From Paenibacillus sp. URB8-2 (GTDB lineage Bacteria; Bacillota; Bacilli; Paenibacillales; Paenibacillaceae), in the NCBI RefSeq assembly GCF_013393385.1, contig NZ_AP023239.1:1798001-1862000 (forward strand): a stretch of DNA of 64,000 bases. Direction: 5' to 3'. Position numbers and translations under genes: made by a program. This document shows positions 1-64,000 of the stretch, piece by piece; within the stretch, counting starts at the first letter, position 1; each line of letters starts with the position of its first letter. Under the pieces are notes generated by a model, which saw only the letters and a program-made list of their open reading frames with translations, did not search any database and had not been told where the DNA came from.

Positions 1-143
1 GCATCGGACTGATGATCAAGCTTGTAAACGATCTGCAAAAGGAAGGGCGGAAAGTTCGGATCGAACGGATCAGACCGGAAGTAATGGAGGTATTCGAACT
101 CCTTCAAATGGACGAAATCCTGGGTAAGGAAACTTTTGAGTAA
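1..143 (+). CDS. STAS-domain protein, C-terminal end (partial)
   Basis: This is the 3' end of a gene cut by the window edge; the frame is read from base 3 and ends with TAA at 141-143. The 46 visible residues (IGLMIKLVNDLQKEGRKVRI and onward) have the helix, beta strand, helix pattern of the last third of a STAS domain of the anti-anti-sigma type (SpoIIAA/RsbV-like), including a final short helix after a VFELL segment. The phosphorylatable serine would lie upstream of the window and cannot be checked. The downstream membrane protein at 579 ends in an anti-sigma-like ATPase domain, so the two could form a partner-switching pair. The family call is a reading of a short fragment. Confidence 0.55.
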   Translation, partial: IGLMIKLVNDLQKEGRKVRIERIRPEVMEVFELLQMDEILGKETFE

Positions 144-238
144 ACGAGGTTGAAGCTGCATCCCGGTTTTTCGGGAAATTAATATAAAGGTATATTTTCA
201 ATGGATATGCCAAACGGCTTAGTGGGAGGGGTTACGGC

Positions 239-313
239 ATGAAAAAACGTGTTCTTCGCATCATGTACGGTGCGGCTGTCATTGCGGCATTGGCTTTGGC
301 GGCTGTCTTTTAA
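239..313 (+). CDS. 24-residue hydrophobic peptide, probably the 5' part of a frameshifted DUF5317-like gene
   Basis: ATG at 239 follows a good GGGAGGGG ribosome binding site and encodes MKKRVLRIMYGAAVIAALAL plus AAVF, that is a short basic head and one hydrophobic segment, before TAA at 311. If the ribosome slipped back one base at the CTTTTAA run (307-313), reading would continue as LNITALSFNGGKMPV straight into the next gene. That junction fits the NG-x-MPV region of DUF5317 proteins well. It is therefore either a real small membrane peptide or, more likely, the first part of a gene split by a frameshift or a sequencing error. Confidence 0.4.
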   Translation: MKKRVLRIMYGAAVIAALALAAVF

Positions 314-345
314 ATATTACGGCTCTGTCTTTTAATGGGGGAAAG

Positions 346-582
346 ATGCCCGTATCGTCAACGGCTCTGCGGCTGGCGGGACTGGATCATCTGGGTGATT
401 ACAGCTTGTCTTCCCGTCACCGGAGTATGGATGAAAGCCATTTGCAATGGATTGGAGACTGGATACCGTTTATTACACCAGTGGGCACGAATTATGTGCT
501 GAGTCCGGGGGATGTGATCGTAGGCATCGGTCTGATCGCATTGTTGATTGGTATTTCTAAATGGAGAGAACACCTAAAATGA
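346..582 (+). CDS. DUF5317-like membrane protein, C-terminal part
   Basis: The 78 residues start with MPVSSTALRLAGLD and run through DWIPFITPVGTNYVLSPGDV to a terminal membrane segment (VIVGIGLIALLIGI). The MPVS-x-x-AL start and the SPGDV motif before a last helix are what I recall of DUF5317 proteins, which are usually near 170 residues, so this is about the last half. The ATG at 346 has a GGGGGAAAG directly before it, so independent translation is possible, but the open frame continues upstream without a start. Its TGA overlaps the ATG of the next gene (ATGA at 579-582), suggesting translational coupling. Function is unknown. Confidence 0.55.
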   Translation: MPVSSTALRLAGLDHLGDYSLSSRHRSMDESHLQWIGDWIPFITPVGTNYVLSPGDVIVGIGLIALLIGISKWREHLK

Positions 583-2681
583 GAGAGAAAAACGGATTTA
601 CACTGCTGCTCTATACCGCAGGCCTGCTGGGCTTCATCTATATCATTCTGAATACGGACCATATTCATATAGCTGATTCCATTCCTGTTGTTCTGCTCAT
701 CATCTTAATGGATTTATTTCCGGTCAAGATGCTGAGCGGGGATGACTTCAGCGGGGGGATTATAGGCTTCATGATCCTGCTGCTCGGATTCGGAGTGGAA
801 ACAGCGTTAATGGGGATTTATTTAAGCACTGCAATTTACTTCTTGAAGTCCTCGCGGTGGAAGGCGAGCAATATTCCATTTTTCCGTTTTATTTCTACCG
901 TAGGCATGTACGCGTTGTGCATGACGATTACATATATTTCAATCCGTTATCTTGGAAATGCTTCAGTGTATATTAAATCCGCTTTGGGAGCCTTGATTTT
1001 TGAAACTTTGAATATCCTGTTAATTGCCGGCATTTACAAGACGGTGTCGGGTACGAACTTTCTGGAGAATGTGCATTTTAAGATAAAAGAAACGGTAACT
1101 CCCGTATTGCTCTGTACGGTTATCGTTCCGTACTTTTTGATCCATATCTCTGAGAACCAGATTGTTTACGAGACGGTCTATACGTCATTTTTCCTCATTT
1201 TCATTATTCTTTTCTCCCGCGGCTTTCTGCGGGAAGCCAAGCTGAGGAAGAGTTCGTCGGAGGAGTTTATCCGTCTTTGTGAGTTCAGGCAATCCAGGCC
1301 TTCGCATGGGCACGGTTCAAGGCTGGGGATCATTGCGGAGTATGTACTCAGCAAAAAAGGCTATACCGGGAGAAATAAAAGCGAACTGCTGATGTCGGCG
1401 ATTCTTCATGATATCGGTAAAGTTCTTGTCTCTTCCCATGTATTGAACAAGCGAGGTGCGCTGTCTTTATCCGAGGAGAAGGAATACCAGTCCCATAGCG
1501 AAAAAGGCGCCGAAATCATTCTCAATATTACCGGAAACAAAGAGGTCGCGGACTGGATCAGGTATCATCATGAACGCTATGACGGCAAGGGCTATCCAAG
1601 CGGCTTGAAGGGCGGCGAAATCCCCCTCGGCTCAAGAATAATCGCGCTGTGCAATGAGCTTGATCATTTAATGCTGCAATACACGAATGATGAACATGTG
1701 TTTCAGAAAGTTCGGGAATTATCCGGAAAGGCGCTTGATCCGATACTGGTCAACGTTCTTGACGCAGCCGCGATCAGAAGCATCCGCAGTCAGTTCGTTT
1801 ATCATGAAGTACATGAGGAATCCGGGAATGAAGCGGAGTACAGCGGCAGCGCCGGGGAAGCGTTTATCGGGAACACGAATTTGTTCAAGTATTTTGCCGA
1901 GGAACAACGGCTCAGCGGCGCGCCGACAATGGATTTGGCCCATCAAATTGCACACCTTGCAGAGCATTCGCTTCAAACCGGCCATACCTTTCATGAAGTC
2001 CTTCAAGAGAACGGCAAAACATACGAGACTCATTTCTATCCCGAGCAGAGCCAGGTTTCAATCGTGATGACCGATATTACGGCTGCCATACGGTACCGGG
2101 ATATGCTACATGAGAATATGATGCGGTCGTATAAAGACGTCATCGAAACCCTCTCGAATAACAAAGTGAATATTTGCTTAACCAAAGAGGAAGTCAACGA
2201 CCAATTGGGGACCTTTATTGCTTCTATGGATGTGAACAATAAAGCGGATGTGGGATTAAGCCGCTCCTTTGTTGCCGGTTACTATACGGACCAGCAGGAT
2301 GCCAAAAGATTAATGCATATTAAGCTGGCGGTTTCCGAGGGAGTTACCAATCTCATCAAGCATGCCGTCGGCGGGGAAATATCTTTGTACGATAAGCAGG
2401 GGACTTTACAAATTTTCATTACGGACCGGGGATCGGGGATTCCTTTGCACGAGCTGCCGAAAACGGTGCTAATACCGGGCTACAGCAGCAAGCGTTCACT
2501 TGGCAAAGGCTTTGCGCTTATCCATGCTTCCACAGATCATATATCCCTTCATACGAACGGCAAGGGCACCTCACTGCTGCTTGAATTCAACCGGATTTTC
2601 AGCGGAAGCGGAGCTGCAGCAAGCGGGCAGGATAACCAGTTAACCATATCTTCCCCCAACCAGGCGGCATTCAACTTATAA
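579..2681 (+). CDS. Membrane HD-GYP phosphodiesterase-like protein with C-terminal anti-sigma-type ATPase domain
   Basis: I place the start at ATG 579 (MREKNGFTLL), which overlaps the upstream stop as ATGA and has GGAGAG before it; ATG 561 in the same frame is an alternative. The protein has 700 residues. The first ~220 form about seven membrane segments (MASE-like sensor). Next comes an HD-GYP domain with HDIGK (His277-Asp278), HHERYDGKGYP and the following GGEIPLGSRI, the set that binds metals and hydrolyses cyclic di-GMP in this family. Residues ~430-520 look PAS-like. The end is a GHKL ATPase: N box (EGVTNLIKHA), G1 box (DRGSGI) and G2 region (SSKRSLGKGFAL), closest in style to RsbW/SpoIIAB. 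The combination suggests cyclic di-GMP turnover linked to partner switching with the upstream STAS protein; that link is inference. Confidence 0.85.
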   Translation: MREKNGFTLLLYTAGLLGFIYIILNTDHIHIADSIPVVLLIILMDLFPVKMLSGDDFSGGIIGFMILLLGFGVETALMGIYLSTAIYFLKSSRWKASNIPFFRFISTVGMYALCMTITYISIRYLGNASVYIKSALGALIFETLNILLIAGIYKTVSGTNFLENVHFKIKETVTPVLLCTVIVPYFLIHISENQIVYETVYTSFFLIFIILFSRGFLREAKLRKSSSEEFIRLCEFRQSRPSHGHGSRLGIIAEYVLSKKGYTGRNKSELLMSAILHDIGKVLVSSHVLNKRGALSLSEEKEYQSHSEKGAEIILNITGNKEVADWIRYHHERYDGKGYPSGLKGGEIPLGSRIIALCNELDHLMLQYTNDEHVFQKVRELSGKALDPILVNVLDAAAIRSIRSQFVYHEVHEESGNEAEYSGSAGEAFIGNTNLFKYFAEEQRLSGAPTMDLAHQIAHLAEHSLQTGHTFHEVLQENGKTYETHFYPEQSQVSIVMTDITAAIRYRDMLHENMMRSYKDVIETLSNNKVNICLTKEEVNDQLGTFIASMDVNNKADVGLSRSFVAGYYTDQQDAKRLMHIKLAVSEGVTNLIKHAVGGEISLYDKQGTLQIFITDRGSGIPLHELPKTVLIPGYSSKRSLGKGFALIHASTDHISLHTNGKGTSLLLEFNRIFSGSGAAASGQDNQLTISSPNQAAFNL

Positions 2682-2739
2682 TGTAGGCCTTTCCCCGAAT
2701 CGGCATCCGAGCCCAATCCAGCCGCTTCCTCCCAAAACC

Positions 2740-2780
2740 AACGCTCCTAGACGGACGAATATCCCGTTTTCAGGAGCGTT
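2740..2780. terminator. Inverted repeat between convergent genes
   Basis: AACGCTCCT (2740-2748) pairs perfectly with AGGAGCGTT (2772-2780); inside the loop ACGG (2751-2754) can pair with CCGT (2764-2767). It sits between the stop of the HD-GYP gene and the stop of the minus-strand regulator, so it could end transcription from both sides. There is no clear T tract, which lowers confidence. Confidence 0.45.
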
Positions 2781-2809
2781 GCCCCTATAAAAAGAGTTCG
2801 AAGTTGACG

Positions 2810-3766
2810 TTATTCCGTTGCAGCTTCGCTAGTACCGCGTTTAATCTCTTTGACCTCGTGGACATCGTACAGCACGCGGGCGAGAAGATCCTGACTGTAA
2901 TTGCCAAAATGCTTGCCGTATATTGTCAGCCCGCGCTTATTGGCCGGCTTGTCGGTAACGGCGATGCGGAAGGTCAGCTCGCTTTTGTAATCGAGCTTGA
3001 TGTCGTCCAGAGTGACATCCGAAATGCGGCAGCCGTCGATAAAGCTTCCTTCATTGTTGATGCGGATCAGCTTCAGCATCCCGTATTGATTCAAATGAGG
3101 AGGCCACCAATCGGGGTTGAATGTGCCCCGCATATCGCCGAAATCGCCCGGACTGGTCCAGAAGCCGAGTTCGACGCCGTTGAGGTAAAAATAAATGTCC
3201 GAAGGATAATTATCGGAATAGCCGGGGGCTTCCGATCCAAGCTCGAGCGAGAATTGAATCTCGCGGAAGCTCTGGTTGGCTTTCAAATAGTTCGGAATCC
3301 GGTATTCCAGAAAGCCATCGGCTATCCAGACGATCTCCGAATGAATCCGCTGCGGATCGGCGAAATAACGGGGCTCGTCAAAATCTCCGATAATACTGTC
3401 TTTGGTCGCCAGACCGCAGGTTGGAACGGCCGCATAGTTGCTATAGTGCCCCACCTGAATCTCCACCTCATACAGATTGTCGACATCCTTGCTACGGAGA
3501 TCGACCATCAGCCGGTCCTTGTTCAAATAACAAACCTTTTGGATGCCATGCTTGCCGACCGAGGTATTGATTTCAATTAAACCGCTTTCTTCCAGCTTTT
3601 TAATGTGCATGGTGATTGCGCCGTTGCTCAGATTCAGCCGTTTGGCGATTTCATTTAGGTTCAGTTCCTGATTGGAGGCAAGCATCCCTATAATTTGGAT
3701 TCGTATTTCGGAGCTCAGCGCTTTGAAGATATCAATGCCGCTCATTAAATCTTTAATGTAGATCAT
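2810..3766 (-). CDS. ArsR-like winged-helix regulator with a large C-terminal sensor domain
   Basis: The start at 3766 (MIYIKDLMSG) has AGAAGG eight bases upstream; an in-frame ATG at 3799 is less likely. The protein is 318 residues. Residues ~8-85 are an ArsR-type winged helix (IFKALSSEIRIQIIGMLASN, then LNEIAKRLNLSNGAITMHIK). The remaining ~230 residues are far longer than a normal ArsR and look like a beta-rich domain with many aromatic residues (DIYFYLNGVELGFW, FNPDWWPPHLNQYG), plausible for sugar binding. It is divergent from the arabinofuranosidase gene across a 294-bp gap holding a perfect 24-bp palindrome. I infer that it is the local arabinan regulator, standing in for AraR; the ligand is unknown. 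Confidence 0.75.
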   Translation of the reverse strand: MIYIKDLMSGIDIFKALSSEIRIQIIGMLASNQELNLNEIAKRLNLSNGAITMHIKKLEESGLIEINTSVGKHGIQKVCYLNKDRLMVDLRSKDVDNLYEVEIQVGHYSNYAAVPTCGLATKDSIIGDFDEPRYFADPQRIHSEIVWIADGFLEYRIPNYLKANQSFREIQFSLELGSEAPGYSDNYPSDIYFYLNGVELGFWTSPGDFGDMRGTFNPDWWPPHLNQYGMLKLIRINNEGSFIDGCRISDVTLDDIKLDYKSELTFRIAVTDKPANKRGLTIYGKHFGNYSQDLLARVLYDVHEVKEIKRGTSEAATE

Positions 3767-3932
3767 ATTAGCTACCTTCTTCCAGTGGCTTTGTACCAAT
3801 TTTAAATAATTATAAACTAATTTGAGATTGAAGGAAATATTATATTCATATTGAATTAAAGCAAAATTTGCAATAACCTAAAAAAAATATTGAATTTGGA
3901 CCTATCCCGCCGTTTTTTTATTTACTTTTAGG

Positions 3933-3956
3933 TAAATATAAAACGTTTTATATTTA
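3933..3956. promoter_or_regulatory. Perfect 24-bp palindrome, candidate operator
   Basis: The sequence is a perfect inverted repeat of 12 + 12 bases centred on the CG at 3944/3945 (central core AAAACGTTTT, A/T-rich arms). It ends five bases before the -35 of the GH51 promoter and lies about 170 bp upstream of the divergent regulator gene. A palindrome of this length in a divergent promoter region is most simply the binding site of the adjacent regulator or of another sugar regulator. Confidence 0.6.
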
Positions 3957-3960
3957 TTTG

Positions 3961-3989
3961 TTTACACTCAATCTTATATGTGTTATTTT
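3961..3989 (+). promoter_or_regulatory. Sigma-A promoter of the arabinan operon
   Basis: TTTACA (3961-3966) and TATTTT (3984-3989) are separated by 17 bases and point to the GH51 gene at 4061. The palindrome lies immediately upstream and a cre box immediately downstream, so both positive and negative control could act here. Confidence 0.5.
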
Positions 3990-3993
3990 ATAA

Positions 3994-4008
3994 CTGTAAG
4001 CGAATACA
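3994..4008 (+). promoter_or_regulatory. Candidate cre box (CcpA site)
   Basis: CTGTAAGCGAATACA matches the cre consensus WTGNAANCGNWNNCW at all defined positions except the first. It lies around the expected transcription start of the arabinan operon, a usual place for carbon catabolite repression by CcpA. Confidence 0.55.
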
Positions 4009-4024
4009 TTCAAATGTTTTTTAA

Positions 4025-5575
<1,551 letters not shown>

Positions 5576-5681
5576 AACGGCAGCTTTGATCGGTAGTCAG
5601 AACTGTATAACGGAGCGGAATCCGATACGTTGCGGTTCTTTCTATAAATGCATTAATCGATATTCCTTGGGAGGGGTTAAA

Positions 5682-7067
5682 GTGTCAAAGAAAAAGGGTT
5701 GGGTTACACTGGTTTCTCTTATGCTGCTGCTATCCACAATTCTTACGGCATGCGGCGGCAATTCCGCCGACTCGGGAAGCTCCGGAAATACCGGCTCTGC
5801 GGATTCCGCGTCATCGACGGATTCCGGGGGCAGCAAAGAAAAGATTGAGATTTCCATATCCACCTGGGGTGCTTCCGATGAAGTAGCCGTATTCAAAGAA
5901 GTGTTGAAAGGCTTTGAGGCTGCTAATCCTAATGTCAAGGTAAAGCTGCTCCATATCCCCAATGATTACTCCACCAAGATGAATACGATGATTTCCGGCG
6001 GCACGGCACCCGATGTCCTGTTCGTATCCGACGGCGATTTTCCCCGCTGGGTCAAGCAGGGGGCATTTCTTAACATTAATGACAGAGTTACGGGCAGTGA
6101 AAAAATCAAATTGGATGATATGTGGGAAACTGGGCTGAACCGCTATAAATTCGATGGAACCAAAACCGGTTCGGGAGACTTCTACGCTCTCCCCAAAGAC
6201 GTCGGTCCGACCGTTATGTTCTATAACAAAGATCTTTTCGATAAATACGGCGTTCCGTACCCCAGCGCAGACAAGCCGATGAACTGGAATGAATCGCTTG
6301 CGCTGTGGCAGAAGCTGACCATCGATACTAATAATGACGGCAAGACGGATATTTACGGTTCCGGCCCGATTTGGTGGGAAGGCTACGTCTGGTCCAACGG
6401 AGGCAAAATTCTGAGCGACGACCGCAAGGAATTTGTACTGAACCAGCCGGAAGGCGCCGAAGCTTTGCAGTTTATTTACGATCTGACGAATAAATACAAA
6501 GTCGTACCTGATGCCCGTGTGCTGCAATCGATGAACGACGGCCAAATGTTCGAAGCCGGCAAGCTTGCGACCATTACGGCTGGACGCTGGATGGTTCCGA
6601 CCTACCGCAAGCTCAAATTCAATTGGGACGTAGCTCCGATTCCGGCCAGCAAGGAGCAATATCAATGGAATACCGGCTGGTCGGGCTCGGTCGGATTCGG
6701 CATCAACGCCAAGACGAAGCATCCGGACGAAGCGTTTAAACTGATTGAGTGGTTCTCCGGCATCGACGGACAAACCAAAATGACGGAGCTCGGCTTTCAA
6801 ATTCCAAACTTCAAATCGATGTCCAACACCGACGTATTCCTGCAAAAGGGACAGAAACCGGAACATGCCGAAGTGTTTATCAATGCGGCTAAGGGTGAAG
6901 GTCCCGGAATTTGGACCTATCTCCCGAACGGCAAATGGAGCGACACGATGAATCAAGCACTCGGAACGTTCTGGAAAGGAAAAGAGACCGCACAGGAATT
7001 TCTTGATAAATTGAAACCTCAGGTCGATGCCGCCTTGAAACAGGGGAACCCGGAGCTGTTCAAGTAA
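5682..7067 (+). CDS. ABC sugar-binding lipoprotein (arabino-oligosaccharide importer)
   Basis: The start is GTG 5682 (MSKKKGWVTL) after GGGAGGGG; the reading frame is open further upstream but lacks a start signal. The 461-residue protein has a lipoprotein signal ending in ILTAC, then a Gly/Ser/Asp-rich tether, then a family-1 solute-binding fold (ISTWGASDEVAVFKEVLKGF, PDVLFVSDGDFPRWVKQG, YALPKDVGPTVMFYNKDLF). It would be anchored outside the membrane and deliver sugar to the permeases encoded just downstream. The neighbouring GH51 and GH43 genes point to arabinose-containing oligosaccharides as ligands; this is inferred from context. Confidence 0.85.
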   Translation: MSKKKGWVTLVSLMLLLSTILTACGGNSADSGSSGNTGSADSASSTDSGGSKEKIEISISTWGASDEVAVFKEVLKGFEAANPNVKVKLLHIPNDYSTKMNTMISGGTAPDVLFVSDGDFPRWVKQGAFLNINDRVTGSEKIKLDDMWETGLNRYKFDGTKTGSGDFYALPKDVGPTVMFYNKDLFDKYGVPYPSADKPMNWNESLALWQKLTIDTNNDGKTDIYGSGPIWWEGYVWSNGGKILSDDRKEFVLNQPEGAEALQFIYDLTNKYKVVPDARVLQSMNDGQMFEAGKLATITAGRWMVPTYRKLKFNWDVAPIPASKEQYQWNTGWSGSVGFGINAKTKHPDEAFKLIEWFSGIDGQTKMTELGFQIPNFKSMSNTDVFLQKGQKPEHAEVFINAAKGEGPGIWTYLPNGKWSDTMNQALGTFWKGKETAQEFLDKLKPQVDAALKQGNPELFK

Positions 7068-7118
7068 TCAAGTCATCGGAGTATTGCGGCTGATCCAGGA
7101 AAAGTGAATACTACAGAA

Positions 7119-7147
7119 CCGCACTGCGCGATACCCATGCAGTGCGG
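7119..7147 (+). promoter_or_regulatory. Intercistronic stem-loop between binding protein and permease
   Basis: CCGCACTGC (7119-7127) pairs perfectly with GCAGTGCGG (7139-7147) around an 11-nt loop. No T tract follows. The position right after the binding-protein gene suggests an mRNA-stabilising or partial-termination hairpin that lets the binding protein be made in excess over the permeases. Equivalent hairpins occur at 29881 and 44316. Confidence 0.6.
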
Positions 7148-7167
7148 ATTCTCGGAGGGATCTCGAA

Positions 7168-8097
7168 ATGAGCAACTTTACATCCACTAACCCGGCAAAA
7201 GCGATACAGCTTCGGCCGGCCAAAAATAAATTCAAAAAACAAATGCTATGGGGATATCTCTTTATCGCCCCGCCCTTTATCGGTTTAGCCATTTTTTTAC
7301 TATATCCGCTGCTTTCTTCGTTCTATATAAGCTTCACCAGCTATAATTTCAGCAGCTCGCCGGAGTTTATCGGACTGGATAATTACAAGCGGATGCTTTT
7401 TAACGACGAACTGGTTTGGAAAACGCTGGGGAATACATTCTATGCGGCGCTGGGCGTTCCAATCGGCATGGCGGTTTCCCTGCTTATCGCTATTTTGCTG
7501 AATCAAAAAATTAAAGGCAGAAACTTTTTCCGCCTGATGTTCTTTCTTCCCACCATTTGTTCCGTCGTTGCCATCACCTTGATGTGGCAGTGGATTTTCA
7601 ACTCCGATTACGGCCTTCTGAACTATTTCCTGAGCCTGTTTCATATTCAGGGCCCCGCCTGGCTGACGGATGAACACTGGTCCATGCCCGCAATGATCAT
7701 TCAAGGGGTATGGGGCGGTCTCGGCGTTAACATCATTCTGTATCTATCGGCGCTGGGCAACGTTCCGACGTAGCTGTATGAAGCCGCCACGGTGGACGGG
7801 GCGGGCAGTTGGATCAAGTTCCGCCATATTACGCTGCCGGGCATATCGCCGATCACCTTTTTCATATTGGTCACTTCGCTGATCGGGGCTCTCCAGGACT
7901 TCACTCGGTTCATTATTATGACCGCCGGCGGACCGAACTATTCTACGACCACGATTGTCTATTACCTGTATACGACCGCATTCCAATACAACGATATGGG
8001 CTTCGCTTCTGCAATTGCCTGGTTTGTAGGCTTCATCATTATGATAATTACCTTGATCAACTTTTTGGCTTCCAAGAAATGGGTTCATTACAACTAG
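7168..8097 (+). pseudogene. ABC sugar permease (first subunit) interrupted by an in-frame TAG
   Basis: One frame of 310 codons encodes a MalF/AraP-like permease but contains TAG at 7771-7773. Before it are 201 residues with about four membrane helices (FIAPPFIGLAIFLLYPLL and more), ending LSALGNVPT. After it the same frame resumes with LYEAATVDGAGSWIKFRHIT, the EAA loop that contacts the ATPase, and two further helices to 8097. In this family VPTQLYEAA is a normal spelling, so a CAG to TAG change of one base explains the stop. Without the EAA loop the subunit should be inactive. There is no ribosome binding site for a restart near GTG 7792. A real mutation, suppression or a sequencing error are all possible. 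Confidence 0.85.
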
Positions 8098-8115
8098 GGT
8101 GAAAGGAGGATAACC

Positions 8116-8994
8116 ATGAGCAGTCTTAGTGCAGGCAATCAAAATTATTCAACCGGCCGGAGATTCACTCTGAAAAGCGTGCTCGGAAAAGCGGCTTCCT
8201 ATATTTTGCTGACTATCGGCGGACTTATTATGGCTCTGCCGTTCTTATGGATGCTGTCCACTTCCTTGAAGGATGAAGGCTCGATTTTCTCGATTCCGCC
8301 GCAATGGATTCCGAGTCCGGTAATGTGGGAGAACTATCGTCTTCTGTTTGAAAAAGTGAATATGGGCCGCGGCTTCCTTAATACGATGATGATCATCGTT
8401 CCAACAATAGCCATCGGGTTATTCGTGTCGGCTCTGTCCGCCTACGGTTTTGCCAAACTGAAATTTTTGGGCCGTGATAAGTTGTTTACTGTTCTGCTTG
8501 CGACTGTAGTCATCCCGGGGACGGTAACGATGATTCCCGCTTTTATCATGTTCAAGAACTTCGGCTGGGTGGACAGCTGGAAGCCGCTGATGATTCCGGG
8601 CATGTTCGGCGCTCCAATAGTCATCTTCTTTCTGCGGCAATTTTTTATGACCATTCCGGATGAACTGGAAGAAGCCGCGCGTATCGATGGAATGAATCCG
8701 TTCGGCATTTTTCTCAAAATCATGGTCCCCCTGGGTAAACCTGCCATTATGACTCAGGCCGTACTCTCGTTCAATGGATCCTATAACGATTATCTCGGAC
8801 CTTTGATTTATTTGAATTCCCCGGAGAAATGGACGCTCCAACTGGAATTGGCTTCGCTTACTTCTTATTATGCCTCGGAATGGACCTATATTATGGCCGG
8901 CTCGGTTCTGGCGCTGCTGCCCACCCTGCTGATGTTTGCCTTCCTGCAAAGATATTTTATCGAGGGGATCGCGCTGACGGGCATTAAGGGCTGA
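8116..8994 (+). CDS. ABC sugar permease, second subunit (AraQ/MalG type)
   Basis: ATG 8116 follows AAAGGAGG. The 292 residues form six predicted membrane helices, beginning with ASYILLTIGGLIMALPFLWM, and carry the EAA loop EEAARIDGMNPFGIFLKIM about 90 residues before the end. The protein ends with the typical ...GIALTGIKG. It pairs with the interrupted permease upstream to form the importer channel. No ATPase gene lies in this operon, so the complex would need an MsmX-type ATPase from elsewhere. Confidence 0.88.
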   Translation: MSSLSAGNQNYSTGRRFTLKSVLGKAASYILLTIGGLIMALPFLWMLSTSLKDEGSIFSIPPQWIPSPVMWENYRLLFEKVNMGRGFLNTMMIIVPTIAIGLFVSALSAYGFAKLKFLGRDKLFTVLLATVVIPGTVTMIPAFIMFKNFGWVDSWKPLMIPGMFGAPIVIFFLRQFFMTIPDELEEAARIDGMNPFGIFLKIMVPLGKPAIMTQAVLSFNGSYNDYLGPLIYLNSPEKWTLQLELASLTSYYASEWTYIMAGSVLALLPTLLMFAFLQRYFIEGIALTGIKG

Positions 8995-9034
8995 GTGATC
9001 AAAAATAAAAAAACGAATGAGGAGAGAAACTGCG

Positions 9035-10513
9035 ATGAAATCAAATGTAATAATCAACGCCGATATTTCCAAAGGGAAAATCAATAAAAATATATACGGC
9101 CAGTTCGCGGAACATCTGGGCCGCTGTATCTACGAAGGGCTGTGGGTCGGACAGGACTCGCCCATCGAGAATACGGAAGGCATACGCAATGATGTGATCG
9201 CGGCGCTGAAAAAGTTGAGTATACCGGTGCTCCGCTGGCCGGGAGGCTGCTTTGCGGATGAATACCACTGGAAAGACGGTATCGGTCCGAAGGAAACGAG
9301 AAAAAGAATGGTCAATACGCACTGGGGCGGTGTGGTGGAGAATAACCACTTCGGGACGCATGAATTTTTCAAGCTGTGCGAAATGCTGGATGCAGAACCG
9401 TATATTTGCGGGAACGTGGGCAGCGGAACCGTTCAGGAAATGTCGGAGTGGGTTGAGTACATGACATTTGGCGGCGAATCGCCGATGGCCAATTTACGCC
9501 AGGCGAATGGAAAAGAGGAGCCCTGGAAGCTGAAATACTTTGGAGTGGGCAATGAGAACTGGGGCTGCGGAGGCAATATGAGGCCGGAGTATTACGCCGA
9601 TCTTTACCGCCGTTACCAGACTTATGTCCGAAACTATGGGGATAACCGGATCTTCAGAATCGCCGGCGGCGCAAATGTGGATGATTACCGCTGGACAGAG
9701 GCGCTGATGCGGGAGGCGGGCCATCTGATGGACGGACTGAGCCTGCATTATTATACTATTCCCGGCAAATGGGAAGACAAACGGCACGCGCTTGGCTTCG
9801 ACGAAGCGGAATGGTTTGAGACGATGCAGAAATCGCTTTATATGGACGTACTGATTACCCGCCATTCCGCCATTATGGACCGCTATGATCCGGACAAGCG
9901 CGTAGGTTTGATTATAGATGAATGGGGCACCTGGTTCCTGGCCGAGCCTGGAACTAATCCCGGCTTCCTGTATCAGCAGAATACGATCCGCGACGCGCTT
10001 GTGGCTGCGCTTCATCTTCACATCTTCCACAGCCATAACGACCGGGTCCAAATGACTAATATCGCCCAAATGGTCAACGTGCTTCAGGCGATGATCCTGA
10101 CGGAAGGCTCGAAAATGGTCCTGACCCCGACGTACCACGTATTTGAGATGTTCAAAATCCATCAGGATGCCGAGGCGCTTTCCGTTGAAACGGCCAGCGG
10201 CAGCTATGAGTGGGATGGCGTGTCCATTCCGCAGGTTAGCGTATCCGCCTCTAAGGCGCCAAGCGGAGATATCCATATTAGTCTCTGCAATACGGATCCG
10301 AATAATGAAGCGAAGATCACAACGCAGATTAGAGGAATCGAAAGCAGGGGCGAGGCCGAAGGCGTTATTCTTGCCGCTGCAAATATGCAGGCGCATAACA
10401 CGTTCGAAGATCCCGAACGGGTCAAGCCGGAAGCCTTTCACGGCTTCAAGAAAGAAGGCGGAGTTCTGGAAATTACACTGCCCCCGATGTCTGTAGCCGT
10501 CATCAAACTGTAA
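9035..10513 (+). CDS. abfA: Alpha-L-arabinofuranosidase, GH51 (second copy)
   Basis: The start at ATG 9035 ([10 protein letters not shown]) has GAGGAGAG upstream, better than the in-frame ATG at 9017. The protein is 492 residues. It shows [39 protein letters not shown], the acid/base glutamate in GVGNENWG (Glu174) and the nucleophile in IIDEWGTWF (Glu296). It belongs to a different GH51 branch from the gene at 4061: the two share motifs but differ widely in sequence, and may split alpha-1,2/1,3- and alpha-1,5-linked arabinose between them, which is inference. There is no signal peptide, so it acts in the cytoplasm. Confidence 0.92.
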
Positions 10514-10628
10514 CCGGCATCGCTTTCCGGCTTGCCCCTCATGCTTCGGCTGGGCCCGTCTTCAGTCTGAAGCACGGCTCATTCCACGGGAAGATGCGTT
10601 AATTAGTGATACAAAGGAGATACCCTAT

Positions 10629-11594
10629 ATGACAAATACAGAATTTAGCAATCCGCTGATCGAACAGCGCGCCGATCCTTGGATCTACAAACACAGCGAC
10701 GGCTATTATTACTTTACCGCTTCGGTTCCGGAGTACGACCGGATCGAAATCCGCCGGGCGCGCACCATCGAAGGACTGGCGTCGGCGAAGCCGGCAGTCG
10801 CATGGCGCAAGTACAAGGACGGGCCGTGTAGCGCAAATATCTGGGCCCCGGAAATTCATTATACGGACGGCAAATGGTATATTTACTTCGCCGCCGCCCG
10901 TACTACGGAGACCACTGATGGATTGTTCGATCACAGGATGTATGTGCTGGAGAACGATTTCGCGAATCCGCTGGAAGGAAACTGGACCGAAAAGGGCCAG
11001 ATCAAGACGGCCTGGGAATCCTTCGCGCTCGATGCGACAACGTTCGAGCATGCCGGCAAGCTGTACTATGTGTGGGCGCAAAAGGACCCGGACATTCCCG
11101 GAAACTCCAACCTGTACATCTCGGAAATGGCCGATCCATGGACGCTAAGAGGCAGGCAGACCATGATCGCTAAGCCGGAGCATGCTTGGGAAATGATCGG
11201 CTTCAGCGTAAACGAGGGCCCGGCGGTCTTGAAACGGGGGGGCCGCATCTTCATCAGCTTTTCTGCCAGTGCGACCGATTTCAATTACTGCATGGGGCTA
11301 ATATGGGCGGACGAGAACGCCGATCTGTTGGACGCTTCGTCATGGACGAAGCTGCCGCAGCCCGTCTTTCAGACGAACGAGGAAACGGCGCTGTACGGAC
11401 CGGGGCATAACAGCTTTACTGTAGGTGAGAGCGGAGAGGATGTGCTGATCTACCATGCGCGGAGCTACAAGGAAATTCAGGGAGATCCGCTGTACGATCC
11501 GAACCGGCATACCCGTGCGCAGGTATTCGGCTGGAACGAAGACGGTATGCCTAATTTTGGGGTGCAGATCCCGGAGGGCGGCATCAAGCGGTAA
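10629..11594 (+). CDS. GH43 glycosidase (arabinofuranosidase/xylosidase type)
   Basis: ATG 10629 follows AAAGGAGATACCCT. The 321-residue protein is a single five-bladed propeller of GH43: catalytic base Asp in RADPWIY (about residue 17), the second Asp in ALDATTFEH, and the acid Glu in VNEGPAVLK, with WAPEIHYTDGKWYIYFAAA between them. No signal peptide or carbohydrate-binding module is present, so the enzyme is cytoplasmic. As the last gene of the arabinan operon it probably removes arabinose (or xylose) from imported oligosaccharides. Exact specificity cannot be read from sequence. Confidence 0.88.
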   Translation: MTNTEFSNPLIEQRADPWIYKHSDGYYYFTASVPEYDRIEIRRARTIEGLASAKPAVAWRKYKDGPCSANIWAPEIHYTDGKWYIYFAAARTTETTDGLFDHRMYVLENDFANPLEGNWTEKGQIKTAWESFALDATTFEHAGKLYYVWAQKDPDIPGNSNLYISEMADPWTLRGRQTMIAKPEHAWEMIGFSVNEGPAVLKRGGRIFISFSASATDFNYCMGLIWADENADLLDASSWTKLPQPVFQTNEETALYGPGHNSFTVGESGEDVLIYHARSYKEIQGDPLYDPNRHTRAQVFGWNEDGMPNFGVQIPEGGIKR

Positions 11595-11665
11595 GTCCAC
11601 GTTCTCTCAAGGGCTTTAAGAGGCGGCCGTTTGACTTGCCGGATGGCTTAAGGGGAACAACAAAA

Positions 11666-11709
11666 GAGGCTGTCCCGAGTGTCATCATGGATGACTGGGG
11701 GACAGCCTC
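11666..11709. terminator. Bidirectional terminator between GH43 and the sugar symporter
   Basis: GAGGCTGTCCC (11666-11676) pairs with GGGACAGCCTC (11699-11709), and inside it GTCATC (11681-11686) pairs with GATGAC (11690-11695). The stem is preceded by AAAA, which reads as T residues on the minus strand. It separates two convergent genes. Confidence 0.75.
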
Positions 11710-11752
11710 GTGGTTATTTCTAAGATTCGGCTTTCGCCGCCAAATGCATCAA

Positions 11753-13189
11753 TTAATCTTGAAGGGAGGGATGCAGGCTCTCCTGCTTGCTGCTATGCTT
11801 GTTCTCCCACATCGCTTCGATTTCTTCGAGTGATTTGCCTTTCGTCTCCGGAATGACGCCCCAAGTGAAGAGGAAGGTAAACAGGGAGGTTGCACCGAAA
11901 ATCCAGAACGTTGCACCAGGTCCCGCGGAAGCAAGCAGCGGCGGGAAGGACTGAGACACCGCGAAGTCGGCTCCCCAAAGTGCCATCGTGGCGACCGCTG
12001 TGGCCAGGCCGCGTATCCGGCTTGGGAATATTTCGGAAAGAATCACCCAAACCACCGCTCCGAGCGAAATGGCGAAGGAGGCGACATAAACGAGAATGCA
12101 GATCAGTACGATCGGACCGTCCGTTTGACCGGTATGGAAGGCGAAGCCAATGATCGTCAAACTGATTGTCATAAAGAACGAACCGGCCAGCAGCAGCACC
12201 TTGCGTCCGAGCTTATCTACAAGCCACAGGGACAGTGCGGTAAAGATCAGATTGACAAGCCCGACCATAATGGTCTGGGTGAGGGAGCCGCTCGTTCCAG
12301 CTCCGGTCTGGCGGAATATTTCCGGCGCGTAATACATAACCGCGTTGATTCCCGTAACTTGCTGGAGCATAGCGACGACAATGCCTACAATAAGAACGGT
12401 GCGCAAAGCCGGAGTGAATCTCCGTCCAGACGAGGCAATCGACGCTTCCTCATCCTGTTTGAAGGTCTGCTTGATGTCCAGAACTTCTTTCTTAGCCAGC
12501 TCTTCCCCGTGAATCTTCAGCAGAATGGGCAGAGCCTCTGCGGCTCGGCCTTTCTTGATCAGCCATCTTGGGCTTTCCGGAACAAGAAACAGCAGAACCA
12601 GGAACAGCAGTCCCGGCACAATGCCGGCTCCGAACATAATGCGCCAGCCGGTGGAAACGTCCCATGCATCGTTGCCGAGGCTAGATACGCCAAAAGCCAG
12701 GAAAGAACCGATGAGGATGCCCGATACCACCGCCATTTGGGTCATGGCGACCAGTCGTCCACGGTATTTGGCGGGCGCGATTTCCGCATTATAGAGCGGG
12801 CAGAGCGTTGATGTAATCCCGATGCCAACGCCCTCGATCATGCGGGCCAGGATGAAAATCTCCAGGTTCGGCGAAATAGCGGAAACGAAAATTCCGGCGG
12901 TATACAATACCGCAGCCGCAAGCAGCACCTTTTTTCGGCCGAACCGTTCACCCAACATTCCGGAGACTGCCGCTCCGGCCATACAGCCGATAATCAGGCA
13001 GGATACCGTCCAGCCGAGCATGAAGTCGCCCAGCCCAAACCGGGCGCGCAGGAACCCGTTTGCTCCCGACATGACCGCCGTATCGAATCCGAACAAAAAT
13101 CCGCCAAGAGCTGCTACCATGGATACAAGCAGAACAAATTTAATGCTGCTCTCCGCTTCTTTTGCCGGATTGTTCAATAGAGTACTCAT
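11753..13189 (-). CDS. Sugar:proton symporter, MFS sugar-porter family (AraE/XylE type)
   Basis: ATG at 13189 (MSTLLNNPAK) has GGAGAGGGG upstream. The 478 residues show twelve membrane helices and the sugar-porter signatures: GGFLFGFDTAVMSGA at the first helix, GERFGRKKVLL after helix 2, PLYNAEIAPAKYRGRLV, VPESPRWLI, QQVTGINAVMYYAPEIF, DKLGRKVLLL and the closing IPETKGKSLEEIE. It should import a pentose or hexose with protons. Its neighbours, an AraPST-like sensor on the same strand and arabinofuranosidases across the terminator, suggest L-arabinose or D-xylose. A cre box lies in its leader. Confidence 0.88.
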   Translation of the reverse strand: MSTLLNNPAKEAESSIKFVLLVSMVAALGGFLFGFDTAVMSGANGFLRARFGLGDFMLGWTVSCLIIGCMAGAAVSGMLGERFGRKKVLLAAAVLYTAGIFVSAISPNLEIFILARMIEGVGIGITSTLCPLYNAEIAPAKYRGRLVAMTQMAVVSGILIGSFLAFGVSSLGNDAWDVSTGWRIMFGAGIVPGLLFLVLLFLVPESPRWLIKKGRAAEALPILLKIHGEELAKKEVLDIKQTFKQDEEASIASSGRRFTPALRTVLIVGIVVAMLQQVTGINAVMYYAPEIFRQTGAGTSGSLTQTIMVGLVNLIFTALSLWLVDKLGRKVLLLAGSFFMTISLTIIGFAFHTGQTDGPIVLICILVYVASFAISLGAVVWVILSEIFPSRIRGLATAVATMALWGADFAVSQSFPPLLASAGPGATFWIFGATSLFTFLFTWGVIPETKGKSLEEIEAMWENKHSSKQESLHPSLQD

Positions 13190-13275
13190 ATATTTACCCC
13201 TCTCCAAGCCATTTCGTAATTATTGAATCACAAGACGTTATAAGACTAATTGCTTAACCTCTGTTTCATTGCGGT

Positions 13276-13290
13276 ATGAAAGCGGATGCC
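13276..13290. promoter_or_regulatory. Candidate cre box upstream of the sugar symporter
   Basis: ATGAAAGCGGATGCC matches WTGNAANCGNWNNCW except at the last base. It lies about 87 bp upstream of the symporter start and downstream of the predicted promoter, so CcpA bound here would act as a roadblock. Confidence 0.5.
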
Positions 13291-13322
13291 TCTTTATGGA
13301 GGGCGGCGCTGTTCATAATTGA

Positions 13323-13331
13323 ATTATAGCA
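13323..13331 (-). promoter_or_regulatory. Extended -10 promoter of the sugar symporter
   Basis: On the minus strand the sequence reads TGCTATAAT, an extended -10 element with a perfect TATAAT. There is no good -35, which extended -10 promoters can do without. Transcription would start near 13316 and run into the symporter gene. Confidence 0.45.
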
Positions 13332-13456
13332 TTGCCCAAAACTGCGCGGCTGATCAATCCCCTGCACGATTTTGTCCTCTTTTGCGCATTTCTTTAAGGT
13401 GGAGCGGGAAAGGCCGAAGAGAATGTCGAACCTAGCATTATGTTGTCATCTGCACA

Positions 13457-13487
13457 CAAAAAAGTCCACACCTGACGGCATGGACTT
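13457..13487 (-). terminator. Terminator after the response-regulator gene
   Basis: On the minus strand AAGTCCA and TGGACTT (plus-strand 13462-13468 and 13481-13487) form a stem followed by a T run (plus-strand A run 13458-13463). It lies a few bases beyond the stop of the response regulator and ends the three-gene sensor operon. Confidence 0.7.
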
Positions 13488-13491
13488 GAGC

Positions 13492-14823
13492 TTAATGGTT
13501 CTGGTCGCGGTATTCGCTTGGAGTGATTCCGGTTACCTTTTTGAATACCCGGCTGAAGTAGTTCGGATCTTTGTAGCCTGCGAGAAAGCAGATTTCTTTA
13601 AGGCTGAAATCTCCGGCCGCAATCAGTTCCTTGGCTTTGCCGATTCTGAGGCCGGTTAAATAATCGATAAAGGTCTCGCCCGTGAGCTGCTTAAAGATTT
13701 TGCTGAAATAAAAAGAATTCAGATGGACGTGATCGGCAACCTCTTCCAGCGAGAGTTCCTCCGTGAACCTTGCGCCGATGTAGCCTTTCGCCTTGTCCAG
13801 CACGCTCATCGTCTGCTGCTCCCGCTCCTCCCTTATACGCTGGAGAGCCGCAACGACATAGGAGCGCTGGCCTGCCCGGTCAATTGCCGCCGGGTTCCCG
13901 CCGTTATGATCGAGCTGCTCTTTCTTCAAATCGCCGAAGCGGCATACCCCGCCGCTGCGCTCGACGAGAGTGGAAGCGAACACGGCTTCAAAATAGGATT
14001 CATGAAGGCCTTCGGCGCCTTCGCGGATCGTGCCGATCCCGACCGCTGCGGAAAGTCCGAGATGCTGCTCTGCGTGGGAGCGCAGCTTCTCTCCGTATTG
14101 AAGCGCCTCCTCACCGAATTCCGCTTCCTGCATGCCCGGAGGTATTCGCAGGAATATCGCGATATGGCTGTCGATGAGGGAACTCGAAATGGAGCTGCCA
14201 AAGGTTCTGACAAGACTGTGGATGATGCTGTACGCCCGCTGCCTGCCGATATTCGCATCGTCGTTGAATGCGACGACAAGCCCAAATCCCCGGTCAAGGG
14301 GGAATTCCAGCCATTCGGAGAGCTGCAGGCTGTCTTCATCAGCGGCTTTGTTCATCATCAGGAGAAGAGCGAGCTCATTCTCGGCAAGCGGCATAAGCTG
14401 CGACATCCGGTCGCGTATTTCCAGCTCTTCCTCGCGTTTGGCCTTTTCCTGATCCAGTTCTTCCACCAGTCTTCGCAGCAGGGATACCAGTTCCTCCCGC
14501 TTAGCCGGCTTTACGATATATTCCTTGACCCCCAGCGATATGGCTTCCTTGGCATAGGCAAAATAATCATAGGCGGTCACCAGCACCAGCTTGGCGTCCG
14601 GCATCCTCGTTTTGATCTCCCTGAGGGCCTCCAGACCCTGAATGCCGGGCATATTGACATCCATAAAAATAATATGGGGCCGCTGTTCCTCGGCAAGTCC
14701 GATGGCCGTCCTTCCGTTCTCGGCGTGAATGATCCGGAACGTTCCCGGCATCGCCCGCCGGATAATCCACTCCAGCCCCTCGCGCTCAAGCGCCTCGTCA
14801 TCTGTTATCATCAGCCGATACAC
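13492..14823 (-). CDS. Response regulator, REC + AraC-type HTH (YesN family)
   Basis: The 443-residue protein begins MYRLMITDDEALEREGLEWI with the acidic pair of a receiver domain; the phosphorylated aspartate is Asp55 in IIFMDVNMPG, and the conserved lysine is in YIVKPAKREEL. A central region of ~200 residues follows, then two AraC helix-turn-helix motifs at ~345-443 (LSLEEVADHVHLNSFYFSKIFK and LKEICFLAGYKDPNYFSRVFKK). Its start overlaps the kinase gene by 26 bp, so the two are translationally coupled. With the kinase and the membrane-anchored binding protein it forms a three-component system like AraPST of Geobacillus, where this subunit corresponds to AraT. The likely target is a nearby sugar transporter. 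Confidence 0.88.
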   Translation of the reverse strand: MYRLMITDDEALEREGLEWIIRRAMPGTFRIIHAENGRTAIGLAEEQRPHIIFMDVNMPGIQGLEALREIKTRMPDAKLVLVTAYDYFAYAKEAISLGVKEYIVKPAKREELVSLLRRLVEELDQEKAKREEELEIRDRMSQLMPLAENELALLLMMNKAADEDSLQLSEWLEFPLDRGFGLVVAFNDDANIGRQRAYSIIHSLVRTFGSSISSSLIDSHIAIFLRIPPGMQEAEFGEEALQYGEKLRSHAEQHLGLSAAVGIGTIREGAEGLHESYFEAVFASTLVERSGGVCRFGDLKKEQLDHNGGNPAAIDRAGQRSYVVAALQRIREEREQQTMSVLDKAKGYIGARFTEELSLEEVADHVHLNSFYFSKIFKQLTGETFIDYLTGLRIGKAKELIAAGDFSLKEICFLAGYKDPNYFSRVFKKVTGITPSEYRDQNH

Positions 14824-16288
14824 TGTTTATCCCGCTCCTTCTCGCCGGAATTGTTAGCATTACGGTGGTTCCTTTTCCCGGCTGGCTGGAGATTTGCACT
14901 AAATCTTCCCGCTCATAGACGAGCTCCAGCCTTCTGAACACATTTCGGATGCCGAGACCGGTGGAGCGTGCCCCGGGCTTCGCCTGTGCCACCGTCTCCG
15001 GCCCGAGAGCCCCGGGCGCATGTGCCGCAGGTGAACGGCTCAGCAGGGCTGTCCGTATATCCTCGGTCATTCCCTTGCCGTTATCAGATATAATAATTTT
15101 CGTTTCCGCCGGATCTTCGCGAACGATAAGAGAGATCACGGCTCCGCTCTCCATATGAGCGATACCGTGGACGAACGCATTCTCGATTATAGGCTGAATA
15201 GTCAGGGAGGGCACCCGGACATCAAGGGCCTTGTCTTCTATATCGAGGCGGAATTCCACTCGGTCGCGGAACCGGGCCTGCTGCAGCCTGATATATTCCT
15301 TCACATGTTCCAGCTCGCTGCGCAGCGGCACTTGACGATCCAGATTCTGCAGATTGTAGCGCAGAAAGCTCGACATCGAGACAATCAGATCACTGGTCTG
15401 TTCCGCCTCCTCCAGCAGAGCAAGCTTCGAAAGAGCGTTAAGCGTATTGTATAAAAAGTGAGGATTGATCTGACTCTGCAGCGCCCGCAGCTCCAGAGTC
15501 TTCACCAGTTGCTCCTTCTCGGCAATCTGCCTGTCCTTTTCAATCGACTCCTTGAGACCCGCCAGCATTTTGACGAAGGCGGTGGAAAGGGCCGCAAGCT
15601 CATCCTTGCTTTCTGAAGGAAGAACGGTATCCAGGTTCCCCTTGGATACCGATTCTGCCGAACGGACCAGAGCGCTGACAGGAACCGTAATGCTGCGGGA
15701 AATCCAGAGCGCAACCACGATGCTGAGCGTCGTGATCAGAGCGAATACGGCAATGCCCAGCTTGTAAAGATGCGCATTGTCCGCCTGAATGCTCCGATAC
15801 ACGGGCCGGTAATAGTCCAGTTCGTCTTCAACGAGCCGCTGGCCTTCGCTCCGGATAAAGGAGGCGGTCTTTTCGGCTTCAAGGTAGTGCGCGAACGCTT
15901 CCGACGCCTTGCCGTTCTCGGCTGCGGCGAGCGACTGCTGCTCAAGCGACAGCAAAGTTTGAATCATATTCCCGTACCCGGTCAATAAAGAGGCCAGAGG
16001 AGGGGCGGCGCCCGTATCCATCAGGGAGGAATGAAGCTCCGATATGAGGGTGAGCTTCCCGGCCGCCGCCGTTTTCGTGTCCTCTTCGGGGTGAAGCAGA
16101 TATGCATACACCGCCTTCAGGCTGTCCTCGGATGCAGCGGCGGTCTCTTTGTATTTGAGAACCCTGCCCATAATCAGGTCGTAGCTTTCCTGAACGATCG
16201 TTCCGCTCTGAAACAAGAAATAAGTCACCAGATTCATCAGCAGAACGAGCAGGGGGATAAAGATCAGCAGCTTGCTGCGTATACTCAT
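14798..16288 (-). CDS. Membrane sensor histidine kinase, YesM/LytS type
   Basis: The 496 residues start with a membrane helix (LLIFIPLLVLLMNLVTYFLF), then ~150 external residues, a second helix (LGIAVFALITTLSIVVALWI) and a HAMP linker. The phosphoacceptor histidine is in INPHFLYNTLNALSKLALLE, typical of the YesM group. ATP-binding motifs are PIIENAFVHG, DNGKGM and GLGIRNVF. It starts at 16288, overlapping the stop of the upstream binding-protein gene as ATGA. It would be equivalent to AraS: the binding protein presents sugar to its external domain, and it phosphorylates the response regulator downstream. Confidence 0.88.
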   Translation of the reverse strand: MSIRSKLLIFIPLLVLLMNLVTYFLFQSGTIVQESYDLIMGRVLKYKETAAASEDSLKAVYAYLLHPEEDTKTAAAGKLTLISELHSSLMDTGAAPPLASLLTGYGNMIQTLLSLEQQSLAAAENGKASEAFAHYLEAEKTASFIRSEGQRLVEDELDYYRPVYRSIQADNAHLYKLGIAVFALITTLSIVVALWISRSITVPVSALVRSAESVSKGNLDTVLPSESKDELAALSTAFVKMLAGLKESIEKDRQIAEKEQLVKTLELRALQSQINPHFLYNTLNALSKLALLEEAEQTSDLIVSMSSFLRYNLQNLDRQVPLRSELEHVKEYIRLQQARFRDRVEFRLDIEDKALDVRVPSLTIQPIIENAFVHGIAHMESGAVISLIVREDPAETKIIISDNGKGMTEDIRTALLSRSPAAHAPGALGPETVAQAKPGARSTGLGIRNVFRRLELVYEREDLVQISSQPGKGTTVMLTIPARRSGINSVSADDNR

Positions 16289-17280
16289 GGCGCACTCTCC
16301 CCTGAGGATTCAGTTATGCCGCTGCCGCCCAGCGGAGAAATGGATGTAAAGCGGACATCCGGCACGGTTTTCTCGCGGAAATAATCATTCAGCAGGGTCA
16401 CGGCCTGGGCTCCCATTTCCAGCGGCTGCTGGACAAGGGTCATCTCGATCAGTCCTTTGCGCACGGCTTCCCTGGTTTCCGCCAGATCGTCGAAAGCGAA
16501 CAGCAGCAGCCCTTTTTTCCCCAGCCGCTGAGCCGCGTCCATGGCGCCGAGCCCGTCCAGGGAACTGAATCCCACGACAGCCTTCATCTCGGGATGGGCC
16601 GAAAGGAGGCTTCGGGTCTGCTCCGAGGCCTGAAGCCGCGAAATATCGGAAGACCGGACATCCGCAATCTTCAGTTCCGGATATTCCTGGACAACGCTGC
16701 GCAGACCCTCCAAGCGGAGCCGCTGGCTGTCGGCCCGGGCCGTTCCGACAAGTACGCCGATCGTACCTTTGCCGCCTGTGGCTTCGCCCACCAGCCGGCC
16801 CATCTCTTTACCGGCCGCCAAGTTATCCGTACCGACGTAGAACAGCCTGTGGCTTCCCGGTTCATCGGCGTCGACAGTAACGACGGGAATGCCGAAGGAC
16901 TCCGCCCGGTCGATCAGATTCCGAGAAGCGCTCTCTCCGCTGCCCTGCACGATAATGGCATCGGGCCGCGCAGCAATCGCCCGCTCCAACAGCGACAGCT
17001 GCTCCTCCGGATTAATCCGGACGGGCCCGGTGTATTCGAGATTCATATCGAATTTTCCAGCCGCCTGCCGCGCCCCCTGCTCGATGGAGCGCCAGAAAGG
17101 GTTGTCGAGCTCCTGGGAAATAAAGATGACCCGCCGCGAAGAGGCCGACTGGGCCTGCCCCGGCAGCAGCGAGTCTACCTGCCGCTGCAGCCGGTTCGTC
17201 GAAAGAATGAATTGGGCGAGCGTATATAAAAATCCGCATAGTAATATCAACAGGGCGATACTCCACTTCCGTTTAAGCAT
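16285..17280 (-). CDS. Membrane-anchored periplasmic-binding-protein sensor (AraP/RbsB-like)
   Basis: ATG 17280 (MLKRKWSIAL) has AAGGAGATC upstream, which the longer frame start at 17301 lacks. The 331-residue protein has an N-terminal signal anchor (IALLILLCGFLYTLAQFIL) with no lipobox cysteine, then a type-1 sugar-binding fold (RRVIFISQELDNPFWRSIEQ, IVQGSGESASRNLIDRAES, VVTVDADEPGSHRLFYVGTD, GTIGVLVGTARADSQ). In this three-gene operon it is most likely the sugar sensor that talks to the kinase, not part of a transporter. By analogy to Geobacillus AraPST the ligand would be arabinose; this is inference. Confidence 0.8.
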   Translation of the reverse strand: MLKRKWSIALLILLCGFLYTLAQFILSTNRLQRQVDSLLPGQAQSASSRRVIFISQELDNPFWRSIEQGARQAAGKFDMNLEYTGPVRINPEEQLSLLERAIAARPDAIIVQGSGESASRNLIDRAESFGIPVVTVDADEPGSHRLFYVGTDNLAAGKEMGRLVGEATGGKGTIGVLVGTARADSQRLRLEGLRSVVQEYPELKIADVRSSDISRLQASEQTRSLLSAHPEMKAVVGFSSLDGLGAMDAAQRLGKKGLLLFAFDDLAETREAVRKGLIEMTLVQQPLEMGAQAVTLLNDYFREKTVPDVRFTSISPLGGSGITESSGESAP

Positions 17281-17394
17281 CCAAGATCTCCTTATACACA
17301 AGTTGTAATCCCATTCAGGTTAACCCTTATTATACCGAAGACTATGCCGGCTCCCAAATGAAAAATTACGCAGGCGATCCGGATTCAAATGCAG

Positions 17395-17446
17395 AACGGC
17401 CCGCAGCAGAGACCTCTTATATCTAAGAGTCCCGCTGCGGGCCGTT
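17395..17446 (-). terminator. Strong hairpin after the secreted-protein gene
   Basis: AACGGCCCGCAGC (17395-17407) pairs perfectly with GCTGCGGGCCGTT (17434-17446), and CTCTTA/TAAGAG pair inside the loop. It lies just past the minus-strand gene ending at 17473 and before the sensor operon promoter. T residues after it on the minus strand are few, so it may be a terminator of modest strength. Confidence 0.6.
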
Positions 17447-17472
17447 ATTTCAATCTATATAAGAACTTTGGA

Positions 17473-17997
17473 TCAAGGAATATATTGCTGAACGATAGAA
17501 GTCACTTTGCCGTCCTCAACCGTGATGTGGTAAGGGAACTGGCTCAAGTCGACCACATCTGCGTTGCCGAATTTCTTCAGAAATGTATCCCGGTCGACGG
17601 CTTCATTCCAGTGGATATCCAAATCTTCGGGATTTCCGGTATGGTCGAAAATTTGCATCTTAATGCTAACATTGTCCGCCAGCGGATACCCGGTCAGCGT
17701 ATCGCTGTCATTCACAATATAATAACCATCCGGCGCTCCGCCCAGTTCCGCGGCGGCTTCCGGTTCCCGCTCCGCAAAGAGGCGGTCGGCGTCGGCTCCT
17801 TCGTACCAGTTAATTTCATCCGCTGTCAGGATCACCTGATTTCCATCCTGCTCAAGCGAATGAATATACACAGTCAATTGCTGCGCCGGTCCGCTGCTTT
17901 CGGCAACTGCCCGGGTTCCGGCTGTGCTTGACGTATGGATGAGGGAAAAAAACAGCAGTACGATAAAAGGCACTACAGCAGTCTTTTTCAATAACAT
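17473..17997 (-). CDS. Secreted protein of unknown function
   Basis: ATG 17997 has GGGGGGAG seven bases upstream. The 174-residue product starts with a signal peptide (MLLKKTAVVPFIVLLFFSLI, likely cut after TSSTAG or AVA). The mature part is acidic, with LTADEINWYEGADADRLFAE, GGAPDGYYIVNDSDT and a final FPYHITVEDGKVTSIVQQYI. I do not recognise the family with confidence. The pattern of a short exported domain ending in a V-E-D-G-K-V-x-x-I strand is common in small Bacillota lipoprotein-like stress or surface proteins. It is transcribed alone between two hairpins. Confidence 0.6.
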   Translation of the reverse strand: MLLKKTAVVPFIVLLFFSLIHTSSTAGTRAVAESSGPAQQLTVYIHSLEQDGNQVILTADEINWYEGADADRLFAEREPEAAAELGGAPDGYYIVNDSDTLTGYPLADNVSIKMQIFDHTGNPEDLDIHWNEAVDRDTFLKKFGNADVVDLSQFPYHITVEDGKVTSIVQQYIP

Positions 17998-18388
17998 GAT
18001 AAATCTCCCCCCTTGACTCTATAAAGCACAGTATAAGGCTATTTACCCACTGTGTTCTTTCTCAAACGATTCTATTTATACAATTAACGGATTAGACGAA
18101 AAAAGGTTGCAGAAACCCTGCGGCAACTTCGGCGTTTTGGAAAAAGAGAATATTATTCCTTGTTGAAGCGCTGATGATCTTTCCTTTTGTGCGGCACCGC
18201 CCCACACGCGTCGGGATCTTCTTCTGAATGGCTTCATCGGTGGATTGATGCTCAATTCGGTCGTTCTCTGGTGCCTGCTGTGCGCCGAATCACCGGCCGT
18301 TTTTCCGAAAAAAATCTTTGCCCTTTGGGGCTGCGCTGCCTTATCATCAATATCGGAGCAAATTAAACGTAAAGGTACGGGAGACGGC
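17998..18388. other. Non-coding gap between divergent genes
   Basis: These 391 bases lie between the secreted-protein gene (minus) and an AraC regulator (plus). Around 18107-18130 GTTGC and GCAAC can form a short hairpin, followed by an A/T-rich stretch that could hold promoters. The frame of the downstream gene stays open back to 18245 and a minus-strand frame is open across it, but neither has a start signal or recognisable family motif. I see no gene here. Confidence 0.5.
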
Positions 18389-19279
18389 ATGAAACTATAT
18401 CTGGAAATTCCGGAGCTCGACAAGCATTTTCCTTTCCGCAGCTTTGTGACCAAGGGGGACCGGCTGTGCTACCCGCACTGGCACAAAGAAATTGAAATCA
18501 TTTATGTGGTTAAAGGGAGTGTGGATCTTGGCATCAACGATGTTCCGATCCATCTGAGTCAGGGAGAAATCCAGTTCGTGGACAGCGGGGACGTTCATTA
18601 CTTTCTGGCTTCCCCGGACAGCGAGCGGGTGGTCATCCAGTTTGATTTAAGCTTTTTTCAGGAAGTTTCGGTTCATGACGCCAAGGAACATTCGCTGCGC
18701 GACGCCTTTGACACCATGGAGCATTCAGGTCGGAAGTGGCCAGGGGAGGTGGCGGACAAAATGCGGGTGCTTATCGAGAGCATTCACGAGGAGAACAAGG
18801 GAAGGGCGGACGGGTACGCATACCTGATCAAAGCCCGGCTGTTTGAGATACTGACCTTGATCTTCCGCGAGGTTCCAAAGAGCGGCAAGCACCGCCAACC
18901 GAAAATATCGGAGGAATCGGCCACTAAATCCAGGGAAACGCTGGAGAAGCTGGAGCGGATTTTTAACTATGTCGAGAATCATTACCGCGAAGCGATCAGT
19001 TTAAAGGAAGTCGCACAGTATATGGGCTTCAGCCCTTATTATTTTACCAAGCTGTTTAAACGAAATACGGGCATGACCTTTGTGTCCTTTCTGAATGAAT
19101 ACCGGCTGAACAAGGCCAAATGGATGCTGCTGAACGGAGACGCGCCGATTACGGAGGTTGCCGAGGCTTCGGGCTTCGGGAGCGTGAAGACATTCCACCA
19201 TTTTTTCAAGGAAGCAACGGGCATTTCTCCGCTGAAATTCCGCAGGACAATATACGGGAATAATTCGGCTAGAATGTAG
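18389..19279 (+). CDS. AraC-family regulator with cupin sensor domain
   Basis: I choose ATG 18389 (MKLYLEIPELDKHFPF), with GGGAGAC upstream; the frame is open further up but the added 48 residues do not fit the family. The 296-residue protein has an N-terminal cupin (LCYPHWHKEIEIIYVVKGS, LSQGEIQFVDSGDVHYF), then two AraC helix-turn-helix motifs (ISLKEVAQYMGFSPYYFTKLFK and ITEVAEASGFGSVKTFHHFF). Such proteins sense small sugars or their derivatives. The next gene, 168 bp downstream on the same strand, is a ThuA-like protein and is the likely target. Confidence 0.85.
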   Translation: MKLYLEIPELDKHFPFRSFVTKGDRLCYPHWHKEIEIIYVVKGSVDLGINDVPIHLSQGEIQFVDSGDVHYFLASPDSERVVIQFDLSFFQEVSVHDAKEHSLRDAFDTMEHSGRKWPGEVADKMRVLIESIHEENKGRADGYAYLIKARLFEILTLIFREVPKSGKHRQPKISEESATKSRETLEKLERIFNYVENHYREAISLKEVAQYMGFSPYYFTKLFKRNTGMTFVSFLNEYRLNKAKWMLLNGDAPITEVAEASGFGSVKTFHHFFKEATGISPLKFRRTIYGNNSARM

Positions 19280-19337
19280 GAAGAAAGGGCCTTCCCCAAG
19301 TTGTATGATAGGTGATGTAAACGATTAACTCGTACGC

Positions 19338-19349
19338 GTTCAACGTTGA
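19338..19349. promoter_or_regulatory. 12-bp perfect palindrome upstream of the ThuA-like gene
   Basis: TTCAACGTTGAA is a perfect inverted repeat in the 168-bp gap between the AraC regulator and the ThuA-like gene. A weaker cre-like string lies just upstream (about 19316-19330). It is a plausible LacI-family-type operator, but a 12-bp palindrome alone is limited evidence. Confidence 0.3.
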
Positions 19350-19446
19350 AAGTATGATTCACAGCACTCGCTGCCGATAAAAACACCGCTGTTAATACAT
19401 AGTTAAAGAGTTGCAGGCGTACTTGAGGACAGGAGAGAGAAAAGGC

Positions 19447-20178
19447 ATGGTCAAAGTAACCGTATGGAATGAATACCGCCATGAGCGGAACGATAGCAAA
19501 ATCGCCGCCGTATACCCGGAGGGCATTCACAACCAGATCGCAGGCTTTCTGAAAAAAGAGGGCATGGACGTTGCAACGGCAACCCTGGATGAACCGGAGC
19601 ACGGGCTTACGGAGGAAGTGTTGAATAATACCGATGTTCTCGTCTGGTGGGGCCATATCGCCCATAAAGAAGTAAGCGACGAGATCGTGAACCGAGTCCA
19701 TCGGCGGGTTCTTCAGGGCATGGGGCTTGTCGTACTGCACTCCGGACATATGTCGAAGATTTTCATGAAGCTGATGGGTACCAGCTGCGATCTGAAATGG
19801 CGGGATGTCGGGGAGAAGGAACGCCTGTGGGTCATGAACCCGAGCCATCCGATCGCGGAAGGCATCGGTGAATATATCGAGCTTGAGCAAGAGGAAATGT
19901 ACGGGACTCACTTTGATGTGCCTGCGCCGGAGGAATTGATCTTTGTCGGCTGGTTTGAAGGCGGAAACGTATTTCCTAGCGGCTGCACCTACCGGCGCGG
20001 GAACGGCAAAATCTTCTACTTTCAGCCGGGACATGAAGCGTATCCGACCTACTACCATCCGGAAATCCAGAGGGTCATCGTCAATGGCGTGCAGTGGGCC
20101 GAGCCGACAAAGCGAGCTTATCCGGTCTACGGCAATTCCAAGGAATTGGAGACGATTAAACGGGAAGTGCTGCTTTAG
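19447..20178 (+). CDS. ThuA-like domain protein
   Basis: ATG 19447 ([16 protein letters not shown]) follows AGGAGAGAG; the frame is open upstream from 19411 without a better start. The 243 residues match the ThuA-like glutamine-amidotransferase-type fold: [45 protein letters not shown] and a final [20 protein letters not shown]. ThuA proteins accompany sugar (for example trehalose) oxidation and import operons, but the reaction is not firmly known. It probably depends on the AraC gene upstream for expression. Cytoplasmic, no signal peptide. Confidence 0.85.
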
Positions 20179-20196
20179 AGCTAGAGGAATGGAAGG

Positions 20197-20232
20197 AGCC
20201 GGCCGGGGATATTCCCTTGGACCGGCTTTTTT
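20197..20232 (+). terminator. Intrinsic terminator after the ThuA-like gene
   Basis: AGCCGG (20197-20202) pairs with CCGGCT (20222-20227), followed by a run of T residues to 20232. It lies 19 bp past the stop codon and directly before the 37-bp tandem repeats. Confidence 0.65.
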
Positions 20233-20251
20233 GTGCGCTGTGTGGGCAGCG

Positions 20252-20482
20252 TGCGCTCCATGCGGCTCTGTCCATTCCATATGCTCTGTGCGCTCCATGC
20301 GGCTCTGTCCATTCCATATGCTCTGTGCGCTCCATGCGGCTCTGTCTGTTCCATACGCTCTGTACGCTCCATGCGACTCTGTCCGTTTCCATATGCTCTG
20401 TGCGCTCCATGCGACTCTGTCTGTTCCATACGCTCTGTGCGCTCCATGCGACTCTGTCTGTTCCATACGCTCTGTGCGCTCC
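20252..20482. repeat. Minisatellite: 37-bp tandem repeat, six full units
   Basis: The string TGCGCTCCATGCG (or TACGCTCC...) recurs at 20252, 20289, 20326, 20363, 20401, 20438 and 20475, so the period is 37 bp (once 38, because of one extra T near 20386). Units differ by single-base changes such as CGG/CGA, CCATT/CTGTT and ATATG/ATACG, and neighbouring units share variants. Because 37 is not a multiple of three, the repeat is not coding, although it opens frames on both strands. The repeats touch each other with no unique spacers. Confidence 0.92.
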
Positions 20483-20610
20483 GTCCCCTCCTTGCGATTA
20501 TGGCGCATGAACCGCTTTAGGGCGGTGCAGGAATAAGGCGGAAGATGGTATACTTACTTAAGCATTGAATTGAATCTACTATTTTGAAGAAAACAGGCAG
20601 GTGTGTTTCA

Positions 20611-21834
20611 TTGACTCTTAAAGCTTCAAACTCCAAATGGCGTGCGGACAAGCTGTCTAGTCTCGGCTCCTCGATCTTTCAGGAAGTTGCAGGCTGGAAA
20701 AACGAAGCGGCCGCAGCGGGCATTGATATAATGGATCTCGGCATCGGCAGCCCGGACCGCGGACCGACAATTGAAATCCGGCGGGCGCTCAGCGAAGCCG
20801 TCTTGAAGGAGGACGGCTACTCGTACCCTTCCTCGGAGGGCGGGCTTGCCTTCCGCCGGAAAGCCTCGGACTGGATGCGTTACCGGTTCGGAGTCGAAGT
20901 CGACCCCGAGACCGAGATGCTGACGCTGATGGGCTCCCAGGACGGGCTGGCGCATCTGGCGCTGGCGGTATGCAATCCCGGCGATTTGGCGATTGTGCCG
21001 GACCCGGGATATCCTATTTATTCCGGAGCGCTGGCCATCGCCGGAGTAACGCCGTGGCCGCTTCCGCTGAAGGCGAAGAACGGCTTTCTGCCCGATCTCG
21101 GAGCAATCCCGGAAGACGTGCTGGAGCGCGCGTCTTTTATTCTGCTTAACTTTCCCGGCAATCCGGTTTCGGTTCGGGCGGATGAGGCTTTTTTCGAGAA
21201 GCTGGTCGCATTGGCCCGAAAATGGAACCTGCTTGTCGTGCACGATCTCGCCTATTCCGAAATGGGCTTTGACGGTTACCGGCCGATCAGCATTCTGCAG
21301 GTGCCCGGCGCGCGGGAGACAGCAGTCGAATTTCATTCCTTCTCCAAAAGCTTCAACATGGCCGGCTGCCGCATCGGCTTTCTAGCCGGGAACTCCGAAG
21401 CCGTAGGCGCTTTGCGGAGCCTAAAGGGCAACATCGACTACGGCGTCTTCGAGCCCGTGCAGGAAGCGGCCATCGCCGCGCTGGAGCAGGCGATGGGCTC
21501 AGACGCCGGCGAGGGCGTCGGGCCGCTGTACGAGCGGCGGCGCGATGCCTTCATCGGTGCGCTGCGCGATGAAGGCTGGCACGTGCCGAAGCCTGCGGCG
21601 ACGATGTTCGTCTGGGCGCCGCTGCCCGGTAGGGCGGCTGCGGCCGGCTTCGACTCGCGCCGCTTCGCCCGCGAGCTGCTGCTGGAGACGGGCGTCGCCG
21701 TCATCCCTGGCGACGCCTTCGGCGCGGAAGGGCGGGGCTTCGTCCGCATCGCGCTTGTGCAGGAGGCGGAGCGCCTCGCCGAGGCGGCCCGGCGGATCGG
21801 GCGGTTTCTCCGCGCCAAAGGGCTGGCGGAGTAG
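20611..21834 (+). CDS. PLP-dependent aminotransferase, class I/II
   Basis: The likely start is TTG 20611 (MTLKASNSKWRADKLSSLGS) with GGCAGGTG upstream; TTG 20584 is an in-frame alternative. The 407-residue protein is a fold-type I aminotransferase of the group with LL-diaminopimelate and aromatic/alanine aminotransferases: DLGIGSPDRGPT near the start, GSQDGLAHLALA, PDPGYPIYSGA, LNFPGNPVSVRA, HDLAYSEMGFDG and the lysine that binds PLP in SFSKSFNMAGCRIGF. The last third has much higher GC than the first. The amino-acid substrate cannot be read from sequence. It stands alone after the minisatellite. Confidence 0.85.
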   Translation: MTLKASNSKWRADKLSSLGSSIFQEVAGWKNEAAAAGIDIMDLGIGSPDRGPTIEIRRALSEAVLKEDGYSYPSSEGGLAFRRKASDWMRYRFGVEVDPETEMLTLMGSQDGLAHLALAVCNPGDLAIVPDPGYPIYSGALAIAGVTPWPLPLKAKNGFLPDLGAIPEDVLERASFILLNFPGNPVSVRADEAFFEKLVALARKWNLLVVHDLAYSEMGFDGYRPISILQVPGARETAVEFHSFSKSFNMAGCRIGFLAGNSEAVGALRSLKGNIDYGVFEPVQEAAIAALEQAMGSDAGEGVGPLYERRRDAFIGALRDEGWHVPKPAATMFVWAPLPGRAAAAGFDSRRFARELLLETGVAVIPGDAFGAEGRGFVRIALVQEAERLAEAARRIGRFLRAKGLAE

Positions 21835-22000
21835 GGGCTGTGCACGCCACGGGTCGGTCGGCGCGAGTCTGGGAGCGGATTGGATGGAGGCAGGCGCTGA
21901 CCGATCTGGTTAGCGCCCCGACGCGTGGGAGGGGCGATAGCGCTGACTCAGCCGGCTCCCGAAATGACCAGGTGGAATCTCTATAGAAGCTAGAAACTAT

Positions 22001-22182
22001 GAACGGGAATTTCTCCCTCATATTTTCCCAATAAGGCTTGAATCAGATGGATGAACCGGAAACCTTCCATCTTATTCGGCCTGTTTCTGGGAAAATGATC
22101 TTAATCGATCTAATGTGGGGGAGAAATTCCCGCTTATTTATGTATTGGGTCCCTTATTAGCAAATAAAGGGGAGAAATTCCG
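22001..22182. repeat. Foldback intergenic element with GGGAGAAATTCC motifs
   Basis: The motif GGGAGAAATTCC occurs inverted at 22005-22017 (GGGAATTTCTCCC) and direct at 22118-22131 and 22170-22181. Further in, TTTTCCCA (22023-22030) faces TGGGAAAA (22088-22095), so the first two copies can form a long imperfect hairpin. The same motifs recur at 34713-34900 in another gene gap. This looks like a dispersed non-coding intergenic repeat family (a small foldback or MITE-like element); I see no transposase. Confidence 0.6.
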
Positions 22183-22190
22183 GTTTAGCG

Positions 22191-22905
22191 GCAACGAGCG
22201 CCGCGCCGGGGCTCGGGCTCCCCGGGCTCCAGCCCCGCCGCCGCGTCCGTAGGCCGCAGGGGCTGAGCGCCCCGCTGCCGCTCCCGCCCGCTCCCGCCCG
22301 CTCCCGCCCGCTCCCGCTTCTGCACCGCGCCGCTCACCGCCTCGCCTCTACGCTGCCCCGCGCCCCGCTGGCCGTCGCGCTCTGCTCGAACGCTAACGCT
22401 GCGCGCTCTCTCGCTGCCCCGCTGGCCGTCGCGCCCTGCTCGAACGCTGCGCGCTCTCACTGTCGCACCGGCCCACACTCGGCTTCCTACCGCCTCGCCT
22501 CGCTTCCCCGCGTCTCGCGTTCTTGCGTGCCCACGCTCTTGCGCGCCCCGCTGGCGGTCGCGCCCTGCTCGAACGCTGCGCTGTCGCACCAGCCCACACT
22601 TGGCTTTCTACCGCCTCGCCTCGCTTCCCCGCGTCTCGCGCTCCTGCGCGCCCCGTGGGCCGTCGCGCCCTGCTCAAACGCTGCGCGCTCTCGCTGTCGC
22701 ACCGGCCCACACTCGGCTTCCTACCGCCTCGCCTCGCTGCGCCTCGCCTCGCTGCGCCTCGCCTCGCTGCGCCTCGCCTCGCTGCGCCTCGCCTCGCTGC
22801 GCCTCGCCTCGCTGCGCCTCGCCTCGCTGCGCCTCGCCTCGCTGCGCCTCGCCTCGCTGCCGCGCTCTTGCGCGCCCACGCTCTCCCGCGCCGCCCCTGC
22901 CGCTC
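22191..22905. repeat. GC-rich composite tandem-repeat region
   Basis: About 700 bp of very high GC between the foldback element and the exporter gene. It begins with a 10-bp repeat (GCTCCCGCCC, 22280-22318). Three to four copies of a block of about 113-121 bp follow, marked by TGTCGCACC at 22461, 22582 and 22695 and by CCTGCTCGAACGCTGCG upstream of each. It ends with the 15-bp array. Reading frames are open on both strands because the repeats avoid stop codons, but the translations are low-complexity Arg/Ala/Ser strings. I see no gene. Confidence 0.8.
22726..22860. repeat. Nine perfect copies of a 15-bp tandem repeat
   Basis: GCCTCGCCTCGCTGC is repeated nine times without a single change (135 bp). 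The 15-bp unit equals five codons, which is why all frames stay open. Perfect identity implies recent expansion or active homogenisation, and makes copy number likely to vary between strains and assemblies. Confidence 0.95.
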
Positions 22906-22906
22906 C

Positions 22907-23719
22907 TTACAGCGGCAGATCGCGCCGCTTGAACAGAACAATGCCCAGGCCGAATGAGAGAAGGCCGACGGCCAGCAGCACAAGGGAGATTCGGCCCCAT
23001 TCCGCTTGACCCGCGACGATCTCGCTGGGGCGGTACAGGGTGAAGAGCGTCAGGGACTTCATCCAGCTCAGCTTGTCGCTGATTTTGGCGACCAGGTCGA
23101 TGGTGAAGAAGCCGAAAGCGATAAGGCCGGAAATGCCGAGCGCCTTTTTCTCGTCATTGGACAGGCAGGACACCAGAAAGGTCAGGCCACCGATCGCGAA
23201 AAACAGCATGAAGGCGACGAGGTTCAGTTGCAGAAACCGTTCGCCGTTAAAAGGGTAGGAGTCGCCAAGAAACCAGGCTTCTCCTAAAAAGCCCGCCAGC
23301 GTTGTTACGCCCACAATGACGATCAGGGACATAATCAACACAAGCGCCTGGGTCGTTGACACTTTGGCGCGGGTGGTTGGAGTGGACAGCAGGTAGGCCA
23401 TCGAGCCTTGGTCAACCATGCCGGCCATCAGCCGGGTCGACATCTGCACGCAGACAATGGACAGGATCAGCACCAGTATGAGGCCGTAATATTCGCCCGA
23501 TATGAACGCTTCCGCACTGGCGAAGCCGCTGTTCAGGCCGAACGCGTTGTTCACGCCCTCCGGCATGGACTTTACAATATCGTTCAGCGCCTGCGTGTTT
23601 TTCGCGATGCCCGGGTACAGCCAGATGATCAACAGGATATAAAAAGCGGAGCCGAAGGCGTAGTTCATCATGCCTTTGGCATTCACTTTAATCATTTGTT
23701 TAAATAATGGGAAATTCAT
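22907..23719 (-). CDS. ABC-2 type exporter permease
   Basis: The 270-residue protein has about six membrane helices (YAFGSAFYILLIIWLYPGI; ISGEYYGLILVLILSIVCVQ; ALVLIMSLIVIVGVTTLAGF and others) and the ABC-2 signature layout with MAGMVDQGSMAYLLSTP between helices 2 and 3. Its ATG overlaps the stop of the ATPase gene by four bases (23716-23719), so the pair is co-translated. Single-permease exporters of this kind move drugs, peptides or lipids; the substrate is unknown. The gene end abuts the GC-rich repeat region. Confidence 0.85.
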   Translation of the reverse strand: MNFPLFKQMIKVNAKGMMNYAFGSAFYILLIIWLYPGIAKNTQALNDIVKSMPEGVNNAFGLNSGFASAEAFISGEYYGLILVLILSIVCVQMSTRLMAGMVDQGSMAYLLSTPTTRAKVSTTQALVLIMSLIVIVGVTTLAGFLGEAWFLGDSYPFNGERFLQLNLVAFMLFFAIGGLTFLVSCLSNDEKKALGISGLIAFGFFTIDLVAKISDKLSWMKSLTLFTLYRPSEIVAGQAEWGRISLVLLAVGLLSFGLGIVLFKRRDLPL

Positions 23720-24603
23720 GGCTGTTGTTCCTCCCGGTCATAATAATCCATAAAAATATCCTCCAGGTTCTGGGTGAATACATCCATGCTGCGGATTCGG
23801 TATTTCGCCGCTTCCTCAATGAATGAATTATAATTGCCCCGGATGGCGACCCGAACGCGGAAATCGTCATAGTTCTCGACGGGCAGACCGGAGGTGCGGA
23901 ACCGGAGCGCGTCCTCCTTGTTCTCGAAGACGACGTCGAACAGCTTCCGCTGCATCGACTGCAATTCGTGAATATTTTTCACGGCGACGAGGTTGCCGTC
24001 CTTAATGATAGCAGCCCGGTCGCAGGTCCGCTCGATTTCGGGAAAGCTGTGCGACGACATCAGGAAGGTTGTGCCCCGCTGCTTTTCTTCCAGCACCAAT
24101 TCAATGAATACCTTCTGCATCAGCGGGTCCAGACCGGATGTGGGCTCATCGAGAATAATCACCTTCGGGCTGTGCATGAACGCGGCGACAATGCCGACCT
24201 TCTGCTTCATCCCCTTTGACATTTTGCGGATCGGCGTTAGCGCGTCAAACTGAAGGCGCCGGATCAGCTCACCGCGCTTTCCTTTGTCCTTCAAGCCCTG
24301 CATATCCGCCATAAAATCAAGGAAGGCGATTCCCGTCATCCCGTCGACGAAGGCGATTTCCCCCGGCAGATAGCCAACATGCTTTTGCACCGTTCCCTGC
24401 GCTTTCCACACATCAAGCCCGCATATGGCCGCGTGTCCCCGGTCGGGCTTCATAAAGCCCATAAGATGCCGGATGGTCGTCGATTTGCCGGCTCCGTTCG
24501 GTCCGAGAAAGCCGAACACCTCTCCTTTGTTTACCGTAAAAGAAATATCGCGTATCCCTTTTCCGTTTGAAAATGTTTTGGTCAACCCTTGGACAGTAAG
24601 CAT
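23716..24603 (-). CDS. ABC exporter ATP-binding protein
   Basis: ATG 24603 (MLTVQGLTKTFSNGKGIRDI) has GGAGGTGG upstream; the longer frame from 24654 starts inside the operator region and is rejected. The 295 residues contain Walker A (GPNGAGKST), the Q loop (YLPGEIAF), an unusual signature MSKGMKQKVG in place of LSGGQ, Walker B (VIILDEPTSGLDP) and the switch histidine in MSSHSF. It drives the ABC-2 permease downstream. The divergent TetR gene and two operator-like palindromes between them suggest ligand-induced expression, as for a detoxifying exporter. Confidence 0.88.
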   Translation of the reverse strand: MLTVQGLTKTFSNGKGIRDISFTVNKGEVFGFLGPNGAGKSTTIRHLMGFMKPDRGHAAICGLDVWKAQGTVQKHVGYLPGEIAFVDGMTGIAFLDFMADMQGLKDKGKRGELIRRLQFDALTPIRKMSKGMKQKVGIVAAFMHSPKVIILDEPTSGLDPLMQKVFIELVLEEKQRGTTFLMSSHSFPEIERTCDRAAIIKDGNLVAVKNIHELQSMQRKLFDVVFENKEDALRFRTSGLPVENYDDFRVRVAIRGNYNSFIEEAAKYRIRSMDVFTQNLEDIFMDYYDREEQQP

Positions 24604-24626
24604 ACTGCCACCTCCGACGTAAAATG

Positions 24627-24654
24627 ATGAAATATTTTTAGTGATATATTTCAT
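24627..24654. promoter_or_regulatory. TetR operator candidate 1
   Basis: ATGAAATAT (24627-24635) and ATATTTCAT (24646-24654) form a perfect 9-bp inverted repeat within 28 bp, just upstream of the exporter ribosome binding site. The same outer half-sites at the same 28-bp width recur at 24696. Confidence 0.6.
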
Positions 24655-24695
24655 GTGTTATAATAGTCCCGACAGACGCTGACGTCAATAGATTT

Positions 24696-24723
24696 ATGAA
24701 ATTATTTATATAATATATTTCAT
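24696..24723. promoter_or_regulatory. TetR operator candidate 2
   Basis: ATGAAAT (24696-24702) and ATTTCAT (24717-24723) form an inverted repeat within 28 bp, matching operator 1 in outer arms and width; the two centres are 69 bp apart. It lies upstream of the TetR gene, so one site may control each divergent gene. Confidence 0.6.
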
Positions 24724-24771
24724 TAATTACATTTCTATATCCGATATTGCCAGGTTAGGGTGGAAAGACAG

Positions 24772-25377
24772 ATGACTAAAATCAACGGTTTTGAGAAAAG
24801 AGCGGCCAAGATCAGGCGGAAAATCATGAAGACGACGATGGAAATGCTGAAAACGTGGGAGCCCAAGCGGATGCGGATCGCGGATATCGCCAAAGCGGCG
24901 GGCGTCTCGCAGGTCACGATCTATAATTATTTTGGCAGCAAGGAGAAATTGCTGGAACAATCCTTTAAAGACTATATCGATCAGTCAATCGACGGCTTCG
25001 AAAAATTCATGCAGGAAAAGCCTTCGGTCAAGGATTTCGTGAAATATTCGATTGACCAGGAAAAGGCGCAGTATTCCGTTTTGTCACCGTCACAGATCAA
25101 AGAACTTATGGTCGACGATCAGGAAATGTTCGGCTACATTCAGGAGCGTTACGAGAAGACGGTGCTTCCACTGATCGTCAGACTGGTGGAGGAGGGGAAA
25201 TCAAGGAATGAAATATCGCCGAAGATTTCGTCAAATTCCGTCCTGATATTCATGAATATGTATATGCAGAGCGTCGGAGATTTGCTGGAAGTCGCGCGCA
25301 AGCAGGATAATATGGATGTTTTTATTGAGGAAATGACACATTTGTTCTTTTACGGTCTCTGCGGCCGGGAGGATTGA
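24772..25377 (+). CDS. TetR-family transcriptional regulator
   Basis: ATG 24772 (MTKINGFEKRAAKIRRKIMK) is preferred, with GGTGGAAAG upstream; GTG 24760 is the in-frame alternative. The 201 residues have the TetR DNA-binding domain at ~20-60 (MRIADIAKAAGVSQVTIYNYFGSKEKLLEQSF) and an all-helical ligand-binding half. It is divergent from the ABC-2 exporter with paired 28-bp operator-like repeats between the genes, so it most likely represses the exporter and itself until a ligand binds. The ligand is unknown. Confidence 0.88.
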   Translation: MTKINGFEKRAAKIRRKIMKTTMEMLKTWEPKRMRIADIAKAAGVSQVTIYNYFGSKEKLLEQSFKDYIDQSIDGFEKFMQEKPSVKDFVKYSIDQEKAQYSVLSPSQIKELMVDDQEMFGYIQERYEKTVLPLIVRLVEEGKSRNEISPKISSNSVLIFMNMYMQSVGDLLEVARKQDNMDVFIEEMTHLFFYGLCGRED

Positions 25378-25487
25378 AGCCGGAGACGGGGCGTGGTTTG
25401 TCCAGCGGCTGCGGCCCATTGTAAAATAAGCTCAGCACTATGCAAACGGCTTCAGACTAAATCCGGCAAAAAAGGACGGGATGAAGG

Positions 25488-26864
25488 ATGGAATTTCGCA
25501 TAGAAAAAGACACGTTCGGCGAGCTGCGGGTGCCTGAGGACAAGTATTGGGGCGCCCAGACTCAGCGCAGTCTGCAAAATTTCAGAATCGGCGGCGAGAA
25601 AATGCCACTTGAAGTGATTTACGCTCTGGCGCTCATTAAAAAGGCGGCGGCGAAGGTGAACGCAGGACTCAGCCTGTTGCCGGAAGCCAAGGCGGATGCC
25701 ATTGTCCGCGCGGCCGATGAAATCATGCAGGGGACGTATGATGAGCATTTTCCGCTTGTCGTTTGGCAGACGGGAAGCGGAACGCAGACCAATATGAATG
25801 TCAATGAAGTGATATCCTACAGAGGCAGCGAGCTTCTGCGGTCTGACGGATCGGAAGCGGTCATCCATCCGAATGATGATGTGAACAAAGGACAGAGCTC
25901 CAACGACACCTTTCCTTCAGCGATGCATATCGCCGCCTTTTTGGCGGTAGAACATAAAGTGCTTCCGGCGCTGAACCGGCTCAAGATCACGCTGGAACAG
26001 AAAGCAGACGAATACCATTCGTTGATCAAAATCGGACGCACGCACCTTCAGGATGCGACGCCGCTGACACTGGGGCAGGAAATAAGCGCCTGGGCCGCGA
26101 TGCTGGAAAAAGGCGAACGATTTATTTCGGACAGCGCCCGGTCTCTGTTCGAGCTGGCGATCGGAGGGACGGCTGTCGGAACCGGCCTTAACGCCCACCC
26201 TGAATTTGGGGCCAGGGTCGCCAGGGAAATTGCCGAGGAGCTTTCCTTCCCCTTTGTTTCGGCTGATAATAAATTTCACGCCCTGACGAGCCATGACCAG
26301 ATTGTTCATGTTCACGGAGCGCTGAAGGCGCTGGCCGCCGATCTCATGAAGATTGCGAATGATGTCCGCTTTCTCGCCAGCGGTCCCCGCAGCGGCATCG
26401 GCGAGCTGCTTATCCCGGAGAACGAGCCGGGTAGCTCGATTATGCCGGGCAAGGTGAACCCGACGCAGAGCGAGGCGATGACTATGGTCGTCTGCCAGGT
26501 GCTGGGCAATGACGTGACGATCGGGATGGCGGCCAGCCAGGGCAATTTTCAGCTTAATGTATTCAAGCCGGTCATTATTCACAGCTTCTTGCAGTCCTGC
26601 CGCCTGCTGGCGGACGCCATACAGTCATTTGAGGAGAATTGCGCCCGGGGCATTAAGGCGAACGAGCCGGTCATTCAGCGCAATTTGCATAACTCTCTGA
26701 TGCTGGTGACGGCTCTAAATCCGCATATCGGCTACGAGAAGGCGGCGCAAATCGCCAAGCTAGCGCATAAGGAAGGCCTTACGCTGAAGGAGGCCGCGCT
26801 GAAGCTGAAGCTGCTGACGGAAGAGGAATTTGACCGGATGGTGAAACCGGAGAACATGGTCTGA
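25488..26864 (+). CDS. fumC: Fumarate hydratase, class II
   Basis: The 458-residue protein has the class II fumarase layout: [26 protein letters not shown] at the start, [36 protein letters not shown], the substrate-binding [14 protein letters not shown] region and the signature loop [13 protein letters not shown] with the catalytic serine. It reversibly hydrates fumarate to L-malate in the citric acid cycle, in the cytoplasm, as a homotetramer. The length is standard. It is transcribed alone after the TetR gene and followed by a clear terminator. Confidence 0.95.
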
Positions 26865-26901
26865 CTTAAAGCGTAAATCATGCAAAATAGTTCATGAACA
26901 C

Positions 26902-26940
26902 AAAGCCGGTCCACTTTGAGGTAAAAGGGGGCCGGCTTTT
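26902..26940 (+). terminator. Intrinsic terminator after fumC
   Basis: AAAGCCGG (26902-26909) pairs with CCGGCTTT in 26932-26939, extended by GGTCC/GGGCC-type pairs, and the stem ends in TTTT. It lies 38 bp past the fumC stop. Confidence 0.8.
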
Positions 26941-27043
26941 CCATTGCGGTTCGAGATGCTATGCGGGGCAAGCCGAATCCGGCGTGGCTTGGCTGTATTC
27001 TGAATTAGGTTGTTTGCCGCACGCTATATTGAGATAGTTACTC

Positions 27044-27058
27044 TTGTTTACTAAACAA
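27044..27058. promoter_or_regulatory. Operator candidate upstream of the LacI-family gene
   Basis: TTGTTTA-C-TAAACAA is a perfect palindrome with a single central base. The half-site ACTAAACAAAC it belongs to is repeated at 27199-27209, just before the regulator's ribosome binding site, giving two sites about 150 bp apart that flank the promoter. This arrangement suggests autoregulation with DNA looping. Confidence 0.5.
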
Positions 27059-27144
27059 ACTATGAGACTTTAGTTATATTGGATATCTGGTTTAGGCATT
27101 TTAGAGCATGTTACATATATTTATGGGAATATTCGAAAAAAGTA

Positions 27145-27173
27145 TTGCAATGAAAGCGTTATCTTGTTAAGAT
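27145..27173 (+). promoter_or_regulatory. Sigma-A promoter of the alpha-galactoside regulon
   Basis: TTGCAA (27145-27150), a 17-base spacer and TAAGAT (27168-27173) point at the LacI-family gene at 27233. A perfect cre box fills the spacer, so CcpA binding would block RNA polymerase directly. Confidence 0.6.
27150..27164 (+). promoter_or_regulatory. Perfect cre box (CcpA site)
   Basis: ATGAAAGCGTTATCT matches the cre consensus WTGNAANCGNWNNCW at every defined position. It overlaps the promoter spacer, so the LacI-family regulator, and possibly the operon behind it, should be shut down by glucose. Confidence 0.75.
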
Positions 27174-27198
27174 GAAGTGCTGATATTAGTAAACATTA

Positions 27199-27209
27199 AC
27201 TAAACAAAC
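27199..27209 (+). promoter_or_regulatory. Second operator half-site before the LacI-family gene
   Basis: ACTAAACAAAC repeats the right-hand part of the palindrome at 27044-27058. It lies between the -10 and the ribosome binding site of the regulator gene, where a bound repressor would block elongation. Confidence 0.35.
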
Positions 27210-27229
27210 GGTTCGCTACGGGAGGATGA

Positions 27230-28276
<1,047 letters not shown>

Positions 28277-28543
28277 CAGTCTGGAATATGAAAGGGGTGA
28301 TGCCGAAATAGACTCGTTAATACGCGGCGTTAGTGCAAGCGGGGCAGGATAACAGAAAGATAAATCACGTAAAAACGGAAAACGCAAAAAAAGAAAAGCA
28401 CAAAAAAAGAAAAACACAAAAAGAGACTCCGATAAAGGAGTCCAAAAGAAAAAGTCACAATCGAAGTATACTGGACGGCGAATCACCCGTCAAACTGTCG
28501 CAAAGCTCTTACATTCATTAGAACAAGGAGGCTTACATTCATT
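28277..28543. other. Leader between LacI gene and binding protein: A-rich tract, minus-strand terminator-like hairpin, direct repeat
   Basis: Bases about 28365-28424 are strongly A-rich with a repeated GCACAAAAAAAG-like unit. Immediately after, GACTCC (28425-28430) pairs with GGAGTC (28437-28442); read on the minus strand this hairpin is followed by TCTTTTTGTGTTTTT, which resembles an intrinsic terminator for antisense transcription. CTTACATTCATTA occurs twice, at 28508-28520 and 28532-28544, on either side of the AAGGAGG ribosome binding site of the next gene. I see no gene here. Confidence 0.5.
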
Positions 28544-29833
28544 ATGAGAAAAGTGAGAGCGATTTCAATAACCTTGGTGCTGATGTTGATGATTTTAGCC
28601 GGCTGTTCCTCCAGCGGAAACGGCGGGAATGCATCCGGCAATTCCAGAGGCTCTTCAGGCGGCGATGTGACGCTGACGATCTACACGACAACCAACGATA
28701 CGGCGGCTCAGGATACGATGAAGTCCATTACGGACGCCTATACCGCCGAGCATCCGAACGTGAAGTTCGAGTGGCAGTTCCCCGCCAACGATTACGAGAA
28801 TATTCTCAAAATGAAAATGGCGGGCAACGACATGCCGGATATTTTTGATACCCACGGCTGGTCGAAGGTGCGCTACAACAACTTTGTGGCAGACCTAAGG
28901 GATCAGGAATGGGTTCCCAATCTGTCTGAATCGATGAAGCCGATCGTTACCGACGATCAAGGCAAGGTCTACGCGCTCCCGCTGAACGCGGCGAAAGACG
29001 GCATTACGTATAACAAAGGAATTCTCGATCAATACGGCATTGAGGTGCCGCAGACGCTGGATGAACTGATTGCGGCCGGTGAAAAAATCAAAAAAGAGAG
29101 CAATGGTGAAGTCACTCCATTCTTCTTCTCATCCACGGACCCCGCCTCGCTCGCCCAATACTTCGATATGATGGCAACGCCGCTGCTGGTCAGCGCGGAG
29201 AAGAACCATGCGCAGGAACTGCTGGACGGCACCTTTGACTGGAATAACTGGACGCTGCTTCCGGCCAAATTCAAGGAAATGTACGACAAGGGCCTGATGA
29301 ACGAGGATGTATTCACCATCCGCACGAGCGACCGTCCGCAGCTGTTCGCCGAAGGCAAAGTCGCGTTCAGCTTCAGCGCTCCTACCTTTATTCCCGATGC
29401 GCTGGCGATCAATCCCGACCTGAAGGTGGGCATTATGCCGCTCCCATCGATCGTGCCGGGCGACACGCCGACCTTCTCCGGCGGCGAACGGTATACGATG
29501 GCGGCCTGGAAGGACGGCAAGAATCTGGATATCGCCAAGGATGTCATCAATTTCTTCGGCAAGCCCGAGAACCTGAAGAAAATTGCGGAAGTGACCGGCA
29601 CCCCGTCGGCGATGAGCAACATTACCCCGGATCTTGGCATCTACACCGAATACTATGAAAAATATAAAGACACCCGGGTATTCCCGTATTTCGACCGCGT
29701 GTACCTGCCGAGCGGCATGTGGGACGTCATGCAGACGACTTCCGCCGAAATTCTCAGCGAAACGATGACGCCGGAAGAATCCTCCCAGTTCTACAAGCAA
29801 GAAGTGGAGCGTCTCAAGAGCCAGCAGAAGTAG
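28544..29833 (+). CDS. ABC sugar-binding lipoprotein (alpha-galactoside importer)
   Basis: ATG 28544 follows AAGGAGG. The 429-residue product has a lipoprotein signal ending in LAGC, a Gly/Ser/Asn tether and a family-1 solute-binding fold (LTIYTTTNDTAAQDTMKSIT, MPDIFDTHGWSKVRYNNF, ALPLNAAKDGITYNKGILDQ, GKVAFSFSAPTF). It is anchored outside the membrane and hands sugar to the two permeases downstream. The GH36 alpha-galactosidase at the end of the operon suggests raffinose-type or melibiose-type ligands; this is inference from context. Confidence 0.85.
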   Translation: MRKVRAISITLVLMLMILAGCSSSGNGGNASGNSRGSSGGDVTLTIYTTTNDTAAQDTMKSITDAYTAEHPNVKFEWQFPANDYENILKMKMAGNDMPDIFDTHGWSKVRYNNFVADLRDQEWVPNLSESMKPIVTDDQGKVYALPLNAAKDGITYNKGILDQYGIEVPQTLDELIAAGEKIKKESNGEVTPFFFSSTDPASLAQYFDMMATPLLVSAEKNHAQELLDGTFDWNNWTLLPAKFKEMYDKGLMNEDVFTIRTSDRPQLFAEGKVAFSFSAPTFIPDALAINPDLKVGIMPLPSIVPGDTPTFSGGERYTMAAWKDGKNLDIAKDVINFFGKPENLKKIAEVTGTPSAMSNITPDLGIYTEYYEKYKDTRVFPYFDRVYLPSGMWDVMQTTSAEILSETMTPEESSQFYKQEVERLKSQQK

Positions 29834-29880
29834 GCGTTAATGCTTAAACGTTAATCCCTTTTATTAACTTCGGCACATTT

Positions 29881-29898
29881 GGGCGCCGCGAGGCGCCC
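29881..29898 (+). promoter_or_regulatory. Intercistronic hairpin with a GCGA (GNRA) tetraloop
   Basis: GGGCGCC (29881-29887) and GGCGCCC (29892-29898) form a perfect all-GC stem capped by GCGA, a stable GNRA-type loop. It is 47 bp after the binding-protein stop and 26 bp before the permease start, a layout that favours excess binding protein over permease. Confidence 0.65.
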
Positions 29899-29924
29899 TT
29901 CAATCGATAGGGAAAGGGTGATGA

Positions 29925-30908
29925 ATGATGGGTATGAGCCGCAAGTCTCTGGACGGGCCGAATCCGGCCGCGACGGCGCAGGGACAGACCGAGGTTTCCC
30001 GCAATCTCTACCGGAAGGGAGCAGGGTTTATGCGCATGAGCCGCAATTCTCCCGGATGGCTGAATCTCATGTATGTCCCCGTGCTGCTGCTGTTCTCTCT
30101 GTTTATCTACTATCCGTTTATCCAGGGCATCCGCGTATCCTTCACGAACTGGGACGGCTTCAACGCCAACTACAGCTGGATCGGGCTGGACAATTACGTC
30201 CGGATGCTTCATGACAAAAATATCGGAACGGTCATCCGCAATACGCTGATCTACGGCGCCGGCAGTACCTTTTTCCAGAATGCCATCGGTCTGATGTACG
30301 CTCTTCTGCTGAATCAGAGCATCCGTACCCGGGGACTTACCCGGACGATCGTTTATCTTCCCGCGATTGTCAGCCCCCTGATCATGGGCTATATCTGGTA
30401 CTTCTTCTTCCAATACCGCGGCGGCGCCCTGAACGACATCGTTCTGCTGTTCGCCGACAAGCCGATCAACCTGCTGGCCAACCCGAATGCCAATGTCTGG
30501 ATCATCATGGCGGTCAACACGTTCCAGTTCGTCGGCGTGGCGATGATTATTTTTCTGGCTGGCCTTCAATCGATCTCCAAGGATTATTATGAAGCCTCCT
30601 CCATCGATGGGGCGGGACCCGTCAGCAAGTTCTTCAATGTGACGCTTCCGCTGCTCGCTCCATCCATCACGATCAACATCGTGCTCAATCTGATCGGCGG
30701 GCTGAAGCTGTTCGACGTCATTATCGCGTTGACGAAGGGCGGACCTGGATATGCGTCCCAATCACTGTCGACTCTCATGTACAAAACGTACTTTGGCGCG
30801 CAGGATGCGGGATACGCGGCTGCGCTGGGCAACCTGATGTTCCTGATGATCGCCATCATCAGCGTTGCGGCTCTGCTGTTCCTTCGCCGAAAGGAGATTC
30901 AGTCATGA
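29925..30908 (+). CDS. ABC sugar permease, first subunit
   Basis: ATG 29925 follows GGAAAGGGTGATGA; ATG 30030 (MRMSRNSPGW) is an in-frame alternative closer to the usual family start, so the first 35 residues are uncertain. The 327-residue form has six membrane helices (LMYVPVLLLFSLFIYYPFIQ first) and the EAA loop YYEASSIDGAGPVSKFFNVT near residue 220. Its TGA overlaps the next gene's ATG (ATGA, 30905-30908), so the two subunits are coupled. There is no ATPase gene in this operon. Confidence 0.88.
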   Translation: MMGMSRKSLDGPNPAATAQGQTEVSRNLYRKGAGFMRMSRNSPGWLNLMYVPVLLLFSLFIYYPFIQGIRVSFTNWDGFNANYSWIGLDNYVRMLHDKNIGTVIRNTLIYGAGSTFFQNAIGLMYALLLNQSIRTRGLTRTIVYLPAIVSPLIMGYIWYFFFQYRGGALNDIVLLFADKPINLLANPNANVWIIMAVNTFQFVGVAMIIFLAGLQSISKDYYEASSIDGAGPVSKFFNVTLPLLAPSITINIVLNLIGGLKLFDVIIALTKGGPGYASQSLSTLMYKTYFGAQDAGYAAALGNLMFLMIAIISVAALLFLRRKEIQS

Positions 30909-31720
30909 AGACCAAAAAAGGAATTACCTATGCGGTATCCATCGCCATTACGCTGCTGCACATTCTGCCATTCTATCTGCTGCTGACCACCTCGTTAAAG
31001 CCGATTACCGACCTCAGCTCCAAATGGCGCCTGCCGACGAAGATCGACTGGAGCAACTTCACGAAAGCGTGGGAAGGAGCCGATCTGGGAAGGGCTTTTA
31101 TCAACAACTTCGTTATCACCGCTTTCGCGCTGCTGATCGTCATCCTGCTGGGTTCCTGCGCGGCCTATCCGCTGTCCCGCTTTCAGACGAAGCTGAACAA
31201 ATCGGTTTATACGGTCATTATCGCGACACTGATCGTGCCTCCGCTGACCATTTTGGTGCCGCTGTATCAGTTCTATATCGATATTAACGGCATGAACACC
31301 TATTGGGGCGTTATTCTGCTGCATGTGACGTTCAGTCTGCCGATGGCGGTCTTTCTGTACACCGGCTTTATCGGGACCATCCCGAGAGAGCTTGATGAAG
31401 CGGCGATGATCGACGGGCTCAGCCGGTTCAGACTCTTTTTCACCATTATTCTGCCGCTGCTTAAGCCGATTATGGCCACTGTGCTGATCATGACGGGCAT
31501 ACATGTGTGGAACGACTATCAGTTCTCGGTGTTTTTCCTGCAAAAAGTGGATATGCGCACCATCACCGTCGCGCTGGCTTCGTTCTTTGGCCCGAACACC
31601 AACCGCATAAACTGGGTTGCCGCAGGCTCGCTGCTGGCCGCACTGCCCGCGACGCTTCTGTATCTGTTCATGCAGCGCTGGTTCATTTCCGGTCTCGCTT
31701 CGGGAGCGGTGAAGGGATAG
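30905..31720 (+). CDS. ABC sugar permease, second subunit
   Basis: The 271 residues have six membrane helices beginning with GITYAVSIAITLLHILPFYL and the EAA loop LDEAAMIDGLSRFRLFFTII, and end with ...SGLASGAVKG, as is usual for MalG-type subunits. It starts within the previous stop codon. With the upstream permease and the lipoprotein it forms the alpha-galactoside importer, energised by an ATPase encoded elsewhere, possibly the one at 46262. Confidence 0.88.
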   Translation: MKTKKGITYAVSIAITLLHILPFYLLLTTSLKPITDLSSKWRLPTKIDWSNFTKAWEGADLGRAFINNFVITAFALLIVILLGSCAAYPLSRFQTKLNKSVYTVIIATLIVPPLTILVPLYQFYIDINGMNTYWGVILLHVTFSLPMAVFLYTGFIGTIPRELDEAAMIDGLSRFRLFFTIILPLLKPIMATVLIMTGIHVWNDYQFSVFFLQKVDMRTITVALASFFGPNTNRINWVAAGSLLAALPATLLYLFMQRWFISGLASGAVKG

Positions 31721-31753
31721 GGGAGATCACAAGGAAAAATGATGCCCGAAGTG

Positions 31754-31960
31754 ACCCCAAAGAACCCCCACAAAGTGGAGCGTAAGCTTCGAAGCGTACT
31801 CAGGTACTTTGCGGGGACCCCGAAGAACCCCCCACAAAGTGGAGCATGGAGCATAGGCTTCGAGGTGACTCAGGTACTTTGCGGGGACCCCGAAGAACCC
31901 CCACAAAGTGGAGCATAGGCTCCGAGGTTACTCAGGTACTTTGCGGGGACCCCGAAAATT
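31754..31960. repeat. Three direct repeats of 62-70 bp, each able to fold into a hairpin
   Basis: The unit begins ACCCC(G/A)AAGAACCCC and ends ACTTTGCGGGG, with starts at 31754, 31817 and 31887 and a partial fourth at 31949. Inside each unit CCCCACAAAGT can pair with ACTTTGCGGGG (one A-C mismatch) across a 30-40-nt loop. The array fills the gap between the permease stop and the GH36 gene and ends 32 bp before the GH36 start, so it lies in the mRNA leader of that gene. Confidence 0.85.
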
Positions 31961-31991
31961 AAACGGTAAATATTTAGAGGGAGGCTGTACT

Positions 31992-34361
31992 GTGTCCATT
32001 TATTATGACGAAACGCTGAGAGTCTTTCATTTGCAGACCCCTGGGTCAAGCTATGTACTGCAAATTATTCAGGACGGCCATCTGTCGCACAGGTACTGGG
32101 GTGCGAGGGTGGAAGCGTTTGGCGACAGCAATCCGGCGGTCTATATGGACCGCCCGCTGTCGGCCAATCCGTATCCGCACAGCAAAGGGAGCGGATTCTC
32201 CCTGGATACGCAGCCCCGGGAATATCCGGGCTACGGCACCTCGGATTTCCGGGAGCCGGCCTTTCAATTCGAATGCGAGGACGGTTCGACCGTCGTTGAT
32301 CTGAGATATTATGGTCACCGGATATTTCCGGGCAAGCCAGTGCTCGAAGGACTGCCGGCGACCTATGCCGAGAGTGATGACGAAGCGGAGACGCTGGAAC
32401 TGGAGCTGAGGGATGGTCTTACCGGTCTGCGGGCGCTGCTCCACTATACGGTTTTCGGGCAGCATGACGCCATCGCGCGCTCGGCCCGGTTCATCAACGA
32501 GGGCGGGGGCAGGCTGAAGCTGCTGCGGGCCATAAGCGCGAGCGTGGACTTTGGTGACGCGGATTTCCGCATGCTTCAGCTGTCGGGCGGCTGGTCCAAT
32601 GAGCGAAATGTGCTTGTAAGACCGCTGTGCAAAGGCTTGCAGTCCGTTGAAAGCAAACGGGGGGCCAGCAGCGCGCAGCATAATCCGTTCCTGGCGCTCC
32701 TTCGGGACGGAGCGGGAGAGCATTCAGGCGAAGTGTACGGATTCAGCCTTGTATACAGTGGCAATTTTTTCGCCGGAGCGGAGGTCGATCAGTACGACAC
32801 GACCCGGGTCGTGATCGGAATCAACCCGTTCGAGTTCTCCTGGCTGCTGGAGCCAGGAGAGAGTTTCCAGACCCCGGAAGCGGTCATGGTCTATTCGAAC
32901 ACCGGCCTTGACGGAATGTCCGGCGCCTACCACCGGCTGTACCGGTCGCGCCTTGCCAGAGGCAAGTTCAGGGACAAGGAACGGCCGGTGCTGATCAACA
33001 ACTGGGAAGCGACTTATTTCGATTTCAACGCGGATAAAATTGAACAGATCGCCGTCAAGGCGGCGGAGCTGGGGATAGAGCTGCTCGTGCTGGACGACGG
33101 CTGGTTCGGCCACCGGGACGATGATACAAGCTCGCTCGGTGACTGGTTCATTCACGAAGAAAAGCTGCCGAAGGGTCTGGGGGATTTGGCTGAAAGGGTA
33201 AAGGCGCAAGGGCTGGAGTTCGGCCTCTGGTTCGAGCCGGAAATGGTCAATCCCGACAGCGAGCTGTACCGGAACCATCCCGATTGGGCGATCCACAGCG
33301 CCGGACGCCCTTCCTCCACAAGCCGTAACCAGCTCGTCCTGGATTTCTCGCGCGAGGAAGTCTGCGCCGCAATTGTGGAAATGTTGTCAAGCGTGCTGCG
33401 CAGCGCCCCCATTTCCTATGTGAAATGGGATATGAACCGCAACATGACCGAGATTGGCTCCGCCGCGCTGCCGCCGGAGCGCCAGCGGGAAACGGCGCAC
33501 CGCTACATGCTCGGCCTGTACCGGATGCTGGAGGAGCTGACGAAGGCGTTCCCGGATGTGCTGTTCGAGAGCTGCTCGAGCGGAGGCGGCCGCTTCGATC
33601 CCGGCATGCTCCATTACATGCCGCAGACCTGGACTAGCGACAATACCGACGCGGTCAGCCGGCTTAAGATCCAGTACGGCACGAGCCTCGTCTATCCGGC
33701 AAGCAGCATGGGAGCACATGTATCCTCCGTGCCCAATCATCAGACGGCACGGATCACGCCGCTTGAAATAAGGGGCCATGCCGCTCTCTCCGGCGTCTTC
33801 GGATATGAGCTGGACCTGACGGCTCTTTCGCCGGAAGAGGAGGCGCTCATGAAAGAGCAGGTCGCGCTGTACAAGCAGATTCGGCGGACCGTTCAGTTCG
33901 GAGAGTTTCACCGCCTGCTCAGTCCATTTGAAGGAAACGAAGCCGCATGGATCTTCGTCTCCGAAGACGGCGCGGAAGCGGCGGCCTTCTACTACAAAGT
34001 TCTGGCCCGTCCGAATTCCGGCCTTCGCACACTGCGGCTTCGCGGATTGGACCCTTCCGTCCGCTACCGGGTGTACGGCGCGGAGCCGGCGGCTTCCGGA
34101 GCCATGGCGGATTGGACCTGCGGAACGGCAGACAGCGGCGGGTCAGGAGAGGCAAGCGGCAGTGAAGAAGGTGAGTCCGGCGGGGCCGCCGGTCGCGGAG
34201 AAGGCGGGACCGCACGGCATGGCGGTGAGGCGGCCGCGGGAAAAGACGCTGCAAGAATATTCGGCGGCGACGAGCTGATGAACATCGGGCTGCGGGTTCC
34301 CGCAAAGCTGCTGAAAGGCGATTTCCAGAGCCATATTTGGCGGCTGGAGAGAGTGGAATAA
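31992..34361 (+). CDS. Alpha-galactosidase, GH36
   Basis: The start is GTG 31992 (MSIYYDETLRVFHLQTPG) after GAGGGAGG; the frame is open back into the repeats but has no start signal. The 789-residue protein follows the GH36 plan: N-terminal beta-sandwich (SYVLQIIQDGHLSHRYWG), barrel with LLVLDDGWFGHRDDD and FGLWFEPEMVNPDS, nucleophile Asp480 in YVKWDMNR, CSSGGGRFDPGML, acid/base Asp550 in TSDNTD, and the C-terminal sheet. It hydrolyses terminal alpha-galactose from raffinose-family sugars or melibiose in the cytoplasm. About 55 residues of Gly/Ser/Glu/Ala-rich sequence (roughly 712-765) interrupt the C-terminal domain; the usual family length is near 730. Confidence 0.92.
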   Translation: MSIYYDETLRVFHLQTPGSSYVLQIIQDGHLSHRYWGARVEAFGDSNPAVYMDRPLSANPYPHSKGSGFSLDTQPREYPGYGTSDFREPAFQFECEDGSTVVDLRYYGHRIFPGKPVLEGLPATYAESDDEAETLELELRDGLTGLRALLHYTVFGQHDAIARSARFINEGGGRLKLLRAISASVDFGDADFRMLQLSGGWSNERNVLVRPLCKGLQSVESKRGASSAQHNPFLALLRDGAGEHSGEVYGFSLVYSGNFFAGAEVDQYDTTRVVIGINPFEFSWLLEPGESFQTPEAVMVYSNTGLDGMSGAYHRLYRSRLARGKFRDKERPVLINNWEATYFDFNADKIEQIAVKAAELGIELLVLDDGWFGHRDDDTSSLGDWFIHEEKLPKGLGDLAERVKAQGLEFGLWFEPEMVNPDSELYRNHPDWAIHSAGRPSSTSRNQLVLDFSREEVCAAIVEMLSSVLRSAPISYVKWDMNRNMTEIGSAALPPERQRETAHRYMLGLYRMLEELTKAFPDVLFESCSSGGGRFDPGMLHYMPQTWTSDNTDAVSRLKIQYGTSLVYPASSMGAHVSSVPNHQTARITPLEIRGHAALSGVFGYELDLTALSPEEEALMKEQVALYKQIRRTVQFGEFHRLLSPFEGNEAAWIFVSEDGAEAAAFYYKVLARPNSGLRTLRLRGLDPSVRYRVYGAEPAASGAMADWTCGTADSGGSGEASGSEEGESGGAAGRGEGGTARHGGEAAAGKDAARIFGGDELMNIGLRVPAKLLKGDFQSHIWRLERVE

Positions 34362-34712
34362 GCTTGAGCATTCATCTGCGGACCGTTTATCGGCCCAGGC
34401 TCCATATCTAGGATGTGGAAAGAGTCGTGTAACTTAGTTCCATTGTTGACCGGCTCCATATCTAGCTGGAGGAAAGAGTGGAATAGCGTACGCGGTACGG
34501 ATCACTGCGGCAAGGGGGGAGTCCCACAGACGCTGTGGCAAAAGCGGTTTAACCTGATTGCGCAATTCTGCCCAGCGGCGGCCTAGGGAGGATAAACACT
34601 TAGCCAAGCGCCTGTGCAAGATTGTTCATGTGGGGCAGCGGTTAGGAGTAGAGTAGTCCCGGTAAGCGCTCGTATCCCTAATTGAGCCCGCCAATCTCAA
34701 GCGGCACATGTC

Positions 34713-34900
34713 TGAACGGGAAAATGTCCCTGTTATTTTCGGGAAAAAGGACATTCGAGGCCAATAAGCGGGAAAAGCTCCAGCTTATTGGCCGCTTCGT
34801 ATTGATTTAAGGCTAAAACTCAAAATTATGAGGGAGAAATTCCCTCTCAGACTCCATATTGACCGTTTTTTAAGAAATAAGAGGGAGGAATTCCGTTTTA
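34713..34900. repeat. Second intergenic foldback element (GGGAGAAATTCC family)
   Basis: GAACGGGAAAATGTCC (from 34713) faces GGACATTC (34749-34756); GGCCAATAAGC (34759-34769) pairs perfectly with GCTTATTGGCC (34783-34793); GGGAGAAATTCCC lies at 34832-34844 and GGGAGGAATTCCG at 34883-34895. The motifs and their order resemble the element at 22001-22182, so both gaps hold members of one dispersed family. Confidence 0.6.
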
Positions 34901-34954
34901 ATCCTTCTGTGGCCCAGAGTCTTGCCTACAACCAGCCGAAGTATGAATCGAAAT

Positions 34955-34998
34955 AAAGCCAGCCCGTCTTCATTAACCCGGAGATGGGCTGGCTTTTT
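34955..34998 (+). terminator. Intrinsic terminator in the gap before the nucleotidase
   Basis: AAAGCCAGCCC (34955-34965) pairs perfectly with GGGCTGGCTTT (34986-34996) and is followed by further T residues. It is almost 600 bp beyond the GH36 stop, so it could end a long GH36 read-through transcript or an unrecognised short RNA. Confidence 0.75.
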
Positions 34999-35203
34999 AG
35001 CTGTTTTCTGCCTTGAAATGTAAAAAGAGCTGCACCGCGCAGAGGTCCTCTTTTACATTAACGGGAGATGATAGAGAATCTGTCATAGAACGCTGCTGTG
35101 AAGCTAGAATAAAGACAATTGCCGATAGTTTTATAGACTTTTATTTACGAATGGGTTAAATAACTATGAATTTTTTATTAAATTTACTCGAAACAAGAGG
35201 GAT

Positions 35204-35242
35204 TTTACCCTTTTGTGTGAGAAATTTTACATAAATTATACA
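35204..35242 (+). promoter_or_regulatory. Possible Pho box upstream of the 5'-nucleotidase
   Basis: TTTACC (35204-35209), TTTACA (35226-35231) and TATACA (35237-35242) resemble the PhoP half-site TTHAYA and sit in an 11-bp register (with one missing half-site at 35215). A phosphate-starvation promoter would suit a gene for extracellular nucleotide dephosphorylation. The A/T-rich setting makes chance matches likely. Confidence 0.3.
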
Positions 35243-35332
35243 CAGGCTTGATATTTCTGATCTGGATTTGGTTAATTTTGTGTGATACAATATCGCCGGA
35301 AGTAGACCAATTAATAGGAGGATTAATAGATT

Positions 35333-38300
35333 ATGGGGAAGAAACGATGGAACAAGCCTCTCGTTTCCGTACTGGCGACTGCCGTACTCTCTGCGCAGGT
35401 GCTTGGCGGAATATTCACGGGTTCGCTGTGGGGTGCTAACAAGGCAGAGGCTGCCGCTTCCGGGGGCTCTTTGCTGCCTAAAATTGACCTGCGGTTAATG
35501 AGCACGACGGACGTACACACGAATGTATACGGCTGGGATTATTTCAAGAATGCCCCATCTACTTCGGTCGGACTCGCGCGGACGGCTACCTTGATCAAGG
35601 CGGCGAAACTTGAGCAACCGAACAACCTGCTGCTAGACAACGGGGACCTGATCCAGGGAACGCCGCTCGGTACATATGAGGCGAAGATTGAGCCGGTGAC
35701 TCAGGCGGTCTACGATTCCAAGCCCCACCCGATGATTGCGGCGCTGAATGCCCTGGAATACGATGCGGCGACCTTCGGCAATCATGAGTTCAACTATGGT
35801 CTGGAATTCCTGGATCGGACGATAAACGGCAGTTCCACCGATAGTGTAAAAACAAAAGCTAATTTTCCTTATATCAATGCGAATATTTATGTAGACGATC
35901 ATGATAATGATCCGAGCAATGACGTTAACAAGTTTACCCCATATATTATCATTCCTAAAACAGTGACAGACAGCGACGGAAATCCTCACACCATTAATGT
36001 GGGTCTCCTTGGTCTCGTAACTCCGCAAATCATGGACTGGGACAAAGCCAATCTGGAAGGGAAAGTCATTACCAAGGACATTGCCGAAACCGCGACGAAA
36101 TTCATCCCTGAAATGAGATCGACAAGCAATCGTCAAGGTATTGCCGCTGACGTCGTCGTTGTCATGGCTCATACCGGTTTCGATGCTACCGCTGCAGGCG
36201 CGGGCGCCGAGAACGACATCAGCGAGCTGAGTCAGGTTAAAGGCATTGATGCCATCACCTTCTCACATACCCATAAAGTATTCCCGACGAACGGTAATAA
36301 CACTTCGCTGGACGCTTCCTTCAAAGATCCGGCAACCAAGCAGCCTTACAGTTATATTGACAATGTGAACGGCCATATTCACGACGTTCCGGCTGTGCAG
36401 GCTGGTTACGGCGGCGGCTTCCTCGGCATTATCGATCTCTCGATCACTCAAGAGAACGGGAAGTGGGTGGTGGACAAGGCGGCTTCCAAAGCTTTGACCC
36501 GTTCGGCAGATAAAATTGCCGAGGATCCCGCCATTTTGGCTACGGTTGGGGCCGATCATCAGGCTACTATCGCTTACACCAATACAACGCTCGGCACGAC
36601 AACGGCTCCGATGAACAGCTATTTTGCCCTGGTACAGGATGATCCGACCGTTCAAATCGTGACCTATGCCCAAAAACAGTATGTGGAAAAAGAAATCGCC
36701 ACCAATCCAGCCCTGGTCCAATATAAAGACCTGCCGATTCTCAGCGTGGGCGCTCCTTTCAAGGCGGGACGCAACGGCCCTGGCGAATATACGAGCATCG
36801 ACGCCGGTCCGCTGACGATCCGCAGCGCGAGCGATCTGTATCTGTACGACAACACGCTGAAAGCGATCAAGGTCAAAGGCTCGGTCGTCAAAGAATGGCT
36901 GGAAATGAGCGCAGGCGCGTTCAACCGGATCAAACCGGGCATTTCCACACCGCAGTCCCTGCTGAATCCGGCGTTTGCCGTGTACAACTTCGACGTGATT
37001 GACGGAATCAAGTACAAAATCGACGTAACCAAGAATGCAAAATACAAACCGGACGGCACGATTAATGACCTATCTTCGAGCCGTGTAACGGAAGTGACTT
37101 ACAACAATGCGCCGCTTGATCCGAATATGGATTTCATCGTGGTTACGAACAACTACCGCGCAAGCGGAGGAGGCAACTTCCCGGGTGTCAAAGGTTCCAC
37201 GATGATCATGGACACTCAAACCGAGAACCGTCAGGTCCTGATGGATTCTATCAAAGATGCGGGTACGATTGACCCGACAGCTGATAACAACTGGTCTCTG
37301 GCACCGATCAAGGGCAATGTCAATGTGACCTTCACTTCCTCGCCTGACGCGAAGAATGTTCTTCCTGGAAACATCAAGGATACAGGGGTATCCGATGCCA
37401 AGGGATTTGAGGTCTACAACCTGAGCATTAAAGAAACGGTTCCCGCTCCTACCCAGGACGTTGAAGTTCACTTGATCGGCATCAACGATTTCCACGGTCA
37501 GCTTGACACTACATCCGTGGTCAGCGGAAAGAATGTAGGGACGGCAGCGGTCCTCGCGACTTACCTGAACCAGACCCGAGCAAAATATGTGAATTCTCTG
37601 CTCTTCCATAACGGGGACTCCGTCGGCGCGTCGGCTCCGGTATCCTCGCTTGAGCGCGACGAACCGACCCACGAATGGATGAATCTGATGAAATTCGATG
37701 TCGGCACCCTGGGCAACCATGAGTTTGACCAAGGCGTCGCGGCACTGAAGTCGCAAATCTTTGGCGGCGTTGATCCGAAGAATAATAAAGTCGTTCATGC
37801 CGGTGCGGATTTCGACTATATCAATGCCAATGCAGTAGACAGCAAGACGAACACACCGATTATCAATCCTTACGTCATCAAAGAAATCGGCGGCGTAAAG
37901 ATCGGCTTTATCGGTGTGGTGACCAAGGCAACTCCAAGCAAGGTTTCTCCTGAAGGCACAGCGGGCGTCCGCTTCCTGTCTCCAGAAGAAGAAGTCCAGG
38001 CTATCGGGAAGTACGCAGCCGAGATTCAAAGCCAAGGCGTCCAAACGATCGTTGTGCTGGCGCATGACCCTGCTTCCACCAAGGGCGATGTCACAACGGG
38101 CGAAGCCGCCGATCTGGCTAACGCTCTTCCAGCCAACTCGCCGGTTGACGTTATCGTTGCCGGAGACAACCATGCACTGGCTAACGGGGTTGTCAACGGC
38201 AAACTGATTGTCCAGGCTTATTCTTACGGTACGGCGTTTGAGGACATCAAGCTTGTAATCGACCATACCTCAGGCGATGTCAAGACGAAGTCGGCCGTTG

Positions 38301-39676
38301 TGACCACCACCTTCCAAGATGGTGTAACCCCTGATCCGGCAACCGCTACTCTTGTTAACAAGTACCTTAATCTGCATCCGGAGCTGACCAAGCCGGTAGG
38401 CACGACGGACGGCACGATTACCCGCACCGACGCTTACAATAATGAGTCTGCTCTTGGCAACCTGATTGCAGACGCTATGATTAGCGCAGATTTCGGCGAC
38501 GGCAAAGGACCGGCGGACTTCGCGTTCATGAATCCGGGCGGTATCCGGGCGGATCTTCCGAAAGGCAACGTCTCGTTCGGCGATCTGGCCAAAATCCAGC
38601 CGTTCGGCAACACGCTAGTGAAGCTGACGCTCACCGGTGCGCAAATCAAGACTCTGCTGCAGCAGCAATGGGGCGTGAAAGCCGACGGAACGGCCGACAC
38701 CAAAACGCTGCAAATTTCCGGCCTGAAGTATACGGCAAATATGTATCTGCCGGTAGCCAACCGCGTTGCCAGTCTCACCAAGGCTGACGGCACATCGATT
38801 AAACCGGATCAAACGTATACTGCGGTTGTGAATAACTTTATGGCGGCAGGCGGAGACAACTACAAAGTTCTGACCCAAGCCAGCGCCTCCGTCGCCGGGC
38901 CGATCGACCTCGACGTGTTCTATGATTACATCGTGAAGACCTTCAAGGGCGGAATGATCACATCCAAAATTGAAGGACGCATCACCAACAAACTGAGCCC
39001 GGCAGTGGTTTCTTTACCAGGGTCATTGCCAACAGCTGCGCCTAGCCCGTCTGCATCTCCAAGCGGGGCGCCTTCGGCTACGCCGGCACCGAGCGCTACA
39101 CCGGCTCCTGCCGCATCTTCGGCACCTGTGTTCAAGGATGTGGAGAAAGTCGCATGGGCGAAGGAAGCCATCAGCTCCCTGGCGGCCAAAGGCATCATTA
39201 AAGGCGTGGACGGAAGCAATTTTGCACCGGCCAAAAATGTTACCCGCGCGGAATTTGTCACGATGCTTGTGCGCGCTCTGAATCTGGATAATACCGGAGC
39301 GAGCAGTGCATTCAAGGACGTCAAGCAGGGCGTCTGGTATTCGGATTCCATCGCCGCAGCGGTTCAGGCGGGCATTGTGAAAGGTTCCGGAAGCGGCAAA
39401 TTCGAACCGGGACGTGAAATTACCCGTGAAGAAATGGCGATTATGATCGTTAACGCTCTTAAAGGACAGCTTCAGCCGGTGGACAAGAATGCGGCGCTGC
39501 AGAAGTTTGCCGACAAGTCCAAAATTGCGCCTTACGCGCAGGAAGCCGTCGCGCAGCTGACTGAGCTTGGAATTGTGAACGGTGTGAATGCCGAGAAATT
39601 CGCACCGAAGGGCATAGCCAACCGCGCTCAGGCGGCGGTTATTATCTACCGTATGCTGGAGAAGAAAGCCTCCTAA
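35333..39676 (+). CDS. S-layer-anchored double 5'-nucleotidase / cyclic phosphodiesterase
   Basis: The 1447-residue protein starts with a signal peptide (about MGKKRWNKPLVSVLATAVLS to AEA). Module 1 (~50-680) is CpdB-like: TDVHTNVYG, DNGDLIQGTPLG, GNHEFNYG, AHTGFD, SHTHKVFP and its own nucleotidase C-domain. Module 2 (~705-1225) is UshA-like: NDFHGQLD, HNGDSVGAS, GNHEFDQG, AHDPAST, GDNHALA, then NPGGIRADL and QPFGNTLVKL. A Pro/Ser/Ala linker leads to three S-layer homology domains (FKDVEKVAWAKEAISSLA, FKDVKQGVWYSDSIAAAV, FADKSKIAPYAQEAVAQL). This two-module layout resembles Bacillus YfkN, with S-layer anchoring as the main difference. It would scavenge phosphate and nucleosides from extracellular cyclic nucleotides and nucleotides. 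Confidence 0.93.
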   Translation: MGKKRWNKPLVSVLATAVLSAQVLGGIFTGSLWGANKAEAAASGGSLLPKIDLRLMSTTDVHTNVYGWDYFKNAPSTSVGLARTATLIKAAKLEQPNNLLLDNGDLIQGTPLGTYEAKIEPVTQAVYDSKPHPMIAALNALEYDAATFGNHEFNYGLEFLDRTINGSSTDSVKTKANFPYINANIYVDDHDNDPSNDVNKFTPYIIIPKTVTDSDGNPHTINVGLLGLVTPQIMDWDKANLEGKVITKDIAETATKFIPEMRSTSNRQGIAADVVVVMAHTGFDATAAGAGAENDISELSQVKGIDAITFSHTHKVFPTNGNNTSLDASFKDPATKQPYSYIDNVNGHIHDVPAVQAGYGGGFLGIIDLSITQENGKWVVDKAASKALTRSADKIAEDPAILATVGADHQATIAYTNTTLGTTTAPMNSYFALVQDDPTVQIVTYAQKQYVEKEIATNPALVQYKDLPILSVGAPFKAGRNGPGEYTSIDAGPLTIRSASDLYLYDNTLKAIKVKGSVVKEWLEMSAGAFNRIKPGISTPQSLLNPAFAVYNFDVIDGIKYKIDVTKNAKYKPDGTINDLSSSRVTEVTYNNAPLDPNMDFIVVTNNYRASGGGNFPGVKGSTMIMDTQTENRQVLMDSIKDAGTIDPTADNNWSLAPIKGNVNVTFTSSPDAKNVLPGNIKDTGVSDAKGFEVYNLSIKETVPAPTQDVEVHLIGINDFHGQLDTTSVVSGKNVGTAAVLATYLNQTRAKYVNSLLFHNGDSVGASAPVSSLERDEPTHEWMNLMKFDVGTLGNHEFDQGVAALKSQIFGGVDPKNNKVVHAGADFDYINANAVDSKTNTPIINPYVIKEIGGVKIGFIGVVTKATPSKVSPEGTAGVRFLSPEEEVQAIGKYAAEIQSQGVQTIVVLAHDPASTKGDVTTGEAADLANALPANSPVDVIVAGDNHALANGVVNGKLIVQAYSYGTAFEDIKLVIDHTSGDVKTKSAVVTTTFQDGVTPDPATATLVNKYLNLHPELTKPVGTTDGTITRTDAYNNESALGNLIADAMISADFGDGKGPADFAFMNPGGIRADLPKGNVSFGDLAKIQPFGNTLVKLTLTGAQIKTLLQQQWGVKADGTADTKTLQISGLKYTANMYLPVANRVASLTKADGTSIKPDQTYTAVVNNFMAAGGDNYKVLTQASASVAGPIDLDVFYDYIVKTFKGGMITSKIEGRITNKLSPAVVSLPGSLPTAAPSPSASPSGAPSATPAPSATPAPAASSAPVFKDVEKVAWAKEAISSLAAKGIIKGVDGSNFAPAKNVTRAEFVTMLVRALNLDNTGASSAFKDVKQGVWYSDSIAAAVQAGIVKGSGSGKFEPGREITREEMAIMIVNALKGQLQPVDKNAALQKFADKSKIAPYAQEAVAQLTELGIVNGVNAEKFAPKGIANRAQAAVIIYRMLEKKAS

Positions 39677-39689
39677 TCTTCCGGCAGCC

Positions 39690-39739
39690 AAAAAAGGCGT
39701 TCCGTCAACCGTCTTCGGACGGCTGCGGAGCGCCTTTTT
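39690..39739 (+). terminator. Terminator of the nucleotidase gene with a UUCG-capped inner stem
   Basis: AAAAAGGCG (from 39690) pairs with CGCCTTTTT (ending 39739), and inside it CCGTC-TTCG-GACGG forms a stem with a UUCG tetraloop. It lies 14 bp past the stop codon. Confidence 0.9.
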
Positions 39740-39810
39740 GATAACATGTTGGAGTCATTCGTGATAATCCTTGCTGGCGGACCAAAATGACGACGCTCTG
39801 GCTGCATGAC

Positions 39811-39852
39811 AAAACCTCCTTTTCCACGTTTGAAATGGAAAAGGAGGTTTTT
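39811..39852 (-). terminator. Terminator of the murQ-murK operon
   Basis: AAAACCTCCTTTTCC (39811-39825) is perfectly complementary to GGAAAAGGAGGTTTT (39837-39851). The A run on the plus strand becomes the T tract for transcripts arriving from murQ on the minus strand. It lies about 40 bp past the murQ stop. Confidence 0.85.
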
Positions 39853-39893
39853 GTCATTGGATGGATCAAAATGATACAGCAGGGATTCGCCGC

Positions 39894-40814
39894 TTAGATT
39901 GGTCGGCCCGGCTTCGCCGCGGTCGTTGCGCCATGGACGAAACCGCCCGAGGCGGACAGCCGGCGATGCGCTTCGGCGGCGCTTACGCCGGCCAGCAGCA
40001 TGACGATGGCGGTTTTGACCTGGCCTTCCGATTCCCGGTAGGCTTCTTCGATTTCGGCGGCGGACGCTTCCGTGGCAAGGGCGATTATCCGTTTGGCGCG
40101 ATGGACAAGCTTCTTATTGGAAGGATTCAAATCAACCATCAGATTGCGGTACACCTTCCCGATCCGGATCATGGCGGTGGTGGTCAGCATATTGAGGATC
40201 AGCTTCTGCGCAGTCCCGGATTTCATCCGGGTAGAGCCCATGACGACCTCGGGTCCGACGACGGCTTCGATCACCGGGAAGCCCGTTTGCGACATGGGCG
40301 TTCCGTGGTTGTTGCAAATGCCGAACACGGCGGCGCCAAGTTCCCCGGCCCGCTTCATTGCTCCGAGAACGTAAGGCGTGCGGCCGCTGGCTGCAATGCC
40401 GATGACAACGTCCCCGGCGTTGACGCCGGCGGCTTCCAGATCGGCGGCGCCAAGCTCCTCGCTGTCCTCCGCGCCTTCGACGGGGTCTTTGACGGCTTGG
40501 AAGCCGCCGGCAATCAACCCCTGAACCATATCCGGGTCCGTCCCGTAGGTCGGCGGACATTCGGAGGCGTCGAGAATGCCGATTCGCCCGCTGGTTCCCG
40601 CGCCGACGTAGAACAAGCGTCCGCCGGAGCGGAAGGCTTCTACGATTCGGTCAGCCGCCGCGGCGATTTGCGGGATCAGCTCCGTGATCACTCCGGCGAC
40701 CAGCCGGTCTTCATCATTAATCAATGCCATAATTTCAGCTGAATTCAACTGATCGATGGCGCTTGTCTTGTCGTTGGGCTGTTCTGTAATTAAGCCATCA
40801 AGAATGGAATCCAT
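39894..40814 (-). CDS. murQ: N-acetylmuramic acid 6-phosphate etherase
   Basis: The 306-residue protein carries the SIS-domain signature of MurQ: RLFYVGAGTSGRIGILDASE, CPPTYGTDPDMVQGLIAGG, the EDSEELGAADL region with the catalytic glutamate, and GIAASGRTPYVLGAMKRA. It removes D-lactate from MurNAc-6-phosphate to give GlcNAc-6-phosphate in the cytoplasm. The gene is downstream of a BadF-type kinase on the same strand with five bases between them, and divergent from murR, as expected for a MurNAc catabolic operon. Confidence 0.95.
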   Translation of the reverse strand: MDSILDGLITEQPNDKTSAIDQLNSAEIMALINDEDRLVAGVITELIPQIAAAADRIVEAFRSGGRLFYVGAGTSGRIGILDASECPPTYGTDPDMVQGLIAGGFQAVKDPVEGAEDSEELGAADLEAAGVNAGDVVIGIAASGRTPYVLGAMKRAGELGAAVFGICNNHGTPMSQTGFPVIEAVVGPEVVMGSTRMKSGTAQKLILNMLTTTAMIRIGKVYRNLMVDLNPSNKKLVHRAKRIIALATEASAAEIEEAYRESEGQVKTAIVMLLAGVSAAEAHRRLSASGGFVHGATTAAKPGRPI

Positions 40815-40819
40815 CAGGG

Positions 40820-41791
40820 TTATTTCCTCCTGTCATTGTTGTTCTCTGTATCCGGACCGCCGAACCATTTGCGGGCGAGAAGCGCCGCGCCGACCGAGGG
40901 CGGCGGCGCCGAAGTTCCGTCCACAAAATCAAGCGATGGAAATCGGTCCAGAAGCTTGCCGCGGAGCGTTCGCCCAAACAAGGGCGAATGGCCGAAGATG
41001 GAGCCGGTCAGTACGACCCGGCTCCCGAGCTTCGCTGGAAGCCGCTTCAGCAGCGCGGCGGCCGTATCCGTTAGCGCTTCGGCTTCCTCTGTGACGATCT
41101 GAATAGCGCATGCGTCTCCGCCGGAAGAGGCTTTCAGACATGCCTTGGCAAAGCCGGCGATATCCGCTTTACCCCGCTCTGGTTGATAAATGTAGCTCTT
41201 CAAATCGGTAATGCGGGCGAAGCCGTATTCTTCAAGGATGATATCGGTTATTAAGGTCGGCGGCTGAACGCCGTCGAAGCTGCGCATCACCGCTTTGAGC
41301 GCGCGCAGGCCGATACTGTAGCCGCTGCCTTCGTCGCCCAAATGATGTCCCCAGCCGCCTGTGCGCCAGTGTGAGCCGTCTGGGGCACAGGCGTAGCAGA
41401 TCGAGCCGGTGCCGGATATGATTTGAACACCGAACTCCTGCCCCAACGCGGCCATGAGCGAAATTTGCCCTTCGGAAGCGACCGCGACCGGAATATCGCC
41501 GGACTCATCGGCTAAGGTCCGGCTAACAGCCGAGCTTATGAGGAAACGTTCCTCAGATGTATCGATACCTGACATTCCGAGGCAGATACCTTCGAGCTGA
41601 ATATCCTTATGCGGCAGAGAAGACAGCAGTCCGCGAATGGTCTTGTCCAATTCCATCACCGCTTTGTCAAAGGTTGCGCCATGTGGATTGGAGGGACCGC
41701 CGGCAAAACGCACGAGGACGGAACCTTGCGAATCTACCGCGGCGGCATCGGTTTTGGTTCCTCCTCCATCAAGACCGAGGTATACCTTCAT
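40820..41791 (-). CDS. MurNAc/GlcNAc kinase (MurK-like, BadF/BadG/BcrA/BcrD family)
   Basis: ATG 41791 (MKVYLGLDGGGTKTDAAAVD) has GGTGAT upstream; the longer frame to 41854 would start within the operator. The 323 residues show the ASKHA phosphate loop DGGGTKT (residues 8-14), GLCLGMSG-like core (EGICLGMSGIDTSEE), IISGTGSICYACAPDG, the GGWGHHLGDEGSGYSIG motif and a final VVLTGSIFGHSPLF. Proteins of this type phosphorylate GlcNAc or, like Clostridium MurK, both MurNAc and GlcNAc. Placement next to murQ supports MurNAc as substrate: an ABC importer delivers unphosphorylated sugar, so a kinase is required. Confidence 0.82.
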   Translation of the reverse strand: MKVYLGLDGGGTKTDAAAVDSQGSVLVRFAGGPSNPHGATFDKAVMELDKTIRGLLSSLPHKDIQLEGICLGMSGIDTSEERFLISSAVSRTLADESGDIPVAVASEGQISLMAALGQEFGVQIISGTGSICYACAPDGSHWRTGGWGHHLGDEGSGYSIGLRALKAVMRSFDGVQPPTLITDIILEEYGFARITDLKSYIYQPERGKADIAGFAKACLKASSGGDACAIQIVTEEAEALTDTAAALLKRLPAKLGSRVVLTGSIFGHSPLFGRTLRGKLLDRFPSLDFVDGTSAPPPSVGAALLARKWFGGPDTENNNDRRK

Positions 41792-41845
41792 CGCCAGATC
41801 ACCACTTTGATTTTTGTCATTATTATAGGTGAACTTGAACAGGAT

Positions 41846-41893
41846 GTAAAACAAAATTTCACGAATAAAAAATATATTGAAATTTTGTTTTAC
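41846..41893. promoter_or_regulatory. MurR operator: perfect 16-bp inverted repeat
   Basis: GTAAAACAAAATTTCA (41846-41861) is perfectly complementary in reverse to TGAAATTTTGTTTTAC (41878-41893), with a 16-base spacer. It sits in the divergent region between the kinase gene and murR and covers the -35 of the murR promoter. The most likely ligand is the MurR protein itself, controlling both directions. Confidence 0.75.
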
Positions 41894-41905
41894 TACACAT
41901 ATAAT
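41877..41905 (+). promoter_or_regulatory. Sigma-A promoter of murR and the importer operon
   Basis: TTGAAA (41877-41882), 17 bases, then a perfect TATAAT (41900-41905). The right arm of the MurR operator overlaps the -35, so a bound repressor would exclude RNA polymerase. Confidence 0.7.
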
Positions 41906-42023
41906 AGTCTCAATCCAGAATCACGGAGATATGTTAACTCAATTCGTCATGTAATATGACATGTATCACTGAGGGGTCATCACATCTTAAAAGAAATTCA
42001 GTGCGAAAGGGAGGTGTTTATGA

Positions 42024-42869
42024 GTGATGAATGGCGGTCTGATTCGTTTACGGGAAATGCTGGAGTCGCTTAATCCGTCGGAAAGCAAAATTGCTTCTTA
42101 CATCCTTCAGCATCCCGATGAAATCATTCATCTTTCGGTTGCCGAGCTGGCGCTGAAGAGCGGCTCCAGTCAGGCGGCGATCGTCCGGCTGTGCAAGAGC
42201 ATCGGCTTCAAAGGCTACCAGGAGCTCAAGATCAAAGTCGCCGGCGATCTCCATACACGGGACCCTGTCATTGCCGGCTATCAGGAGATCCGTCCGAATG
42301 ACACAGTGTCCGCTATTATGCAGAACGTATCGAATAACAATATTCAGTCGATACGGGATACGCTGACGATTTTGGACCCCGCCATGGTGGAGCTTGCGGT
42401 TGAGGCGCTGGACAGGGCGAGACGGATTTACTTTTTTGGCGTGGGAGCGTCGAATTTGATCGCCATGGACGCCCAGCAGAAATTTTTGCGGATTAACAAG
42501 ACGAGCCTTTCCTTTGCCGATCCCCACGTCCAGCTGACAAGCGCGATAACGGCTGATTCCGGCGATACGGCGGTATGCATTTCGTACTCGGGAGAGACGA
42601 AGGAGGTCATCCGGGCCGCGTCCCTGTTCAAGGAACAGGGAGGGACGGTGATCAGCATCGCCAAATACGGCAATTCCACGCTGAGCCGCCAAGCCGACAT
42701 CCCGCTCTGCACCTCTTCCACGGAAAATGAAATCCGCAGCGGCGCGATGGCTTCCCGGATTACGCAGCTTAATCTGATCGACATCCTGTATCTCGCGGTC
42801 GCCAGCCGTAATTATGAGCAGTCCGTTATTTATTTGGAGAAGAGCCGTCAGAGCATCAAGCGGCTTTAA
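42024..42869 (+). CDS. murR: MurR/RpiR-family regulator of MurNAc catabolism
   Basis: The start is GTG 42024 or ATG 42027, both after GGGAGGTG; an ATG at 42020 is out of frame. The 281 residues have an RpiR helix-turn-helix (NPSESKIASYILQHPDEIIH, LSVAELALKSGSSQAAIVRL) and a C-terminal SIS sugar-phosphate sensor (IYFFGVGASNLIAMDAQQKF, AVCISYSGETKEVIRAASLF). It probably binds MurNAc-6-phosphate. It is the first gene of the plus-strand salvage operon and divergent from the kinase and murQ, with a perfect inverted repeat between them. Confidence 0.88.
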   Translation: MMNGGLIRLREMLESLNPSESKIASYILQHPDEIIHLSVAELALKSGSSQAAIVRLCKSIGFKGYQELKIKVAGDLHTRDPVIAGYQEIRPNDTVSAIMQNVSNNNIQSIRDTLTILDPAMVELAVEALDRARRIYFFGVGASNLIAMDAQQKFLRINKTSLSFADPHVQLTSAITADSGDTAVCISYSGETKEVIRAASLFKEQGGTVISIAKYGNSTLSRQADIPLCTSSTENEIRSGAMASRITQLNLIDILYLAVASRNYEQSVIYLEKSRQSIKRL

Positions 42870-42952
42870 CCCGAATCAAGAGCTATGCCTGATTGCAGGT
42901 CCACAAAAAAATGTTCTATTATAAATGCTTTATAAAAAGGAGATGGAGATTG

Positions 42953-44308
42953 ATGAAAAAGAGTCTCATGCTGTGTATGATTTTGGTCCTTGTTCTAATG
43001 ACCGCCTGCGGAAATTCGGACAAAGGAGCCACTTCCGCCAATTCTCCGGAAGCCAAGGATACCGTAACAGTCTGGACATATCCGGTTCACGGCACCTATG
43101 AAGATGAACTGAAGGGCTTGGTGTCGGCTTTTGAAACGGAGCATCCGAACATTACGGTCAAGACCGAAATGCTGTCCTGGGCCGAAGGCCCGCAGAAGTT
43201 CGACGTGGCGCTGAACGCGGGCAGCCCGCCGGACTTGTACTTCCACAGCGTGGACGGAACGTATGTGAACACAGGCCTGGCGCTTGATCTCGATCCCTAC
43301 ATGACGGATGACATCAAGAATGATTATTTGCCGGGCACGCTGGAGCTTGCCCAAATTGGCGGCAAACAGTACGGGCTTCCGCTGTATCAGTTTGAGTGGG
43401 GCTGGGGCGGCAACAAGCGCATTCTCGAAGAAGCGGGGGTAGACTGGAAGAGCATTCAGCAAAACGGCTGGACCTGGTCCCAGTTTACCGAAACGGCCGC
43501 AAAGCTGACCAAGAAGCTGGCTAACGGCTCCACACAGTACGGACTGGTGACGGACGGCACATCCCTTGATTTCATTGAAATGCTGACCCGTAACAACGGC
43601 ATGCCGGACGTTCTGAATGAGAAGGGCGAATTCCAGTGGGGCGACGACCGGATCAAGGATACGCTTAGCTTTATCAAAAATCTGATCGACAAGGGATACA
43701 TGCCGAAGGAAACCGCGGCGATTGCCCCGGCGAAGCGCTCGGACATGTTCTATGCCGGCCAGGCCGCCATTATTTCCAAGGCGATTCCTTACTATGATGT
43801 GATGATCAAGAACCGCAACAAAGATATTGACGCAGGCAAAGTGACCGGTGAAAAAATCGATTTTGTTCTGCTGCCCGTACCGCATGGTGACAATGCGCCG
43901 GCCAAAACGACCATGGGCGCCGAAGGCTACATCGCCTTCAAACAGAAGAATGACAAGGGCGAGCAGCACGCCAAGAACACATTTACGGTGATGGAATACC
44001 TCAGCAACGCCAAGGCCGGCAATGCCTCCAACGAATTGGTGCTTCCTTTCGTACGCAAATCCCAGGCGGATATGTACGCGGGCAAGGAACTGGGCACGGC
44101 TGACACGATTGCGGCTTCGAAAAAAATGGCGGAGAACATTCAGATTCCCGTTACCCTCAGCCTCGATACCGCTAAAGCGGCTAAAATGAAGCAGTTCAAG
44201 GAGCAGGTCGTGACGCCGAATATTCAAGCTCTGTACTCGGGAGAAAAGACTCCGGAGGCGATCACGGAAGACTTTAAAGGCAAAGCGGGCCAAATGCTAG
44301 GGCAGTAA
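42953..44308 (+). CDS. ABC sugar-binding lipoprotein (peptidoglycan sugar importer)
   Basis: ATG 42953 (MKKSLMLCMILVLVLMTACG) follows AAGGAGATGGAG; upstream in-frame sequence to 42893 is not needed. The 451-residue protein has a lipobox LMTAC, a short tether and a family-1 solute-binding fold (VTVWTYPVHGTYEDELKGLV, NAGSPPDLYFHSVDGTYVNT, YGLPLYQFEWGWGGNKRILE). Because it lies between murR and genes for NamZ, NagZ and AnmK, the expected ligand is MurNAc, GlcNAc-MurNAc or a related muropeptide sugar. Most MurNAc catabolic loci use a PTS importer, so an ABC-type binding protein here is notable. Confidence 0.85.
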   Translation: MKKSLMLCMILVLVLMTACGNSDKGATSANSPEAKDTVTVWTYPVHGTYEDELKGLVSAFETEHPNITVKTEMLSWAEGPQKFDVALNAGSPPDLYFHSVDGTYVNTGLALDLDPYMTDDIKNDYLPGTLELAQIGGKQYGLPLYQFEWGWGGNKRILEEAGVDWKSIQQNGWTWSQFTETAAKLTKKLANGSTQYGLVTDGTSLDFIEMLTRNNGMPDVLNEKGEFQWGDDRIKDTLSFIKNLIDKGYMPKETAAIAPAKRSDMFYAGQAAIISKAIPYYDVMIKNRNKDIDAGKVTGEKIDFVLLPVPHGDNAPAKTTMGAEGYIAFKQKNDKGEQHAKNTFTVMEYLSNAKAGNASNELVLPFVRKSQADMYAGKELGTADTIAASKKMAENIQIPVTLSLDTAKAAKMKQFKEQVVTPNIQALYSGEKTPEAITEDFKGKAGQMLGQ

Positions 44309-44315
44309 ATTATGT

Positions 44316-44343
44316 GCAAAGGGGACGGCATCGTCCCCTTTGC
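44316..44343 (+). promoter_or_regulatory. Intercistronic hairpin between binding protein and permease
   Basis: GCAAAGGGGACG (44316-44327), loop GCAT, CGTCCCCTTTGC (44332-44343): a perfect 12-bp stem eight bases after the binding-protein stop. It has no T tract, so it more likely stabilises or partly terminates the message, and it parallels the hairpins at 7119 and 29881. Confidence 0.7.
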
Positions 44344-44372
44344 GTTCAGCTTAAGCGTTAGGAGGACATTTC

Positions 44373-45284
44373 ATGCAGACGACAATTGCTCCCAAACGGC
44401 GGAGCGCCGCCGGGAGGTTTTGGCGGGAATACGGATGGGCTTATCTGTTCATCCTTGCGCCGGTGCTGCTATTTCTCATTTTTACGCTCTATCCGGTCAT
44501 TTCGGCCCTGGTCATGAGCTTTCAGCAATACAATATTATGCAATCGACCTGGGTTGGCCTGGATAACTACGAGCGTCTGTTCAAGGATGATACGTTCTGG
44601 AAGTCCATATGGAATACGGTGGTGTTTACGGTCTGCACGGTTCCGGTCAACATCGTCATCACGTTCGTGCTTGCTCATTTCATCTATCAGATGAAGACGA
44701 AATGGCAGACGTTTTTTAAGGCCACCATGTATTTGCCTGCCGTTGCCTCCGGTGTGACCATTTCCATTGTGTGGCTCGCCATTTTTGATCCGACGGATGT
44801 GGGGCTGCTGAACCGATTTCTCGGTTTGTTCGGACTTGACCCGGTCATTTGGCTCGGCCAATCGAAGACAGCCCTGTTCTCGCTGATTCTGATGAACTGG
44901 CTCGGCTCTCACGGCGCGGGCATTATTCTCTACCTCGCCTCGATGGGCGGGATTCCAAAATCGCTGTACGAGGCGGCGGATATCGATCATGCCAGCGGCT
45001 GGACCCAGTTCAAGGCGATCACCTGGCCGCTGCTCAAGCCGACAACCCTGTATCTGCTCGTAACGGGAGTGATCACTTCCTTTCAGGTATTTATCTCGGT
45101 CTACATGATGACGCAGGGCGGCCCCAACTTTGCGACGACGACCATCGCTTATCTGATCTACCAGACGGCGTTCAAATTCTACGAATTCGGACTGGCTTCG
45201 GCGCAATCGTTCGTGCTGGCGTTTCTGATTATCCTGGTCTCTGTCATTCAGTTCAAATATTTCTCGAGTGACGTCGAGTATTAG
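44373..45284 (+). CDS. ABC sugar permease, first subunit (peptidoglycan sugar importer)
   Basis: ATG 44373 follows AGGAGG. The 303 residues have six membrane helices (GWAYLFILAPVLLFLIFTLY first) and the EAA loop LYEAADIDHASGWTQFKAIT at about residue 205. In the family the loop usually reads IDGA; here it is IDHA, a mild variation. It is the MalF-type partner of the next gene and is expected to sit in the membrane below the lipoprotein encoded upstream. Confidence 0.88.
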   Translation: MQTTIAPKRRSAAGRFWREYGWAYLFILAPVLLFLIFTLYPVISALVMSFQQYNIMQSTWVGLDNYERLFKDDTFWKSIWNTVVFTVCTVPVNIVITFVLAHFIYQMKTKWQTFFKATMYLPAVASGVTISIVWLAIFDPTDVGLLNRFLGLFGLDPVIWLGQSKTALFSLILMNWLGSHGAGIILYLASMGGIPKSLYEAADIDHASGWTQFKAITWPLLKPTTLYLLVTGVITSFQVFISVYMMTQGGPNFATTTIAYLIYQTAFKFYEFGLASAQSFVLAFLIILVSVIQFKYFSSDVEY

Positions 45285-45305
45285 GATGAAAGGAGCGGAA
45301 GAGAA

Positions 45306-46136
45306 TTGAAATCGAAATCAAAACTGTTTCTGGCCGTGGCCGCCGCCTGTCTGGTAGCCTGGGCATTTGTCACCATTATTCCTCTATATTGGATGATTGT
45401 CGGTTCGGTGCAGGATTCGGCATCGTCGGCCAGCTTTCGGCCGGAAATGATTCCCGGAGCCTTATCGATTGCGCCGTACGAGCGCTTCTTTGCCAAAACA
45501 GCCGCCTGGCGCTGGCTGGCGAACTCGCTCCTTATCTCCACCGTCTTGACCATAACGAATGTGTTCTTCGCTTCATTGGCGGGATACGCGTTCTCGAAAT
45601 TGAAATTTCCGGGCAGCAAGGCGGTCTTCTGGCTTTTGCTCAGCACGATGATGATACCGGCACAGGTGACGCTGATTCCGCTGTATGTCCTGGTGGTCAA
45701 TGTCTTCAATCTCGGCGACAGCTATACGGCGATCATACTGCCGACCGCAGTTACCGCAGGCAACATCTTTCTGATGAAGCAGTACATGTCGTCGCTTCCG
45801 ACCTCGCTCATTCACGCGGCGCGGATCGACGCCTGCTCCGAATTCGGGATTTTCTGGAAGGTTATTCTTCCTCTCGCGAAGCCGGGACTTGCGGTGCTGG
45901 CGATCTTTACCTTTGTCGCTTCCTGGAACGAGTTCTTCTGGCCGTTCCTGATCACCAACTCGGCCGAGATGCGGACGATTCAGGTGGGGCTGGCGTCCTT
46001 TGTATTTGCGGAATCGACCGACTTCGGCGCTATTATGGCCGGGGCGACGGTCGGCGCGCTGCCGATGCTGATTCTGTTCTTCTCATTGCAGCGGTATTTC
46101 CTGCAGGGCATTACGATCGGCGCCGTGAAAGGCTGA
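45306..46136 (+). CDS. ABC sugar permease, second subunit (peptidoglycan sugar importer)
   Basis: TTG 45306 (MKSKSKLFLAVAAACLVAWA) is the only start that keeps the first membrane helix, and GGAGCGGAAGAG precedes it. The 276-residue subunit has six helices; its loop reads LIHAARIDACSEFGIFWKVI, where the usual EAA is HAA and IDGA is IDAC, so both permeases of this importer have altered coupling loops. It ends ...QGITIGAVKG. The ATPase gene follows 126 bp downstream. Confidence 0.87.
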   Translation: MKSKSKLFLAVAAACLVAWAFVTIIPLYWMIVGSVQDSASSASFRPEMIPGALSIAPYERFFAKTAAWRWLANSLLISTVLTITNVFFASLAGYAFSKLKFPGSKAVFWLLLSTMMIPAQVTLIPLYVLVVNVFNLGDSYTAIILPTAVTAGNIFLMKQYMSSLPTSLIHAARIDACSEFGIFWKVILPLAKPGLAVLAIFTFVASWNEFFWPFLITNSAEMRTIQVGLASFVFAESTDFGAIMAGATVGALPMLILFFSLQRYFLQGITIGAVKG

Positions 46137-46261
46137 GGCAGCCAAGAAAGCCATAAGCGACTGACAACAGTGTGCCCAAAAGAGCCGATGAACGCCGGGG
46201 AGGCGCCTTGGCATCGCGGCACAAACTTTGCTTAAGTGAGGCTATAAAAGGGGGAAGAAGC

Positions 46262-47371
46262 ATGGCACTCGTCGAATTTCGCCAGGTGCGCAAGCAGTTT
46301 ATCGACCAGAACAAGAAGTCCTTCACAGCGGTAGAGGGATCGGATTTTGTAATTCAGGATAAGGAGTTTGTCGTCTTCGTCGGTCCTTCGGGCTGCGGTA
46401 AAACGACTTCGCTGCGGATGATCGCGGGTCTTGAGAAGCAGACAAGCGGCGATATCATCATCGGCGACCGCATCGTCAACGACCTGCATCCGAAGGACCG
46501 CGACATCGCGATGGTGTTTCAGGATTATGCGCTGTATCCGCATATGACGATCCGCGAAAATCTGTCCTTCGGGCTGCGCAATCTCAAGAAGCCGAAAGAG
46601 TATATTGAACAAAAGGTGCGTGAAGCTTCAAACATACTCGGGCTGGATCATATGCTGGACCGCAAGCCGCGGGAGCTTTCCGGCGGGCAGCGCCAGCGCG
46701 TGGCCGTGGGCCGCGCCATCGTACGCGATCCGCAGGTGTTTCTGTTCGACGAGCCGCTGTCCAATCTGGACGCGAAGCTGCGCGTACAAATGCGGGTGGA
46801 GCTTAGCGAGCTGCATAAGCGTCTTGGAGCGACAATTGTGTACGTCACACATGACCAGGTTGAAGCCATGACGCTGGGTGAGCGCATCGTCGTCATGAAC
46901 CAGGGAGTCATTCAGCAGATCGCTTCGCCGGCGGAATTGTATGCCAATCCGAAGAATATGTTCGTCGCCGGCTTTATCGGCTCTCCGGCCATGAACTTTA
47001 TCGATGCCCGCGTCGAGCGGGACCGCATAATCGTGGACGGCGGATCGTTTGGACTGCCGGAAGATGTCGCGGCGCGCTTGTCGGCTTATTCGGGCAAAGA
47101 GATTGTGCTTGGCATCCGTCCGGAGGATATTTACGGGGATGATTTCGCGCCGGGGGTTTCCACGGAGCATCGGCTTCAGGCCCGTATTCAGGTCGTCGAG
47201 CATCTGGGCTCGGAGAACCTCGTCTATTTTCATGTGGGCAACCGGCTGGTGACGGCGAAGGTGCATCCCGAAACCCAGGGCTATAACGGACTTAGCAAAG
47301 AATTTATTCTCGATCTGAGAAAATGCCATTATTTCGATCCGGCGACACAGGAACGGATAACCGGCAAATAA
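46262..47371 (+). CDS. ABC sugar importer ATPase (MsmX/UgpC type)
   Basis: ATG 46262 (MALVEFRQVRKQFIDQNKKS) has GGGGGAAG upstream. The 369 residues contain Walker A (GPSGCGKTT), Q loop (VFQDYALYPHMTI), signature LSGGQRQRV, Walker B (VFLFDEPLSNLD), the switch histidine in VTHDQVEAM and a C-terminal OB-like regulatory domain with GIRPEDIYGDDF. This is the only importer-type ATPase in the window, although four binding-protein-dependent sugar importers are encoded. It belongs to the peptidoglycan sugar operon but could, like MsmX of Bacillus, serve several importers. Confidence 0.93.
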   Translation: MALVEFRQVRKQFIDQNKKSFTAVEGSDFVIQDKEFVVFVGPSGCGKTTSLRMIAGLEKQTSGDIIIGDRIVNDLHPKDRDIAMVFQDYALYPHMTIRENLSFGLRNLKKPKEYIEQKVREASNILGLDHMLDRKPRELSGGQRQRVAVGRAIVRDPQVFLFDEPLSNLDAKLRVQMRVELSELHKRLGATIVYVTHDQVEAMTLGERIVVMNQGVIQQIASPAELYANPKNMFVAGFIGSPAMNFIDARVERDRIIVDGGSFGLPEDVAARLSAYSGKEIVLGIRPEDIYGDDFAPGVSTEHRLQARIQVVEHLGSENLVYFHVGNRLVTAKVHPETQGYNGLSKEFILDLRKCHYFDPATQERITGK

Positions 47372-47414
47372 GCGGTAGCGTCAATTCTGTCTTAAGCAAA
47401 GGGGTGCACGCGCA

Positions 47415-48119
47415 ATGAAAAAACTGAACGAGGTACTGATCGGCACCGGAACGGAAATCTACAGAGAGATCATCCCACTTACGCTGCTTGGTCTGACGGG
47501 ATCGGCCGTACTGGTTCCGGCGATTCTGTTTCTTCCGGCAACGCTGACGCTTCTGCTGCTTCCTCTCATCTACATGCCTTTGATATTCGGCTCGTTCTAT
47601 GCCTATCACCGCAAAACGGAAGGGAAAAAGCTATCTGTCCGCTCGATGCTGGGCGGCGCAGCGAAGGGCTTCGCGCCTTCTTTCCTGCTCGGCCTGCTGC
47701 TTGCCCTGCTGGGCCTGATTTTGTGGTCGACCTGGTGGTATTACGGTGGACGCGGCAGTTTGGCGGGCCGGGCGGTTGCCATTTTTCAGACTTATTTCGT
47801 GGCGATGGCACTCATTTCCCAGTTCTATACGCTGCAATTGGTTATTCAGCGGGAAATGGGTATCTTCAAGGCGATGGGCGAGAGCGTGAAGCTGTTCTTC
47901 CGGCATCCTGCATATACGATCGGGGCGTTCTTTCAAGCGGTGTGCGTCGGCGTAATGCTGGCCGTAACCGTCGTAGGCTTTTTCGCTCTCTTCAACGGCA
48001 TGCTGGCGGTCTATTCCCATAAGGCCGTCCACAATGTTCTTAACCCGGAGGAGGCGGACGAAGCGGAGGAAGGGCAAGCGACCGGAAATGCCGTCTATGC
48101 GGGTAGGGAACGGTTATGA
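47415..48119 (+). CDS. DUF624 (YesL-like) membrane protein
   Basis: The 234-residue protein has five or six membrane helices (PLTLLGLTGSAVLVPAILFL; FLLGLLLALLGLILWSTWWY; FQAVCVGVMLAVTVVGFFAL) and an acidic tail. The arrangement of a first helix pair, a FYAYHRKTEGK loop and a long middle loop resembles DUF624/YesL proteins, which accompany ABC sugar importers in Bacillota. Their role is unknown; an accessory or assembly role is often assumed. Its TGA overlaps the ATG of the next gene (48116-48119). Confidence 0.65.
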   Translation: MKKLNEVLIGTGTEIYREIIPLTLLGLTGSAVLVPAILFLPATLTLLLLPLIYMPLIFGSFYAYHRKTEGKKLSVRSMLGGAAKGFAPSFLLGLLLALLGLILWSTWWYYGGRGSLAGRAVAIFQTYFVAMALISQFYTLQLVIQREMGIFKAMGESVKLFFRHPAYTIGAFFQAVCVGVMLAVTVVGFFALFNGMLAVYSHKAVHNVLNPEEADEAEEGQATGNAVYAGRERL

Positions 48120-49423
48120 ATAAAGCCGAAGGGGGAATGATCATGAACCTTGGCGGCGAAAAGATAGCTGTGGAACCGGGCCGCGAAGGGAGCGCTCCGC
48201 TTCTGACGGAGGCCGCTCCTCGCGGGAGAGCCTGGGGACGAAAGGATGAGCCCCGCCCCTGCGTTCGCACCGGCGCCGACCGGCTTGCCACCGGTCTCGG
48301 CCATCCGCTGCTGGATGGACGGCGTCTCGGCCTTGTCACGAATCCGACGGGAATCACGGCGGATTTCCGCTCTACCGCGAGCGTCTGCGCGGAACTGCCG
48401 TCTTCCCGGTTGACGGCGCTGTTCGCCTGCGAGCATGGCATACGCGGCCAGCATCAGGCGGGCATACGGTTTGAGGACGAATGGGACGAACGATTCGGCG
48501 TTCCGGTGTACAGTCTGTACGGCAGGCACACCCGGCCGCAGAGCTACATGCTGGACAATGTCGATACGGTGGTGTTCGACGTTCAGGATGTTGGGATACG
48601 GTTCTACACCTACCTGTCCACTCTGCTGTATGTCATGGAAGCTTGCGCGGCGAACGGCAAAAGTCTGCTCGTGCTGGACCGGCCAAACCCGCTCGGCGGT
48701 CTCGTCTGCGAAGGCGGACTGCTGAAGCGAGGATACGAGTCGATGGTGGGCGCCTGGACCCTGCCGATTCGTACGGGCATGACAATTGGAGAACTGGCGC
48801 TGATGGCTAGCGACAAGAAAGGGCTTGGCTGCGACCTCGCGGTCATCCCGATGGAGCGCTGGGAACGCCGCATGGAATATGGCGGCACCGGCCTGCCGTG
48901 GATGCTTCCATCGCCAAATATGCCGGACGTCGATACCGTCAGGGTATACGGGGGAACGTGCTTTTTCGAAGGGACGAATCTGTCCGAAGGGCGGGGAACG
49001 ACGCGGCCGTTCGAGTGGATCGGGGCGCCTTGGCTGGACGGTGAAGGTTTCGCGGAAGCGGTGAACCGCCATGAACTGCCGGGCGTTTATGCCCATCCGG
49101 TGTATATGACGCCGTCTTTTTCCAAGCATCAAGGAAATCTGTGCGGCGGCGTGCGTCTGTTCGTAACGGACCCGGACCGCTTTCAATCCGCTCTGACCGG
49201 ACTTGTTCTGCTGCATGAAGCGAAATCGCTGTACCCGGAGCATTTTGAATGGCTAGCGCCGCCGAAGGCGGGCTCGCGGCATTTTATCGATTTATTGACC
49301 GGCGGGGACGAAGTCCGGAACGCCATCGGGCGAAGGGACGGCCTTGTCCGGATTACGGAAACCTGGCTTAAAGAAAGCGAGGAATGGAAGGAGATGCGTC
49401 GGCCCTATCTTTTATATTCGTAA
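48116..49423 (+). CDS. NamZ-like exo-beta-N-acetylmuramidase (GH171, DUF1343) without signal peptide
   Basis: Start options are ATG 48116, which overlaps the upstream stop as ATGA, and ATG 48143 with AAGGGGGAATG upstream; both give a cytoplasmic protein of about 430 residues. The DUF1343/GH171 signatures are LLDGRRLGLVTNPTGI, LFACEHGIRGQHQAG, PVYSLYGRHTRPQSYMLDNV, VVFDVQDVGIRFYTYLSTL and FFEGTNLSEGRGTTRPFE. Bacillus subtilis NamZ (YbbC) releases MurNAc from the non-reducing end of MurNAc-GlcNAc and is exported; here the N-terminus is hydrophilic (GREGSAPLLTEAAPRGR) with no membrane segment. The family call is firm, the cytoplasmic location is inferred. Confidence 0.85.
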   Translation: MNKAEGGMIMNLGGEKIAVEPGREGSAPLLTEAAPRGRAWGRKDEPRPCVRTGADRLATGLGHPLLDGRRLGLVTNPTGITADFRSTASVCAELPSSRLTALFACEHGIRGQHQAGIRFEDEWDERFGVPVYSLYGRHTRPQSYMLDNVDTVVFDVQDVGIRFYTYLSTLLYVMEACAANGKSLLVLDRPNPLGGLVCEGGLLKRGYESMVGAWTLPIRTGMTIGELALMASDKKGLGCDLAVIPMERWERRMEYGGTGLPWMLPSPNMPDVDTVRVYGGTCFFEGTNLSEGRGTTRPFEWIGAPWLDGEGFAEAVNRHELPGVYAHPVYMTPSFSKHQGNLCGGVRLFVTDPDRFQSALTGLVLLHEAKSLYPEHFEWLAPPKAGSRHFIDLLTGGDEVRNAIGRRDGLVRITETWLKESEEWKEMRRPYLLYS

Positions 49424-49469
49424 AAGGGCGACCCCCGCAAGTTTCAGTTACGAAAGGAGAAGTGACAGC

Positions 49470-51371
49470 ATGGAGCGGCAGAATGAGGAAATGCTCATAA
49501 CAGCGAAAGGAGCGGTGGACAAGGGCATCGCCTCCGGTGCGCCCGGTAACGGAGCGCCGGGGAACCCGCTGCCTTGCGGAGCGAACGCACCGGACGGCGA
49601 AACAGCGGAGATCGTGGAAGACCAGCTCGCCGGAATGAGCCTCAGAGATAAAATCGGCCAGATGTTAATCTGCGGCTTCTACGGGACCTCCATGGATGGA
49701 GATCTTCGGCGTCTGATCGCCGATTATAAAATCGGCGGCGTCATTTATTTCGCCCGCAATGTGGAATCGCCGGCTCAGATCGCCCGGCTTACCGAAGAAT
49801 TGCAGGACGCCGCTGCGAAGAGCGGCACGCCGCCGCTCTGGATTTCCATCGACCAGGAAGGCGGAATGGTCGCGAGGATTACCGAAGGCGTCGCGCTGAT
49901 GCCGGGCGGAATGGCCATTGCCGCCGCCGGGTCGGAGGAGGACGCCTATTTGGCCGCTTACGCCAGCGGCCAAGAGCTTGCCGCGATGGGGATTAACTTG
50001 AATTACGCCCCGGTGCTGGACGTGAACAACAATCCGGGCAATCCGGTAATCGGCGTGCGATCCTTCGGCGAATCGCCGGAGAAGGTCGCGCGGTTCGGCG
50101 CGCAGACGCTCCGCGGCTTTCAGGATGCCGGTGTCGCGGCGACGGCCAAGCATTTTCCCGGGCATGGCGACACCGATGTGGATTCCCATCTCGACCTGCC
50201 CACCGTGCCGCATGACCGGAAGCGCATGGAAGCAGTGGAGCTGAAGCCATTCAGGGAAGCGGTACAGGCGGGCGTGGACGCTATTATGTCTGCGCATATT
50301 TATTTTCCCGCGCTGGAGAGCGGGAAGTTGCCAGTGACCCTCTCGAAGGCGGCGCTTACCGGGCTGCTTCGCGAGGAGCTAGGGTTCGAAGGCATCATTA
50401 CGACCGACTGCATGGAAATGAACGCCATTGCCGAGCATTTCGGCACGGCCCCGGCTTCCGTCATGGCGGTCGAGGCCGGCGCGGACCTTGTTCTGGTCAG
50501 CCATCGCCTCGACCGCCAACTCGGCGCCATTGGAGCCATCGAGCTGGCGGTGAACGAAGGGAGACTGAGCACGGAGCGCATCGACGAATCGGTGCGCCGT
50601 CTGCTTGCTATGAAGCTGCGGCGCGGCGTGCTTGGCGTTCGGCTGTCATCAGAGGACGCCCTGAATGCCGGGCTGCCGCCAGTGAGCGATCCTGACAAAT
50701 CCGCTGCCGTCACGCTGCCGGTTAAAAATGATTCCGACCTGGGTTTTCCCGACATGACCGATCCGGCAGCGGACGTCCCGCATACGGCGGATTTGACTCT
50801 CCTGAACAGTGCGGAGCACCGGGAGATTGCCCGGCGAATCAGCGAAGCGAGTGTGACGCTCGTGCGGCACAGCTTACCAATGCTTCCGCTCGGCGGGGAG
50901 CGCACGCTCGTCGTCACCATCGCGCCGGGGGCGGTTACCCAGGCCGACGAATCGGTGGCGGTAGGCCCTGGGCTGGGTTCCGCTCTGAAGCGGCACGGCC
51001 TGGATTGCCGCGAGATTGTCGTCCCTCCAGCCGAAATCGCCGGGCGCCTCGATTCGCTGGTCCGCGAAGCGGCGTCCGGGGGATATGGGCATCTCGTTGT
51101 CGGCACGTACAACGCGCAGTTCGACGCTGCTCAAATCTCGCTGGTGAAATCCCTGCTCGCGCTGGGGAAACCGCTGGCTGTGGCCGCGCTGCGCAATCCC
51201 TATGATCTGCTGGCATTTCCGGAAGTGCAGGTGTACGCGGCAGCCTACGAGTCCCGTCCGCTTGCGCTGGACAGCATGGCGAAGGCGCTTCTGGGCCTCA
51301 CTCCGTTCCGGGGACGCCTGCCCGTATCGCTTGGAGAGCTGCATCCGGCCGGGTGGGGACTTGTGTTATGA
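49470..51371 (+). CDS. nagZ: Beta-N-acetylglucosaminidase NagZ-type (GH3), cytoplasmic
   Basis: ATG 49470 (MERQNEEMLITAKGAVDKGI) follows AAAGGAGAAG. The 633-residue protein has a GH3 barrel with DKIGQMLICGFYG, DQEGGMVARI, the signature KHFPGHGDTDVDSHLDLPTV containing the catalytic His/Asp pair typical of NagZ, and the nucleophile aspartate in GIITTDCMEMNAI. A second alpha/beta domain follows, as in Bacillus NagZ (YbbD), which is exported. Here no signal peptide is present; a 50-residue Gly/Pro/Ala-rich head precedes the barrel. It should remove GlcNAc from GlcNAc-MurNAc or muropeptide fragments after import. The TGA overlaps the next gene's ATG. Confidence 0.9.
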   Translation: MERQNEEMLITAKGAVDKGIASGAPGNGAPGNPLPCGANAPDGETAEIVEDQLAGMSLRDKIGQMLICGFYGTSMDGDLRRLIADYKIGGVIYFARNVESPAQIARLTEELQDAAAKSGTPPLWISIDQEGGMVARITEGVALMPGGMAIAAAGSEEDAYLAAYASGQELAAMGINLNYAPVLDVNNNPGNPVIGVRSFGESPEKVARFGAQTLRGFQDAGVAATAKHFPGHGDTDVDSHLDLPTVPHDRKRMEAVELKPFREAVQAGVDAIMSAHIYFPALESGKLPVTLSKAALTGLLREELGFEGIITTDCMEMNAIAEHFGTAPASVMAVEAGADLVLVSHRLDRQLGAIGAIELAVNEGRLSTERIDESVRRLLAMKLRRGVLGVRLSSEDALNAGLPPVSDPDKSAAVTLPVKNDSDLGFPDMTDPAADVPHTADLTLLNSAEHREIARRISEASVTLVRHSLPMLPLGGERTLVVTIAPGAVTQADESVAVGPGLGSALKRHGLDCREIVVPPAEIAGRLDSLVREAASGGYGHLVVGTYNAQFDAAQISLVKSLLALGKPLAVAALRNPYDLLAFPEVQVYAAAYESRPLALDSMAKALLGLTPFRGRLPVSLGELHPAGWGLVL

Positions 51372-52555
51372 TCGGGCCTCTGTGGAACAAGCAGAGGGCA
51401 ACTGTCCTCGGACTGATGTCCGGTACTTCGCTTGACGGCATCGACGCGGCCATTGTGTCCATCGAAGGCGCCGGGCTTGAGGCCAAAGCGAAGCTGCTGC
51501 ATTACTACAGCGTCCCATATGACGAAGCGCTGCGCGAGCGGATGAAGGAGCTGTGCACAACCGAGCGCTCCTCGGTGGACCTCGTATGCGGCATGAACGT
51601 CTACCTTGCCGAGAAATTCGCCGAGGCATCCATAGCGGCTGTTCGCAATGCGGGGATGGACATGGAAGACATCGATCTGATCAGCTCGCACGGCCAGACG
51701 GTCTGGCATATACCCGAAGGAGACAGCGTTGATCCTTATAAGGTCCGCTCCACACTGCAATTGGGCGACTTATCCGTGCTCGCCAAGCGGACCGGCCGCC
51801 CGGTCGTCGGCGATTTCCGCCCGGCGGACATGGCGGTCGGCGGCCAGGGCGCGCCGCTCGCCCCGTACGGGGACCTGATCCTGTTCCGTCATCCGTCAAA
51901 GGGGCGGCTGCTGCAAAATATCGGGGGCATCGGTAACTGCACCGCCCTGCCGGCCTTCGCCGGACCCGAAGACGTATTCGCGTTCGACACGGGTCCCGGC
52001 AATATGGTGATTGACCAGGCCGTGTATCTGTTGTCGAACGGCAAATTGACCTATGACGAAGGCGGCTCCTGGGCCGCGCAGGGCCATGCCGACGAAGCGC
52101 TGATTGCCGAGATGCTGGAGCATCCGTATTTCGCTGCGGAGCCGCCGAAATCGACGGGCCGAGAGCTGTTCGGCAAGGCGTATGCCGCCGAATTCGTCTC
52201 CCGGGCCGCGGCGCGGGGGCTGGACGGAAGCGATATTGTCGCGACGGCGACCGCCTTCACAGCCCGGACGATTGCGGAAGGCTGCAAGCGCTTTGTCTTT
52301 CCCCGCTGTTCCATAGCCGAGATCATCGTCAGCGGCGGCGGTGCGCACAACCGTACGCTGCTGAATATGCTGCGGCAGCTGCTGCCAGGGCAGGACGTTC
52401 TTACTTCGGGCGAACTGGGCGTCAGCGACGATGCGAAGGAAGCGGTCATTTTCGCGCTGCTGGGCAATGATTTCATGCACGGCATCAGCAACCATCTGCC
52501 TTCCGCCACAGGCGCGAGCCGCTCAACGGTGCTGGGCAAGCTGGCTTTTCCTTGA
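51368..52555 (+). CDS. anmK: Anhydro-N-acetylmuramic acid kinase
   Basis: ATG 51368 overlaps the nagZ stop as ATGA; GGTGGGG precedes it, and the in-frame GTG upstream is not needed. The 395-residue protein has the AnmK signatures LGLMSGTSLDGIDAAIVSIE, SSHGQTVWHIPEGD, VVGDFRPADMAVGGQGAPLA, NIGGIGNCTALP, DTGPGNMVIDQAV and IIVSGGGAHNRTLLNML. AnmK opens and phosphorylates 1,6-anhydro-MurNAc to MurNAc-6-phosphate, the substrate of MurQ. Its presence implies that anhydro-muropeptides, produced by lytic transglycosylases, are part of the imported diet. It closes the salvage operon. Confidence 0.94.
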   Translation: MIGPLWNKQRATVLGLMSGTSLDGIDAAIVSIEGAGLEAKAKLLHYYSVPYDEALRERMKELCTTERSSVDLVCGMNVYLAEKFAEASIAAVRNAGMDMEDIDLISSHGQTVWHIPEGDSVDPYKVRSTLQLGDLSVLAKRTGRPVVGDFRPADMAVGGQGAPLAPYGDLILFRHPSKGRLLQNIGGIGNCTALPAFAGPEDVFAFDTGPGNMVIDQAVYLLSNGKLTYDEGGSWAAQGHADEALIAEMLEHPYFAAEPPKSTGRELFGKAYAAEFVSRAAARGLDGSDIVATATAFTARTIAEGCKRFVFPRCSIAEIIVSGGGAHNRTLLNMLRQLLPGQDVLTSGELGVSDDAKEAVIFALLGNDFMHGISNHLPSATGASRSTVLGKLAFP

Positions 52556-52608
52556 AGAAGATGATGGATCGTCTGCATTTGTAAATACAACAAATTGCAA
52601 AATGAAAG

Positions 52609-52637
52609 TTGACAAATTAAGATTCAGAGGGTAATAT
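52609..52637 (+). promoter_or_regulatory. Sigma-A promoter of leader copy A
   Basis: TTGACA (52609-52614), exactly 17 bases, then TAATAT (52632-52637): a near-consensus sigma-A promoter. The sequence around it, including about 20 bases upstream of the -35, is repeated before the second AraC gene (62844-62872). It drives the sulfated-glycan operon unless the leader terminates first. Confidence 0.8.
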
Positions 52638-52643
52638 ACAAAA

Positions 52644-52752
52644 CATCATGATAACCGAGTAAACATATTGGAATTAAATAACCTGTCGCTTAATGTTGAC
52701 CGGAACTCCGGAGACGTCTTTCCATAAATCTATGGAAAACGTCTCTTTTTTT
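52644..52752 (+). ncRNA. Leader/attenuator RNA, copy A
   Basis: The expected transcript starts near 52644 and ends at a strong terminator, about 105-109 nt. Shared with copy B are blocks reading AACATCATGATAACC, AGTAAACATATTGGAAT and TGTTGACCGGAACTCCGG, so this is a conserved RNA and not just promoter DNA. CCGG-AACT-CCGG can form a small stem directly before the terminator. It could be an attenuator controlling the downstream importer and sulfatases, or an independent small RNA. I do not recognise it as a known riboswitch, T-box or LicT-type antiterminator site. Confidence 0.6.
52711..52752 (+). terminator. Intrinsic terminator in leader A
   Basis: GAGACGT (52711-52717) pairs with ACGTCTC (52739-52745), TTTCCATA pairs with TATGGAAA within it, and TTTTTTT (52746-52752) follows. 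The loop is AATC. It lies more than 100 bp before the importer genes, as an attenuator would. Confidence 0.9.
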
Positions 52753-52786
52753 GTCCAAAGATACGAGACAAGGAGGAGTCAATTGA

Positions 52787-52858
52787 ATGAACAGACCCAA
52801 CATTTTGATGATTACGACAGATCACCAGCTGAGAATGCGGTTGAATGAAAGGAGGTGA
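52787..52858 (+). pseudogene. Sulfatase N-terminal remnant (23 codons)
   Basis: A short frame with an excellent ribosome binding site (AAGGAGGAG) begins MNRPNILMITTDHQLR, which matches the first residues of sulfatases (compare MSRKPNILLITSDQQ at 56245). After residue 16 it departs from the family (MRLNERR) and stops at 52856-52858. The stop lies inside the ribosome binding site of the permease gene. I read it as the leftover start of a deleted sulfatase gene, now perhaps a translated leader peptide coupling into the permease gene. Confidence 0.7.
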
Positions 52859-52862
52859 GATG

Positions 52863-53822
52863 ATGGGAACAGTCACGAAAATGGAGCTTCCCAAAGAACG
52901 CTACGGCCTCCGTATGAACCACCGCACGCGCAAGCAGTTGTGGTGCTGGGCCTTTATCGCTCCGCAGCTGACGCTGCTGCTGCTGTTTACGGCCTATCCG
53001 ATCGTAATGAGTTATATTTATGCTTTTTTCGATTGGAACGGATATGGGTCACCTAAAGATTATGTGGGATTGGGCAATTTCGTTGAGACGCTGACAGACC
53101 CCATTTTCTGGAACGCATTTCGGAACAGCCTGTTATTTATGGTCAGCGTAGTTGTTATTCAGGTTCCGCTGGCGCTTCTGGCAGCGCTGCTGCTGAACGC
53201 GGGCTGGCTGAAAGGAAAGGTGCTCTACCGTACGATTTACTTCCTGCCGGTCGTGACCACGACAGCTGTCGTCGGCCTGGTCATGCGTTTCATATTCGGC
53301 GCGTACAAAGGAGTCGTAAATGAGGTGCTGATCAAGCTGGGTCTGCTGTCCGCACCGGTGGACTGGCTTGGCTCGATTGATACGGCGTTCATGGTTGTCG
53401 TTCTGGTCGGCATTTGGAAAAGCTTTGGCATGAAGCTCGTGTACTGGCTCGCCGGCATTCAATCGCTGCCCAAAGAGGTGATCGAATCGGCCAAAATCGA
53501 TGGGGCTTCAGCGTTTCAATTGCTGCGGCATATTACGGTTCCTTTAATCATGCCGGTGGGCAGCGTCATCCTGCTTATGTCTGCGGTGAACGCGCTGCAT
53601 GTCTTCGATTTGGTCAAGTCGATGACGGACGGGGGACCAGCCTTCAGAACGGATATGGTCGACGTGTACATTTACCGTTATGCCTTTTCGGGGAACGGCG
53701 AGGCGCGCGTCGGATTTGCATCAGCCGCAGGGGTACTGTACGGCCTTGTTGTAATGCTTATCTCGCTCGCGTTTGGGCTGCTGGTCAAATGGACCGGCGG
53801 CAGGAGCAAGACCAGGTTGTAA
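52863..53822 (+). CDS. ABC sugar permease, first subunit (sulfated-glycan importer)
   Basis: ATG 52863 (MGTVTKMELPKERYGLRM) has AAAGGAGG upstream; ATG 52860 and 52845 are in frame but too close to or within the ribosome binding site. The 319 residues have six membrane helices (WAFIAPQLTLLLLFTAYPIV first) and an EAA-type loop VIESAKIDGASAFQLLRHIT. It is the first gene of the operon controlled by leader A, whose order is permease, permease, binding protein, unlike the other three importers of the window where the binding protein comes first. Confidence 0.87.
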   Translation: MGTVTKMELPKERYGLRMNHRTRKQLWCWAFIAPQLTLLLLFTAYPIVMSYIYAFFDWNGYGSPKDYVGLGNFVETLTDPIFWNAFRNSLLFMVSVVVIQVPLALLAALLLNAGWLKGKVLYRTIYFLPVVTTTAVVGLVMRFIFGAYKGVVNEVLIKLGLLSAPVDWLGSIDTAFMVVVLVGIWKSFGMKLVYWLAGIQSLPKEVIESAKIDGASAFQLLRHITVPLIMPVGSVILLMSAVNALHVFDLVKSMTDGGPAFRTDMVDVYIYRYAFSGNGEARVGFASAAGVLYGLVVMLISLAFGLLVKWTGGRSKTRL

Positions 53823-53835
53823 GGAGGCGGCAGAA

Positions 53836-54678
53836 ATGAGTTTCGGCAAAAAAAGAAAGTCCGCAGGGATTACGGTTGTTCATATTTTGCTGATCACGCT
53901 CGGCATCGTCTGGATTTATCCGTTTATCTGGATGATCATGTCTTCGTTTAAAACAAACAGCGAATATATCGTTTCCGGGATAAACCTGCTCCCTGAGAAA
54001 TTCCAATTTGAAAACTATGCAAGAGCGTGGAAAACGGCGCAATTTTCCGTCTATTTCTGGAATACCGTCACCATCACGGTTTCGGTCGTGGCAATAGTTC
54101 TGGCCGTCTGCTCTCTCACGGGGTACGCCATCGGGCGCTATCGTTTCACAGGACGAATCGCATTAATATCCGTTATTACTGCGTTGATGTTCATGCCCAA
54201 AGGCTACACGATCATTCCTGTCTATACGCTCGTGAATAAGCTTGGGCTGAACAACTCGCTGCTTGGAGTAATCCTGGCGGAAGTTGGAGGGGCTCACACG
54301 CTGTTCATTCTACTGTTTGCGGCATATTTCAGGGGCCTTCCGAAGGAGTTGTCGGAGTCGGCGGAGGTGGACGGCAGCGGGTTTGTCCGGACTTTCGTGC
54401 AAATTATGCTTCCCCTGTCCAAACCGATCCTCGCGACGACGGCGATTATGCAGTTCATGTGGACGTGGAACGCGTTTCTCATGCCGCTCATCTTCACGCT
54501 TAACAAACCGGAGCTGCGCACGCTTGGTGTCGGAATGTATCAATTCGTCGGCGAGAATACGATGGATTGGACCGGGATGGCGGCAGCGGCCAGCATCTCG
54601 CTGGTGCCAATTCTGGCGGTATTTATTGTGCTGCAGAGATATTTCATTGAAGGTGTATCCGGAGCAATCAAAGGATAG
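53836..54678 (+). CDS. ABC sugar permease, second subunit (sulfated-glycan importer)
   Basis: ATG 53836 (MSFGKKRKSAGITVVHILLI) follows AAGGAGG. The 280-residue MalG-type subunit has six helices and the coupling loop LSESAEVDGSGFVRTFVQIM, and ends ...EGVSGAIKG. It starts 13 bp after the upstream stop. No ATPase lies in this operon. Confidence 0.88.
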   Translation: MSFGKKRKSAGITVVHILLITLGIVWIYPFIWMIMSSFKTNSEYIVSGINLLPEKFQFENYARAWKTAQFSVYFWNTVTITVSVVAIVLAVCSLTGYAIGRYRFTGRIALISVITALMFMPKGYTIIPVYTLVNKLGLNNSLLGVILAEVGGAHTLFILLFAAYFRGLPKELSESAEVDGSGFVRTFVQIMLPLSKPILATTAIMQFMWTWNAFLMPLIFTLNKPELRTLGVGMYQFVGENTMDWTGMAAAASISLVPILAVFIVLQRYFIEGVSGAIKG

Positions 54679-54703
54679 GCCGATTATACTTGGAGGTTTT
54701 GAG

Positions 54704-56218
54704 ATGAGAAGATCAATATTTCGCATGGCTATTCTGGCCTTAACAACGGCGGCGCTGCTCGCAGGCTGCTCAGGCAAAACGTCTTCGGGGGCAAATAACG
54801 CCACCCAAGACCAGCCCCAAGAAACGGTTGTCACTTTATGGGGGGCAAGCGACTTTCTGAAGGGCCCGAAAAGTCCGGGACAGCAAATGATTGCAGAGTT
54901 CAATGAGACAAACAAAGGAAAGATCAAGGTAGAAGCCCGGTATATGCCTTGGGCAGAGTACAATACGGCCATTCAAGCGGCAGCCACATCCAACAGCTTG
55001 CCGGATATATTCCAAACGCCGCAAAACACGGATATTCGCACCCTGGTCGCCAACGGATGGGCGGGGCCTTTTGACGGATTGGTATCCGAAGCTTGGAAGA
55101 AGCAGTTTACAGCGGGCGCTTTTGTAGAAGGCGTGAATGTAATCGAAGGCAAAACGTACAGTTGGCCGCTAACCGGCCCGCAGCTGGGTTCCATTCTGTA
55201 TTACAACAAGGATGTGCTCAAAAATGCGGGACTTGATCCCGAATCCCCGCCTAAGACGTGGGATGAGCTGCGCACGATGGCCAAAACGGTAACGGCCAGT
55301 GGTAAAGGCGACGTATTCGGCATCGTGTTCGGGGGCGGAGAAACAGGCGCAGCTTCGGGCGCAGCCAAAATAGTCGACGCTCTGGCCGCGGGAATATCTC
55401 CGCAAGCTGTAGGCGGCTTTAATTACAGCACCGGAAAATACGATTATGAATCGAAGGCGACGATAGATTCGTTCAATTTCCTAAACGGGCTTAAGACAGA
55501 CGGCAGCATTCTGCCTTCCTCTTACACGATGAAGGCGACGGAAGCGAGCGCACTGTTCGGGGAAGGGAAAGCGGCATTCCTGATCGATGGCCGGGCGCGG
55601 ATGTGGATTGTGAAGCGTGATACACCGAAAGCTAATTTCGGATTGGCGCAGGTGCCGACTCCAAGCGGACAGAAACCGGTTTATTACTACGTTGCAGCCG
55701 ATCCGTCGGGATTTATGATTTCAGCGAAATCGCAGCATGCCAAGGAGGCCGGGGAATTTATCGAGAAAGCCTTTGCGGCGCCTTTATTTTATGAAAAATA
55801 TTTGAAGAGCGGCGTGGCGCTTAGTCCGATTGCGAGCATCAACAACAACCAATCGCTGTACCCTTATCCGGAATTCAATACGTTTATTCAGCTACATAAA
55901 GATTTGTTGAAGCTAAGACCGGATTATGCAATCCGCAATCCGCAGACGGCAAAGGTGATCGTGGAGCTGGGCTCCTTGCAGCAGCCAAAAGTCAAGCCGG
56001 GCTACAGCGATATTTTGCAATCGGTGCTGACGGGTGCGGAGAAGGATTTGCAGCCGCTGCTAAAGGATTATGATGAAAAATTGAACAAGGGGCTGGACGA
56101 CGCGGTGGACAAAGTGAAGGCATCAGGCGTGCAGGTGAGCCGGGAGGACTTTAGCTTCCCTAATTGGCAGCCGGATCAAGATTACACCCCGGATGATTAT
56201 CAGCAGTTGAAAAAATAA
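54704..56218 (+). CDS. ABC sugar-binding lipoprotein (sulfated-glycan importer)
   Basis: ATG 54704 (MRRSIFRMAILALTTAALLA) follows TTGGAGG; the same frame is open far upstream inside the permease gene, which is not coding for this protein. The 504 residues have a lipobox LLAGC, then a solute-binding fold (VVTLWGASDFLKGPKSPGQQ, LPDIFQTPQNTDIRTLVANG, KTYSWPLTGPQLGSILYYNK, GEGKAAFLIDGRARMW). It is longer than the other binding proteins of the window (429-461) by an extended C-terminal part. The sulfatases and the GH27-like enzyme that follow suggest a sulfated, galactose-containing oligosaccharide as ligand. Confidence 0.85.
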   Translation: MRRSIFRMAILALTTAALLAGCSGKTSSGANNATQDQPQETVVTLWGASDFLKGPKSPGQQMIAEFNETNKGKIKVEARYMPWAEYNTAIQAAATSNSLPDIFQTPQNTDIRTLVANGWAGPFDGLVSEAWKKQFTAGAFVEGVNVIEGKTYSWPLTGPQLGSILYYNKDVLKNAGLDPESPPKTWDELRTMAKTVTASGKGDVFGIVFGGGETGAASGAAKIVDALAAGISPQAVGGFNYSTGKYDYESKATIDSFNFLNGLKTDGSILPSSYTMKATEASALFGEGKAAFLIDGRARMWIVKRDTPKANFGLAQVPTPSGQKPVYYYVAADPSGFMISAKSQHAKEAGEFIEKAFAAPLFYEKYLKSGVALSPIASINNNQSLYPYPEFNTFIQLHKDLLKLRPDYAIRNPQTAKVIVELGSLQQPKVKPGYSDILQSVLTGAEKDLQPLLKDYDEKLNKGLDDAVDKVKASGVQVSREDFSFPNWQPDQDYTPDDYQQLKK

Positions 56219-56244
56219 ACACAAGAAATGGAGATGCGCAAATT

Positions 56245-57756
56245 GTGAGCCGCAAGCCCAATATTCTGCTTATTACGAGTGATCAACAGCACTGGAACAC
56301 GATAGGAGCATTCAATCCCGAAATTTCAACGCCCAATCTGGACCGATTGGCCGAAGAGGGAACGGTGTTTACCCGGACGTACTGTCCGAACCCGACCTGC
56401 ACGCCGACGCGAAGCTCTCTAATTACCGGGCAGTACCCGAGCCAGCACGGGGCATGGACCCTCGGAACCAAGCTTTCCGAGAACGCGCATACGGTTGGCG
56501 AGGATTTCCTTGAGGCGGGCTATGAAACCGCGCTGGTCGGGAAGGCGCATTTCCAGCCTCTCGCATCGACGGAGCAATATCCGTCCATTGAAGCGTATCC
56601 GATTTTGCAGGATCTGGAGTATTGGAGACAGTTCGATGAGACGTACTACGGATTCCGGCATGTCGAGCTCGCGCGGAATCATGTGAACGAAGCCCATGCC
56701 GGGCAGCATTATGCCATTTGGCTCGAAGAGAAAGGCTGCACCAACTGGCGCGATTACTTTGTGCCGCCGACCGGCACCATGGACGTAGAGCATAAGCACA
56801 ACTGGCCGATTCCGGAGGAATATCATTACGACGCCTGGATCGCCGAGCGTACGAATGCCCTGCTTGAGCAGTACCGGCAGGAGGAGAAGCCGTTCTTCCT
56901 CTGGGCGAGCTTCTTCGATCCGCATCCGCCGTATCTGGCGCCGGCGCCCTGGGATACGCTGTACGATCCGGAGAAGCTTACGCTTCCGGCGATTCAGGCA
57001 GGAGAGCATGAGGCGAATCCGCCTCATTTCCGGTTGACTCAGGAGGAGAAGCCGAACTTCTCCGCTTACAAGGAATCAGGTTTCGGGGTTCACGGCTTTC
57101 ATTCCCACCGGCATGAGGGAGAGGAGCTGCGCAAGGATATCGCCGTTTATTACGGGATGATCAGCCTGATGGATAAATACATCGGGACTATCCTTGATAA
57201 ACTGGACGAGCTCGGTTTGGCGGAAGATACGCTGGTCGTGTTCACCTCCGATCACGGGCATTTATTCGGACAGCACGGTCTAATCGCCAAGGGCGCGTTT
57301 CATTATGAAGATTTGCTGCGGGTGCCGATGATCGTCCGTTATCCGGGGCGGGTGCCTGCCGGGAAGGTGTCCGGCTCCCTGCAATCGCTCGTCGATTATG
57401 CGCCCACGCTGCTAAGCTTGGCGGGACTTCCGATTCCGTCATCGATGACGGGAGTGGATCAAAGCGAGGTATGGAATGGGACAAGAGAGTCAGTAAGGGA
57501 TCATATCTTGTGCGAGAACCATCACGAACCGACAACCGTTCATTTGAAATCGTACGTGAATGAACGTTACAAGCTTACCGTCTACTACAATCATACATAC
57601 GGCGAGCTGTTTGACCTAAAGGACGATCCGCAGGAGTTGAGGAACCTGTGGGACGATCCGGCGTATGCGGCCCTGAAAGCCGAGCTGCTTCTCCGGTATG
57701 CCTGGGCCGAGCTCGGTAAAGAGCCGATACCGATGCCGAGAATAGCGGGAGCATAA
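56245..57756 (+). CDS. Type I sulfatase 1
   Basis: GTG 56245 (MSRKPNILLITSDQQHWNTI) is the start. The 503-residue protein has the formylglycine motif C-T-P-T-R (Cys52 in PTCTPTRSSLITGQYPSQHG), metal residues in ITSDQQ and in VVFTSDHGHLFGQHGL, and the second sulfatase signature region GYETALVGKAHF. There is no signal peptide, so it acts in the cytoplasm on imported sugar sulfates. The Cys-type motif needs maturation by an anaerobic sulfatase-maturating enzyme or FGE, not encoded in this window. Which sulfate ester it cuts is unknown. Confidence 0.9.
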   Translation: MSRKPNILLITSDQQHWNTIGAFNPEISTPNLDRLAEEGTVFTRTYCPNPTCTPTRSSLITGQYPSQHGAWTLGTKLSENAHTVGEDFLEAGYETALVGKAHFQPLASTEQYPSIEAYPILQDLEYWRQFDETYYGFRHVELARNHVNEAHAGQHYAIWLEEKGCTNWRDYFVPPTGTMDVEHKHNWPIPEEYHYDAWIAERTNALLEQYRQEEKPFFLWASFFDPHPPYLAPAPWDTLYDPEKLTLPAIQAGEHEANPPHFRLTQEEKPNFSAYKESGFGVHGFHSHRHEGEELRKDIAVYYGMISLMDKYIGTILDKLDELGLAEDTLVVFTSDHGHLFGQHGLIAKGAFHYEDLLRVPMIVRYPGRVPAGKVSGSLQSLVDYAPTLLSLAGLPIPSSMTGVDQSEVWNGTRESVRDHILCENHHEPTTVHLKSYVNERYKLTVYYNHTYGELFDLKDDPQELRNLWDDPAYAALKAELLLRYAWAELGKEPIPMPRIAGA

Positions 57757-57764
57757 GGGGTGAA

Positions 57765-59135
57765 ATGATGAATGTTAACCATACGGAAGAGACACCGGGA
57801 GAGAACACGCTGCTGCGGTTGACACCCCGTCCTCCCCTGGGCTGGAACAGCTTTGATTGCTACGGCTGCGCCGCGCCCGAGGACGCGCTGCTGGAGAATG
57901 CCGAGGCCATGGCCAGGCTTTTGAAACCAGGGGGCTATGAGTATTTTGTGGTAGATAACGGTTGGTTTGCCGAGTATGAGATTCCCGCGGGCAAACGGTA
58001 TCCGGCTGTAAAGCATGCGGATGATGTCAATCTCGACGCGTACGGGAGACTTCAGCCGTCGAAATGTTATTTCCCCCATGGAATCAAAGGGCTGATCGAC
58101 CGCGTTCACGGCCTGGGCCTGAAATTCGGCATTCATATCATGCGGGGCATTCCGCGCAAAGCGGTCGCTAATGACCTTCCCGTTCTCGGCACGCCTTACC
58201 GGGCTTCCGACATCGCGGAGATTAGCGATACTTGCGAGTGGTGCCATTACAATTACGGAGTGAACATGGATCATCCGGGAGCTCAGGCTTTCTATGATTC
58301 GTTCATTCAAATGTTGGCCAAGTGGGAAGTCGATTTCATCAAAGCCGATGACATCACCGGGCACCCCCGGGAAATCGAAGCGATCGTCAAGGCGATCCGC
58401 TCCTCGGGAAGGGACATTGTTCTCAGCTTATCTCCCGGAGGGCAGACAACGCCGGAATTTATGGATGTCTACCAGCAGGCCAATATGCTGCGGACTACTC
58501 GGGACATATGGGATAACCGGGACGACCTGGATAAAGCTTTTGACGTCTGGCATGCGTACAGCGAGTTTCGCAAAGAGGGCTTTTGGCTCGATCTCGACAT
58601 GATTCCGTTCGGGCATCTGCAGCTGTGGAATCCAAGAACCGAAGCGAAGGCGTATGCAGAAACCCGGACCAGCCAAGAGCTGAGCGGCAAAGGGCATGAG
58701 CGAATGAGCGGACTGTCCGTGAATCAGAAATACACCTTTATTACAATCAGGGCGCTGGCGGCGTCCCCGCTGTTTATGGGCGGCGACCTGCCAAGCTCGG
58801 ACGAGTTCTCCATTGATTTGATAACGAATGAAGGCATGCTCGAGTGCAACCAAAACGGGATCTCGGGGTCCAGAGTCTATGCCGAAAGTGGAATCGAGGT
58901 TTGGAAAACCCCTCACCGTACGGCCGCGGGCGAAGGCTGGATCGGTGTTTTTAACCGGAATAGGGAGACCAAGCGGGTACAGTTAACATTCGGACAGCTT
59001 TCCCTAGACGATTCGGTTCCGGCTGAGCTTCAATCGATTTGGCCCGAACCCGCATATGAACATTTCGAAGGCGGCCTGACCTCGGAAATTGAAGGTGATG
59101 GTGTGTTGTTTCTTCATTATAAAAGCAGGAGCTGA
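57765..59135 (+). CDS. GH27-like alpha-galactosidase (melibiase-type)
   Basis: ATG 57765 or 57768 follows GGGGTGAA. The 456 residues begin with the melibiase motif PRPPLGWNSFDCYGC, then EYFVVDNGWF, LKFGIHIMRGIPRKAV, the nucleophile Asp195 in DFIKADD, and an acid/base region near DIWDNRDDLDKAFDVW. The C-terminal ~90 residues are a beta-sandwich (GWIGVFNRNRETKRVQLTF). The fold is clear; specificity is not, because many relatives act on other alpha-linked sugars. Lying between sulfatases, it may remove alpha-galactose (or a related sugar) once sulfate groups are gone. No signal peptide. Confidence 0.82.
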   Translation: MMNVNHTEETPGENTLLRLTPRPPLGWNSFDCYGCAAPEDALLENAEAMARLLKPGGYEYFVVDNGWFAEYEIPAGKRYPAVKHADDVNLDAYGRLQPSKCYFPHGIKGLIDRVHGLGLKFGIHIMRGIPRKAVANDLPVLGTPYRASDIAEISDTCEWCHYNYGVNMDHPGAQAFYDSFIQMLAKWEVDFIKADDITGHPREIEAIVKAIRSSGRDIVLSLSPGGQTTPEFMDVYQQANMLRTTRDIWDNRDDLDKAFDVWHAYSEFRKEGFWLDLDMIPFGHLQLWNPRTEAKAYAETRTSQELSGKGHERMSGLSVNQKYTFITIRALAASPLFMGGDLPSSDEFSIDLITNEGMLECNQNGISGSRVYAESGIEVWKTPHRTAAGEGWIGVFNRNRETKRVQLTFGQLSLDDSVPAELQSIWPEPAYEHFEGGLTSEIEGDGVLFLHYKSRS

Positions 59136-59140
59136 TTCTT

Positions 59141-60490
59141 ATGGCAAAAAGATCGTCACAGCCGAACGTCATCGTTTTTTTCACCGACCAGCAGCGCTGG
59201 GATACGACCGGGGTTCACGGAAATCCGCTTGGTCTAACGCCAAATTTTGACCGGATGGCCACTCGCGGAACGCATTTATATCATTCGTTTACGTGCCAGC
59301 CGGTATGCGGCCCGGCACGTTCGGTGTTCCAGTCGGGCTTATATCCGACGACAACCGGGTGCTACCGCAACAAAATTCCGCTCCCCGAGGACACCCGGAC
59401 GCTTGCGCATTATTTCCGCGAAGCGGGCTACAAGACCGGATATATCGGCAAATGGCATCTTGCCGATGAGAATCCGGTGACGGAGCCGAAACGTGGCGGC
59501 TATGAGTATTGGCTGGCGGCCAACGCCTTGGAAATGACGTCCGACGCCTATGATGCGGTTGTCTTCAATAACGACAACGAACGGGTGAAACTGCCCGGCT
59601 ACCGTGTCGACGCCCTGACGGATGCGGCGATCCGTTTCATCGATGAGGAGCAGGATCGTCCGTTCTTTCTGTTCCTGTCTTTCCTGGAGCCGCATCATCA
59701 AAATCACCGGGATGACTATCCATCACCTGATGTGTATCAGGAATCCTACACCGGAAGGTGGACGCCGCCGGATTTGGCTGCGCTCGGCGGGACTGCCGCA
59801 CAGCATTTGGGCGGTTATTATGGAATGGTGAAGCGGCTCGACGAAGCGCTCGGCAGGGTGTTTGACACGGTTAAAAGCCTGGGGCTTGAGGATGACACCA
59901 TCATTTTGTTCACCTCTGATCACGCCTGTCATTTCAAAACCCGTAACAGCGAGTATAAACGTTCATGCCATGAAAGCTCGATTCGTGTGCCGACCGCGGT
60001 GATTGGTCCGGGCTTCGACAGCCGGGGGCAAATCCGCGAGCTTGTCAGTCTGATTGATCTTCCGTCCACATTGCTGGATGCGGCGGGTATTCCTGTCCCC
60101 GATTCGATGCAGGGGCGGTCCATACTGCCTTTGCTGCGCCGGGAAACCGCCGACTGGCCGGACGATGTCTATGTTCAGATCAGCGAAGCGCAGGTCGGAC
60201 GTGCAATCCGGACGTCACGTTGGAAATACTCCGTTTCTTCACCGGATTCGGTGCTTGATGCTGCGTCCTCCGATACGTATATTGAGGAATACTTGTACGA
60301 CCTTCAGGCGGACCCGTATGAGCTGACTAATCTCATTGGCTCCGAATCGCATCAGCGTGTCGCTTCCGCTCTAAGGGAACGGCTGCTTCGGCGGATGGTT
60401 CAAGCGGGTGAACCTCCGGCGCATATTGTAACGGCGGAGAGCAAGCCAAGCGGGCAGCGGCGGGTATCGGAAGCCGAAATTCATTCGTAG
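59141..60490 (+). CDS. Type I sulfatase 2
   Basis: ATG 59141 starts five bases after the previous stop. The 449-residue enzyme has PNVIVFFTDQQRWDTTGVHG, the formylglycine motif C-G-P-A-R (Cys56 in PVCGPARSVFQSG), GYKTGYIGKWHLA and IILFTSDHACHFKTR. In the last motif the usual DHG is DHA, a small departure in the metal-binding loop. It is cytoplasmic by lack of a signal peptide. It differs strongly from sulfatases 1 and 3, which suggests that each removes a different sulfate group. Confidence 0.88.
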   Translation: MAKRSSQPNVIVFFTDQQRWDTTGVHGNPLGLTPNFDRMATRGTHLYHSFTCQPVCGPARSVFQSGLYPTTTGCYRNKIPLPEDTRTLAHYFREAGYKTGYIGKWHLADENPVTEPKRGGYEYWLAANALEMTSDAYDAVVFNNDNERVKLPGYRVDALTDAAIRFIDEEQDRPFFLFLSFLEPHHQNHRDDYPSPDVYQESYTGRWTPPDLAALGGTAAQHLGGYYGMVKRLDEALGRVFDTVKSLGLEDDTIILFTSDHACHFKTRNSEYKRSCHESSIRVPTAVIGPGFDSRGQIRELVSLIDLPSTLLDAAGIPVPDSMQGRSILPLLRRETADWPDDVYVQISEAQVGRAIRTSRWKYSVSSPDSVLDAASSDTYIEEYLYDLQADPYELTNLIGSESHQRVASALRERLLRRMVQAGEPPAHIVTAESKPSGQRRVSEAEIHS

Positions 60491-60507
60491 GCAAAAGGAG
60501 CGGAAGC

Positions 60508-61866
60508 ATGAACAATTCAATCCTTCTTATTTCAGATGAACATAACCCGTTTTACTCTTCCGTGTACGGACATCCGGTTATTCATACGCCGAATATGGAG
60601 CGGCTGGCGGATAGAGGTACGGTTTACGAGAGCGCGTATTGCCCATCGCCCCTCTGCAGCCCGAGCCGCAGCGCCTTCTTCTCAGGCAAAAGGGTACATG
60701 AGTTACAGAACTATAGTAATTGTAATCTCGGCGTACCCGCAGGCGCTCCCGCTTACGGCGATGTGCTAAGGCAGCAGGGCGTATACAGCGCCTACTTCGG
60801 CAAAACGGATGTGTACGACCGGGGAGATCGGCTGGGTTTCTCGGAAATTCATTACAGCAAGGACCGTAATCAGCCGGGGGATGTGAATTTCCGGCGGCGG
60901 CCGCTCTCGATTCGAGAAGGTGCGGCTGAACGGGCGAGCGGCTTCGGAGTGCGAGAGAACGCTTTTGACGATGATCTGAAGGTGATGGATGCGGCATTGC
61001 GCTGGTTGAAGGAAGTAGCGCCTTCCATTCCTGAGCCATGGAGCCTTACGATCAATTTGCTGAACCCGCATTTCCCGCAGTGGAACACACAAGCCTATTG
61101 GGATCTGTACCCGGAGGCTGCTGACCTTCCCCTTTACGGAAAGGAAGAGGAAAGGGCCAACCATCCCTATGCGAGAGATTTGCGTAATCATTTCGAGGCG
61201 GATTTATTTACGGAAGAGCAAATACGCGGACTCAGACGGGGATATGCCGGAAACGTAGCTTTTGTGGATGATCAGCTTGGCCGGCTCCTTGATACGGTAG
61301 AAGACGGCGGTCTCACGAACACTACCCAAATCGTTTACACATCGGATCATGGAGAAATGCTGGGCAAGTTCGGCATGTGGTGGAAATGCTCGTTGTACGA
61401 GGATTCGGTTCGGATTCCTTGTATAGCGGCAGGACCCGGTTATGAGAAAGGCCGCCGGGTACAAACGCCTGTGGATTTGCATGATGTGCAGGCGTCTTTG
61501 TTTCACGCTGCCGGCGTAAAGCGGCCGGAGAGCTGGGTAGGGGAGCCTCTGCAAACGATAGCCGAGTATAATGAGGAACGTGTCGTATTCTCTGAATACC
61601 ATGGTCATGGCACCCGTTCGGGCGCCTATATGATTCGTAAAGGGGATTGGAAGCTCATTTTCTATACAGAGGCACCGCATCAATTGTTCGATTTGAGCGC
61701 TGACCCGGACGAACGGCATAATGTATATGCTAACCATCCGGAAAAGGCTGAGGAGCTGGAAGCTGAACTGCGGCGCATTTGCTCACCGGAGGCTGAGGAC
61801 GATAAGGCGCACGGATTTCAAGCGAAACAGTTGGAGCTGCTGGCGGTCATGAACGGAAAGAGTTAG
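60508..61866 (+). CDS. Type I sulfatase 3
   Basis: ATG 60508 follows AAAGGAGCGG. The 452-residue protein has SILLISDEHNPFYSSVYGHP, the formylglycine motif C-S-P-S-R (Cys50 in PLCSPSRSAFFSGKRVHE), YSAYFGKTDVYDRGDRLGF and IVYTSDHGEMLGKFGMWWKC. The start SDEHNP in place of TDQQ and the DVYDRG segment place it in a subgroup related to choline-sulfatase and phosphonate-hydrolase-like sulfatases. It is cytoplasmic and shares the need for formylglycine maturation. Confidence 0.88.
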   Translation: MNNSILLISDEHNPFYSSVYGHPVIHTPNMERLADRGTVYESAYCPSPLCSPSRSAFFSGKRVHELQNYSNCNLGVPAGAPAYGDVLRQQGVYSAYFGKTDVYDRGDRLGFSEIHYSKDRNQPGDVNFRRRPLSIREGAAERASGFGVRENAFDDDLKVMDAALRWLKEVAPSIPEPWSLTINLLNPHFPQWNTQAYWDLYPEAADLPLYGKEEERANHPYARDLRNHFEADLFTEEQIRGLRRGYAGNVAFVDDQLGRLLDTVEDGGLTNTTQIVYTSDHGEMLGKFGMWWKCSLYEDSVRIPCIAAGPGYEKGRRVQTPVDLHDVQASLFHAAGVKRPESWVGEPLQTIAEYNEERVVFSEYHGHGTRSGAYMIRKGDWKLIFYTEAPHQLFDLSADPDERHNVYANHPEKAEELEAELRRICSPEAEDDKAHGFQAKQLELLAVMNGKS

Positions 61867-61890
61867 TTCCTTGGCAAAGATGGGGGATTT

Positions 61891-62742
61891 ATGAAAGAAT
61901 ACGGACACGAGTTTGCCGAATACCTGTACCACACACCGTCTGAATATGAAAAGAACGGGGGATTGTGGGTCATTCGGACGGGAAAAAATAAAGCGAAACC
62001 TAACTACCAGGTCGGACCCAAAGTGATTGAGTGTTACTCCGTGCATGCCGTAATCAAGGGGTGTGTTGCATTTACACATGGGGATGAGACCGTTTATTTA
62101 CGAAAAGGCGCGCTCTTTTGTCTGTACCCCGGCCTCCGTTACAGCTACCGGCTTGGTGAGGATGAGGAGAACCTGCGCATGTATTGGCTGGCTTTTCAAG
62201 GGAATCAGGCGGAGCCTTTGCTTGAACGTATCGGGTTCAGCAGGGAGAAGCCCTATGTGACCGAACGCTGGATGCCGGAACATGAGCAGGCAATGACTCA
62301 CATTCAAGATTTGGTCAGAGATCATGCTGGTTATGACGAAATACTGCTGCAGTCGAAACTTTATCAGCTGTTTGAATCGTTATCCCGCAAGGCGGGTGAG
62401 CGTGTGTTTCATCACGGGACTACCGATTGGCTGGAAAAATGCATTCAATATATGGACACCCATTACATGGAAGGTGTTACGGTAACCGATGTCGTCGAGG
62501 TTGCGGGTGTACACCGCTCTCATGTTTATCAGGAGTGCAGCAATGTGCTTGGCCTCAGCCCGATGCAATATTTAATCCGACTGCGGATGAAGAAAAGTGC
62601 CGAATTGCTGAAAGACCGCGGACTGAATATAACGGATATTGCGTTATCCGTCGGCTATCCGGATTTATATTCTTTTTCCCGCGCATTCAGCAAGTATTAT
62701 GGGATGTCGCCCACGCAATATCAAAAGAGGTCGACAAATTGA
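61891..62742 (+). CDS. AraC-family regulator 1 of the sulfated-glycan locus
   Basis: ATG 61891 follows GGGGGATTT. The 283 residues comprise a cupin-like sensor (NYQVGPKVIECYSVHAVIKG, YLRKGALFCLYPGLRYSY) and an AraC helix-turn-helix pair (VTVTDVVEVAGVHRSHVYQE and LNITDIALSVGYPDLYSFSR). It is the last gene of the sulfatase operon. The next gene but one (63060) is a close paralogue, most positions being identical along the whole length, so the two arose by tandem duplication. It probably activates the importer operon in response to an imported sugar. Confidence 0.87.
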   Translation: MKEYGHEFAEYLYHTPSEYEKNGGLWVIRTGKNKAKPNYQVGPKVIECYSVHAVIKGCVAFTHGDETVYLRKGALFCLYPGLRYSYRLGEDEENLRMYWLAFQGNQAEPLLERIGFSREKPYVTERWMPEHEQAMTHIQDLVRDHAGYDEILLQSKLYQLFESLSRKAGERVFHHGTTDWLEKCIQYMDTHYMEGVTVTDVVEVAGVHRSHVYQECSNVLGLSPMQYLIRLRMKKSAELLKDRGLNITDIALSVGYPDLYSFSRAFSKYYGMSPTQYQKRSTN

Positions 62743-62843
62743 TATCCTGTCGCTCTGCCGGAAACTTGCAAATTTCCACTCCAAAGAGATTTTAAAAGAG
62801 GCGCAGCGGGGAAACACTAGCTCAACAAAATGCGAAATGAACG

Positions 62844-62872
62844 TTGACAAATCAGGATTCAGGGGGTAACAT
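62844..62872 (+). promoter_or_regulatory. Sigma-A promoter of leader copy B
   Basis: TTGACA (62844-62849), exactly 17 bases, then TAACAT (62867-62872). Spacer and flanks match copy A at 52609 closely. It drives the second AraC gene. Confidence 0.75.
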
Positions 62873-62878
62873 TCAAAA

Positions 62879-62988
62879 CATCATGATAACCTAGTAAACA
62901 TATTGGAATATTTTACGGAAATCAGTTGTATGTTGACCGGAACTCCGGAGACGTTTTTCCATGTATCCATGGATAACGCCTCTTTTTT
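62879..62988 (+). ncRNA. Leader/attenuator RNA, copy B
   Basis: This is the second copy of the conserved leader of about 105-110 nt. It shares AACATCATGATAACC, AGTAAACATATTGGAAT and TGTTGACCGGAACTCCGG with copy A, while the segment between the last two blocks differs. It lies between the two AraC paralogues and 72 bp upstream of the second one. The conservation of transcribed blocks in two locations argues that the RNA itself, or a protein bound to it, has a function. Confidence 0.6.
62948..62988 (+). terminator. Intrinsic terminator in leader B
   Basis: GAGACGTT pairs with AACGCCTC (one A-C mismatch), and TCCATG pairs with CATGGA, followed by TTTTTT (62983-62988). Compared with leader A the pair closing the loop changed from A-T to G-C on both sides, a compensatory change that supports selection for the hairpin. 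Confidence 0.85.
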
Positions 62989-63059
62989 ATCTCAGCAGAC
63001 AGGTACGGGGATTAGCACGGTTTAAGCCGGAGCTTGAAGGGAAGAAACAGGGAGGGCCC

Positions 63060-63947
63060 ATGAAAAATTACGGAAACGAATATGCCGAATTTCTATACCA
63101 TACACCTTCCGAATATGAAAAAAACGGAGGACTGTGGATCATCCGGACCGGCAAGAATGAAGCAAAGCCTAACTACCAGGTCGGGCCTAAAGTGATTGAA
63201 TGTTACTCGGTGCATGCCGTCATCAGCGGCTGCGTGGCGTTCACGCACGGAAATGAAACCGTATATTTGCAAAAAGGCGCTCTCTTCTGCCTGTATCCCG
63301 GGCTCCGGTACAGCTACCAGATTGCTGAAGCCGAGGATAACCTGCGCATGTACTGGCTGGCTGTTCAAGGAAATCAGGCTGAGATATTGATTGAACGGAT
63401 CGGATTCAGCCGGGAGAAGCCTTATGTAACCAACCGCTGGACGCCGGATCATGAGCAGGTGATCAACCGGATTCAAAGCATGGTCAGGGATAAGAAAAAT
63501 TATGACGAAGTGCTGCTGCAGTCGAGGCTGTATCAGCTGTTCGAATCTTTATCGCATAAGGCGGGCGCCCGCGTCGTGCATCACGGGACCGAACATTGGC
63601 TGGAGAGATGTATTCAATACATGGATACCCACTACATGGAAGGGATCACGGTGACCGATGTCGTGGATGTGGCGGGAGTGCACCGCTCCTATGTGTATCA
63701 GGAGTGCATCAGCCTGCTTGGACTGAGCCCGATGCGGTATCTGATCAAGCTCCGGATGAAGAGAAGCGCCGAGCTGCTGCAAAATCAAGGGCTTGCGATT
63801 ACAGACATCGCCTTGTCCGTCGGATACCCGGATTTATTCTCGTTCTCCCGGGCGTTTAGCAAATATTACGGGAAGTCGCCGACCCAATACCAGAGGGGAT
63901 TCGTTGGCAGCACATCGACAAAACGCCATATTTCATCTACAAAATGA
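63060..63947 (+). CDS. AraC-family regulator 2 of the sulfated-glycan locus
   Basis: ATG 63060 (MKNYGNEYAEFLYHTPSEYE) follows GGGAGGGCCC; the frame is open upstream through the leader but lacks a start signal. The 295-residue protein has the same cupin plus double helix-turn-helix build as regulator 1 (ITVTDVVDVAGVHRSYVYQE, LAITDIALSVGYPDLFSFSR) and is very similar along its length, except for an extra 13-residue tail rich in Ser and Thr. It has its own promoter and attenuator (leader B), so its dose can change separately from that of regulator 1. Confidence 0.87.
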   Translation: MKNYGNEYAEFLYHTPSEYEKNGGLWIIRTGKNEAKPNYQVGPKVIECYSVHAVISGCVAFTHGNETVYLQKGALFCLYPGLRYSYQIAEAEDNLRMYWLAVQGNQAEILIERIGFSREKPYVTNRWTPDHEQVINRIQSMVRDKKNYDEVLLQSRLYQLFESLSHKAGARVVHHGTEHWLERCIQYMDTHYMEGITVTDVVDVAGVHRSYVYQECISLLGLSPMRYLIKLRMKRSAELLQNQGLAITDIALSVGYPDLFSFSRAFSKYYGKSPTQYQRGFVGSTSTKRHISSTK

Positions 63948-64000
63948 TAAATGAAACCGATCTGCATTGCAGGGGACGGAGATTGAATCGAGAGACTTTT

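Follow-up and report, generated by a model that had tools for sequence, protein, structure and literature searches.

The RAT sites of BglG, LicT and SacY are small hairpins with an internal loop that overlap the 5′ arm of an intrinsic terminator, and one such module can serve several operons. ANTAR targets consist of two hairpins with six-nucleotide loops; here too, a hairpin next to a terminator mediates protein-dependent antitermination. Accounts of sulfur-gene control in Gram-positive bacteria usually invoke CymR, SAM riboswitches and T-boxes. We analyzed a 64,000-nt stretch of the Paenibacillus sp. URB8-2 genome, referred to as the window, which contains two similar leaders. Judged from their sequences, these leaders appear to belong to a large, apparently uncatalogued RNA-switch family of Paenibacillus and other Gram-positive bacteria.

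The two leaders, copy A (52589–52752) and copy B (62823–62988), lie on the forward strand. A first-pass annotation had described them as a duplicated leader RNA, and they indeed aligned as homologues over this stretch. In a blastn search of the whole 5.58-Mb genome with copy A, copy B matched with 81% identity (E 1.1e-41), while the other nine matches at E ≤ 10 spanned 15–38 nt with E ≥ 0.13. Both copies carry the near-consensus promoter ascribed to them, TTGACA-17-TAAyAT. In copy A, TTGACA (52609–52614) and TAATAT (52632–52637) are separated by 17 nt, a layout that recurred in the relatives read; in copy B, the same spacing separates TTGACA (62844–62849) from TAACAT (62867–62872). According to sequence and folding energies, intrinsic terminators occupy 52710–52752 (T-run 52746–52752) and 62947–62988 (T-run 62983–62988). 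Their loop-closing pair is A-T in copy A and G-C in copy B, as claimed. Conservation had also been said to extend through the whole expected transcript; this holds for two transcribed blocks and the terminator, but not for the 15–20 nt between the blocks (∼52677–52691). Two features had been overlooked: a hairpin, H1, that immediately precedes the terminator and overlaps it, and more diverged members of the family within the same genome.

Neither copy matched a riboswitch or T-box, in agreement with the first-pass annotation. A scan with 4227 Rfam families, including SAM-I and T-box, yielded no match in the window at gathering scores. At E ≤ 10, there was none at the hairpins of copies A and B, with two chance snoRNA matches downstream of copy A and none for copy B. 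Copy A was also without a match in plasmid and phage collections. Two other candidate features were discarded. The first, which emerged when copy B and its G272 relative were folded, is a long-range stem pairing the 5′ end with AUGUUGA; it lies partly upstream of the expected transcription start and is not kept in other members. The second, a leader ORF of four codons in copy A (ATGATAACCGAG-stop), lacks an evident Shine-Dalgarno sequence and is absent from the more distant members read.

H1 spans ∼21 nt and comprises an outer stem of 2–5 bp, an internal loop with NA on the left and A on the right, an inner stem of 4 bp and a small loop, usually of 4–5 nt and mostly A-initial, whose letters vary. 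In copy A it reads GUU-GA-CCGG-AACU-CCGG-A-GAC (52695–52715), and the same sequence occupies 62932–62952 of copy B; both assignments draw on covariation and folding energies. The inner stems include CCGG/CCGG, CCAG/CTGG, CTGG/CCAG, CCAT/ATGG, CCGT/ACGG, TCGG/CCGA, CTAG/CTAG, TCAG/CTGA and TTGG/TCAA, and the outer stems GUU/GAC, GCC/GGC, GCU/GGC, GAGCC/GGCUC and GAUU/AAUC. In an alignment of 90 members from 84 sources (A10), all eight tested H1 pairs showed two-sided changes. Double-change cells numbered 53 as compared to 19.3 ± 3.7 in shuffles (0/500). The paired cells amounted to 88.1% versus 31–52% when the register was slid; the inner stem was in the model behind A10, so its pair counts lean towards pairing, whereas the outer stem was not. 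The outermost tested pair was weak (28 of 71 cells paired). Further homologues with covariation, whose absence would have refuted the first-pass annotation by its own terms, thus exist. In three leaders that precede LplB-type importers (L048, L050 and L051; about 1501–1720), a second H1-like hairpin stands in tandem with the first, with no E1 element between them; L048 apparently contains a third. In three others (L130, L137 and L144), two divergent H1 leaders lie back to back in one intergenic region.

The second conserved element, E1, follows the −10 box and has the form AGTAA-N4-ATnGGAATTA. It is conserved in alignment A10 and corresponds to AGTAA-N4-ATTGGAATTA at 52658–52676 in copy A and, by sequence, to AGTAA-N4-ATTGGAATA at 62893–62910 in copy B. 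At cysK and other sulfur genes, E1 is positioned downstream of the promoter. It also occurs without H1, both in L068, L075 and L090 and before cysK in other genomes, and is therefore a separate module. E1 is probably the DNA operator of a CymR-like sulfur repressor. The obvious candidate is CymR itself, since its targets in B. subtilis include cysK and ssu according to the accessible part of PMC3828012; On the basis of these shared targets, E1 is a candidate CymR box.

To define the range of the family, we combined blastn, pattern and covariance-model searches. With copy B as the blastn query, 2 of 100 genomes of the genus matched, namely the source genome and G054. In G054, the gene behind the leader encodes a protein with radical-SAM, SPASM and SEC-C domains (PF04055, PF13186, PF02810), of the anaerobic sulfatase-maturase type. 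Six of 394 genomes of the family matched by blastn; besides the two above, G316 and G272 were real, while the matches in G188 (L017) and G340 (L018) lacked promoter, E1 and H1 and were dismissed as chance. G316 has two such leaders: one is followed by an FGE gene (PF03781), the other by an importer/sulfatase operon, the first gene of which shares 72% identity with that of the window operon. The exact E1 + H1 pattern returned 56 matches in genome_contigs, a collection of 84,980 species; every record matched bore Paenibacillus or Paenibacillaceae in its title. A covariance model, R1, built from six sequences and covering the −35 box to the hairpin, matched in 221 of the 394 family genomes (E ≤ 0.1). 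The matches read had the same layout and mostly preceded sulfur genes; because R1, like the model R2, scores promoter and E1 besides H1, the genome counts include genomes with E1 only (e.g., G381, G669, G715 and G766).

Subject to the same reading, R2 matched in 64 of 299 evenly drawn genomes of the class (E ≤ 1e-3), 26 from the source family and 38 from 14 other families. H1 was present in each of the 19 best matches read, which represent 19 of these 38 genomes. At a laxer threshold (E ≤ 0.1), 24 of 40 genomes negative in the strict search matched; in the 30 loci read, H1 was found in 11 genomes and E1 alone in others, four times directly before cysK. From the strict and laxer searches together, H1 was read in 13 families of Bacilli besides the source family. 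In a sample of the phylum, 11 of 169 genomes matched. Seven of these were from outside the class, four with H1 and three with E1 only; the non-Bacilli H1 sites included ones before an ATP-sulfurylase-like gene and CysP. In the source genome, R2 yielded 21 matches at E ≤ 1, and 15 of the 20 loci inspected had a canonical H1, as compared to 2.4 expected by chance from shuffles that keep single-base composition only. SAM-I matched twice in this genome versus these 15 loci.

We then considered how H1 relates to the terminator. Reducing 128 members at 80% identity left 77 non-redundant leaders, 74 of them with H1. In 56 of these 74, a hairpin with a T-run starts in the region of the H1 3′ strand, L077, L091 and L065 being doubtful cases. 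The terminator hairpin begins at offset 0–5 of the H1 3′ strand in 55 of the 56; these offsets are bounded by design, as a 5′ arm was sought only within the first 12 nt of that strand. Seven of the remaining 18 leaders (L021b, L027, L029, L032, L039, L076 and L084) showed, by eye, the same pairing with a poorer T-run. In copy A, the terminator 5′ arm shares GGAGAC with H1, and bases are likewise shared in copy B. For copy A, the calculated energies were −8.7 kcal/mol for the extended H1 and −19.6 kcal/mol for the terminator; H1 plus the leftover hairpin reached about −16.6 kcal/mol versus −21.8 kcal/mol for the terminator state, the best fold. In copy B, the two states were nearly equal (−16.9 versus −17.0 kcal/mol). 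Since the H1 3′ strand is part of the terminator 5′ arm in most members, the two structures are mutually exclusive, and the shared bases make H1 an antiterminator by anatomy. These data, together with the many covarying homologues, support the earlier suggestion of an attenuator that senses something.

About 11 of the 74 leaders had no recognizable terminator, at least eight of them before CysP genes. In L093, L096, L125 and comparable leaders of CysP genes, H1 stands 70–95 nt before the start codon with no recognizable terminator. In these ∼11 leaders, H1 must act otherwise or with other signals. They also bear on the notion that the terminator is passive or constitutive, that sulfur control operates only through E1 at the promoter and that H1 is a mere terminator part. 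E1 does stand alone before several sulfur genes, and promoter control can suffice there. Yet a passive terminator explains neither H1 without a terminator, nor the conserved internal loop and outer-stem covariation, nor the recurrence of H1 in distant families with changed letters. We regard this explanation as highly improbable.

We give equally little credence to the possibility that the predicted ∼105-nt transcripts act in trans as small RNAs and are encoded upstream of sulfur genes by chance. The first-pass annotation had offered a small-RNA family as an option, and the leaders' own promoter, strong terminator and long identical stretches common to copies A and B would suit one. This option is disfavored: across families, the promoter, E1 and H1 alone persist while leader length and middle vary freely, the position before same-sense genes recurs, and the conserved part is a hairpin that competes with the terminator.

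The genes behind the leaders indicate what is being controlled. Most leaders precede sulfur genes, including those for CysP, SsuABCD, CysK, MetK, MetN, FGE, anSME and sulfatases. Among the first downstream genes of 101 of 103 leaders (L089 and L161 were left out, and the second ORF was used for L029), 17 matched the sulfate-binding family TIGR00971 and 13 the SsuA family; others encode luciferase-type monooxygenases (5), LysR regulators (4), FGE (3), DUF2292 proteins (3) and permeases. Targets in the source genome include cysK with a nitrogenase-like gene, metK, ssu-type genes, metY, metN/metI and an SsuD-like gene, as well as a gene for a carbohydrate-type binding protein, TctA-like genes and unassigned genes; its cysT and cysP loci have a non-canonical hairpin only. 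Not evidently related to sulfur are the LplB-type importers (L048, L050, L051, L073, L074, L083 and L092), a carbohydrate-type binding protein (L150), an ECF operon (L026) and the TctA-like and unassigned genes (L337 and L339). The glycans named as candidate signals by the first-pass annotation do not fit, as the target genes point to sulfur supply instead.

Several loci merit separate mention. In the source genome, an H1 leader precedes cysK and a nitrogenase-component-like gene (PF00148; L151, 1791–3100), and three further H1 leaders (L338, L347 and L358) precede, by eye, NifH- or nitrogenase-like genes. These genes are perhaps sulfur-salvaging relatives of nitrogenase. In G272, the leader is followed by an ECF-transporter operon that, by eye, includes an S component and hydrolase-like genes (L020, 3617–8016); the substrate of this transporter may be a sulfur compound. 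A T-box detected at 2727–2985 of L030 in an Rfam scan of 15 relative loci is a separate element, located farther on in the strand region that carries a sulfate-importer locus.

In the window, copy A precedes a forward-strand operon (52845–61866) in which ORF and Pfam analyses identified ABC importer genes, three sulfatase genes (56245, 59141 and 60508) and an alpha-galactosidase-like gene (57765). Right behind terminator A, on the same strand, lies a 23-codon ORF, MNRPNILMITTDHQLRMRLNERR (52787–52858), whose stop codon overlaps the Shine-Dalgarno region of the importer gene that follows. Its start (MNRPNILMITTDHQ) resembles a sulfatase N-terminus by eye; on this likeness, the ORF could be a sulfatase remnant or a leader peptide. 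Copy B precedes the second of two adjacent genes for AraC-type regulators (61891–62742 and 63060–63947, the latter on the forward strand and identified from ORFs and Pfam). The two genes are 81% identical, and only the second is preceded by a leader.

Overall, these data make it likely that the leaders act in cis as attenuators within a large sulfur regulon in which H1 is a sulfur-limitation antiterminator, probably bound by a protein. When sulfur is plentiful, a CymR-like repressor on E1 would block initiation, and any transcripts still initiated would by default stop at the terminator. When sulfur runs short, a trans-acting factor, most probably a protein that binds RNA, would stabilize H1, removing the 5′ arm from the terminator and allowing transcription to continue. 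H1 would work like the RAT sites of LicT and BglG, with a different RNA and a putative factor. Against this reading stand the leaders that have H1 but no recognizable terminator, the near-equal energies of the two states in copy B and the targets with no evident tie to sulfur. In the window, the sulfatase/importer operon and one AraC regulator would fall under sulfur control.

The nature of the factor is less certain. H1, alone or with the upstream leader, could recognize a sulfur metabolite directly, as a very small riboswitch that needs no protein: the internal loop and the loop nucleotides, both conserved, could provide a pocket for a ligand, and sulfur genes are classic riboswitch targets. 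We consider this unlikely. H1 has only ∼21 nt with 7–9 base pairs, its loop letters vary, it is found by itself in tandem leaders, and it was not matched by the Rfam riboswitches. Its small size, its solitary occurrence in tandem leaders and its kept internal loop are more in keeping with a binding site for a protein than with an aptamer for a metabolite. In its full form, the protein-based model holds that H1 is the site of an RNA-binding antiterminator protein that senses sulfur, and that the leaders constitute a second, RNA-level global sulfur regulon across Bacillota, laid over CymR-type DNA control and outnumbering SAM riboswitches here; to this we assign about an even chance.

We evaluated DUF2292/YezD as a candidate partner of H1. 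DUF2292 was present in 60 of 64 model-positive class genomes versus 60 of 235 model-negative ones. The control gene, CysP, performed about as well (56/64 versus 45/235). Within CysP-positive genomes, the DUF2292 association was weak (p 0.012); within CysP-negative genomes, DUF2292 occurred in 8 of 8 model-positive versus 27 of 190 model-negative genomes. H1 was also present in G418, G587 and G573, where the YezD seen was exclusively of the Q subtype. A role of DUF2292/YezD as H1 partner is thus not specifically supported. Among 118 sequences, 99 of which could be parsed, we distinguished two subtypes, VHD.. with a basic tail and VQDG.. without it. The predicted alpha-beta-beta fold of the protein matched no solved structure (best E 1.9).

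The H1 family precedes much of the sulfur-scavenging gene set of the Paenibacillaceae and has relatives elsewhere in the phylum. It predicts a sulfur-responsive factor that acts on RNA and names the hairpin to be bound. The H1 leader can also serve as a marker for new sulfur genes, such as those for nitrogenase-like enzymes and sulfatase loci. In the open-licence PMC literature searched, to the extent that its text was accessible, the family is undescribed except for one sentence in PMC2965389 (2010) that mentions a terminator-associated element common to a sulfonate ABC operon and a gene of unknown function in bacilli, both of which it precedes. This element may be an early glimpse of the H1 family; unlike the present description, the accessible text gives no structure, family or regulon. 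The accessible parts of PMC3519770, PMC9239247, PMC9338935, PMC5670726, PMC11109978, PMC2940859, PMC3828012 and PMC3766115 contain no description of the H1/E1 element.

Compared with the CymR regulon, the H1 leaders share targets such as cysK and ssu, which carry E1 here too (PMC3828012, accessible part); CymR exerts control at the DNA level, whereas H1 is an added RNA-level element. Like SAM-I (S-box) and T-box leaders, they are attenuators of sulfur and amino-acid genes in Bacillota, but they are far smaller, and the two copies have no Rfam match. With ANTAR targets they share a hairpin next to a terminator and, as proposed for H1, protein-dependent antitermination; H1 differs in being a single hairpin with a loop of mostly four to five nucleotides. 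In design, H1 resembles the RAT sites in that it competes with the terminator 5′ arm, as seen in 56 of 74 non-redundant leaders and in the energies of the two copies. H1 departs from them in sequence (by eye), internal loop and size, in preceding sulfur rather than sugar genes, and in usually having E1 ahead of it. The logic of a leader hairpin that competes with a terminator is known; the hairpin family and its proposed sulfur regulon are absent from Rfam 15 and, apart from the possible glimpse in PMC2965389, from the open-licence literature searched.
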